From the IMG/VR virus record IMGVR_UViG_3300008452_005051, positions 1-36,564 of that record: a stretch of 36,564 nucleotides of DNA; one strand, 5' to 3'. Below, in pieces: positions 1 to 36,564 of this stretch. Source of the stretch: a virus. Made by a program: the position numbers and the translations under genes. Within the stretch, counting starts at the first letter, position 1, and each line of letters starts with the position of its first letter. Under the pieces are notes generated by a model, which was given only the letters and a program-made list of their open reading frames with translations, was not told the origin of the DNA and made no database searches.

Positions 1-69
1 AATAAAAAAGCAGTTTTGGAAGAGCTGGAAAAATTAACAGTAAATCAGCTTGATTTATTTGAAGAATGA
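1..69 (+). CDS. C-terminal part of small coiled-coil protein (continues from 36475)
   Basis: An open frame from base 1 to a TGA at 67-69 encodes 22 residues ending in LDLFEE. It is in phase with the ATG frame at 36475..36564 (exactly 30 codons), so joining the window ends gives one 52-aa protein, rich in Glu, Lys, Leu and Ile with heptad-like spacing, as in a short coiled coil. The stop overlaps the ATG of the next gene (ATGA). Function unknown. The join across the ends is an inference from the continuous frame. Confidence 0.7.
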   Translation, partial: NKKAVLEELEKLTVNQLDLFEE

Positions 70-254
70 AAGTTTTGTGTAAACATTGCCAGCTCAATTG
101 TAAAAAAATTGGGCTGGTTAATTGCGCCGAGTACAGTGCAATAGCAGACAAACCTCAACAATTAAAAGCCGCTATAAACAAGGCTTACAAGGAGGGAGAC
201 TATAAAAAAGCAGAGGAACTTACCGAAGAACTGTTTAGATTTAATAATGGTTAA
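66..254 (+). CDS. small cysteine-rich protein, unknown function
   Basis: 62 aa, translationally coupled (ATGA) to the preceding coiled-coil gene. The N-terminus has four cysteines (C5, C8, C12, C20) plus H7, which could bind a metal ion; the rest is Lys/Glu-rich and predicted helical. It ends just before an early promoter region. Family not recognised. Confidence 0.6.
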   Translation: MKVLCKHCQLNCKKIGLVNCAEYSAIADKPQQLKAAINKAYKEGDYKKAEELTEELFRFNNG

Positions 255-257
255 TAT

Positions 258-307
258 GTTAAAGTTTTCTTAAAATGTAAAATAAGTCGTTTTTATTTAT
301 ATCTTTA
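258..307 (+). promoter_or_regulatory. early promoter with shared upstream box
   Basis: Box GTTAAAGTTTTCTTAAAA at 258-275 and a -7-like element TATCTTTA at 300-307, followed by ACATCAT. The box recurs at 3048 and, less exactly, at 27811. The box-to-element distance is 42 nt here and 52-53 nt at the other two. It should drive the gene at 336 with a leader of about 25 nt. Based on the Bacteroidetes -7 consensus TAnnTTTG. Confidence 0.55.
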
Positions 308-335
308 CATCATCAAACTAAAAGAAATAGAAATT

Positions 336-665
336 ATGAAAACTTTTCAGAAACAAGAGGCAAACGAAAAATTTAACCACCAAGAAGGCGTTAGAAAACT
401 TTTTAATGATTTAGGTTATTCAAATGTAAAAATTGAAACATCTTTAACTAATGGTATTTCTCACTATGTTAGATTTGAAGTAGCTGTTTTAAACGAAAAT
501 AAACTTTTTCACGATATGTTTGTCTGGGATGGGTTTACAGATATCGAGGTCAGAATAAGTGATCATTATTCTAATCTTGACCGATTTGGAAGTTCAAAAA
601 ACAAAATGACAATGGCGTGTCTTTTGGATTTAAGAGATACTGGAGCTATAGCTAAAACTAATTAA
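336..665 (+). CDS. hypothetical protein
   Basis: 109 aa, ATG preceded by an A-rich leader and the promoter at 300-307. Mixed alpha/beta composition with no signal peptide or membrane segment. No family recognised. It is the first gene of a run of small early genes all on the + strand. Confidence 0.65.
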   Translation: MKTFQKQEANEKFNHQEGVRKLFNDLGYSNVKIETSLTNGISHYVRFEVAVLNENKLFHDMFVWDGFTDIEVRISDHYSNLDRFGSSKNKMTMACLLDLRDTGAIAKTN

Positions 666-668
666 GAA

Positions 669-808
669 ATGTATAAAGGACAAAAAAAAACTACTTCGGT
701 CAAGAAGTCGAAGTAGTTGAATTCGACAAAACGCATGCGGTGATTAGGCTAAAATCAGGCTCTCTGATTTGCACGGATATTAATTCATTAACAACCTTAA
801 AAAAATAA
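669..808 (+). CDS. small protein requiring a -1 shift on a 9-A run (or frame-disrupted)
   Basis: ATG at 669 opens a frame that stops after 15 codons. From the run of nine A at 682-690, the -1 frame stays open to TAA at 806-808 and reads like a real protein (…GQEVEVVEFDKTHAV…, a beta-rich small fold). That frame has no start codon of its own. A slip on A AAA AAA gives a 46-aa product. A 10-bp perfect hairpin (AACTACTTCG…CGAAGTAGTT, 689-718) starts at the end of the A run. Alternatives are a homopolymer sequencing error or a decayed gene. Confidence 0.45.
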
Positions 809-813
809 AAACT

Positions 814-891
814 ATGAAAACATTATCAAAAATTTACAACACGATCAGCAAGGTGCTGTTTGGTAATCAGTCTAACATTTGCAGATATTAA
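814..891 (+). CDS. very small hypothetical protein
   Basis: 25 aa (starts MKTLSKIYNTISKVLF). ATG follows an AAAAAATAAAAACT leader of the kind seen before other genes here, and the stop is 3 nt before the next ATG. The spacing and MKT start support expression, but no family can be assigned and chance is possible. Confidence 0.4.
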   Translation: MKTLSKIYNTISKVLFGNQSNICRY

Positions 892-894
892 ATC

Positions 895-1191
895 ATGAAC
901 TACGACGCCTACATCACAGGGTTTTACGACCCGACTAGCCCGATAAATCAATTGGATCCAGAACCCGAGGAAGAAATGACTTTCACGGAGAAATTATATA
1001 ACGAGCTTAATAAAGACTATTTTAACGAGCTTTTAAGGGATTTTAGGTCCACGGCAATACAAATTTCAGCCACTTGGAAGAGAATATCTGAAATCGAACA
1101 AAACAACTCCTTATTGCCTAATGACTCGGACGAAGATCAGGAGATTATTGAATTAAAGAAAAAACTAACTAAATTTATAGAGATTTTATGA
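895..1191 (+). CDS. hypothetical protein, acidic
   Basis: 98 aa, acidic, with an Asp/Pro/Glu-rich stretch near residues 20-28 and a helical, Lys/Glu-rich C-terminus. The stop overlaps the start of the next gene (ATG at 1188), suggesting translational coupling. Family not recognised. Confidence 0.6.
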   Translation: MNYDAYITGFYDPTSPINQLDPEPEEEMTFTEKLYNELNKDYFNELLRDFRSTAIQISATWKRISEIEQNNSLLPNDSDEDQEIIELKKKLTKFIEIL

Positions 1192-1577
1192 AAAAATTAG
1201 AATTAAAACATTTATCGCCTTATTTGCCTTATGAATTATATGGTGTAATATTTTATACGGAAACTGATTTTGAAAAAACAAAATTATGTATTAATGACGG
1301 ATTAAATAATGAAGCGGATATTGCTTCTTGGATTTTAGGCACTTATCAAGTTAAACCAATTCTAAGACCGCTTTCAGACCTTACAAAAGAAATTGAAGTG
1401 AATGGAGAAAAGTTTGTACCTTACAAAAAAATAAAAGAAATATATCCTTTTGACACATTTTCAAGCTCTTCTAATCCAGCTCAATGGTCATTAAGAGTGG
1501 TCGAAAAGCTTCTGGAATGGCATTTCGACGTTTTTGGACTTATTGATGACTTAGCTATTGACATTAACACACTATAA
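1188..1577 (+). CDS. hypothetical protein
   Basis: 129 aa, overlapping the preceding gene by 4 nt (ATGA). The sequence resembles small Bacteroidetes phage proteins that begin with an ELKHLSPYLPY-type stretch. It is soluble-looking, with aromatic residues throughout. Function unknown. Confidence 0.65.
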   Translation: MKKLELKHLSPYLPYELYGVIFYTETDFEKTKLCINDGLNNEADIASWILGTYQVKPILRPLSDLTKEIEVNGEKFVPYKKIKEIYPFDTFSSSSNPAQWSLRVVEKLLEWHFDVFGLIDDLAIDINTL

Positions 1578-1581
1578 AATT

Positions 1582-1749
1582 ATGAAAACAACACTATACA
1601 TATTATCAGTACTACTAACCCTTTGGTTTGTTGCTTCCAGTTTTATTAATCAAAATTTTGATGATTTTGTTATTAATCTTGGTATTTATTCGTTATCAAT
1701 TTTAGTGATTTTTGCAGTTTATGTTTTAATTGAATTAAAGGAAAAATGA
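1582..1749 (+). CDS. small two-helix membrane protein
   Basis: 55 aa from the ATG at 1582; an upstream TTG-type extension in the same frame was rejected because it overlaps the preceding gene. Two hydrophobic segments (about residues 4-20 and 32-50) end in a charged ELKEK tail. The stop overlaps the next ATG. Likely an inner-membrane protein; role unknown. Confidence 0.6.
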   Translation: MKTTLYILSVLLTLWFVASSFINQNFDDFVINLGIYSLSILVIFAVYVLIELKEK

Positions 1750-2078
1750 AAACAACTCAAAGTCTTAACAGCAAAATAAACAAACAAATCTCTGCGGCAG
1801 AAGCCTCTAGGATTTCAGGGCTTAGTTTGCCAGAGCTAAAAAAAAGAGCCGCTAAAAAAGGTATAGCGGCTACAAAATTCAGAAATACGCTTTTATTTGA
1901 TGCAAAAAAAATGAAGGTTATAACAGATGAAAGATATGTTAAGGCTAAAGCAGATGCTCTAATTTGCGAGCTATGCGAAGATTATCCTCATTTATCGGAT
2001 GCTGAACTTTCTGAAATTGTAGGCGTGCCAGTGATGCGACCAAAAATTTTTATATTTGAATCTAAAATAAATAAGTAA
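1746..2078 (+). CDS. putative helix-turn-helix protein
   Basis: 110 aa, coupled by ATGA to the membrane-protein gene. Residues about 17-42 (SAAEASRISGLSLPELKKRA) have the pattern of a helix-turn-helix or a terminase-small/adaptor-like helical domain. The protein is basic. DNA binding is inferred from this pattern only. Confidence 0.55.
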   Translation: MKTTQSLNSKINKQISAAEASRISGLSLPELKKRAAKKGIAATKFRNTLLFDAKKMKVITDERYVKAKADALICELCEDYPHLSDAELSEIVGVPVMRPKIFIFESKINK

Positions 2079-2134
2079 TGGAAATAATAAGTTATACAAC
2101 GCCTAAAGCAATTAAAATTAACAACTTAAATTAA
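2078..2134 (+). CDS. possible 18-aa ORF
   Basis: TAATG overlap with the preceding stop, ending 5 nt before the next ATG. It encodes 18 aa (MEIISYTTPKAIKINNLN). Its position is consistent with a coupled mini-gene, but the length is within chance expectation. Confidence 0.25.
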   Translation: MEIISYTTPKAIKINNLN

Positions 2135-2139
2135 GTAAA

Positions 2140-2613
2140 ATGGACGTAAAAAAAGGGTTTTATGAAAAGCTAGATAAAGGTAAAATAGAAATCAGACAGA
2201 ATGATAATCCGATTAAAATGAGCGAATTTCTTTCTTTTTTGACGATAGACGTTGAAAGGAGTAGCGACCATTCGGGAATCTCTTATGGATGGACGATGCT
2301 TTTTAACGCTGAGTATAAACTTGAAATTAAAGGGGGTATTGTTCGCGGAGTTGAATACCTACATGATCTCCAATTTGGAACTAAATTAGAAAATAGGTTT
2401 AACAATTATGTAAATCCATTCTATTTGATGGATATTTTAAATGCTAAAGGTCGTTACTTTTTTTACAAATATTATAAAGAAGAAATTATAAGTATAAAAA
2501 ATGCTATTTCGGAAGAAATAAACGAAATGCAAGCTGAACTAAAATCAAAAAAAGACCTTAAAAAACAGATAATTAAAGAAATACACATGATGTCCTCTTA
2601 TAAAGATCAATAA
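2140..2613 (+). CDS. hypothetical protein with C-terminal coiled coil
   Basis: 157 aa. The N-terminal ~110 residues are mixed alpha/beta; the C-terminal ~45 residues (EEINEMQAELKSKKDLKKQI) are strongly charged and helical, probably a coiled coil. Three nt separate it from the next gene. Family not recognised. Confidence 0.65.
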   Translation: MDVKKGFYEKLDKGKIEIRQNDNPIKMSEFLSFLTIDVERSSDHSGISYGWTMLFNAEYKLEIKGGIVRGVEYLHDLQFGTKLENRFNNYVNPFYLMDILNAKGRYFFYKYYKEEIISIKNAISEEINEMQAELKSKKDLKKQIIKEIHMMSSYKDQ

Positions 2614-2616
2614 ACT

Positions 2617-3051
2617 ATGAAAACAAATTTCAATTTTAAAGACGCCAAAGTAGGCGATAAAGTATATCATGTAGCCATGGGATGGGTTACAGTTAACTAT
2701 AACGACGGTCATGGCTTTGAAATCAACGAGTGCAAAATGTACAACATGGATGGCAGAGAAGACTCCAAGGACGAAAACCCGACTATTTACCCTTACAACC
2801 CATTCGAAAAGAATGGTGAGAGAGTTGTGGAGGTTCTTTCCTGTTATGGAAGTTGGATCAAAAGAGTATGTATTATCGAAAAAAACGGAGGCGTTGTCTG
2901 TTGGAGCACATCGACAACACTGGAGGAAGCAAAATATGCTACCAATGCTACATTTTGGAAAGAATGGAGAGAAATTGAACCAGAAAAAGAGCTAACCCAA
3001 GAAGAAAAAATAAATCTGCTTTGGGGAAAGTTTGGAAAAGATATTTGTTAA
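2617..3051 (+). CDS. conserved phage hypothetical protein
   Basis: 144 aa. The N-terminus (FKDAKVGDKVYHVAMGWVTV) resembles the beta-barrel opening of small phage proteins of unknown function that start with a GDKVYH-GWGTV-like pattern. The C-terminus is helical and acidic. Its end overlaps the next early-promoter box, which starts inside the last codons. Confidence 0.6.
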   Translation: MKTNFNFKDAKVGDKVYHVAMGWVTVNYNDGHGFEINECKMYNMDGREDSKDENPTIYPYNPFEKNGERVVEVLSCYGSWIKRVCIIEKNGGVVCWSTSTTLEEAKYATNATFWKEWREIEPEKELTQEEKINLLWGKFGKDIC

Positions 3052-3107
3052 AGTTTTGTTAAAAACAGAAATAACTATTGTTTTTGTCGAAAACTGGTGT
3101 ATCTTTA
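3048..3107 (+). promoter_or_regulatory. early promoter with shared upstream box
   Basis: Box GTTAAAGTTTTGTTAAAA at 3048-3065, differing from the box at 258 at one base, and -7-like TATCTTTA at 3100-3107 followed by the same ACATCAT. Distance box to element is 52 nt. The next start codon (3142) lies 35 nt downstream. Confidence 0.55.
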
Positions 3108-3141
3108 CATCATAATAATAACCACTAAAAAAACAAGTATT

Positions 3142-3324
3142 ATGAAAACAATCACAACAATTGTCTACATCGGCAAATCAAGAAAAGAAGTAGCTTACAC
3201 GTTTAAAGTTGAAGCTTTTGAGAGAATAGAAGGCGATAGACTTATTTTAAACAACGATGACAGGAGAATATTAATAGTGCCAGATTTTGTCACAAAAACA
3301 ATAGCCGAGATCAACGAAATTTAA
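3142..3324 (+). CDS. hypothetical protein
   Basis: 60 aa from the ATG at 3142, preceded by AAGTATT; an in-frame upstream extension was rejected because it begins within the promoter. Beta-rich, with no membrane segment. Function unknown. Confidence 0.6.
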   Translation: MKTITTIVYIGKSRKEVAYTFKVEAFERIEGDRLILNNDDRRILIVPDFVTKTIAEINEI

Positions 3325-3333
3325 TCCAAAACA

Positions 3334-3359
3334 AACCGCCTCTGAAAAATGGGGCGGTT
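3334..3359 (+). terminator. weak hairpin between small genes
   Basis: Inverted repeat AACCGCC (3334-3340) / GGCGGTT (3353-3359) with a 12-nt loop. It is followed by ATTAAAAAAAA, so it is not a classical + strand terminator; on the - strand it is followed by TTTGTTTT. It could protect the mRNA end or act as a partial terminator. Confidence 0.35.
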
Positions 3360-3378
3360 ATTAAAAAAAATATTAGTT

Positions 3379-3732
3379 ATGAAACCACTACTACCACTCA
3401 TTCTGCTATTCACATCAATAGCATTGGCGCAAAAAACAAGCGCAACTCTTTACTATGGAGCTGCAAAAAGTATCGGCACAGAGATTGTTTTAAACGAAAA
3501 CGTTGGCGTTGGATTTGCTGTTAAAAATAAACAATACACCGCTTACTTAACAAAGAGTATAGGCAACATCGGAAATATTAAATTTTACGCTGATTGCGGG
3601 GTATTGAAGTATAATAATTATGCGCCAATGTTCGGGCTAAGCAGTAACTACAAGATTTCAAACAAAGTAGGTTTGAAAATTGGAATGGACACGTTCTCAG
3701 GTTTAAATACTGGAATTTTAATAAATTTTTAA
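3379..3732 (+). CDS. exported small beta-barrel-like protein
   Basis: 117 aa from the ATG at 3379. A clear Sec signal peptide (MKPLLPLILLFTSIALAQ, cleavage near residue 17) is followed by alternating beta-strand sequence rich in Gly, Asn, Lys and Tyr, ending in Phe (GILINF), as in outer-membrane or periplasmic barrel proteins. The upstream in-frame ATG at 3349 was rejected because it lies in the hairpin. A superinfection-exclusion role is possible but not shown. Confidence 0.6.
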   Translation: MKPLLPLILLFTSIALAQKTSATLYYGAAKSIGTEIVLNENVGVGFAVKNKQYTAYLTKSIGNIGNIKFYADCGVLKYNNYAPMFGLSSNYKISNKVGLKIGMDTFSGLNTGILINF

Positions 3733-3734
3733 TC

Positions 3735-3911
3735 ATGGAAACATACACCACAATATTAAACTTAATAGTGGCCTTCGGTATATTTTTTTTAGCCTACAGA
3801 ATCTTTAAGTTAACTAAGGAAAAAGAAAAACTTGAAAAACACTTGGAAGAAAAAACTAAAGAATGCAAATTCTGGAAGTCTAAACTAAAACAATATTACA
3901 ATGAGCGTTAA
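3735..3911 (+). CDS. small single-pass membrane protein with coiled coil
   Basis: 58 aa. Residues about 6-24 form one hydrophobic helix; residues 25-45 are a Lys/Glu-rich coiled coil (KEKEKLEKHLEEKTKE). The topology resembles phage spanin or holin accessory proteins, but it lies in the early region, so no lysis role is claimed. It overlaps the next gene by 11 nt. Confidence 0.55.
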   Translation: METYTTILNLIVAFGIFFLAYRIFKLTKEKEKLEKHLEEKTKECKFWKSKLKQYYNER

Positions 3912-4038
3912 CAAGAGAAGACCACTAGGCAAGCAAGAAGATATTTTCCACCAAGCGTGGAGAAATCGAAAAGAAGCAAAAGAGTTGCAAAAAATATTTG
4001 CAAATGTCAAACCTGATAAAATAATCTTAAAAAACTAA
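3901..4038 (+). CDS. small basic hypothetical protein
   Basis: 45 aa, starting inside the end of the previous gene. Basic and helical (KRRPLGKQEDIFHQAWRNRK). Its overlap with neighbours and correct spacing support coding. Function unknown. Confidence 0.5.
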   Translation: MSVNKRRPLGKQEDIFHQAWRNRKEAKELQKIFANVKPDKIILKN

Positions 4039-4043
4039 AACAA

Positions 4044-4172
4044 ATGACAACATTTCTAACAACAACATTAATCATCTTCGCAGCATTCGTTTTGTGGATA
4101 TTGCAAGATACGATCACAGACCTATTAAGTGGAGGAAAGCCCTTTGCCACAAAAGAAACTAAATTTTATTAA
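4044..4172 (+). CDS. small membrane protein
   Basis: 42 aa with a hydrophobic helix at about residues 4-20 (FLTTTLIIFAAFVLWIL), then a polar tail. The stop lies within the TAAATTTTATTAA leader of the next gene. Unknown function. Confidence 0.45.
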   Translation: MTTFLTTTLIIFAAFVLWILQDTITDLLSGGKPFATKETKFY

Positions 4173-4173
4173 A

Positions 4174-4437
4174 ATGGCATACACTCACGAACAATTAGAA
4201 AAATTAGGATTTAAGAAAGTTGAAAGCAAAGATACTGGATTTTTTGATTTTGTAAATAAAGTTACAAGCAATGTTCATTTAGTTTTAAGTCCAATGTTAG
4301 AAGAATTATTTATTTGGGTTTTAGAAGATGGTGGAGATGAATATTCAGATGGAACTAAAATAATTATTAATGCTTATGATTTGAAAAAAGCAATAAAATT
4401 ATGCGAAATGATTGTCGGTGTTGACGATGGTTTTTAA
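4174..4437 (+). CDS. hypothetical protein
   Basis: 87 aa from the ATG at 4174, chosen because it directly follows the TAAATTTTATTAA leader that precedes three neighbouring genes; an upstream ATG at 4129 overlaps the preceding gene. The sequence begins AYTHEQLEKLGFKKV, a pattern found in small phage proteins of unknown role. Confidence 0.6.
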   Translation: MAYTHEQLEKLGFKKVESKDTGFFDFVNKVTSNVHLVLSPMLEELFIWVLEDGGDEYSDGTKIIINAYDLKKAIKLCEMIVGVDDGF

Positions 4438-4459
4438 AATTAATTTAAATTTTATTAAC

Positions 4460-4621
4460 ATGGCAAGAAAAACAAAAAAAGAATTAGCCGAAGAATGGGC
4501 TAAAAAAAATAATACCTGCGGTGACAGTCCTTGGTTTGACAAAGAAAACACCTATTATAATCTAAGAGTAGATCAAATATTGAAGATGGCAAAATACATA
4601 AATGATAATATTAAAAACTAA
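4460..4621 (+). CDS. hypothetical protein
   Basis: 53 aa from the ATG at 4460, after the AAATTTTATTAAC leader. Basic and helical (ARKTKKELAEEWAKKNN…). An in-frame upstream start at 4412 would overlap the previous gene by 26 nt and is less likely. Confidence 0.55.
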   Translation: MARKTKKELAEEWAKKNNTCGDSPWFDKENTYYNLRVDQILKMAKYINDNIKN

Positions 4622-4633
4622 ATTTTATTAATT

Positions 4634-4939
4634 ATGGAATGGGAGGAAAAAGTAAAAATGATACAACTTGGAAATCAAATGTACAGATCCGAAGAAGCAA
4701 AAGATGATTTTAAACATTTTGTTTTACGGAATATTGATTCATTTGATGGACAAGCGTGGGATATGTTTTGTAATTTGGTTGATTTGATTGTTGACGAAAT
4801 GAAAGAAGAGGTAGTTTTTTGGAGACGAGTTTATCCTAAAATTAAATATGTCAATTGCAACGATGAGAAATTTGGATTGCGTTCAGGGATGAGAATTGCA
4901 ATGATTCAGACTATTTGCGAAAAGGAATTAATGTTATGA
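4634..4939 (+). CDS. hypothetical protein
   Basis: 101 aa, preceded by the same TAAATTTTATTAATT leader. Acidic, helical, with several Trp and Asp residues. Its end overlaps the next gene (ATGA). Family not recognised. Confidence 0.6.
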   Translation: MEWEEKVKMIQLGNQMYRSEEAKDDFKHFVLRNIDSFDGQAWDMFCNLVDLIVDEMKEEVVFWRRVYPKIKYVNCNDEKFGLRSGMRIAMIQTICEKELML

Positions 4940-5166
4940 AAACAATATTTTTATTACCCTGTTTACCTTATCATTTAAGCGTCTTTGTTTTTGTAAATTA
5001 TCTAGCGTTTAGAGATAGTGATTTTCAAGATGTGTTAATGACGGGTGATGTCAAGAAAAACAATAAATTTGATCATTTTATTGATAGGTTTGATAAAAAA
5101 ACAATGCCATTCCAGTACGCTTACTGTAGTATATTCTGGATATGGTTATTTTTAAAATTAATTTAA
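4936..5166 (+). CDS. hypothetical protein with hydrophobic ends
   Basis: 76 aa from the coupled ATG at 4936. Hydrophobic stretches lie at about residues 3-25 and 62-75, with a charged middle (KKNNKFDHFIDRFDKK). Possibly membrane associated. Function unknown. Confidence 0.5.
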   Translation: MKTIFLLPCLPYHLSVFVFVNYLAFRDSDFQDVLMTGDVKKNNKFDHFIDRFDKKTMPFQYAYCSIFWIWLFLKLI

Positions 5167-5174
5167 TTTTTATT

Positions 5175-5819
5175 ATGAAAAAACTTAGAATATTAGTAGC
5201 CTGTGAGGAAAGCCAAGCGGTTACTAAAGAGTTAAGATTGTTAGGACACGAGGCTTTTTCTTGTGATTTATTGCCATGCTCGGGGGGGCATCCTGAATGG
5301 CACTTGCAACAAGATGTAACCGAACTGTTAAAACAAAAGTGGGATTTAATTATTGCTTTTCCGCCTTGCACATATTTGACAGTAACCGGAAATAGATGGT
5401 TTAACATTGAGCGATATGGCGAACAAGCAATACAAAGGCATAAAGACAGAGAGTTTGCAATTAAATTCTTTAAAATGTTTGCTGATGCTGATTGCGATTT
5501 TATAGCTATTGAAAACCCAGTAGGTATAATGAGTAGTGAATGGAGAAAACCCGATCAGATAATTAATCCTTATCAATTTGGCGACCCGTTTGAAAAGAAA
5601 ACCTGTCTATGGCTAAAAGGATTGCCAAAATTAGAGCCGACAAATATAGTTGAGCCGCCAAAAAGAACAGAGTTTGCAAGTGGTAAAAGCATGCCGGCTT
5701 GGTATGCAGAAGCTTGGAAATTGCCAAAAGATGAAAGAGCAAAATTAAGAAGCAAAACATTTCCAGGAATAGCAAAGGCAATGGCAATACAATGGGCAGG
5801 ATTTGTAATTGAAAATTAA
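5175..5819 (+). CDS. minimal cytosine-C5 methyltransferase-like protein
   Basis: 214 aa from the ATG at 5175, after an AATTTTTATT leader. An SAM-binding start (RILVACEESQAV, residues 5-16, and an acidic CDL at 30-32) is followed by AFPPCTYL with the PPC of m5C motif IV (catalytic-type Cys65) and IENP (113-115) matching motif VI (ENV). It is about half the length of a full C5 methyltransferase and has no recognisable target-recognition domain or motif X. It could methylate phage DNA, or act on another base or nucleotide. Fold assignment fairly sure; substrate unknown. Confidence 0.75.
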   Translation: MKKLRILVACEESQAVTKELRLLGHEAFSCDLLPCSGGHPEWHLQQDVTELLKQKWDLIIAFPPCTYLTVTGNRWFNIERYGEQAIQRHKDREFAIKFFKMFADADCDFIAIENPVGIMSSEWRKPDQIINPYQFGDPFEKKTCLWLKGLPKLEPTNIVEPPKRTEFASGKSMPAWYAEAWKLPKDERAKLRSKTFPGIAKAMAIQWAGFVIEN

Positions 5820-5854
5820 CGTTAAATTTAATTAGGATTTTAAATAAAACATTC

Positions 5855-5927
5855 CTATATTTGTCACCTGCATTAGTGAATTTTCATAATACTATATTTG
5901 TCACGTGTCATAGTGAATTTTCATAAT
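5855..5927 (+). promoter_or_regulatory. two 36-bp tandem repeats with -7 elements and dyads
   Basis: Copies at 5855-5890 and 5892-5927 (period 37 bp), identical except for a 6-bp core (CTGCAT versus GTGTCA). Each holds TATATTTG (5856-5863, 5893-5900) and a dyad TCAC-N8-GTGA. Position at the early/late boundary upstream of the terminase suggests tandem promoters or operator sites controlling late transcription. Confidence 0.55.
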
Positions 5928-5950
5928 TAATATTTTTTGGTTAGTGGTAG

Positions 5951-5983
5951 AAAAGCACCTCTTTTTTAAGGGGTGTTTTTTTT
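5951..5983 (+). terminator. intrinsic terminator before late genes
   Basis: Stem AAAAGCACCTC (5951-5961) with GGGGTGTTTTT (5970-5980), two G-T wobbles, an 8-nt T/A loop and a continuing T run. It ends early/middle transcription right before the terminase promoter. Confidence 0.7.
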
Positions 5984-5998
5984 GTTTAATATTTTTTG

Positions 5999-6006
5999 TA
6001 TCTTTG
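5999..6006 (+). promoter_or_regulatory. -7 element for terminase small subunit, leaderless spacing
   Basis: TATCTTTG with the ATG of the next gene 4 nt downstream. With the usual Bacteroidetes offset, transcription starts at or next to the ATG. A TTTG at 5981-5984 could be the upstream element but is spaced only 14 bp away. Confidence 0.5.
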
Positions 6007-6010
6007 GGGC

Positions 6011-6412
6011 ATGGCTAGACCAAGTGAATATAACTTCGATATGTGTATTGAAATTTGCTCAGAGGTAGCAAATGGCTTCAATATTAAAACCGTCCTTAAA
6101 AGCAAGGATGAATACCCTACGTTTCAAACTTTTTGCAACTGGAAAAGAGCAAATCAAGAATTGTTTGACCTATATGTAAAGACTATGCAGGACAAAGCAG
6201 AATCCGAAATGGAGGAAATAGAACACGTTTATGATATGCTTAAAGCTGGAGAAATTGAACCAAGTGTTGCTAATGTTTTGATTCAGACCAAGAAATGGAC
6301 GGCATCTAAGTACTACCCTAAAATGTTTGGGGATAAAGTTGATGTAACAACTGGAGGTGAGAAAATGTCACAGGTGACTATATTTCAATTGCCAGACAAT
6401 GACAGAGGATAA
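6011..6412 (+). CDS. terminase small subunit
   Basis: 133 aa from the ATG at 6011; a TTG five codons upstream overlaps the -7 element and is rejected. An N-terminal helical DNA-binding region (SEYNFDMCIEICSEVANG) is followed by a helix-rich centre and a stretch resembling small terminase proteins (VLIQTKKWTASKYYPKMFGD). It should recognise the packaging site and load the large subunit, whose gene it overlaps by 14 nt. Confidence 0.8.
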   Translation: MARPSEYNFDMCIEICSEVANGFNIKTVLKSKDEYPTFQTFCNWKRANQELFDLYVKTMQDKAESEMEEIEHVYDMLKAGEIEPSVANVLIQTKKWTASKYYPKMFGDKVDVTTGGEKMSQVTIFQLPDNDRG

Positions 6413-7916
6413 CACCACTATTATCAGACCTCAGGAGGGATATCAAATGGCTTTTCTTTCTTCGCCTGCTGACATAGCCATAGGCGGTGGCGCTGCTGGT
6501 GTTGGAAAAACATACTCATTACTTTTAGAGAACTTAAGGCATAAAGACGTGCCAGGTTTTGGAGTGGTTTGCTTTCGTAGAACCACACCGCAAATCAAAG
6601 CAGAGGGAGCTTTATGGGACACGTCGATGACAATCTACAGCCAAGCAGGAGGAAAACCAAGAGAGAGTAGTTTAGAATGGGATTTCGGAGCATCAAAAGT
6701 GAAGTTTTCGCATTTGGAATATGACAAGAATATGTACGACTGGCAGGGTTCTCAAATTCCACTGATTGAATTTGACGAGCTTACTCACTTTCCTAAAAAA
6801 ATGTTTTTTTATCTACTTACTCGTAATCGCTCGGTTTGTGGGGTTAATCCTTACGTCAGAGCTACATGCAATCCCGACCCTGATAGCTGGGTAGCTGAGT
6901 TTATTGAGTGGTGGATAGATCAAGAAACAGGACTTCCGATACCAGAAAGAGACGGAAAATTGCGATATTTAATTGTTGATGGTGATAACTATATTTGGGG
7001 AGATTCAAAAGAAGAAGCCATACAAAAGGGATGGCACATTTTGGAAGATGTCGTTAAAAAGTCAGGCATTGATCCGAATGAGTTTGTTAAATCTGTTACG
7101 TTTATATCTGGAAGTATTTATGATAATAAGGAGCTGTTGAAAACAAACCCTGCCTATCTAGGCAACTTATTAGCGCAGGACTCAGCTACTCAGGCTGCAT
7201 TATTGCACGGTAACTGGAAAGTAGTTTTGTCTGACAATGACATCTATGACTATGAGTCTTTTAGAGGCATTTTTAACAACATGTACGAGCTTGAAGATGT
7301 TAGCGAGACATTTATAACAGCCGATATCGCAATGAAAGGATCCAATAAGTTTATCGTTGGAGGTTGGCGCGGTAGAGAGCTAGTAAAAATTAAGATATTA
7401 GAAAAGAACAACGGGAAAGAGGTCATTGATGTAATAACCAACATGGCGAAAGAACTAAAAACGCCAAACAAAAACATTGCCTACGATGCTGATGGGGTAG
7501 GCAGTTTTATAGATGGTTTTATCGTTGGTTCAATACCTTTTAATAACGGGGGAAGCCCTTTCCCAAATCCTGAATTAAAACCAACAGACAAAGACTTTGG
7601 TCAAAAAGAGAACTATCCTAATCTCAAAACTCAATGTTATTATCGCTCTGGAGACAATGTAGGCAAAGGAAAATATAAAGTTTCCGAAGAAGTGGCGAAC
7701 ACGATGTATGACGATAAAATGACGGTAAAGCAGAGATTTATGCACGAAAGAAAGGCCATTAAGCGAAAAAAAGCAGACATGGACGGAAAGCTACAGATAA
7801 TAGGAAAAGATGAAATGAAGGCAAAACTTAACGGAGATTCCCCCGATTTAATGGATATGTTTATGATTCGAGAAAGATTTGATTTAGACAAATCCCCAGC
7901 TTTTTTCATAATGTAA
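6399..7916 (+). CDS. terminase large subunit
   Basis: 505 aa. The ATPase domain has a Walker A variant GGGAAGVGKT (29-38), Walker B PLIEFDE (121-127) and an ATCNP coupling motif (155-159). The C-terminal RNase H-like nuclease shows the expected acids in TADIAMKG (about 307), YDADGVG (about 361) and SPDLMD (near 482). This motor cuts and pumps DNA through the portal. Length is normal for the family. The packaging strategy (cos or headful) cannot be read from the protein alone. Confidence 0.95.
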   Translation: MTEDNTTIIRPQEGYQMAFLSSPADIAIGGGAAGVGKTYSLLLENLRHKDVPGFGVVCFRRTTPQIKAEGALWDTSMTIYSQAGGKPRESSLEWDFGASKVKFSHLEYDKNMYDWQGSQIPLIEFDELTHFPKKMFFYLLTRNRSVCGVNPYVRATCNPDPDSWVAEFIEWWIDQETGLPIPERDGKLRYLIVDGDNYIWGDSKEEAIQKGWHILEDVVKKSGIDPNEFVKSVTFISGSIYDNKELLKTNPAYLGNLLAQDSATQAALLHGNWKVVLSDNDIYDYESFRGIFNNMYELEDVSETFITADIAMKGSNKFIVGGWRGRELVKIKILEKNNGKEVIDVITNMAKELKTPNKNIAYDADGVGSFIDGFIVGSIPFNNGGSPFPNPELKPTDKDFGQKENYPNLKTQCYYRSGDNVGKGKYKVSEEVANTMYDDKMTVKQRFMHERKAIKRKKADMDGKLQIIGKDEMKAKLNGDSPDLMDMFMIRERFDLDKSPAFFIM

Positions 7917-7928
7917 TATTTTTTTTTA

Positions 7929-7936
7929 TATCTTTG
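7929..7936 (+). promoter_or_regulatory. -7 element for portal gene, leaderless spacing
   Basis: TATCTTTG after a 9-T run, with ACAC and then the portal ATG at 7941. Same 4-nt spacing as at the terminase promoter. Confidence 0.5.
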
Positions 7937-7940
7937 ACAC

Positions 7941-9320
7941 ATGGCGCAAAATTTTATACAAGCTAGTTGGGAGAAATTCACAGGGAAAGCGAAAAATTCG
8001 TTTAATCAGGCGTTTTTCCAATGGATAGGTAACGGGTATGCTAAGTATGACTACGATAATAAGACCTATTTAGAAAAAGGATATAACGAAAATCCTACCG
8101 TTTTTTCTATCATAAATAAACAGACGGTTAAGACTGTTTCAGTACCTTATGCCGTTAAGCAGATAAAGGACAAGCAGCAGTATGGAAAGTTGCAGCAATT
8201 TCAACTAGCCACCAAAGGCGATGTTAGTGTTTTGCAACTGGTAAAAAAAGCAAAACTAGAAATGAAAGCTTATTCAGACAAAGAGCTTCCTTTTCCTTTA
8301 GAACAGCCAAATCAGACACAGACATGGGCCGACATTTGGGGGCTATTCAAAACCTACATGAAAATCACAGGTAATTATTACTTCTATATGGTAATGCCAG
8401 AGGAGGGAGCGAATAAAGGCGTGCCAATTCAGGTCTATGTGTTACCTTCTCATTTGATGCAAATAGTATTAAAAAAAGATGCTAATTTGCTAACTACTGA
8501 AAACCCAATAGATTACTACATGCTGGTTGAAGGCAATCAATGGATAAAATTCATGGTGGATGAGGTCATTCACGTTAAGTATGTTAACCCAAACTATGAC
8601 ATGAATGGGTCGCATTTGTACGGACAATCCCCGTTAAGAGCTGGTTTAAGAAATATAAACAGCCAAAATAGCGCTATAGATAACAATATTAAAATGTTGC
8701 AGTCTTCTGGGGCTTACGGCTTCTTATACGGAAAAACAACACCTTTAAGTCCTGAGCAAGCGCAGTCCTTGAAGGATAGGCTGGTAGAAATGGATAAAGA
8801 CACGGGTCGTTTAGGTAAAATAGGTGCTTCTTCTGCTGAGGTTGGTTTTCAAAGGATATCATTGACGACGGACGAACTAAAACCTTTTGATTATCTTAAT
8901 TGGGACCAAAAGACCATTTGCAATGTGCTTAACTTTCCTGATGAATTATTGAATGCAGACGGAAAAGCCTCACTAGGTAACACCGACACAGCAAGCGCAA
9001 GAAAGCAGCTTATAACCGATGATATACAGCCAGACTTAACGCTGTTGCAACACGCATTAAACAAGAACTTTATTCCTAGATTTAAAGGCTATGAAAATGC
9101 TGTAATTGAATGGGATATAACAGAACTCCCCGAGATGCAGGAGGATATGCTAAAACAAGCGCAAGCTTTGAAAGAGATATACACCACTCCGAACGAAGTT
9201 AGAACAGTTTTTAAATACGAGACGCTTCCAGACGACGGGATGGACACGGTTTGGATAGGTTCAGGAATGAAAAGAATAGACGATATAAGTGAGGGGGTTA
9301 TTAATGAAGCTAATTTATAA
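7941..9320 (+). CDS. portal protein (HK97 type)
   Basis: 459 aa. Features of the HK97-like portal family: the N-terminal NPTVFSIINKQTVKTVSVPY segment, LYGQSPLRAGLRNI in the centre, and LNFPDELLNADGKASLGNTD before the C-terminal helices. It forms the dodecameric ring at the head vertex through which DNA is packaged and to which connectors bind. The next gene starts at its stop codon (TAATG). Confidence 0.92.
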   Translation: MAQNFIQASWEKFTGKAKNSFNQAFFQWIGNGYAKYDYDNKTYLEKGYNENPTVFSIINKQTVKTVSVPYAVKQIKDKQQYGKLQQFQLATKGDVSVLQLVKKAKLEMKAYSDKELPFPLEQPNQTQTWADIWGLFKTYMKITGNYYFYMVMPEEGANKGVPIQVYVLPSHLMQIVLKKDANLLTTENPIDYYMLVEGNQWIKFMVDEVIHVKYVNPNYDMNGSHLYGQSPLRAGLRNINSQNSAIDNNIKMLQSSGAYGFLYGKTTPLSPEQAQSLKDRLVEMDKDTGRLGKIGASSAEVGFQRISLTTDELKPFDYLNWDQKTICNVLNFPDELLNADGKASLGNTDTASARKQLITDDIQPDLTLLQHALNKNFIPRFKGYENAVIEWDITELPEMQEDMLKQAQALKEIYTTPNEVRTVFKYETLPDDGMDTVWIGSGMKRIDDISEGVINEANL

Positions 9321-10087
9321 TGGTAAACTGGCCAAAAATACAACCAATATACGAACGAAAAGCGTACAGAATAGTTCAGAAGCATATATCAAAGATTCTG
9401 GAAAATTTGCCGTATCAGAATGTAACATTATCAACCTACGAGGCTACAATCGCTTTAAATATTACTAAAGAGCAGATTTTTTCAATGTACAAAGAGCTGT
9501 ACAGTACTATAGGGTTAGACTATGGTAATCGCGTAAACAAAGACCTAGAAAAGGTAAAAAAAGCAAATGTTTTGTTTAATGAGCAATTATTGAAAGAAAT
9601 TTTACTATTTTTGTCTAATGAAGGAGGTTTAAGAGTTACAAGTGTTAGAGATACGCTAATACAGGACGTTATCAAATCAATACAGGAAAGTTTAGGAGTA
9701 AACGGGACTATTGTAGATTTAAGAAACGCAATACAGGCTATTATTGAAAAGAATCAAACATTTTATAAATGGCAGTCGTTGAGAATAGCGAGAACAGAAA
9801 CAACAACTGCCAGTAATTACGCAGCAATGAGAACGGCTGAAATGTCTGATTTAGTTCTGCAAAAGCAATGGATTTCCGTTAGCGACAATAGAACTAGATT
9901 TGACCATATGATAGAGAACAATCAGGTAGTTGACTTGGAGGATAATTTTGTCATGCAATCAGGAGCAGTTTTACAATATCCGGGGGACAATAAAGCCCCT
10001 GCTCATGAAGTCATAAATTGTCGTTGTACAGTGGCATTTATCCCTAAAAGAGATGTAAACGGGGAATTAATAATAAAAGCAAATTAA
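9320..10087 (+). CDS. head morphogenesis protein (Mu F / SPP1 gp7 family)
   Basis: 255 aa. The C-terminal half carries the family signature: ARTETTTASNYAAM (about 157-170), WISVSDNRTRFDHM (about 187-200), and PAHEVINCRCTV near the end. Minor head protein bound to the portal inside the capsid. The gene overlaps the portal stop, and the protease gene follows after 1 nt. Confidence 0.9.
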   Translation: MVNWPKIQPIYERKAYRIVQKHISKILENLPYQNVTLSTYEATIALNITKEQIFSMYKELYSTIGLDYGNRVNKDLEKVKKANVLFNEQLLKEILLFLSNEGGLRVTSVRDTLIQDVIKSIQESLGVNGTIVDLRNAIQAIIEKNQTFYKWQSLRIARTETTTASNYAAMRTAEMSDLVLQKQWISVSDNRTRFDHMIENNQVVDLEDNFVMQSGAVLQYPGDNKAPAHEVINCRCTVAFIPKRDVNGELIIKAN

Positions 10088-10088
10088 G

Positions 10089-10748
10089 ATGGATTTTAAG
10101 CAATTATCATACGATTTAAAAGATTTAGACGAAAAAAAAGGAATAGTAACCGCTTATGCTAATGCTTATAATTTCAAAGATAGCGACGGAGATATTTCCG
10201 CATTTGGCTCTTTTGAAAAGACGGTAAAAGAAAACTTTAAGCGCATTAGAGTTCTTAAAGATCATGATCCAAAGATGATGATTGGTGTCCCTTTAAACAT
10301 AGACACTAAAGACACGTACGGTCTACTTACTACGAGTCAATTTAATATGAATAAAGACTTGGGTAGGGATATGTTTCAGGACGTAAAACTGATGCATGAA
10401 AACGGCTTAAACGCTGAGTTATCCATTGGGTATAAAGTAATGCAAAGAGATCAAAAGAACAAAAACATCATTAGCGAATACAAGTTAATGGAGTATTCTT
10501 TTTTATCTAGTTGGGGAGCCAACGAGCTAAGTACCGTTCAAGGAATAAAGAATATTAAATCTGCTTACGGGATATTAGAACTAATCGAAAAAGCATACAA
10601 TTTAGACTATTCTGATCCTACATTAAAGCAAATTGAAACATTATTAAAATCACTTTCTAAAGAGCCGTCAGAGTCTGACACTTTGGACGAAAAGCCGATT
10701 ATTTTAGATACATTAAAATCATTTTCTCAACAATTAAATTTTAAATAA
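10089..10748 (+). CDS. prohead maturation protease (HK97 family S78)
   Basis: 219 aa. Catalytic-type His59 in LKDHDP and Ser112 in ELSIGY, with Glu135 in LMEYSFLS as the likely third residue. The C-terminal ~50 residues are low complexity, as in other phage proteases. It would cleave the scaffold part of the capsid protein encoded just downstream and be lost as the head matures. Confidence 0.92.
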   Translation: MDFKQLSYDLKDLDEKKGIVTAYANAYNFKDSDGDISAFGSFEKTVKENFKRIRVLKDHDPKMMIGVPLNIDTKDTYGLLTTSQFNMNKDLGRDMFQDVKLMHENGLNAELSIGYKVMQRDQKNKNIISEYKLMEYSFLSSWGANELSTVQGIKNIKSAYGILELIEKAYNLDYSDPTLKQIETLLKSLSKEPSESDTLDEKPIILDTLKSFSQQLNFK

Positions 10749-10749
10749 C

Positions 10750-11991
10750 ATGGCGTTAGAGCTAGAATTAAAAGCGGAATTCGAGGCAATTAAAACAGGC
10801 TTAGAATCAAAAACAGCAACGGAAGTAAAGAGCGCAATCGATGCGTTTGAAGCTAAAATCAACACAGCAACAGAAGCGCAAAAAGCGCAATTTGAAACCG
10901 TGCTAAAGGAAACAAAAGAAGCAATGGAACTAAAGTTTCTTGCCGATATTAAAAAGGTTCAAGACCATGCAGACGCCTTAGATGTCAAGCTTAAAGGGGC
11001 TAACCAAATTGAAGTTAAAAACGAAAACTTTAACGATGCAATTGAAAAAGCTATTACAGCTAAATCTAAGGAAATTGAAGATTTCAGAGACAAAAAAAGC
11101 AAGCATGTTGAGCTTGAAATTAAAGCCGTTGGAGATTTTTCTACTGCTAATGTAACAGGAGGCAATAGATATGGTCAGGTATTTGCGCCTGATATTATTA
11201 TGACACCTTCTCGCAAAGTACATATGGATGAGATTTTGCCAGGTGGTACAATAGGGCCAGGTAACTCGTTTACATTTATGCGTGAGGTTGGTGTAGGAGA
11301 GGGCAACATCGCACCAGTTGCAGAGGGAGCAATGAAACCGCAGTTCGATTTAGACTTAGAAGAGTCTACCGTACAAGTTGAAACAATTGCTGGTTGGATG
11401 AGAGTAACCAGAAAAGCAATGTCAAATATCCCTGGGTTTATCTCTTATTTACAGAGAAAATTGCCACAAAAATTCAGAAACGTTTTGGATCAACAAATTC
11501 TTTACGGATCTGGAACTACACCAAACTTAAAAGGGATTTTGACTGCTGGAAATTTTACGGCTTCTACAGCTACCATTTCTTTGTCTTTGGTAGAGAAAAT
11601 CATCCTTGATGTTTCAAGACTAGAAGATGCTTTTGAAAGAGATGCTAATTTTATCGCAATGCGACCATCGGCTTATTATTCTTTCTTTTTGAATAAAGCT
11701 TCTGGCTCTGGAGAATATGACTTACCACAAGGGGTGACTATTGTAGGTGGTCGTTTATCATTCTTGGGTATTCCAGCATATCCTACAACTGCTCTATCGG
11801 CAACTGATTACATCGTCGGAGACATGGAAGGAGCACAATTACTTACTCAGGAATCAATGAGAATTGAATTTTTCGAGCAAGATGGAACAAACGTAAGAGA
11901 AAATAAAGTAACTGTTCGTATTGAGGGTAACTTTGCTTTACCGGTTTACGGCTCTGATTACTTTATCAAAGGAACTACTGCAACTGCATAA
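10750..11991 (+). CDS. major capsid protein (HK97 fold)
   Basis: 413 aa. Residues ~1-120 are a charged helical delta/scaffold domain; a change of character near residues 124-135 (KAVGDFSTANVTGGN) is the likely protease cut. The mature part matches the phage capsid family: GEGNIAPVAEGAMKPQFDLD, then TIAGWMRVTRKAMSN and LYGSGTTPNLKGIL. The operon is closed by the terminator at 12013. Confidence 0.93.
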   Translation: MALELELKAEFEAIKTGLESKTATEVKSAIDAFEAKINTATEAQKAQFETVLKETKEAMELKFLADIKKVQDHADALDVKLKGANQIEVKNENFNDAIEKAITAKSKEIEDFRDKKSKHVELEIKAVGDFSTANVTGGNRYGQVFAPDIIMTPSRKVHMDEILPGGTIGPGNSFTFMREVGVGEGNIAPVAEGAMKPQFDLDLEESTVQVETIAGWMRVTRKAMSNIPGFISYLQRKLPQKFRNVLDQQILYGSGTTPNLKGILTAGNFTASTATISLSLVEKIILDVSRLEDAFERDANFIAMRPSAYYSFFLNKASGSGEYDLPQGVTIVGGRLSFLGIPAYPTTALSATDYIVGDMEGAQLLTQESMRIEFFEQDGTNVRENKVTVRIEGNFALPVYGSDYFIKGTTATA

Positions 11992-12012
11992 TTCTTATTT
12001 TTGGTTAATACT

Positions 12013-12042
12013 AAAAAGCCACTCGTTATGAGTGGCTTTTTT
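12013..12042. terminator. bidirectional intrinsic terminator after capsid gene
   Basis: Perfect 12-bp stem AAAAAGCCACTC / GAGTGGCTTTTT (12013-12024, 12030-12041) with loop GTTAT. T runs in both directions, so it stops capsid transcription on + and the 87-aa gene on -, whose stop codon lies at the stem edge. Confidence 0.85.
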
Positions 12043-12304
12043 ATTTATTAATCTCGCAACTAAATCGACTCCCTTCAGTATATTGCCCTTCTAGCTCAAC
12101 ATCTTCCATTTTGAAATTAAATGTGGCTTCCAATTGCTCGATAGGCAATCTCCTAACAAAACGCTCGATAAACTTTCTTTTAGTTCGTTCAATGCTCATG
12201 TCGTTTACAAAATAAACGTGTTTTTGCAACGTTTCGAATGCGGTAAATTTACCGTCTTTTTCTTCAAATCCTGCTGATGTACAGCCTATAATTTCTGTCT
12301 CCAT
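12041..12304 (-). CDS. 87-aa protein, unknown, behind a structured RNA
   Basis: A minus-strand gene inside the otherwise + strand late operon. 87 aa, mixed charge, with a basic helix (SIERTKRKFIERFVRRLP) that could bind RNA or DNA, and a beta-like C-terminus. It starts 18 nt after the T run of the upstream minus-strand terminator (12322-12365), so it is either expressed by read-through of the structured RNA or from an unseen promoter. Family not recognised. The arrangement promoter, RNA, terminator, small ORF resembles attenuation or type III toxin-antitoxin loci, but no ToxN-like sequence is seen. Confidence 0.6.
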   Translation of the reverse strand: METEIIGCTSAGFEEKDGKFTAFETLQKHVYFVNDMSIERTKRKFIERFVRRLPIEQLEATFNFKMEDVELEGQYTEGSRFSCEINK

Positions 12305-12321
12305 ATATAACTATATAAATT

Positions 12322-12365
12322 AAAAAAGACCCAATAAAACTGAGTCGGCAGTTCTAAAGAGTCTT
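12322..12365 (-). terminator. minus-strand intrinsic terminator with inner hairpin
   Basis: Read on -: outer stem AAGACTC / GGGTCTT with one G-U pair; inner hairpin AACTG-CCGACT-CAGTT; then six T. The inner loop CCGACT is complementary to AGTCGG in the loop of the hairpin at 12377-12408. It ends the RNA that starts near 12481. Confidence 0.6.
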
Positions 12366-12414
12366 GTTTTTAAATTAAGTTTATCAGCTTCCGACTTCTG
12401 ATTAACTTTTATAG

Positions 12415-12481
12415 CTGTGCTGCAAGGGTCGAACTTGCGTGACAATCTTTCGATTTCGTTTTACCATTAAACTAAACACAC
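12415..12481 (-). ncRNA. tRNA-like domain lacking an anticodon loop
   Basis: Read on -: acceptor GTGTGTT / AGCACAG (1-72 mismatch G-G, one G-U); U8, A9; D arm GTTT-AATGGTA-AAAC with A14, G18, G19, A21; position 26 G; stem AATC-GAAA-GATT with a GNRA-type tetraloop in place of the 7-nt anticodon loop; 4-nt variable region; T arm GCAAG-TTCGACC-CTTGC with T54, T55, C56, A58. 67 nt, no encoded CCA. The conserved tertiary bases show tRNA descent; exactly three loop bases are missing, so it cannot decode. A decayed tRNA is the main alternative. Confidence 0.6.
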
Positions 12482-12483
12482 CA

Positions 12484-12514
12484 CAAACTTAAGAAACTTT
12501 TTTTAATACACAAA
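12484..12514 (-). promoter_or_regulatory. consensus promoter for the minus-strand RNA
   Basis: On -: TTTG (12514-12511), 19-bp spacer, TAAGTTTG (12491-12484), matching the Bacteroidetes -33/-7 consensus with ideal spacing. The expected start falls at about 12480-12481, the first base of the tRNA-like fold. Confidence 0.7.
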
Positions 12515-12526
12515 CATTTTTTTTAC

Positions 12527-12534
12527 TATCTTTG
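12527..12534 (+). promoter_or_regulatory. -7 element for head-tail genes
   Basis: TATCTTTG, 19 nt before the ATG at 12554. Divergent from the minus-strand promoter nearby. It restarts late transcription after the capsid terminator. No clear upstream TTTG. Confidence 0.5.
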
Positions 12535-12553
12535 AAATAATAAATTCATCATT

Positions 12554-12715
12554 ATGGAAATCACGTTTTTAAAAGATCATTTAGAGAATAAAAAAGGAGA
12601 TACTAAAGAGGTTGAATACTCATTAGGAAACTATTTTGTATTAACAAAAGTAGGCGAAGAGTCCAGAGATAAGAAAGAGCCTTACATTAATAAGCCTAAG
12701 AATAAAAAACATTAA
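12554..12715 (+). CDS. small head-region protein
   Basis: 53 aa. The start (EITFLKDHLENKKGDTKEV, then GNYFV) matches the short beta-rich proteins often encoded right after phage capsid genes, with a KDH-KKGD-EV pattern. Role in the virion not established. Basic tail. It ends 2 nt before the connector gene. Confidence 0.65.
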   Translation: MEITFLKDHLENKKGDTKEVEYSLGNYFVLTKVGEESRDKKEPYINKPKNKKH

Positions 12716-12717
12716 CA

Positions 12718-13164
12718 ATGAGTTATTTAACGGTAATATCCTTAGAAACGGCTAAGAACTATCTTCGCATAGATACTGATTTAATAGAGGACGACGAACT
12801 AATAACCTCCATGATTAAATCAGCGTGTTTATACGTTGAAAAACGCACAAATCATATTCTTTTTGCACGAAATATTACCTATAATGGAGCTTGTCAAGTT
12901 TTGGTTTACGACTATCCTATTAACTCGGTAGTAACAACGCCTGCTCCTTTTTTGTTAAAGAGGTCATTGTACACTATTTATCCAGATGTAAAAGAGGTAG
13001 AATTAAATGTAGGCTATGCCGAAGGAACCGTCCCTGATGATTTGATTCAACCGATGTTGCAAATTATTAAAGTCTGGTATTACGAAAGTGAAAAACAAAT
13101 CAATAGTACATTGATTCCGGAGAGCGTAAAAGAAGCGTTAGATTTAAATAAAAGATTTTTGTAA
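12718..13164 (+). CDS. head-tail connector (gp6-like)
   Basis: 148 aa. The N-terminus SLETAKNYLRIDTDLIEDDELITSMIKSA is the hallmark of phage gp6-like/DNA-packaging connector proteins; a KVWYYE-type helix lies near the C-terminus. It forms a ring under the portal. The stop overlaps the next start (TAATG). Confidence 0.85.
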   Translation: MSYLTVISLETAKNYLRIDTDLIEDDELITSMIKSACLYVEKRTNHILFARNITYNGACQVLVYDYPINSVVTTPAPFLLKRSLYTIYPDVKEVELNVGYAEGTVPDDLIQPMLQIIKVWYYESEKQINSTLIPESVKEALDLNKRFL

Positions 13165-13322
13165 TGAAAAATATAACAAAAGAAATAACAGATTTTACAA
13201 TTGGTTTTGCCATTTATATACACGACAGAGATGCTTATATAGACAAACATACTTTGAAAGAATTATTTTTAGAGTACGTAAATGACATTGAAAAAGAAGA
13301 ACAGCCAGAAGAAAATGATTAG
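13164..13322 (+). CDS. small hypothetical protein in connector cluster
   Basis: 52 aa, with TAATG coupling to the connector gene, overlapping the next gene's ATG at 13315 by 8 nt. Acidic C-terminus (EKEEQPEEND). Function unknown; position suggests a late gene. Confidence 0.55.
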   Translation: MKNITKEITDFTIGFAIYIHDRDAYIDKHTLKELFLEYVNDIEKEEQPEEND

Positions 13323-13650
13323 CAGAAAATATAACCGCAAAGTAAGAGTATATATGGCTTCGTCGGTTCCCGATGGTTTCGGTGGAACATTGCCTATTTC
13401 GGTTCTTTTGGGTGAATTTTGGGCAGAAGTTAAGCAGAATTCAGCATTTAGAGACAATCAGCTAGGAGCTAGTGACATAAAAAATAATTGGTCCTTCAAT
13501 ATCAGAGCGAGCGATAAAATAACACCAGAGAATATTGAGAATCTATTTATAATTTACAAAAGCAACAAATATGTCGTAAACGATATTCGTTACAATGATG
13601 AGTTGTTTAGGGAAATAAATATAGTTGCAAATGGCAGTTCAGGGAGTTAG
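13315..13650 (+). CDS. head closure / head-tail joining protein
   Basis: 111 aa from the ATG at 13315; the earlier in-frame ATG at 13282 would add 11 Lys-rich residues and lies deep in the preceding gene. The pattern RKYNRKVRVYMASSVPDGFGG, then GEFWAEVKQNS and YKSNKYVVNDIRY, fits the SPP1 gp16-like head-tail joining family. It seals the connector after packaging. Confidence 0.8.
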   Translation: MISRKYNRKVRVYMASSVPDGFGGTLPISVLLGEFWAEVKQNSAFRDNQLGASDIKNNWSFNIRASDKITPENIENLFIIYKSNKYVVNDIRYNDELFREINIVANGSSGS

Positions 13651-14140
13651 GCAAACTATAACGATGATTCGTTCTTTTGGAGAGCAAGCAAAAAAGAAAA
13701 TAGACAATGAGACTAAAGCTATTGCTTTTCAGATAGAACAGGATGCCAAGCAAAGAGCGCCTAAAAATTTCGGGAAATTAGCGCAAAGTATTTCGCATTC
13801 AAAAGTTGAAGAAGGCAAATACAAAGTCACGGTAAACGAGCAGTACGGCGCTTATATGGAGTTTGGCACAGGCGCAAAAGTAAAAGTTCCTGCTGAATTT
13901 AAAAAAATGGCAGAAAGTTTTAGAGGCTCAAGAATAGGTACTTTTGCGCAAGGATTAGAAAGCATCAAAGTTTGGTGCCGATCAAAAGGAATACCAGAAG
14001 AGCGTGCTAAGTGGATATTTATAAAGATATTAGGCGCAGGGGTTAACCCCCAGCCTTTTTTGTATCCAGCTTACGTAAAAGGCAAGGCGGATTATTTAAA
14101 AAATCTAAAAAACGTACTGAGAAATCTTAGACGTAGATAA
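13631..14140 (+). CDS. HK97 gp10-like head-tail/tail protein
   Basis: 169 aa from the ATG at 13631, overlapping the previous gene by 20 nt. Family features: QDAKQRAPKNFGKLAQSI followed by EQYGAYMEFGTGAKV, and a C-terminal PQPFLYPAY segment. It is involved in joining tail and head in siphoviruses. An upstream TTG two codons earlier is less likely. Confidence 0.85.
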   Translation: MAVQGVRQTITMIRSFGEQAKKKIDNETKAIAFQIEQDAKQRAPKNFGKLAQSISHSKVEEGKYKVTVNEQYGAYMEFGTGAKVKVPAEFKKMAESFRGSRIGTFAQGLESIKVWCRSKGIPEERAKWIFIKILGAGVNPQPFLYPAYVKGKADYLKNLKNVLRNLRRR

Positions 14141-14152
14141 ATAAAAAATGAT

Positions 14153-14160
14153 TATATTTG
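14153..14160 (+). promoter_or_regulatory. -7 element for tail-completion gene, leaderless spacing
   Basis: TATATTTG, then TGCC and the ATG at 14165: the same 4-nt gap as the terminase and portal promoters. Confidence 0.5.
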
Positions 14161-14164
14161 TGCC

Positions 14165-14590
14165 ATGGCGGTAACTATTAATCCAGATAACTATATAAGA
14201 AAAGCTATTTACGATAGGATAAATGACATCGTTGTAGATGCTAAGACTATAAAATGTTTTGATAGCAGGGCAAATAATACGCCCCTTAACTACGTGTTGT
14301 TGACCTCTCAAACAAAAGAAGTTGATAAAAGTAATAAGTGTGAGTATAGATGGGAATCAACCATTTTAATAGAGATATACACTAAAACAACATCTAGTGG
14401 TAACACAGGTAGTCGTGTTTTACTGGCAAACATAGAGCAGGCTGTTTATTCATTGTTATTGCCTGCGTTGGTTGTCGAGAATTTTGATACATTAAATCAA
14501 AGCATTACCTTTGAAAATCAACTGGAAACAGTTACGGATACAGATATAATATTCAGATCATTTTTAAGATTAAATCTAACATTAATATAA
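14165..14590 (+). CDS. tail completion protein (DUF3168-like)
   Basis: 141 aa. Position between the gp10-like gene and tail tube, size, and a pattern of helix (NYIRKAIYDRIND), beta strands and a terminal beta strand (FRSFLRLNLTLI) fit tail terminator/completion proteins that cap the tail tube. Sequence similarity is moderate, so the call rests partly on gene order. Confidence 0.7.
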   Translation: MAVTINPDNYIRKAIYDRINDIVVDAKTIKCFDSRANNTPLNYVLLTSQTKEVDKSNKCEYRWESTILIEIYTKTTSSGNTGSRVLLANIEQAVYSLLLPALVVENFDTLNQSITFENQLETVTDTDIIFRSFLRLNLTLI

Positions 14591-14596
14591 GACAAT

Positions 14597-15040
14597 ATGG
14601 CATTACCAGTAAAAGGAGAATTGGGAATTTTAAGCATATACGACGGCGCTATTTATCGTCCTGTGGCTTGTTTAACGTCAAACAGCTTAAGCACGGCTTT
14701 ATCTGTTATCGAGTCTCAAACGAAGTGCAACCCAGGGGTTGTAATTAAACAAGGGGGCGTGTTCAGTTACTCTATCTCAGCAGATGGAGAGTATATCGAT
14801 ACTACAAGTGTAGGAGGAGCGACAACAAAGGCGTCTCATGATTATTTACTTGATAAACAGAAGCTGAAAACGGCTATTGATTGGAAGCTGGATACTGGTA
14901 TAGGGGCTACAGGCACTTACTACGGCTCGGCAATAATTACGGAGCTAGAACTATCCCAAGGAGCAGGAGACGAATTGAGCACATTTTCATTAACGCTTGA
15001 CGGCTCAGGAGACATTACAGAAACTAACCCGCACGCATAA
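14597..15040 (+). CDS. major tail tube protein
   Basis: 147 aa. Pattern VACLTSNSLSTALSVIESQT, then SYSISADGEY and TAIDWKLDTG, and a final beta hairpin fit the TP901-1-like major tail protein family. It builds the tail tube around the tape measure. The last codon's stop overlaps the next ATG (TAATG). A related second copy lies at 19850. Confidence 0.85.
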   Translation: MALPVKGELGILSIYDGAIYRPVACLTSNSLSTALSVIESQTKCNPGVVIKQGGVFSYSISADGEYIDTTSVGGATTKASHDYLLDKQKLKTAIDWKLDTGIGATGTYYGSAIITELELSQGAGDELSTFSLTLDGSGDITETNPHA

Positions 15041-15390
15041 TGATAAATAATAAGGTAACTATTGAAGGGATAGAATTTCATTTTGGATTGGGTTTTTTGG
15101 CAGAATTAAGCGACAAAACAGGTATGGACTTAATCGAAATTGGTAATCAAATGATTAATCAATCGTTGCTTATTGTGCCCAAAATGATGCTTCATTCGGC
15201 TAATTATGCGAATGTCAGAAGTGGCAAATCTGAGACTTACGACACAAATTTTTTCTACGATAAAATAGACGAAACGGGCGGTGTAAACAGTTCTTTATGG
15301 AAAAATTTTCTAGAGTCTTTTTCCGAGTCAATAACTAAGCACGTGCCACAGCAAGAACACACTGAAGATAAAAAAAAAGTGAAAAAATAG
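15040..15390 (+). CDS. tail assembly chaperone, short form (G-like)
   Basis: 116 aa, placed between tail tube and tape measure where chaperone G lies. N-terminal helical domain (IEFHFGLGFLAELSDKTGMD) and a Lys-rich end. The last codons run over nine A (15370-15378), where a -1 shift leads into the downstream frame. The protein keeps the tape measure soluble during tail assembly and is not in the virion. Confidence 0.85.
   Translation: MINNKVTIEGIEFHFGLGFLAELSDKTGMDLIEIGNQMINQSLLIVPKMMLHSANYANVRSGKSETYDTNFFYDKIDETGGVNSSLWKNFLESFSESITKHVPQQEHTEDKKKVKK
15370..15378 (+). promoter_or_regulatory. -1 frameshift slippery run
   Basis: Nine consecutive A followed by G, read as AAA AAA AAA GTG in the short-form frame. 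A -1 slip continues as AGT GAA AAA ATA. The -1 frame upstream is closed by a TAA at 15369-15371, so the shift must occur on this run. Confidence 0.75.
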
Positions 15391-15710
15391 ACATTATAAA
15401 AGATGTTATTTGTTTTGCAATAGGCGAACTCGGAATTCAAAAATTAGATGATGTTTACGACATGACCTATGCTGAATTTCAAATTCGCTTTTTCGCTTAT
15501 AATTCAGTTCAAAAAAAAGAATGGGAAAAGGTAAGATTTATGGCATATCACGCCTTAGTTGCTCCATATCAAGATCACGCAAAATTGCCAAAATCCCTTG
15601 AAAAATTCCTACCTTTAAATAATAATACTGCTCATAAGGGCGTGCCCGACGAAGTGAAGCAGAGATTTTTAGAAGAAACAAAGAAGTACCTAATCCAAAC
15701 ACAAGCGTAA
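15378..15710 (+). CDS. tail assembly chaperone, frameshift extension (GT-like)
   Basis: Second part of join(15040..15378, 15378..15710), 223 aa in total. The -1 frame is open from 15372; the T-like part (KIDIIKDVICFAIGELGIQK… then YDMTYAEFQIRFFAYN…) is helical and ends at the tape-measure start. An ATG at 15462 could allow separate expression, but the continuous frame and gene order match the G/GT system of lambda-like phages. Confidence 0.8.
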   Translation, partial: SEKIDIIKDVICFAIGELGIQKLDDVYDMTYAEFQIRFFAYNSVQKKEWEKVRFMAYHALVAPYQDHAKLPKSLEKFLPLNNNTAHKGVPDEVKQRFLEETKKYLIQTQA

Positions 15711-17536
15711 TGGCAGATTTAAGCATAACCATAGGAGGCGATTCGAGCGACTTAAGCGAAGAGATTTCAAGAGTTGAAAGACAGCTTAGGACACTTGAAA
15801 GAAGGCGTGAGGCTAGGGTAAGGATAGGTGCTGATGTTGGAGACTTAGACAGAAGGATAAGCCAAACTAACGCTAACCTATCTTCTTTAAGAACCAACCT
15901 AAACCAAACTACCACAGCAGCCGATAGATTTAACAGATCATCGGCAAACGGAAGTAATACTCTTACGCAATTTTCACGAATAGCGCAGGACGCTCCTTTT
16001 GGTATTATGGGTATCGGAAACAACTTAACCGCTACGGCTGAGTCATTTGCAAACTTGTCTCGCTCCGCTGGCGGTGCTGGTAATGCTTTGAGAGCCGTGG
16101 GCGCATCGTTGCTAGGAAGCGGGGGTATATTGTTGGCTATATCATTGGTTACTACTGGTCTTACATACATGAGCCAGCAAGGGCTTACGGTTGGAGACGT
16201 TTTTGACAAACTCACAGGGAAGTTTGACGAAAACGCAAAAGCATTAAGCAAAATGGCTGCTGAGGCTATTAAAAATTCTGGGGAAGAAATCAGCGGATTT
16301 AAGGCTTTGGTTACTGCTGCTCAAAATGTGAACCTCTCAATGCAGGATAGGCTGAGAGCCGTTAAGGCTTTGCAAAAGGAATATCCTAACTATTTTGGCA
16401 ATCTTTCGAAAGAGCAGATTTTAAACGGAAATGTAACCTCCGCTGTTCAAGAGCTTACAACTGCCCTGATTCAAAAAGCAAAAGCACAGCTTTTTGCTAA
16501 TAAAATAGCTGAGTTGGCTGGACAAGAGTTTACGCTAAGAGAGAAATTAACCAAGGCTACTGAAAAGCTTTTAGATGCGCAAAATGCGCTAAATAAATCA
16601 AGCCAGCAATTTCAATCTGGAGGAGGTACGCTGGGGGCGACTGGTGTCTCAGGCATAGGGAGGTTGCAGTCAGCCGAAAGCACGTATAAGTCTATTTTAG
16701 CGGATTTAGCCGCCAATGTAAGACAACAAGAGCTATTTACTAATGAAATCAATAAGTCTACTGTAGCTACTTTAAAACTGAATGAACAGATTGAAAAGCC
16801 TGCTAAAACTGCAAAAGAAAAAAGAGCAAAAATTACTCAGGCATTAGAATTTAAGCCTATCATATCTACAGATGAAAAAGAAGATTCTTTTTTAAAAATA
16901 ATGAGAGATAGGCTGAGCCAAGACCTTATTAAGTTTAAAAACACGCCGATAGATCTTAATATTCCTGTGCAGCCCAAACTAACACTTACACTAGCTGAAC
17001 TTGAACTGAAAAGGCTAGGTGTTCTTTTGGAAAAATTTAACGACGAAAGCGATAAAATCATAAACACGGGGATAGCTAGTACTTTTTCAGGACTTGCAGA
17101 GGCTATAGGGGGTGCTTTGGGAAATGGCGCAAATGTTATGGAGGCTGCTGGCTCAGCTCTACTGTCAACCCTTGGCGGTGTTTTAATTCAATTAGGACAA
17201 CTGGCCATTCAAACGGGCGTGGGTATTTTAGCGGTAAAAACCGCTTTAAAAACGTTAAACCCATATGTCGCTATTGCCGCAGGAGCCGCTTTGATAGCTG
17301 TTGGTGGAATGTTTAAAGGAAAAGCTTCTAAGCTTGGAGGAAGTGGAGGAAGTTCTGGAAGTAGCGGAGCAACAGGAAGAGACTATTCAAGTCCTGCAAG
17401 TTCTATAAGTTCTGGAAGCGGTGGAAGTTTTACAAATGGATCGGTTGTTTTTGAAATAAGTGGCACATCGTTAATAGGTGTGTTGAGTAATTCGTTAGCA
17501 AAAAACAGCCGTATAGGCGGCACATTAGGGATATAA
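15710..17536 (+). CDS. tape measure protein
   Basis: 608 aa, starting at the stop of the chaperone gene (TAATG). An N-terminal coiled coil (about 17-75) with Arg/Glu-rich repeats is followed by hydrophobic segments near 132-155 and 470-540 and a Gly/Ser-rich stretch near the C-terminus. Tape-measure length sets tail length; at about 0.15 nm per residue this suggests a tail near 90 nm (inference). Confidence 0.9.
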   Translation: MADLSITIGGDSSDLSEEISRVERQLRTLERRREARVRIGADVGDLDRRISQTNANLSSLRTNLNQTTTAADRFNRSSANGSNTLTQFSRIAQDAPFGIMGIGNNLTATAESFANLSRSAGGAGNALRAVGASLLGSGGILLAISLVTTGLTYMSQQGLTVGDVFDKLTGKFDENAKALSKMAAEAIKNSGEEISGFKALVTAAQNVNLSMQDRLRAVKALQKEYPNYFGNLSKEQILNGNVTSAVQELTTALIQKAKAQLFANKIAELAGQEFTLREKLTKATEKLLDAQNALNKSSQQFQSGGGTLGATGVSGIGRLQSAESTYKSILADLAANVRQQELFTNEINKSTVATLKLNEQIEKPAKTAKEKRAKITQALEFKPIISTDEKEDSFLKIMRDRLSQDLIKFKNTPIDLNIPVQPKLTLTLAELELKRLGVLLEKFNDESDKIINTGIASTFSGLAEAIGGALGNGANVMEAAGSALLSTLGGVLIQLGQLAIQTGVGILAVKTALKTLNPYVAIAAGAALIAVGGMFKGKASKLGGSGGSSGSSGATGRDYSSPASSISSGSGGSFTNGSVVFEISGTSLIGVLSNSLAKNSRIGGTLGI

Positions 17537-17538
17537 AA

Positions 17539-19818
17539 ATGGCAAAAAAAATAACAATATCGTATAACGAAAATCCGCAAGTGGCTGATGCTTTTGGATT
17601 TGCTTTGTTTTTAGACGGTTTAGCTATTCCTATAGGGGCATTTTTAGGGGTAAATGTTAATTATTACCAGGTAGGACTGCCAAATAATGCGCCTTTTCAA
17701 ATAGCTATCTTACCTAGTTTGTCTCAAACAATTGAAAATACTATTGGTTTTTTAAACGGCAGCTACTCGCACCCCAGCATCACCTACGCTAAAGTAAACG
17801 ATACTATTGAGGTGTTTGTAAATATAGAAAATCTAGCCGTTACCACTTCTGAGGATTCTGGGGGTCGTTTTTCGCTATCCGTTCAAGATGTTGAATATAA
17901 TGAGGATTTTAACCTTATTTATTTTTTTGAATATAATAATGTAAATGGTGATGTTTTTTTATGCAGAATAAATAAAAAAAACTATTCTGGAGGGGCGACA
18001 CAGATATACGGAAAAGCGACAATAACAAAGGGTAGCGCAAAAGATCATTTAGACACATTCAGAGGTACAGGCTTAGATATTCAGCTAGAGGCTAACAAGA
18101 ATTTAACCTTATCCGACTTGTACACAGATGACGAGCAGTCTTTTACAGTGCGATTTTACAAGAACAATAAGTTGGTTTTTAGGGGATTTTTAAAGCCTGA
18201 TGATGTTTTTGAATCATTCGTTCAGGATGCTTGGTACATCAATTTTACCGCAATTGACGGGCTTGGAGTGTTGGAAAACTTATCTTTCGTTCAGGATAAC
18301 GGACTGTTTTTCGTCGGCAAAATGAAAGCCTTTGATATTGTATATTACTGCCTTAAAAGAACGGGTATTTCGATGAAAATTAATACTTATATCAATACTT
18401 ACTACGATGGCTTAATTCCAAGCGACACATTAGACCCTTTGCAAAAAATCTATATTATAGCTGATAGATTTGTGAAGACAGACAACAACACTATCATGTC
18501 GTGCGAGGAAGTTTTGAAGTCTGTTTTAGATATATTTCAAGCCGTAATAACACAAGTGGACGGTGAATGGTATATTTACAAGCCAAACGAGCTGTATGTA
18601 AACCAATATCCTAAATTTAGAAGATATAATGAAGCAGGAGTTTATTTAGGATTAAATACGAAAAACATCACGGGCGTTTTAGGTTCTCAAATAAACAACT
18701 TTTACCCTCATCATTGCGGAGCAAATCAACGAAAAAAAATAAAAGGAGCGATTAGTGCGTTTAGACTTGGCTATAAGTATGGCACGGCTTTAGGGTTAGT
18801 GGCTAATTCAGGGTTAAAATTTAACGGCAACATTTTAAATCCGTATGACGATTGGACTATTAATTTTCCAGACGCAGCACCTAAGCTTATCTTTGATCCA
18901 ACAAAAGAAAAAGGACTTTTTAGCTTACCATTATACGCCTACGAATCAACGCTTATAAAATTAGCTACTAGCGATTCAATAGACTTGCCTATTGATTTTG
19001 AATACACATTTAAAGGTAGCTTCAAATTGAATGTTTTTAATTTTTCAGAAACTTATTCTATAAAAATAAGGGCTTATTTTGCTGTTAGAATAGGTATTTA
19101 TTATTTAGATATTGATGGAAATTGGACGACAACGCCTACAAAATTACTATACGAGTACAAAGCTAAATTAGAAAACGACACGAATGACGGAGTTTTTACG
19201 TTTGATTTTCAAACAAAAACAAAACCGCTGCCAGTGGCTGGATTGCTATACGTTGAAATTTACACTACCAAAGCTCCTGATATTATAAACGATCCGCCTT
19301 CGGAAACTTTTAAACTAGTTTCAGAATTTACCTATATAGATTTGATACCTTCAGAGAACACTACACATGTGGGAGAATTTCACACCGTACAACGAAAAAA
19401 CAAGCCTAGTTCGCTTGTTAAGGAGAATAACACGGTGTATAATGGTGATCGATTTAATAAAGAGTATATTGGTGATATATTTAAAGAAAACACAACAACA
19501 CCTACAAGTCTTTGGTTTAGAAAAGGTGTTTTTGAAAAAATGCCACTTTTAAGAATAGCGGCAGAGGACGAATTGAGGATGCAGCAAAAGCCTTTGGTTG
19601 ACTTCTATGGCGACGTTTATGGAGAAATGCCCTACTTGTCTATAATAACAATAGACAACATTCAAGGGAAATTCATGCCGATAGAATGGCAATATGACAC
19701 CGTTAGAAATATTTGTAATATCAGGTATTTAGAAATATACGCAGAAGAATTGAGCGATATTGATTATGTTTTTACTTTTGATTATGGAAATACGGTTAAG
19801 CCTACGATTAAAGGCTAA
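17539..19818 (+). CDS. tail tip / distal tail protein
   Basis: 759 aa, directly after the tape measure. Mostly beta with repeated aromatic stretches; the segment FTVRFYKNNKLVFRGFLKPD (about residues 205-225) and a following domain-like part DGLGVLENL are typical of the large tail-tip protein of Bacteroidetes siphophages. It probably combines the roles of distal tail and tail-associated hub proteins, linking the tube to the receptor-binding proteins downstream. No peptidase motif seen. Confidence 0.75.
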   Translation: MAKKITISYNENPQVADAFGFALFLDGLAIPIGAFLGVNVNYYQVGLPNNAPFQIAILPSLSQTIENTIGFLNGSYSHPSITYAKVNDTIEVFVNIENLAVTTSEDSGGRFSLSVQDVEYNEDFNLIYFFEYNNVNGDVFLCRINKKNYSGGATQIYGKATITKGSAKDHLDTFRGTGLDIQLEANKNLTLSDLYTDDEQSFTVRFYKNNKLVFRGFLKPDDVFESFVQDAWYINFTAIDGLGVLENLSFVQDNGLFFVGKMKAFDIVYYCLKRTGISMKINTYINTYYDGLIPSDTLDPLQKIYIIADRFVKTDNNTIMSCEEVLKSVLDIFQAVITQVDGEWYIYKPNELYVNQYPKFRRYNEAGVYLGLNTKNITGVLGSQINNFYPHHCGANQRKKIKGAISAFRLGYKYGTALGLVANSGLKFNGNILNPYDDWTINFPDAAPKLIFDPTKEKGLFSLPLYAYESTLIKLATSDSIDLPIDFEYTFKGSFKLNVFNFSETYSIKIRAYFAVRIGIYYLDIDGNWTTTPTKLLYEYKAKLENDTNDGVFTFDFQTKTKPLPVAGLLYVEIYTTKAPDIINDPPSETFKLVSEFTYIDLIPSENTTHVGEFHTVQRKNKPSSLVKENNTVYNGDRFNKEYIGDIFKENTTTPTSLWFRKGVFEKMPLLRIAAEDELRMQQKPLVDFYGDVYGEMPYLSIITIDNIQGKFMPIEWQYDTVRNICNIRYLEIYAEELSDIDYVFTFDYGNTVKPTIKG

Positions 19819-19825
19819 TTTTTTG

Positions 19826-19833
19826 TATATTTG
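19826..19833 (+). promoter_or_regulatory. -7 element before second tail-tube-like gene
   Basis: TATATTTG preceded by a T run, 16 nt before the ATG at 19850. Confidence 0.45.
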
Positions 19834-19849
19834 AAACAAAATTAAGGGA

Positions 19850-20362
19850 ATGGATTTTATAAACGGATCAGACAGAATTCTTTACGTCAAAATAAACGGG
19901 GCTTATCTGCCTATTGGGTGTTTGACCGAAAATTCATTTGAGGAAAGTTCAGAGTTCTTAGACACCACGACTATAGATAATGAAGGATGGGTCACTTCTA
20001 GACCGACAAACCAACAGTACAGTATCTCATTCAGTGGCGTTCAGGTTATATCTTCTGTTGCGGGAGGTAATTTTAACGTTGCCAGCTATGATAAACTTGT
20101 ACAAGTTAAAAGAAGCAAGCAGTTGTTAGACTGGAAGATCCAAGGGTTAGTATTTCCCATTGTTAATTATGGAAAAGGATATATTAGTAGTATATCAGAA
20201 GCGAATGTTGTTGATGAATTTATGACCTTTACGGGAGGTATAGTAGGTTATGGAAAGCCATTAACAGCGACTTCGCAATTAGTGTTGTTAAACAATGGTG
20301 ACCCACACCAAATTATAAATAGCGGAAACGAAAACGAACTTATAAGAGTAAGTCAACTATGA
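19850..20362 (+). CDS. second tail-tube-like protein
   Basis: 170 aa. Aligns by eye with the tail tube protein at 14597: GAYLPIGCLTENSFEESSEF versus GAIYRPVACLTSNSLSTALS, then KQLLDWKIQG versus KTAIDWKLDT, and similar closing strands. Located after the tail tip, next to the receptor-binding proteins, so it may form a distal ring or adaptor rather than the tube itself. It has its own promoter element and overlaps the next gene by 4 nt. Confidence 0.7.
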   Translation: MDFINGSDRILYVKINGAYLPIGCLTENSFEESSEFLDTTTIDNEGWVTSRPTNQQYSISFSGVQVISSVAGGNFNVASYDKLVQVKRSKQLLDWKIQGLVFPIVNYGKGYISSISEANVVDEFMTFTGGIVGYGKPLTATSQLVLLNNGDPHQIINSGNENELIRVSQL

Positions 20363-20913
20363 TAGATCCAAGTGTAACGACATCGGTAAAGGTTGGGGAA
20401 TTACCCCCATTAGATTTAACCGTAAACAGCGTGATTCCGCATGAGATAGCGGGAGAGCTATATAAATCAGATATTAACCAGCTATTACAGCTCATTCGCC
20501 CATTGGTGGGTAAATTACAGTATGAAGTAGTTGAACTAGATGTGCCGATGCAATATGTAATGGATAATTTTGACTTAACTCCTGGTCCTAATATGGGGCT
20601 AGGGAGAAATCTCTGCCTAGGTTTTGCGATATGCAACGGAAATAATGGAACTAAAAATAGAGACGGCAGAAGCTCGATAGGTTACGGAAGTACTTTTAAT
20701 TTTACTGGTGTATTTGGCGGGAATAAAGATGCTGTGGTGGTAGAGCATTCACACGCAATAGGTACTGCTCCTAATGATAACATTGGATATGTAAGTGTAA
20801 AAACTTCATCATCTACAGGAGGCACGGGCATTTCTACGGCTACTACTGGAGTATCAGGCGTTGACAAAAATTACCACCCATATATAGTAACACTTACAAT
20901 GATGAAATTATGA
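20359..20913 (+). CDS. receptor-binding protein 1 with collar-like domain
   Basis: 184 aa. The N-terminal ~50 residues (MIDPSVTTSVKVGELPPLDL…) are shared with the next protein and likely anchor it to the tail. The C-terminal part resembles phage tail-collar domains: GFAICNGNNGTKNRDGRSSIGYG, VEHSHAIGT, and HPYIVTLTMMKL at the end. Coupled to the next gene by ATGA. Confidence 0.75.
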   Translation: MIDPSVTTSVKVGELPPLDLTVNSVIPHEIAGELYKSDINQLLQLIRPLVGKLQYEVVELDVPMQYVMDNFDLTPGPNMGLGRNLCLGFAICNGNNGTKNRDGRSSIGYGSTFNFTGVFGGNKDAVVVEHSHAIGTAPNDNIGYVSVKTSSSTGGTGISTATTGVSGVDKNYHPYIVTLTMMKL

Positions 20914-22694
20914 TAGATCCAATTACAACAAACACGGCCAGAGTAGGAGAATTGCCTAACGAACCTTTTTCGTTGTCTGATAAAATCCCACACGAGGTCG
21001 GTATAGACTTAAAAAGCGGCACAGTTCAACAACTGGTTGATTTGGTGGCAAGCGTAATAGATACTACTGGAGGCGTAGGATTTAGAGCTGTTTCGGTTAC
21101 CGATGGACAGACATTGCCTGCGACAACAACCCAAGAATTTATTCTGCTGGGAAAAGGAACTTATTACAACGTGTCAGGAGGGGATACTATTGTTTTGACA
21201 AAAGAATTAAATGCTGTTGTAAGTAACGGATCATTTTGGTTTATCGGGGTAGAAATAGACATAAACGCAGAGGATTTGGGAATAGTTCAAACGATTAGGC
21301 AAGGTTTTATCGAGACTGCGCCTAGTGAGAACGCTATATATAATGCAATAGAAATCATCAACAGTGCGTTAAGCTCCAAAGAAAACACAATTGCAGCAGG
21401 AACAACTGCACAATATTACAGAGGAGATAAAACTTTTCAAAATTTGGACAAAACAGCTGTAGGGCTTGCTAATGTTGACAATACAAGTGATTTGAATAAG
21501 CCAGTTTCCACGGCTACACAAACAGCCTTAAATGCCAAACAAAATACGATTTCTGGTGCGACAAATTATTTAGCTAAATTTGCATCAGGAGGTGTTTCTA
21601 CTAGTACAATTTACGACAATGCCGCAGGGGTTTCGTTTGGGGGAAGCACTGCTTTTGGCGGATACGAATTCCTAAAACCTGCTTTCGGCAGCAATACTAT
21701 TTATATCGGCACTCCAGACGGTGTGCAGAACCCAAGAGCTTACATTTCGCATCAAACAGTTTTAAATCAACCTCAGAAGGTTATATTAGGCTCAGCTTTT
21801 ACCTCAGGACAAGACACAGCAAGTTGGTATTTAGAAAATGGAAATCTAGTTATAGGAACTTTATCCAACAATAACGTGGATAAATTGCAGGTAAACGGGA
21901 CTATTTCGGCTAGTCCGGCCATAACGCCAAATCAAGTGACTACCAAATCGCAATTGGATTTAAAAGCTGATTTAGCAAGTCCTGCATTAACAGGAGTTCC
22001 GACAGCACCTACAGCAACGGCAGGAACTAATACTACTCAGGTGGCTACGACTGCTTTTGTTTTGGCTAATTCACAGGCTATTCCTCATCTAGAAAGTAAC
22101 GCAACTGATTTAACGGTTTGGAATAATGGAAAAGGAAATGTTCAAAGTAACACAAGCTTTGGGGATGGGGCATTAAGAACAAATACATCAGGAAATAGCA
22201 ATTCATCTTTAGGGGTTAACAGTTTAGCTTTAAACACAACAGGATCTGCAAACACTGCAATAGGATCAGCTTCTTTAAATGTCAACTTAACGGGCGTTAG
22301 CAACGTAGCGGTAGGCTCATCCACCTTGTTGCAAAACACTACGGGGGGCGGCAATGTAGCTATAGGTGTTTCTGCTGGATCTTCTTCGGGTTTAACAAAC
22401 AGCTCAACCTCTTTATTTATAGGAAGAGGTAGTCTACCTTTAGGTAATAACCAAGATAACCAGATAGTTATAGGAGATTCTGCAATAGGAGCAGGCTCAA
22501 ATACCGCTACTTTAGGAAATGCAAGTATAATAAGAACTATTTTAAGCGGTATAATTCAAAAAAGAACACTAGATGCAGCTCCAACAAGCGCAACAGATAC
22601 AGGAACTTTGGGCGAAATAAGAGTAACGACAACACATATATATGTGTGTACGGCAACAAATACTTGGGCACGCACAGCATTGTCATCTTGGTAA
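20910..22694 (+). CDS. long tail fibre / receptor-binding protein 2
   Basis: 594 aa. Shares the N-terminal anchor with the preceding protein. The middle has phage-fibre repeats (VGLANVDNTSDLNKPVST at about 190; SPALTGVPTAPTATAG at about 363). Residues ~415-510 hold repeats of the N-(T/V)-A-(I/V)-G-S type, as in trimeric YadA-head or collagen-like fibre shafts. The C-terminus (TGTLGEIRVTTTHIYVCT) is the common fibre-tip motif. Probably a trimeric fibre that binds the host surface. Confidence 0.85.
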   Translation: MIDPITTNTARVGELPNEPFSLSDKIPHEVGIDLKSGTVQQLVDLVASVIDTTGGVGFRAVSVTDGQTLPATTTQEFILLGKGTYYNVSGGDTIVLTKELNAVVSNGSFWFIGVEIDINAEDLGIVQTIRQGFIETAPSENAIYNAIEIINSALSSKENTIAAGTTAQYYRGDKTFQNLDKTAVGLANVDNTSDLNKPVSTATQTALNAKQNTISGATNYLAKFASGGVSTSTIYDNAAGVSFGGSTAFGGYEFLKPAFGSNTIYIGTPDGVQNPRAYISHQTVLNQPQKVILGSAFTSGQDTASWYLENGNLVIGTLSNNNVDKLQVNGTISASPAITPNQVTTKSQLDLKADLASPALTGVPTAPTATAGTNTTQVATTAFVLANSQAIPHLESNATDLTVWNNGKGNVQSNTSFGDGALRTNTSGNSNSSLGVNSLALNTTGSANTAIGSASLNVNLTGVSNVAVGSSTLLQNTTGGGNVAIGVSAGSSSGLTNSSTSLFIGRGSLPLGNNQDNQIVIGDSAIGAGSNTATLGNASIIRTILSGIIQKRTLDAAPTSATDTGTLGEIRVTTTHIYVCTATNTWARTALSSW

Positions 22695-22715
22695 CTAATT
22701 AAATTTAAAAAAAAT

Positions 22716-22985
22716 ATGACACAAATTAAACCATTTAAGGTAAAAGGGCTGAAAAAAGATGTTAAAGAAATGACCTTTGACGTCTTCATACCATACGGAT
22801 CGCTCCCTGTTATTCATTTCAAGTACATAGGCGATGAAGGCGAAATCGTTTTAAGCAACAATTTTCAATTAACACAGCAGGAGTTCGATTCTTGGGACGA
22901 GACGATGGACAGCCTTTCCAACATTGTAATTTCAAGGCTAGAACTAGAAAAAAAAGTATCAACAAATAAATTAAATAAACAATGA
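22716..22985 (+). CDS. hypothetical protein after tail fibre
   Basis: 89 aa, soluble, with beta strands then a helical C-terminus. Its position right after the fibre gene and 4-nt overlap with the holin-like gene could fit a fibre-assembly or small structural protein, but no family is recognised. Confidence 0.6.
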   Translation: MTQIKPFKVKGLKKDVKEMTFDVFIPYGSLPVIHFKYIGDEGEIVLSNNFQLTQQEFDSWDETMDSLSNIVISRLELEKKVSTNKLNKQ

Positions 22986-23218
22986 AAAACTGGAAAACAA
23001 CATTAGGCTCAATAATGACGGCAATTTCTTTGATCCCATCGGCAATAAGTGAGCTTGGTATTTCTGAAATGTCACCCACGGTGCAAAAAGTAGGCATCGT
23101 TTGCGCTTTTATCTCTTTTATCTGGACTGGATTAAAAACAAAAGATCACAACGTTAGCGGATTTAACGTTCAAAACTTAGGAGGCACAAACCCACCACCG
23201 AAAAAAGATGAGAAATAA
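22982..23218 (+). CDS. holin-like membrane protein
   Basis: 78 aa, two hydrophobic segments (about 7-25 and 36-52) and a polar, Pro/Lys-rich tail (NPPPKKDEK). The KNWKTTLGSIMTAISLIP start is typical of small phage holin-like proteins. It precedes the endopeptidase gene, so it is a good holin candidate; function is inferred from topology and context. Confidence 0.65.
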   Translation: MKNWKTTLGSIMTAISLIPSAISELGISEMSPTVQKVGIVCAFISFIWTGLKTKDHNVSGFNVQNLGGTNPPPKKDEK

Positions 23219-23567
23219 ACATATTTTTTTGTTATTATTAGTGCCTTTATCAGAAGCAAAGGCACTATTTTATAACTCAAATTTAAAAGTAAGATATTCT
23301 TTATGGATAAATGATACTAAATACTTGTGCAACGTCGTAGAGATGTATTCTAATATTTTGATCTTCAGTTTTATCTTTTGGTACTTTGCTTTTTCAAAAC
23401 AAGATATTATTTCAAGAAAAATATTTCTTGGATTGTTTATTTTAAACATTTTAGATTTTATTCATTTCGGAATTATGGACTTGCCTTTTTTTGTACTTCC
23501 TAAAATAGTACTTGCTTTTTTTATCAGTTGGTTATGGTTGAAGTTAAGACCGCTTTCAAATTTTTAG
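23208..23567 (+). CDS. multi-pass membrane protein in lysis cluster
   Basis: 119 aa, overlapping the previous gene by 11 nt. About three hydrophobic segments (48-64, 70-88, 94-112). Could be a second holin or antiholin. No family recognised. The first ~15 residues also look hydrophobic, so a signal anchor is possible. Confidence 0.6.
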   Translation: MRNKHIFLLLLVPLSEAKALFYNSNLKVRYSLWINDTKYLCNVVEMYSNILIFSFIFWYFAFSKQDIISRKIFLGLFILNILDFIHFGIMDLPFFVLPKIVLAFFISWLWLKLRPLSNF

Positions 23568-23881
23568 ACGTTTTTTGGTCGCTTATATGCGGGTATATCT
23601 CTTTAGACGTTATACCTCTCATAGGTAATGGCGTTACCTATGCTTTTAGCGAAGTCGACAACGCTATAAAGATCTGTTTGGCATTTGCTGGCTTAATTTA
23701 TTTCGTCCTAAGGATAATAAACTACGGCTTTACTAGCTACATAAACTATATGATAAAAAAGGAAGAATTAAACAAAATAATACAAAAAAATAAAGAATTT
23801 GAATTAAATATAAGGGTAGCCGAAAGAATAATGCCCCCACCATATAACGAAAGAATAACGCCTAAAGTAAACGAAAATTAA
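23534..23881 (+). CDS. membrane protein with C-terminal coiled coil (holin-like)
   Basis: 115 aa from the ATG at 23534, overlapping the previous gene by 34 nt; a TTG two codons earlier is possible. Hydrophobic stretches at about 10-30 and 46-62, then a charged helix (KKEELNKIIQKNKEFELN) and a Pro-rich end. Topology fits a phage holin or spanin-type protein next to the endopeptidase. Confidence 0.6.
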   Translation: MVEVKTAFKFLDVFWSLICGYISLDVIPLIGNGVTYAFSEVDNAIKICLAFAGLIYFVLRIINYGFTSYINYMIKKEELNKIIQKNKEFELNIRVAERIMPPPYNERITPKVNEN

Positions 23882-23892
23882 AATTAAACCTA

Positions 23893-24369
23893 ATGGATAA
23901 AATAACAATAGACCGGATCAAAACAGCACACCCAAGTATAAGGGAAATGCTCTTAAAACAATATCAAGAAATCAATTCATTGCTTCCAAAAGGAGTGAGA
24001 CTTAGATTTGCTTATGTTTATCGATCAATAGCCGAGCAAGACGCTTTATTTAAGCAAAGACCAAAGGTAACCAACGCAAAAGGAGGTCAAAGCATTCATA
24101 ACTATGGATTAGCTTTCGACATAGTTTTGCTCTACGACAAAGACGGAAACGAAACGTTTGAAACAGCATCTTGGGAGCAAAATAAACACTGGATGCAAGT
24201 TGTAAACTATTTCAAATCAAAAGACTGGGAATGGGGCGGTGATTGGGCTAAATTCAAAGATGCGCCACATTTTCAACTAAAGAAAAAAGACGGTAGCGGC
24301 TACAAGTGGCAGGAGCTTATTAAAATGCATACTATTATTGACAACGGAATTAAATATCCAAAATTATGA
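23893..24369 (+). CDS. endolysin, M15 peptidase (VanY/L-alanyl-D-glutamate type)
   Basis: 158 aa. The M15 motif S-x-H-x-x-G-x-A-x-D is present as SIHNYGLAFD (67-76) with zinc ligands His69 and Asp76; Glu113 (WEWGGDW) is the likely general base and His126 (PHFQ) the third ligand. It cuts peptide cross-links of the cell wall at lysis. Normal family length, no signal peptide, so it depends on a holin. Confidence 0.92.
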   Translation: MDKITIDRIKTAHPSIREMLLKQYQEINSLLPKGVRLRFAYVYRSIAEQDALFKQRPKVTNAKGGQSIHNYGLAFDIVLLYDKDGNETFETASWEQNKHWMQVVNYFKSKDWEWGGDWAKFKDAPHFQLKKKDGSGYKWQELIKMHTIIDNGIKYPKL

Positions 24370-24506
24370 AAACTAAAAAATCTTTTTTTGAAACAACAGT
24401 AGGGAAAATTTTAAAAATAGTAGCTAGTGCCGTTATAAGAAATCAAAAAGGCATTAAGAATACACCTAATGCCGATAAAGTTGATAAGGTTATTGATAAT
24501 CTATAG
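24366..24506 (+). CDS. small basic protein, last late gene
   Basis: 46 aa, coupled by ATGA to the endolysin stop. Basic, helical N-terminal half (FETTVGKILKIVASAVIRNQKG). Its 3' end overlaps the convergent minus-strand gene by 17 nt. Possibly a lysis accessory or small structural protein. Confidence 0.5.
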   Translation: MKTKKSFFETTVGKILKIVASAVIRNQKGIKNTPNADKVDKVIDNL

Positions 24507-24723
24507 TTCCAATGATCAAATCCCATTTAAATAATTTTATTGCCTGGCTAATTGCTATTTCCTTGGTTTCATAATACCAAGGCTTGTCACTTATTCCGTT
24601 AACAGAAATTAAATGCGTCCAATGTTTTCTTTTAAAAAATAAGGCGCATTTTTCTTTTTGAATTTCAACTACCCAACCTTGCGGATATTTTTTCACTCTA
24701 ACTTTTAAGTTTTCTAAGTGCAT
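24490..24723 (-). CDS. hypothetical protein
   Basis: 77 aa, convergent with the last late gene. Beta-rich start (ENLKVRVKKYPQGWVVEIQK) and Trp-rich middle; a YYETKEIAISQAIKLF helix near the end. Similar short proteins are common in Bacteroidetes phages and mobile elements; role unknown. Confidence 0.6.
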   Translation of the reverse strand: MHLENLKVRVKKYPQGWVVEIQKEKCALFFKRKHWTHLISVNGISDKPWYYETKEIAISQAIKLFKWDLIIGTIDYQ

Positions 24724-24738
24724 AACTTTTTCTTATAA

Positions 24739-24933
24739 TTAAAAAGGACATTCTTTTTTTGGCTTAGAGATTAAATCACTATAATCTCTTTTTATTTTTT
24801 CTGCTATTGCTTCTCGGATAAAATTACCAACATCAACGTTGTAAAATTTCATTTTCTGTAGCGTTTTTAGTTGTGTCTCAGAAATACGTATAACCTTTGT
24901 TTTTATTAGCAGTTTAGTCATTTTGTAATACAT
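24739..24933 (-). CDS. ribbon-helix-helix-like DNA-binding protein
   Basis: 64 aa (60 if started at the second Met). KTKVIRISETQLKTLQKMKF followed by VGNFIREAIAEKIKRDY has the beta-strand plus two-helix pattern of Arc/MetJ-type proteins. A likely small transcription regulator of the accessory minus-strand region; its target is not known. Confidence 0.6.
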   Translation of the reverse strand: MYYKMTKLLIKTKVIRISETQLKTLQKMKFYNVDVGNFIREAIAEKIKRDYSDLISKPKKECPF

Positions 24934-24966
24934 TTGTAGTGATTAGCCAATAGTTAGGGGATATTA

Positions 24967-25938
24967 TCACAAACCCTCGTTATAATCGAAAAAAGATTGT
25001 TGATACCCAGCTTGTCTTATTTGTTGGTAATTTATTTCTTTTTCTGTTTTGTTTCGATCAAAATCATTTATTCCACAAAGCCCGTTGCAATCAAATAAAG
25101 GTTCAACTTTACAATCGGGCATTTCATCGATACATTTTAAATTTGGATAGTATGGATGCTTTACTAAAAAAACTAATTCGTTAAAACTTTCCTTTGCTTC
25201 TTTGCTTTGGTCTTTTAACATCGTTTTAGGCTCTCCGCTTGTGTTTGTAAGTTCGTGTTCAATTTCAGCCATTGCATAAAACTTATCAGGAAATTCACGT
25301 TTCATTTTTTGCCAATATCCAATACCACCCTGAACGCATCCAGTTTTGAAACAGTTGTTATTTCGAAAACCTAATTGATACATTTTAGGGATTTCTATTC
25401 CTGCATCTTCTACGATTTCAATACATTTCTTTTTATCGTAACCATACATCAATAAAGGATAAATCGCCTTTGCTTTCGGATGGTTCATTTTCATTCCTAA
25501 TGCTCGGTTAAATTCTTTTTTCTCAAATTCAAAACCAAACACTTGAAAATCATAAACTGCTGTTTTTTGCCAATCTTCTCTGCATTTTCTTTTAAGAATA
25601 CTTGAACAAATTGCACCGGTAGCCACGTTTAATGATAAATGCTTTCTCCATACATCTTGAATAGAACTGTATTTTTCGCCTATGTATGTGATAGTTTCAA
25701 TTTTTTTTTCGTACCATTTTTCACAATCCGCTTTAAATCTGTAAGTATCATCATCTTCATTATGCGTATCAATCATTATTAATTTACATCTTTTAATTCC
25801 GTAAATGTCAATAGCAATTTTACAAGCAACCGCAGAAGTAACCCCACCAGACCACCAACAAATAACATCCCCTAACCTCGGTTTTGACTTATTGCCGTTT
25901 TCGGCTTTATTTGATGATTGTTTTGTACTTGTTTTCAT
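24967..25938 (-). CDS. PAPS-reductase-like PP-loop protein
   Basis: 323 aa. PP-loop SGGVTSA at residues 30-36 marks an ATP-pyrophosphatase (PAPS reductase/adenine nucleotide alpha-hydrolase superfamily). Cys-containing stretches follow: CSSILKRKC near 110-118, FKTGCVQGGIGYW near 198-210, and several Cys near the C-terminus (CIDEMPDCKVEPLFDCNGLC) that could bind a metal or Fe-S cluster. Phage homologues are often called PAPS reductase; a role in nucleic-acid modification is as likely as sulphate reduction. Confidence 0.75.
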   Translation of the reverse strand: MKTSTKQSSNKAENGNKSKPRLGDVICWWSGGVTSAVACKIAIDIYGIKRCKLIMIDTHNEDDDTYRFKADCEKWYEKKIETITYIGEKYSSIQDVWRKHLSLNVATGAICSSILKRKCREDWQKTAVYDFQVFGFEFEKKEFNRALGMKMNHPKAKAIYPLLMYGYDKKKCIEIVEDAGIEIPKMYQLGFRNNNCFKTGCVQGGIGYWQKMKREFPDKFYAMAEIEHELTNTSGEPKTMLKDQSKEAKESFNELVFLVKHPYYPNLKCIDEMPDCKVEPLFDCNGLCGINDFDRNKTEKEINYQQIRQAGYQQSFFDYNEGL

Positions 25939-25958
25939 TGTTTTTTAATTTAAAATTG

Positions 25959-26004
25959 GTCTTGTATTTTAGGCAACAAGACAAAGCCACCAAGCGTTAT
26001 GTCG
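25959..26004 (-). repeat. attC-like site A (incomplete)
   Basis: Read on -: CGACATAACG just after the 55-aa gene, then a hairpin GTCTTGT-N10-ACAAGAC (25982-25959). The first box is the R''-like partner of the cassette start at 26227. No clear R'-like box precedes the PP-loop gene, so this may be the array end. Confidence 0.45.
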
Positions 26005-26020
26005 GATGCGGTTGGAATCG

Positions 26021-26188
26021 CTAAAAATCCGATGGCGAAAAATAAGCGTCTTTATAACGAAAAGTTGTTTTTGTTGTTCCAAACTGATGTTTAATAGTTA
26101 TTGTTCTTGGTGTTTTAGCAATAACAACACAGTCTCCTTTTATGCCGTGTTCAAACTTAAATCCCACTTCTACTTCTGATATTCTCAT
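26021..26188 (-). CDS. 55-aa beta-rich protein in cassette array
   Basis: 55 aa from the Met at 26188; 12 codons of upstream extension would cover the cassette start box and were rejected. Beta pattern (EVEVGFKFEHGIKGDCVVIA… then RTITIKHQFGTTKTTFRY), perhaps a small SH3/KOW-like barrel. Flanked by the perfect 9-bp inverted boxes GTTATGTCG/CGACATAAC. Function unknown. Confidence 0.55.
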   Translation of the reverse strand: MRISEVEVGFKFEHGIKGDCVVIAKTPRTITIKHQFGTTKTTFRYKDAYFSPSDF

Positions 26189-26218
26189 AATTTTGATTTT
26201 AGTTACCGAAAAGCACCA

Positions 26219-26365
26219 CGACATAACAATTTCTTTGCGATGATTTTCGGCTTGGTTTATAAATTTATAATTGGTTGTGTGTTTGGTTTTCTTGGGTATT
26301 TATCCGAAGCTTGGTTTTGTGCCACTCCGAAAAAACTCGCAAAGAATCAACGTTGTAGGTAAGTT
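26219..26365 (-). repeat. attC-like site B
   Basis: Imperfect hairpin of about 147 bp. Arms: CTACAACG box next to the 77-aa gene end; TTCTTTGCGA (26231-26240) / TCGCAAAGAA (26337-26346); TTTTCGG (26244-26250) / CCGAAAA (26327-26333); closing box GTTATGTCG on - (26227-26219). R and L arms with a long central loop are the attC design. Confidence 0.5.
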
Positions 26366-26395
26366 TGCTCAACTTTGTATCCAAAATTACGCAGG

Positions 26396-26629
26396 TTATA
26401 ATTTTTCTAATTCTTCTTTTACATTTTGTTCATCTTCTATCAATTTCCATATAACTTGTCGTGAATCATTAGAGAAATTATCCATCTTATTAACTAAATC
26501 GGTAAACATTTCTATATTTCTATTTACAGCTAATATTGCTTTTCTATTTGATGATAAATTTGGTTTGAATACATCTATTGGAGAACACATTTTAATTGAT
26601 AATTCCAGGGCTTTTTCTTTTGGTGTCAT
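26396..26629 (-). CDS. 77-aa helical protein in cassette array
   Basis: 77 aa, almost entirely helical and acidic, ending EDEQNVKEELEKL. Flanked by inverted boxes GTTGTAGGTAAGTT / AACCTACCTACAGC. Unknown function; could be an immunity or regulatory protein as in other cassettes, but nothing in the sequence shows it. Confidence 0.55.
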   Translation of the reverse strand: MTPKEKALELSIKMCSPIDVFKPNLSSNRKAILAVNRNIEMFTDLVNKMDNFSNDSRQVIWKLIEDEQNVKEELEKL

Positions 26630-26646
26630 AATTCGTTAGTGTTAAA

Positions 26647-26762
26647 AACCTACCTACAGCAATATATTGTACTTATAGCTAGATTTTGGTTTAATTTAAT
26701 GATTTTTAATTTTTGTTTTTATTGGTGTTCGGCAACTTCGCCAAGCACCATACGTTAGTAGC
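26647..26762 (-). repeat. attC-like site C
   Basis: On -: GCTACTAACG box next to the 82-aa gene stop, a local hairpin TGGTGCTTGGC-GAAGTT-GCCGAACACCA (10 of 11 pairs, 26750-26723), an A/T-rich part, and box GCTGTAGG at the other end. The two end boxes pair only in part (CTAC/GTAG), the weakest of the sites. Confidence 0.45.
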
Positions 26763-26766
26763 AAGA

Positions 26767-27015
26767 CTACGACTCGTTTTCAATATCGAAATTTTCATCG
26801 TGAAACTCTTTAAAATATTGATAAAAATGATTTCTTGTAGATTCAAAATTATTGCTTTCATCTTCAATCTTTTTTCTAATGTCGTACATAATTGCACAGC
26901 CACGCTCTGAGAATTTAATAATGTCATTTTTATCAGCTTGTTCTACAGCATCGCCAAAATCATTAATATTATATTCTTTTTTAGTGATATTATGGTAGTA
27001 TATTCTTTGTCCCAT
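26767..27015 (-). CDS. 82-aa protein in cassette array
   Basis: 82 aa. Begins GQRIYYHNITKKEYNIND, then acidic helices (EFHDENFDIENES end). Stop lies 5 nt from the R''-like box, start 43 nt from the R'-like box, as in compact integron cassettes. Flanked by perfect 9-bp inverted boxes, and an 11-bp direct repeat ACGTTAGTAGC (26752, 27130) lies at both cassette junctions. Function unknown. Confidence 0.6.
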   Translation of the reverse strand: MGQRIYYHNITKKEYNINDFGDAVEQADKNDIIKFSERGCAIMYDIRKKIEDESNNFESTRNHFYQYFKEFHDENFDIENES

Positions 27016-27057
27016 TGTATTTGTTTTTATAAGTTAATTTATCTTTAATATCCGTCC

Positions 27058-27141
27058 AGCTACTAACACACGATAAGGTCTATTTGCCGAATCTACGCAC
27101 CGCTTAGGCAAACAGCCCCTATCGCGGGAACGTTAGTAGCT
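27058..27141 (-). repeat. attC-like site D
   Basis: The clearest site, 84 bp: outer boxes AGCTACTAAC (27058-27067) / GTTAGTAGCT (27132-27141), perfect 10 bp; inner arms CGATAAGG / CCCCTATCG with one mismatch, and TATTTGCC / GGCAAACA with one mismatch; 18-nt loop. Unequal inner arms with unpaired bases are typical of attC sites, which recombine as folded single strands. Confidence 0.6.
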
Positions 27142-27278
27142 ATTTAAAGAGCGTTTTATGTATAATAACATTATCTAGCCGAATTGGAAAGGATAAACGT
27201 GATAGTGTCCATTATTTCAATTCCTCAGCTTTACAACACTTTTTTAAGTTTCTATTCGGTCGCCTTGAATGAATACTA
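27142..27278. other. non-coding stretch upstream of attC-like site D
   Basis: 137 bp without a convincing gene. It holds a spaced inverted repeat CCGAAT (27179-27184) / ATTCGG (27253-27258) and may be a degraded cassette. Nothing else recognised. Confidence 0.3.
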
Positions 27279-27557
27279 TTATTGATTGTCTTTGCATATA
27301 ATTAAAAGTTTATTTTTATCTTTTAAGAAATCAGGCATCATAAAATAATGCAACACATTTTTCCAAAACTCCCATTTCTCACTTTTAAATTCATAAAAAC
27401 TAATTAAACATCTTAGCAACGAGCTAGTAGAATAAATTTTATCAGTTAGTTTTATTTTATCTAAAAATTGTTTTGTACAATTACTTTCAAAATCAGCTGT
27501 AAACTTAAAAGATAAGTTTACAGCTTCAAGTTCTATTAAAATTTCTTTGTAAGTCAT
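27279..27557 (-). CDS. hypothetical protein
   Basis: 92 aa, helical, Lys-rich; ends shortly before the non-coding stretch and attC-like site D. Start 1 nt from the stop of the upstream minus-strand gene, so they form one operon read from the promoter at 27788. Family not recognised. Confidence 0.55.
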   Translation of the reverse strand: MTYKEILIELEAVNLSFKFTADFESNCTKQFLDKIKLTDKIYSTSSLLRCLISFYEFKSEKWEFWKNVLHYFMMPDFLKDKNKLLIICKDNQ

Positions 27558-27558
27558 T

Positions 27559-27747
27559 TTAGTAATTTTTTAAAAACTCAATTGTTTCTTTAATAGAAGC
27601 TATTTTATATTCTAAATCAGCTTTACCTGCTTCGTATTCTTTTCTTTCCCAATTTTCTAAACCTTCCCAAGCTAAAGCCTTGTTTGTGTAATTTAATTGT
27701 CCTAGTAAAGATTCTAATGTTTCGCCTTGATAAGTTACTGTTGTCAT
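27559..27747 (-). CDS. small helical hypothetical protein
   Basis: 62 aa (starts TTVTYQGETLESLLGQLNYT), an acidic helical hairpin pattern. First gene of the minus-strand accessory operon, about 34 nt from its -7 element. Function unknown. Confidence 0.55.
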   Translation of the reverse strand: MTTVTYQGETLESLLGQLNYTNKALAWEGLENWERKEYEAGKADLEYKIASIKETIEFLKNY

Positions 27748-27780
27748 AATTTCTATTTTTTATTTGTTGTTATCTGAGTA

Positions 27781-27788
27781 CAAATATA
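27781..27788 (-). promoter_or_regulatory. -7 element of the minus-strand accessory operon
   Basis: On -: TATATTTG followed by TACTC, about 34 nt before the ATG at 27747. It lies back to back with the early + promoter at 27811-27871. Confidence 0.5.
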
Positions 27789-27810
27789 GATCTATTTTCG
27801 ATATAAAAAT

Positions 27811-27871
27811 GTTAATGTTTTGTTAAAATTAAAAATAAGTATTAAATTAATCAATCTATACACTATCTTTG
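27811..27871 (+). promoter_or_regulatory. early promoter of the replication side
   Basis: Box GTTAATGTTTTGTTAAAA (27811-27828) resembling those at 258 and 3048, and -7 TATCTTTG at 27864-27871, 53 nt from box start. First ATG at 27898. It should start the long + strand early transcript towards the replication genes. Confidence 0.55.
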
Positions 27872-27897
27872 GTAAAAATTTAAAACAAGAAAATATT

Positions 27898-28047
27898 ATG
27901 AAAAGAAACTATTTCACTATTCATCAGAATAAGAAGCCTAAGAAAATAAAATATTCTAAAATTTATAGCAAAGAACAGCAGGAAAAAATAAGAAAATTAA
28001 ACGAGTTTTGGAGATTAGAAATAGAAAAATTAAAACAAATATTATGA
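27898..28047 (+). CDS. small basic hypothetical protein
   Basis: 49 aa from the ATG at 27898, directly after the early promoter. Very basic N-terminal part (KKPKKIKYSKIYSK), helical C-terminus. Being the first early gene, it could be a host takeover factor; this is inference. Coupled to the next gene by ATGA. Confidence 0.55.
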   Translation: MKRNYFTIHQNKKPKKIKYSKIYSKEQQEKIRKLNEFWRLEIEKLKQIL

Positions 28048-28349
28048 AAAGAATTTTATTAACGTTGTTGAAATTGATCAACAACTACACAAATCACCAA
28101 ATTACGGCTAAAGAAGAAGCTGGACAGATTTTAAAGTACATGCTCTTAAAGAGCGACACTAAAAGAGTGATTGAGGTTTATAAAGAACTAGACAAAGCTA
28201 TCGAGCAGGAAATGGATAATCGAGCGTTTGAAGCTCTGAGAACCGCTAAGTTGATACAAGCAGAATGGGGGGTAAAGAATATAGTTAAAGACCCTGCTTT
28301 TGATAAACCTATTAATGATATAAAGGTGGTTTATGAAAGAGTTAATTAA
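28044..28349 (+). CDS. hypothetical early protein
   Basis: 101 aa from the coupled ATG at 28044. Helical, with a hydrophobic-basic start (KRILLTLLKLINNYTNH) and a Lys/Glu-rich body. Family not recognised. Confidence 0.6.
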   Translation: MKRILLTLLKLINNYTNHQITAKEEAGQILKYMLLKSDTKRVIEVYKELDKAIEQEMDNRAFEALRTAKLIQAEWGVKNIVKDPAFDKPINDIKVVYERVN

Positions 28350-28350
28350 A

Positions 28351-28398
28351 ATGCAATATCAGCAATGCACTAAATGTGGCAAAGGTCACTCGTTATAA
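28351..28398 (+). CDS. possible 15-aa zinc-knuckle-like ORF
   Basis: Starts 1 nt after the previous stop and encodes CTKCGKGHSL at its end, a half zinc-finger-like pattern. Could be a remnant of a longer zinc-ribbon protein. Too short to be sure it is a gene. Confidence 0.3.
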   Translation: MQYQQCTKCGKGHSL

Positions 28399-28418
28399 TT
28401 TAAAAAATAAAAGTAATT

Positions 28419-28679
28419 ATGGAAAATATTTATAAAATTGAAGCCCTAAAAATAACCAGAAGGCATTATCACGAAGGCATTAAAGACTTGGATTTAGCTC
28501 AAAAATCAGCTATAGTTACAGTAAGGAGCATAATAAAAGAAACCTTAGAAGAATACACTAACGATGAAAATCATGATAGAGTTGTTTTTTACAAAAAAGT
28601 TCTTGAAGAATTAAATGGTTTATGGAAAATGCCTGATGATTACCATTTAAAAGAAGTGCCTTCTAAATGCGTTGTGTAG
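28419..28679 (+). CDS. hypothetical protein
   Basis: 86 aa, helical, mixed charge; ATG after an A-rich leader (AAAGTAATT). Unknown function, part of the early transcript. Confidence 0.6.
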   Translation: MENIYKIEALKITRRHYHEGIKDLDLAQKSAIVTVRSIIKETLEEYTNDENHDRVVFYKKVLEELNGLWKMPDDYHLKEVPSKCVV

Positions 28680-28697
28680 CAAAAAAACTGTTGGAGC

Positions 28698-28739
28698 ATG
28701 GAAGAAAAAGGATTAAAAATTGAAAAATTAAATATATGA
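28698..28739 (+). CDS. possible 13-aa ORF
   Basis: ATG to TGA with ATGA overlap to the next gene. May be only a coupling leader; length is within chance. Confidence 0.2.
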   Translation: MEEKGLKIEKLNI

Positions 28740-29014
28740 AAGCAACAGAATTAAGAGTAAAAAATAAATTGTTAGTCGAAGTTTCATTAAGAGATTATTT
28801 TGCTTCGCAGGCTATGCTAGCCGTGATGCAAGAAACACAAGAAATGAGAATAGGCTCTTTTTGGGATTGGATAAAACAACTACTTGTTACATATCTACAC
28901 TTTACATTTTTAACGGTAAACTTTGTTAAAGTCGAAAACGTTTACGAGGAAGCAGCGAAAAGAGCTTATGAATATGCTGATGCATTGATGCATGTTCGAG
29001 ACAATAATATTTAA
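28736..29014 (+). CDS. conserved small phage protein
   Basis: 92 aa. The pattern VSLRDYFASQAMLAVM near the start and AAKRAYEYADALMHVRDN at the end is common to a family of short phage proteins of unknown function. The middle has an extra hydrophobic segment (about 43-63) that may span a membrane, which the usual family lacks. Confidence 0.6.
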   Translation: MKATELRVKNKLLVEVSLRDYFASQAMLAVMQETQEMRIGSFWDWIKQLLVTYLHFTFLTVNFVKVENVYEEAAKRAYEYADALMHVRDNNI

Positions 29015-29029
29015 TTATAAATAAACAAT

Positions 29030-29299
29030 ATGAGAAAACAAATAATTGAAATCTTCGAAAAAAAAATAGAAGATAGAAGCTTAAAAACAGGAAATATCTG
29101 CCCGACCACTGTAAAAAACTGGAAGAAAAAAAACACTAGAATGTACATCGACAAGGTGGAGAAGGCGATGGAGGAAAACAACATACCGGACCCGTTCTTT
29201 TGGGACGGCACTTATGATGGTTTAGTGTCTTATAATGCAGAGTGCGCTAAGAAACTAGGAAAAAACAGTTTGAAAATAGAGATAACAATTAATCAATAG
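29030..29299 (+). CDS. hypothetical protein
   Basis: 89 aa, N-terminal helical part with CPTTVKNWKKKN resembling a helix-turn-helix recognition segment. Function unknown; lies just before the recombination genes. Confidence 0.6.
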   Translation: MRKQIIEIFEKKIEDRSLKTGNICPTTVKNWKKKNTRMYIDKVEKAMEENNIPDPFFWDGTYDGLVSYNAECAKKLGKNSLKIEITINQ

Positions 29300-29304
29300 A
29301 AAAA

Positions 29305-29829
29305 ATGGACTTGTCAAAAACAATAATCCCAAAATCGGATCAGTTAAACGCTGATGATTTAATTGCTGGACCAAAAACGATAAAAATTAGAGATATTAAA
29401 GCTGGAGCAGATGAGACACAGCCCGTTTGCATTTACTTCTACGGAGATAATAATAAGCCGTTTAAGCCATGCAAATCAGTTCGAAGAATATTAGTTCAAT
29501 TATGGGGTGCTGATGGGTTACAATACATCAATAGGAGACTTACTATTTACCGTGATGATAGTGTAAAATGGGCGGGAGTAGAGATAGGAGGTATTCGAAT
29601 TAGTCACGCATCACATATTGAAAGCGCAACACGTGTTCTGGTTACAACCGCAAAAAACAAACGTACACCGATGACCATTGAGCCTTTGCCATTGGTAGAG
29701 CTTAAGGATTTAGCTGGAGCAAAAAAAGCCATTCAAGAAAAAAAAGCTAGCATACAGGCTATTATTGAAAAGTATGATTTAACAGATGAGCAACTAAAAG
29801 AGCTAAAAAATGGAAATAAAACAGTTTAA
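29305..29829 (+). CDS. conserved phage protein linked to recombination
   Basis: 174 aa. The pattern LNADDLIAGPKTIKI, then KPCKSVRRILVQLWGADG and KWAGVEIGGIRISHASHI, is that of a conserved phage protein found next to YqaJ-type exonucleases. Biochemical role unknown. It overlaps the exonuclease gene by 20 nt, which supports a shared function. Confidence 0.7.
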   Translation: MDLSKTIIPKSDQLNADDLIAGPKTIKIRDIKAGADETQPVCIYFYGDNNKPFKPCKSVRRILVQLWGADGLQYINRRLTIYRDDSVKWAGVEIGGIRISHASHIESATRVLVTTAKNKRTPMTIEPLPLVELKDLAGAKKAIQEKKASIQAIIEKYDLTDEQLKELKNGNKTV

Positions 29830-30661
29830 ATGTAGAGCTTCGCAGATTGGAAAGTTGATGACTAACCCAACAGGCAAAAGCAATTTGGAAAAATTAACAG
29901 AAGCTAAAGAAAAATTAGCTTCTTTAAAACTCAGGTACGAAAAAGCCGTCAACAAAGAAGCTAAAACTTTTGTCGAAATAAAAAACGTTAAAATTCCAGA
30001 AGTCGAAAGGGAAATCGCTACTTTAGAACCGATTAAGTACGTCAAAGAGTTAAGCGAGACCGCAAAATCATACTGTAAAGAGTGGCTTATTTCACAAATA
30101 ACAGGAAAAGAAAAAGAGGTTAAATCAAAATATCTTGAGCGGGGCAAGGCGATGGAAAATGCTGCTATTGAAAGAATATCCAAGCATTACGGAGTTGATT
30201 TAGTTAAGAACACAGAACAGTCAGAGAATAAATATTTTACTGGCGAATACGACACTAAGAGTTCTGAAAGAGTTATAGATGCGAAAGCGCCATATGATTG
30301 TTTTACCTTTCCTTTTTTTGACATAGAAATAGATAAAGATTATTACGGTCAACTTCAAGGGTACATGGAGTTGACTGGCTTAAAAAAAGCCTCCTTATGT
30401 TATTGTTTAGAAAATGGAAGCCCTGAACAAATTGAAAAATTATCGTGGCAAATCGCTAAAGAAAAGGAAAAAGATGAGCCAGATATTGAAGATTGGGAAG
30501 AAGCCGAAAAACAACTTGATTATAATCATTTACCCGAAAATTTAAGAATAAAAGTTTTTGAATTTGAACGAGACAATGAGTATGTCGAAGAGGCAAAAGA
30601 TCGTGTTTTAATGGCACGAAAATACATAAACGAAGAATTATTAACGCAAATAGAATTTTAA
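29810..30661 (+). CDS. YqaJ-type viral recombinase exonuclease
   Basis: 283 aa. Motifs of the lambda-exonuclease/YqaJ fold: FKCRASQIGKLM at the start, ERGKAMENAAIE (about 109-120), TGEYDTKSSERVIDAKAP with metal-binding Asp and the catalytic Lys (about 144-162), and YYGQLQGYMELTG (about 178-190). It degrades one strand of dsDNA ends to allow annealing-type recombination, with the SSB-like protein downstream. An inserted coiled coil lies at about 25-75. Confidence 0.88.
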   Translation: MEIKQFKCRASQIGKLMTNPTGKSNLEKLTEAKEKLASLKLRYEKAVNKEAKTFVEIKNVKIPEVEREIATLEPIKYVKELSETAKSYCKEWLISQITGKEKEVKSKYLERGKAMENAAIERISKHYGVDLVKNTEQSENKYFTGEYDTKSSERVIDAKAPYDCFTFPFFDIEIDKDYYGQLQGYMELTGLKKASLCYCLENGSPEQIEKLSWQIAKEKEKDEPDIEDWEEAEKQLDYNHLPENLRIKVFEFERDNEYVEEAKDRVLMARKYINEELLTQIEF

Positions 30662-30665
30662 AACA

Positions 30666-31028
30666 ATGGAAGTACACGGAAAAATAAAACTTATAAACGA
30701 AACTCAAACGGTTAGCGGATCATTTAAAAAAAGAGAACTAGTAGTAACTACTGATGAGCAATACCCTCAACATATTTCGATTGAATTTCAGCAAGACAAA
30801 ACAGATTTATTGAATAGTTATGCTGCTGGGGAGTCGGTTAAAGTTTCTATCAATTTAAGAGGGAGAGAATGGGTGAGTCCTCAAGGCGAAGTAAAACACT
30901 TTAATACTATTGTTGGTTGGAGAATTGAAAAACAAGCTCCAGTTGCAGCAGCAGCTCCTGCTCAAGTAGTTACAAGTCCAAGAACTAGCGTACCTAACGA
31001 AGAATATGATTCGGATTTACCGTTTTAA
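30666..31028 (+). CDS. single-strand DNA-binding protein (DUF3127-like)
   Basis: 120 aa. An OB-fold-like beta domain (residues 1-85) and an Ala/Pro-rich linker end in the acidic tip YDSDLPF, like the C-terminal tip of bacterial SSB that recruits partners. Bacteroidetes phages use this family as SSB beside recombination genes. It starts 4 nt after the exonuclease stop. Confidence 0.75.
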   Translation: MEVHGKIKLINETQTVSGSFKKRELVVTTDEQYPQHISIEFQQDKTDLLNSYAAGESVKVSINLRGREWVSPQGEVKHFNTIVGWRIEKQAPVAAAAPAQVVTSPRTSVPNEEYDSDLPF

Positions 31029-31041
31029 AATTTATTAACCA

Positions 31042-31100
31042 GCCACCCTTTCGCTGAGAAAAAAGAAAATAACTAGGCTATAGTATCGTGAAAGGGTGGC
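31042..31100 (+). terminator. long-loop hairpin after SSB gene
   Basis: Perfect 11-bp stem GCCACCCTTTC / GAAAGGGTGGC with a 37-nt loop. It is followed by A rather than T, so it is not a standard + strand terminator; it may be an mRNA-stabilising or leader structure for the next gene. Confidence 0.4.
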
Positions 31101-31115
31101 ATAAAAAAAAATATT

Positions 31116-31346
31116 ATGACAAGAGAACAACAAGATAACGAAGAAGCTTACTGGTTTACCAGATGGTGCCAATTAAGAGTAGAAAACAGACGACTAAAAG
31201 CACACATTGAAGAGCTTGCAGGTACTGATGCGTTAAAATTAAAGCAAGAAAATTCGATGTTAAAAAACACCCTAACTCAAATCCGATCAGAATATGCACC
31301 ACAGACGGCAAAGAAAAAAGTTAAAGTAAAATTTTATAAGAAATGA
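31116..31346 (+). CDS. coiled-coil hypothetical protein
   Basis: 76 aa, charged coiled coil (about 20-60) and a very basic end (AKKKVKVKFYKK). Unknown function. ATGA overlap with the next gene. Confidence 0.6.
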   Translation: MTREQQDNEEAYWFTRWCQLRVENRRLKAHIEELAGTDALKLKQENSMLKNTLTQIRSEYAPQTAKKKVKVKFYKK

Positions 31347-31501
31347 TAGATGCAAAAGAATTAAACGAAGGTAATTTCTATAATTTATTAAAAAAAATAG
31401 AAGTTTATTTTAACCAAGAGGAAGTGAAAAAAGCATGGTCCAGAATGGAGGAGCTTTCTTCTTGGAGAAGGAAAAAATTGCTAAAACGACTTTTAAAATA
31501 A
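31343..31501 (+). CDS. small hypothetical protein
   Basis: 52 aa, coupled by ATGA. Helical, ending in a basic Arg/Lys stretch (WRRKKLLKRLLK) that could bind nucleic acid. Unknown function. Confidence 0.5.
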   Translation: MIDAKELNEGNFYNLLKKIEVYFNQEEVKKAWSRMEELSSWRRKKLLKRLLK

Positions 31502-31511
31502 ATTTATAACT

Positions 31512-31742
31512 ATGAAAAACGAAAAAGAATTCAAACAAGCGATAGCAGAAACCAAAACATATAAAGAGTTTCCTAAATTCAAACAAGATTTAGTATTAAA
31601 AAGACCTAATTTGCTGAAATTGTACGACAAGTACCAGCAAGGCATCAGATACGGAGTAGACTATTTAAAGCAAAATCCAAATCTTTTAGAAAACAATGTT
31701 AAATTAATTGCTGATGTGTTGGCTATTGAAAGTAAAAATTAG
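31512..31742 (+). CDS. hypothetical protein
   Basis: 76 aa, helical, basic; 10 nt after the previous stop. Followed at once by an intrinsic terminator. Family not recognised. Confidence 0.6.
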   Translation: MKNEKEFKQAIAETKTYKEFPKFKQDLVLKRPNLLKLYDKYQQGIRYGVDYLKQNPNLLENNVKLIADVLAIESKN

Positions 31743-31753
31743 TATATTTGCTG

Positions 31754-31775
31754 AACCCTGAAAAGGGTTTTTTTA
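31754..31775 (+). terminator. intrinsic terminator before replication genes
   Basis: AACCCT-GAAA-AGGGTT followed by six further T. A TATATTTG (31743-31750) sits just upstream at the end of the preceding gene. Confidence 0.7.
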
Positions 31776-31803
31776 TCTATTAAATTGTAAAAAAATTTAC
31801 ATT

Positions 31804-31968
31804 ATGAATAAGTATGAAGTAACGCAAAAAGTAAGGCGAAAACTAGATTTAGAAACCCAAGAAGAAATTTGTAAAAAGATTGGAATCACCCGACCTACTC
31901 TGAGTGTTAGATTGAAGAATAATAATTGGAAAGTCAGCGAAATTTATTTAATCCAAACAAAACTATGA
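31804..31968 (+). CDS. small helix-turn-helix protein
   Basis: 54 aa. TQEEICKKIGITRPTLSVRL has the spacing of a classic helix-turn-helix (XRE-like). Directly after the terminator and coupled by ATGA to the primase-helicase; it may regulate it or help at the origin. Confidence 0.6.
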   Translation: MNKYEVTQKVRRKLDLETQEEICKKIGITRPTLSVRLKNNNWKVSEIYLIQTKL

Positions 31969-34190
31969 GTAAAATTTCACTATTTCCAGAGGGAAAAATA
32001 AGCCAAAAGACCGGCAAACTATCCCCTTCGTCCGTTCCTTTTACAAATATTGAATTTGAAGACTATTTGGATAAAATAAAAGACGGAGAATTTCAAGATG
32101 AGGTTCTGGCTTACAGGACAGGAAAAATAGAAAAAGCAAAATTAAGAGGAGTTACTCCTAGTGGTGTTTTTTCGTATAGAAGCGCAAACAATCTCGTTCA
32201 ACACTCTGGTTTTATAGGCATCGATATTGACACAAAAGATCAGATAAGGGATGATTTTAGTATTTTACGTGAGGATTTAAAAAAGGATAACTACACGTTT
32301 GGTCTGCACGACTCAGTAAGCGGAAAAGGAGGCATTGTTGTTTATGTAAAAATAACACCAGAAAAACACTATGATTCTTTTCTCGCACTAGAAAAATATT
32401 ACTTAGATAATTACAAAATAATCATTGACAAATCTTGTAAAGATGTAAGCCGTTATCGTTTTGTTTCATACGACCCTGATACCTTTGTTAATAAAAAATC
32501 AAGAACATGGAAAACTTATTTGAAAAAGACCCAAATAGAGCCAAAAAGTAATTTTGTTTTTTCTGATGGTGATTTAGATTATGTTTTTCAGCAAATATCG
32601 GACAGAGGGATAGATTTAACTTCCGAATATCACGACTGGTATAAAATAGGTGGCGCACTTCAAAATCATTATGGAGGTCAAAAAGGAAAAGATTTGTTTC
32701 ATTTAGTTTCACAATTTAGCCCAAAATATAATGCAAATTCCGTAGATGATTTGTATAGTATCATAGAAAAAAGGAGCGCTGAAAAAATAGCAACAATTGG
32801 TACTTTCCTTTGGATGTGCAAAAGTAATGGCATTGAAATAAAGACAAAAAGAACAGAAGCGATTGAAAGAGTCGCTAAATTAAGGAGAAAAAGTATCGGC
32901 ACTTCTGGAGGCGCAAAGGATAAAACAGAAGCCAAAAAAGACGCTATTAAAACTTTAGAGTTAGAAAATATTAGCGGAGAAGATGTTGACGAAGTGATAG
33001 AGCGTGTTTTTGCCCTTCCTGAGGCAGAATTAAAGGTAAAGAGTAATGATGTACTAGCGGACTTAAAAACCTTCTTAAAATCGTTTGATTTGCGGTTTAA
33101 TGAGATTACTAGAAATTACGAGCTAAACGGAGAACCAATGATTGATCGTGACTATAACTCATTTTACATCAAAGCCATTGAACAAGTGGATGAGAAAGTC
33201 ACAAAAGATCGTTTATTTTCTTTGATAGATTCAGACAATACGGTTAGTTTTTCCCCTTTTTCTGAGTTTATAAACAAATACAAGCACTTGCAACCTACTG
33301 GTAATTTTGAAAAACTTTGCAGTTGCATAAAATACAAGCAGTATACCTATGTAAATGGGGTAAAGCATCAGGTTGATGATTATTTGGAACTTTTTTTAAA
33401 GAAGTGGCTACTTGGTATTATCTCATCCATGCATGGTACTTATTCTATTTTAGTCTTAGTTTTTACTGGAGGGCAAAGGGCGGGTAAAACTAAATTTTTT
33501 AGGGGCTTACTTCCTGATGAGTTAATGTCTTTTTACGCAGAATCAAAGCTTGATTCTGGGAATGATTCCGAAATTTTAATGACAAAAAAACTGATTATTT
33601 TAGATGACGAGTTTGGAGGTAAAAGCAAGCAGGACGCAAAAAGATTGAAGGAGTTATCTTCTAAGCAATGGTTTAATATTAGACGTCCATACGGTAGGAC
33701 TAGCGAGGATTTAAGGCGTTTAGCTGTTTTATGTGGCACGTCAAATGACGAAGAAATCATAAATGACCCTACTGGAAATAGGCGTATAATTCCTATAAAT
33801 ATTTTAGATATAGATCACGAAAAATTTGAGGAAATAAATAAAATAGACTTATTCATTGAACTTTATCATGAATGGGTAAATGATAAAGATAAGTTTATGC
33901 TTACAAAAGAAGATATTGAAGTATTGAATAGCTGCACGTCGTTGAATGAACAACCTAGTCAAGAGGAGGAAATGATTTTAAAATATTTTAAACCTACAGA
34001 AATAGCTGGAGGAAACTTTGTATACATGACAAATACAGAAATTAAAGCTTTTATAGAAGAAAAGCATCATTCAATAAGGATGAATCCTTATAAGCTTGGA
34101 CTGACTCTTAAAAAGTTGGGATTTGAAAAAACAAGTAAAAGGGTTAGCGGATCAGTTCCCAAAACTGTTTATCTGTTGGAGTATTTGTAG
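31965..34190 (+). CDS. primase-helicase (VirE / BT4734-like)
   Basis: 741 aa from the coupled ATG at 31965. The N-terminal BT4734-like primase-type domain has SGFIGIDIDTKD (about 73-85) and KDVSRYRFVSYDPD; a PriCT-like helical part (about 205-300) follows; then an SF3-like ATPase with Walker A GGQRAGKT (about 502) and Walker B LIILDDE (about 543), and CGTSNDEEIINDPTGNRR as sensor. Found in Bacteroidetes phages as the main replication protein. The iteron region at its 3' end is a likely site of action. Confidence 0.85.
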   Translation: MSKISLFPEGKISQKTGKLSPSSVPFTNIEFEDYLDKIKDGEFQDEVLAYRTGKIEKAKLRGVTPSGVFSYRSANNLVQHSGFIGIDIDTKDQIRDDFSILREDLKKDNYTFGLHDSVSGKGGIVVYVKITPEKHYDSFLALEKYYLDNYKIIIDKSCKDVSRYRFVSYDPDTFVNKKSRTWKTYLKKTQIEPKSNFVFSDGDLDYVFQQISDRGIDLTSEYHDWYKIGGALQNHYGGQKGKDLFHLVSQFSPKYNANSVDDLYSIIEKRSAEKIATIGTFLWMCKSNGIEIKTKRTEAIERVAKLRRKSIGTSGGAKDKTEAKKDAIKTLELENISGEDVDEVIERVFALPEAELKVKSNDVLADLKTFLKSFDLRFNEITRNYELNGEPMIDRDYNSFYIKAIEQVDEKVTKDRLFSLIDSDNTVSFSPFSEFINKYKHLQPTGNFEKLCSCIKYKQYTYVNGVKHQVDDYLELFLKKWLLGIISSMHGTYSILVLVFTGGQRAGKTKFFRGLLPDELMSFYAESKLDSGNDSEILMTKKLIILDDEFGGKSKQDAKRLKELSSKQWFNIRRPYGRTSEDLRRLAVLCGTSNDEEIINDPTGNRRIIPINILDIDHEKFEEINKIDLFIELYHEWVNDKDKFMLTKEDIEVLNSCTSLNEQPSQEEEMILKYFKPTEIAGGNFVYMTNTEIKAFIEEKHHSIRMNPYKLGLTLKKLGFEKTSKRVSGSVPKTVYLLEYL

Positions 34191-34409
34191 TAGGGTGTAG
34201 TACCCTTGTAGTAGGGGTAAAGCCCATACCCCTACTACACCTTAAGTATTGATTTTATTAGGGCTAACAGCGTTTGTAGTAGGGGTAGTGGGTTTTTTTT
34301 ATATTTTAATATACATAGGTAAGGTATGTGTTTTTGTAAATGTCATTTTTTTTTTTCGTTTATACAAAGTCCGCAAAGTACCCTACTACCCCTACTACAC
34401 CTACTACAC
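34187..34409 (+). other. putative replication origin with iterons
   Basis: Seven copies of a 10-12-mer GTAGTAGGGGTA or its complement: 34187, 34208, 34227 (inverted), 34275, 34379, 34387 and 34399 (inverted). Two copies form a perfect 13-bp inverted repeat (34207-34219 / 34227-34239) with a 7-nt loop. Between them lies an A/T-rich stretch (34292-34310 and 34345-34356). Iterons plus A/T-rich DNA between primase-helicase and helicase genes are typical of an origin. No gene fits here. Confidence 0.6.
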
Positions 34410-34430
34410 TAATTTTATAACTAACTGATT

Positions 34431-35867
34431 ATGATTGAATTAAGAAAATACCAAAATATTTCAATTGAAGGGTTGAGAAAAAATATTTCCAAAGCTTTAC
34501 TAAAATTAATACTTTGTGCGCCTACAGGAGCTGGAAAAACTATAATGTTTACCTATATGGTTAGTAGGGCAGTTGAGAGAGGTAAAAAATGCTTAATAGT
34601 TACTGACCGAACCGAACTTTTAGCTCAGGCTGGTGGCACTCTTGAAAAATTTGGGCTTAAACCTATAGAGATAAAGCCTAATAAAAAAATAAAGTCGTTA
34701 AATGGCATATTATATGTTGGGATGGCACAAACTTTAAAACGGAGATTGAAAGACCAAATGTATGTTGATTTCTTAAACGGCTTAGATTTAATAATATTCG
34801 ACGAAGCACACAAGCAAGAGTTTAATGATCTTATGCCTTTCATTAATTCAAAAACAGTTGTAATAGGAGCCACGGCAACACCTTACAGAGAAGGAAATCA
34901 GAAAAGTTTGCATGAATTTTATAACGAGATAGTAGAGGTGACCACTATAGGGGAGTTGATAAAAAACGGTTTCTTGGCTAAACCTCATACGTACGGAGTA
35001 AATGTCGATTTGTCTAAGGTGAGGACAAAGGGCGGAGAATATGATCAGGATCAAGTAGCAAGCTTATACGATGAGGTCAAAATGTATCATGGCGTTTACG
35101 AAAACTATACGAGACTAACACCAAATAAAAAAGCTATTATTTTCGCCTCAAATGTCGCAAGCTCTAAGCAACTTGTGGAAGAATTTAAAAACAAAGGGCT
35201 TCCGATAGAGCATATTGATGGCAACACCTCAGCTTCTGAAAGAAAAAAAATATTGGATTGGTTTAAAAATACGCAAAATGCGTTGATTTCAAACGTTGGT
35301 ATCTTAAACGCAGGATTTGACGACCCCGACTTGGAGGTAGTGATATTGTACAGAGCGACTAAAAGTATATCGCTTTTTCTTCAAATGTGCGGACGTGGCT
35401 CGAGAGTTACCGAAACAAAAAAGGATTTTACTATTTTAGATTTTGGGAACAACGTTCAGCGACATGGCTTTTGGGAGCAAGAAAGACAATGGGGCTTAGT
35501 AAAGAAAAAGAAAAAAGAAGGTGTAGCCCCTGTAAAAGAATGTCCAGAATGCGGCTGTATATTATCGGCTAGAATAATGGAATGCCCTGAATGCAATCAT
35601 TTATTTGAAAAAACAGAAAAACAACAAGAAGATGATTTAATAATAGAACTAAGTAAGCTAAACTATCAACAGATAAAAGATGAGATTAAAACGGCTGATT
35701 TTAAAAAATTAGAGCAAATTGCACAAGCAAAGGGCTACAAAAAAACTTGGATTTATTACCATTTAAAGACAGAAAAAGACCTAATTGATTATTCAAAATA
35801 CAAAGGATATAATAAAGCATGGGTAGAGCATCAACTAAAAATAAGAGAAAATAATGAGCGAAAGTAA
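34431..35867 (+). CDS. DEAH-type helicase with C-terminal zinc ribbon
   Basis: 478 aa. SF2 helicase motifs: APTGAGKT (30-37), FDEAH (123-127), GATATP (about 147-152), a C-terminal helicase part with CGRGSRVTE (about 321-329), then four Cys (CPEC…CPEC, about 371-392) as a zinc ribbon. The tail has two repeats (KGYKKTWIYYHLK; KGYNKAWVEHQLK). It probably unwinds DNA at the origin or in recombination; it overlaps the nuclease gene by 14 nt. Confidence 0.85.
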   Translation: MIELRKYQNISIEGLRKNISKALLKLILCAPTGAGKTIMFTYMVSRAVERGKKCLIVTDRTELLAQAGGTLEKFGLKPIEIKPNKKIKSLNGILYVGMAQTLKRRLKDQMYVDFLNGLDLIIFDEAHKQEFNDLMPFINSKTVVIGATATPYREGNQKSLHEFYNEIVEVTTIGELIKNGFLAKPHTYGVNVDLSKVRTKGGEYDQDQVASLYDEVKMYHGVYENYTRLTPNKKAIIFASNVASSKQLVEEFKNKGLPIEHIDGNTSASERKKILDWFKNTQNALISNVGILNAGFDDPDLEVVILYRATKSISLFLQMCGRGSRVTETKKDFTILDFGNNVQRHGFWEQERQWGLVKKKKKEGVAPVKECPECGCILSARIMECPECNHLFEKTEKQQEDDLIIELSKLNYQQIKDEIKTADFKKLEQIAQAKGYKKTWIYYHLKTEKDLIDYSKYKGYNKAWVEHQLKIRENNERK

Positions 35868-36276
35868 GATACAGGCAGAGTGCTACAAGTGGTTTAACAA
35901 CACTTATTGCCTAAAACATCACAATCCTAGAGGTACAATGTTTAGCGTGCCGAATGAATCAATAAGCCAAACAGCAAAGGCAATAATAAATGTTTTAAAA
36001 AGATATAAAGTGCCTTCTTTTATAATTTCTGCCGTAGAAAAAAGTATTCTAATTTTAACTTCAACTGCTAAAGCAATAGGTTTAACCGCTGGAGTTAGCG
36101 ACACAATAGTAATGCTGCCTAGCGGGAAAATTATTTTTGTAGAATTTAAAGACGAAAAAGGGAGGCAGTCTGAAAAACAGAAAGAATTTGAAACGATAGT
36201 AACAAACCTAGGTCACGAATACTTTTTAATCAGGGATTTTGAAACGTTTAAAAAATTAATCATTAACTTTAAATAA
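35854..36276 (+). CDS. VRR-NUC nuclease
   Basis: 140 aa. GVSDTIVM (Asp83) followed by IIFVEFKDEKGRQSEKQ gives the D-ExK core and the GRQS-Q pattern of VRR-NUC domains (PD-(D/E)xK nucleases that may cut branched DNA). It sits beside a helicase, as in many phages. Length normal for a stand-alone domain. Confidence 0.85.
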   Translation: MSESKIQAECYKWFNNTYCLKHHNPRGTMFSVPNESISQTAKAIINVLKRYKVPSFIISAVEKSILILTSTAKAIGLTAGVSDTIVMLPSGKIIFVEFKDEKGRQSEKQKEFETIVTNLGHEYFLIRDFETFKKLIINFK

Positions 36277-36284
36277 AATAAATC

Positions 36285-36473
36285 ATGAAAACAATCGTAA
36301 AAACTACAATCAAAGGTTATGAAAACCTTTATGTAAAAGAATCTGTAAGCTCAATCAATTTAACCCTACAAGATAAGTCTAAATTTATTTTGTTAACATA
36401 TGTGTCACACAACGGAAAAGAAACAGAAATCGGAGTAAAAAAGACGGCAATTCAACTATTTAAAACGCAATAA
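36285..36473 (+). CDS. hypothetical protein
   Basis: 62 aa, beta-rich, basic, starting after AATAAATC. Unknown function; continues the early transcript towards the wrap-around gene. Confidence 0.6.
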   Translation: MKTIVKTTIKGYENLYVKESVSSINLTLQDKSKFILLTYVSHNGKETEIGVKKTAIQLFKTQ

Positions 36474-36474
36474 C

Positions 36475-36564
36475 ATGAAAGGTTTAATCGAGAGAATAAA
36501 GGCGGTTCGTGAAGAAATCGACGCACTCACCAGAGAAAGAAATGCTATAAAAAACAAAATCGCA
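36475..36564 (+). CDS. N-terminal part of small coiled-coil protein (continues at 1)
   Basis: ATG at 36475 opens a frame of exactly 30 codons to the window end (starts MKGLIERIKAVREEID). In frame with 1..69, giving a 52-aa coiled-coil protein. Starts 1 nt after the previous stop. Confidence 0.7.
   Translation, partial: MKGLIERIKAVREEIDALTRERNAIKNKIA

Follow-up and report, generated by a model that had tools for sequence, protein, structure and literature searches.

Kissing leader-terminators, putative attenuators in phages of Flavobacteriia, and a tRNA-like insertion in one lineage

What is a small transcription unit, with its own promoter, a tRNA-like RNA and two hairpins with complementary loops, doing on the reverse strand between the structural genes of a phage? 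The window, that is, the whole 36,564-nt stretch of DNA analysed here, is a 36.6-kb virus record whose structural genes are closest, among named phages, to those of Flavobacterium phage 11b. The unit occupies positions 12041–12514 of the minus strand and sits between the major capsid gene (10750–11991, plus strand) and the connector genes (from 12554 onwards, plus strand). Direct reading places its predicted promoter at 12514–12484, with a −33 TTTG (12514–12511), a spacer of 19 nt and a −7 box TAAGTTTG (12491–12484), which we take to fit the Bacteroidetes consensus TTG...TAnnTTTG; the sigma-70 promoter scan does not cover this consensus. The distal end carries an 87-aa gene (12304–12041, minus strand), identified in the list of open reading frames and found at the same site in relatives by contig searches. 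The terminator scan calls a bidirectional terminator at 12013–12041, common to the capsid operon and the minus-strand cassette. The limits of the unit, its promoter and its gene are all as an earlier note, made from the sequence of the window, had described them. As part of the explanation that we find best overall, the unit is reasonably likely to be a reverse-strand accessory-gene cassette driven by its own host-type promoter. The bidirectional terminator is an almost perfect 29-bp inverted repeat, matched at 29/29 positions, in both orientations, in a relative (L006:2572–2600), and is a possible recombination point for cassette exchange.

Between promoter and gene the RNA is predicted to form two hairpins joined by an A-rich linker. 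Hairpin 1 (12408–12377) has the loop AAGTCGGAAG (12397–12388), within which lies the sequence AGTCGG (12396–12391). Hairpin 2 (12365–12322) has the loop CCGACT (12348–12343), the exact complement of AGTCGG, and its fold spans 12365–12326 and is followed by a T6 tail; the terminator scan likewise calls a stem and T-tract here, making it the predicted intrinsic terminator of the leader. Fold and terminator scan therefore agree with the earlier proposal of two hairpins with complementary loops, the second of them a terminator. Neither hairpin matches an Rfam family at gathering score in the window or in the other loci scanned. An alternative terminator hairpin, GACTC...GGGTC, can be drawn at 12346–12328 (minus strand); it uses bases of the kissing loop, so that this stem and the type-A kissing described below would be mutually exclusive.

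The design is not peculiar to the window. At the capsid–connector site of related phages we find three leader types that are unrelated in sequence and share one design. Type A (the window, L003, L006 and L009) pairs AGTCGG with a terminator loop CCGACT, type B (L004, L016 and L019) pairs GGTCTGA with TCAGACC, and type C (L008, L010 and L011) pairs CGCTACA at the 5′ end with a terminator loop TGTAGCG; one relative, L017, has no cassette between its capsid and connector genes. We call this arrangement a kissing leader-terminator: as read from the sequences, it consists of a hairpin near +1, an A-rich linker, an intrinsic terminator and an ATG, the first loop pairing over 6–8 bp with the apical loop of the terminator ~40 nt further on and the start codon following ~17 nt later. 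The window hairpins have this layout, with a 68-nt tRNA-like insert separating promoter and hairpin 1. In pattern scans of viral contigs, type A turned up in 15 contigs, type B in 13 and type C in 11, the great majority with TAnnTTTG just upstream and an ATG just downstream, and a few truncated or without a clear ATG; in the relatives of the window leader, too, a TAnnTTTG box precedes hairpin 1. A structural scan added many further loop pairs. The loop–loop helix has nearly 30 sequences overall, and ~77 distinct elements, a few of which may be false, are known from all loci. The divergent promoters of the window itself, at ~27750–27900, are without a kissing leader.

The pairing of the loops was assessed in an alignment of 20 leaders (A1). 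Circularity was avoided by a scan pattern that fixes only the linker and the outer terminator stem and leaves the loops free. This loop-free pattern fits 15 of the 20 rows, in which all 105 kissing cells are Watson–Crick and each of the seven kissing positions shows two to four pair types; the other five were retrieved by a scan with complementarity as a condition, which makes them circular for loop covariation. Over all 20 rows the kissing helix has changes on both sides at 7/7 pairs and is 97.1% paired, and the covariation of the whole structure is 0.677, as against 0.176 in shuffled and at most 0.117 in slid alignments. In a second alignment, of 14 type-A leaders (A2), all seven base pairs in the stem of hairpin 1 covary, with changes on both sides, and hairpin 2 is conserved throughout, including a G–C to C–G change in its outer stem. 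The earlier note had named compensatory changes in the loop–loop pair as a check on the structure, and they are seen across the class with the exception of type A, whose loops, fixed by the search pattern, are invariant and have no covariation of their own. Thus, since the matching loop letters change together between viruses, comparison of the sequences leads us to conclude that the kissing lock is real.

Chance complementarity was gauged in the window and 50 further records, whole or nearly so, which together contain 161 distinct leaders with promoter, terminator and ATG. In 55/161 leaders the 5′ segment has a stretch of 7 nt or more that is an antiparallel complement of part of the terminator interior, a proportion that is no phage-wide frequency, as the records were gathered around known elements and capsid relatives; the control readings of the partner, which have the same bias, gave 5 (plain complement), 1 (reverse) and 2 (direct copy). 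At least one element is present in 46 of these records, a count that includes a few double counts. The geometry is regular, the kissing sequence beginning a median 10 nt past the −7 box and the ATG a median 17 nt past the U-tract.

Isolated phages carry such elements as well. Flavobacterium phage 11b has one, at 33621 (CGGGCAGG/CCTGCCCG), and the Cellulophaga phages phi10:1 and phi19:1 have GTACGAC/GTCGTAC. Three are found in each of hattifnatt9-1 and snusmum6-1, which come from a study of 38 virulent phages of strains LMO6, LMO8 and LMO9 (PMC7077304), the main text of which contains none of the words promoter, terminator and RNA. One lies before a helicase gene, on a type-B scaffold (GCTTCGAC/GTCGAAGC), one before an endonuclease gene (GTCGTCG/CGACGAC) and one before a small gene; this third element has matches in 46 Flavobacterium records. 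The orthologous small-gene leaders read GTGAGACG/CGTCTCAC in hattifnatt, GTGGAACG/CGTTCCAC in snusmum, mumin and mymlan, and GTGAGAAG/CTTCTCAC in morran (morran9-1), the kissing pair having undergone compensatory double changes. The type-A terminator pattern has no match in 84,980 prokaryote genomes, and a chromosomal or prophage origin was discarded on this account; four hits of the linker pattern in genomes come without the hairpins and are due to chance, and named-phage matches to the type-A element are short, low-significance stretches in Campylobacter phages. Two Rfam DUF805b motifs near elements (L114:638–669 and L009:261–292, minus strand) lie elsewhere in their contigs and are unrelated to the leaders.

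The tRNA-like RNA, at 12481–12414 on the minus strand, proved to be an addition to this design. It matches the whole of the Rfam tRNA model (RF00005, positions 1–71), D and T arms included, with 32.4 bits against a cut-off of 29 and an E-value of 0.0041 for the window (cmscan), bearing out the tRNA-like fold noticed earlier, in which a GAAA tetraloop replaces the anticodon loop (AAAUC-GAAA-GAUUG). A functional tRNA can be dismissed, as this tetraloop is not a 7-nt anticodon loop, the first acceptor pair is a mismatch and ARAGORN calls no tRNA here. Folding-energy z-scores are unremarkable (0.21 for the tRNA-like part and −1.59 for the 160-nt unit), and the evidence for this RNA is therefore the covariance-model match and sequence constraint, not stability. 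Near-identical copies are limited to three related contigs (the window, L003/L051/L183 and L006); in other type-A leaders the promoter runs straight into hairpin 1. Most relatives with the same hairpins lack it, so that it is not the core of the unit, and the single 160-nt RNA built around a tRNA core that the earlier note envisaged has to be given up. On the sequence comparison, it is a lineage-specific 5′ module added to one kissing leader, inserted between promoter and hairpin 1.

For the tRNA-like part alone, a rival explanation is a remnant phage tRNA, now decaying ahead of the leader, which would account for its low tRNA score, mismatched first pair and missing anticodon. We find this doubtful, because the tRNA-like part is 68/68 identical in L183 and 67/68 in L006 (differing at base 1), whereas the capsid gene differs at 35/178 and 42/140 of its fourfold sites, respectively (~20–30%), which argues for constraint and against plain decay; moreover, no close parent is found among the 23 tRNAs in the compared loci. 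Recent transfer of the segment could mimic such constraint. As a lineage-specific module, the tRNA-like part may perhaps stabilise the RNA or help in its processing, and tRNA mimicry is possible.

A pattern search for anticodon-less tRNAs gave only unrelated ones elsewhere. In unrelated viral contigs, tRNA-like RNAs with an abnormal anticodon loop (L064:4228–4297, L063:9022–9091, L063:8034–8086 and L067:4049–4099) are reported by ARAGORN as ‘tRNA-???’ with ‘gaaa’ or ‘tc’ and score up to 59.5 bits with the Rfam tRNA model. A YrlA-like Y RNA match of 38.4 bits, under the 69-bit cut-off, lies at L068:8658–8775 (minus strand), in a 168-kb viral contig with 14 tRNA genes within a 12.4-kb stretch. 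In the window, the T loop of the tRNA-like part, UUCGACC (12437–12423), has CGAC in common with the terminator loop CCGACU and could pair with the loop of hairpin 1 (12397–12388) over 5 bp, one of them GU. This complementarity may be coincidence, UUCGA being usual in T loops.

What, then, would the leader do? We favour, with moderate confidence and on evidence that is computational throughout, a cis-acting attenuator in which kissing tunes termination in the leader. The leader terminator would attenuate transcription of the downstream gene and the loop–loop lock would set how often RNA polymerase stops or reads through, so that the output of the next gene probably depends on the lock. Because the pairing is to the apical loop and not to an arm, kissing and the terminator stem can coexist, and the leader is for the same reason not a classical antiterminator. 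This compatibility leads us to prefer a clamp: kissing would hold the terminator hairpin together and may in this way favour or time termination unless hairpin 1 is disturbed. Hairpin 2 is predicted at −11 to −20 kcal/mol in four examples, and the loop duplexes, considered alone, at −7 to −16 kcal/mol.

The main and most interesting rival of cis attenuation is action in trans, which we regard as rather unlikely. The terminated leader would kiss a nascent leader of the same type and force its termination, in the manner of plasmid antisense attenuation or the c4 immunity RNA of P1, giving negative feedback or exclusion of same-type cassettes and co-infecting phages, with the loops as compatibility groups. 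The loops do vary fast while staying complementary, and the 16 kissing bases hold 4 of the 12 differences between hattifnatt and snusmum (4/16 against 8/149, Fisher p 0.018), but GU-mediated neutral compensatory drift also accounts for loop change. Where one genome carries several elements, up to five, no two are of one type (0/35 pairs against 3.0 expected, P 0.035), but recombination would delete repeated elements; moreover, both tests were devised after the fact, on few data, and locus and phylogeny confound them. A bolder version, to which we give still less credence, makes the kissing leaders sequence-coded identity tags of lytic Flavobacteriia phages, one produced by each early or accessory cassette, that would silence same-type leaders in cis and in trans. 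If it were true, phages and selfish cassettes would be diversifying their loop codes to escape each other, and the system would be one of RNA-only immunity or exclusion without a repressor protein.

The leader might instead be mainly a stable small RNA with a target in trans (host defence or an mRNA), the gene being expressed by read-through only. A compact RNA, closed by kissing and bounded by its own promoter and terminator, would suit such a role, as would the tRNA-like 5′ part in the window lineage, but the spacing from U-tract to ATG stays within a narrow range (median 17 nt) even where the genes are unrelated, and loop sequence differs from phage to phage, making this improbable. Least credible of these readings is a nascent RNA like HK022 put, modifying RNA polymerase to read through terminators: two promoter-proximal hairpins do start phage operons, helicase operons included, but hairpin 2 has its own U-tract directly before the gene, and a site recognised by a fixed polymerase surface would not be expected to have loops as hypervariable as those of the class.

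The 87-aa gene is found in nine viral contigs, as against 32 for the capsid gene, and relatives carry other small genes beside it at the capsid–connector site. Its product matches no Pfam or PHROG family, and its AlphaFold model (pLDDT 57.6) is too poor for a structure search. Across the class the leaders precede homing endonucleases of the NUMOD4-HNH and GIY-YIG types, helicases, a methyltransferase and small unknown proteins, names that, outside annotated records, are our reading of the sequences and not a family search. The class extends far beyond the 87-aa gene, which speaks against an RNA dedicated to that protein. A type III toxin–antitoxin with a ToxN-like gene finds no support, in view of the lack of tandem repeats in the leader, the lack of a Pfam or PHROG match and the helicases and homing endonucleases downstream, and neither does a packaging role, in view of the occurrence of elements at many loci and on both strands. 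Of the earlier interpretation, then, the dedicated structured RNA with real kissing hairpins stands, as do the leader terminator and the absence of a described family, and attenuation is the likely role; the tRNA core, the 87-aa partner, type III and packaging find no support.

With this class, phages of a major bacterial phylum have an RNA device that is unlisted and widespread, and the comparative evidence for kissing, from compensatory change in orthologues and from nearly 30 loop sequences, is very strong. It is testable at once in isolates (hattifnatt9-1, snusmum6-1, morran9-1, phi10:1 and 11b) and is relevant to how phages time their early and accessory genes when no repressor is known; it also provides synthetic biology with a ready set of orthogonal kissing-loop terminators.

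Several known systems share parts of this design. Plasmids pT181 and pIP501 use antisense transcription attenuation, and RNA I and RNA II of ColE1 kiss. Like these, the class has loop–loop kissing of 6–8 nt, a leader terminator and covarying loops; unlike them, it has both loops on one leader and no antisense gene, and is found in phages, before many different genes. The c4 RNA acts on translation and Rho. In c4 as in the class, a phage leader RNA is complementary to a downstream site on its own transcript and would control expression. The c4 antisense RNA of phages P1 and P7 is Rfam RF01695 (listed in PMC2864571). The class differs from it in targeting the apical loop of an intrinsic terminator, and has no Rfam match in the loci scanned. 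The lambda pR′-tR′ leader (6S RNA) is under Q antitermination and the put RNA of HK022 has two hairpins; the former resembles the class in its phage promoter, terminator in the leader and genes beyond, and the latter in its two hairpins, but neither is a class defined by kissing, and the class has no fixed recognition sequence. The guanidine-II and purine riboswitches also place kissing hairpins upstream of a gene, with control in the leader; the class, in contrast, is without an invariant ligand pocket, its loops and stems vary with compensation, and its downstream genes have no common pathway. The tRNA-like part resembles the bacterial Y RNA YrlA (RF02553) in being a tRNA-like RNA without anticodon function, but the window has no YrlA match (cmscan, E limit 5) and no Ro-binding stem encloses the tRNA-like part. 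The earlier note knew of no described RNA with this layout; Rfam gave no match for the two hairpins, and the open-access papers searched hold no description of the architecture. Attenuation in leaders is known, as are kissing loops; a class of leader terminators held by an intramolecular, hypervariable kissing helix and spread across phages is apparently new, which we consider likely, if not certain.
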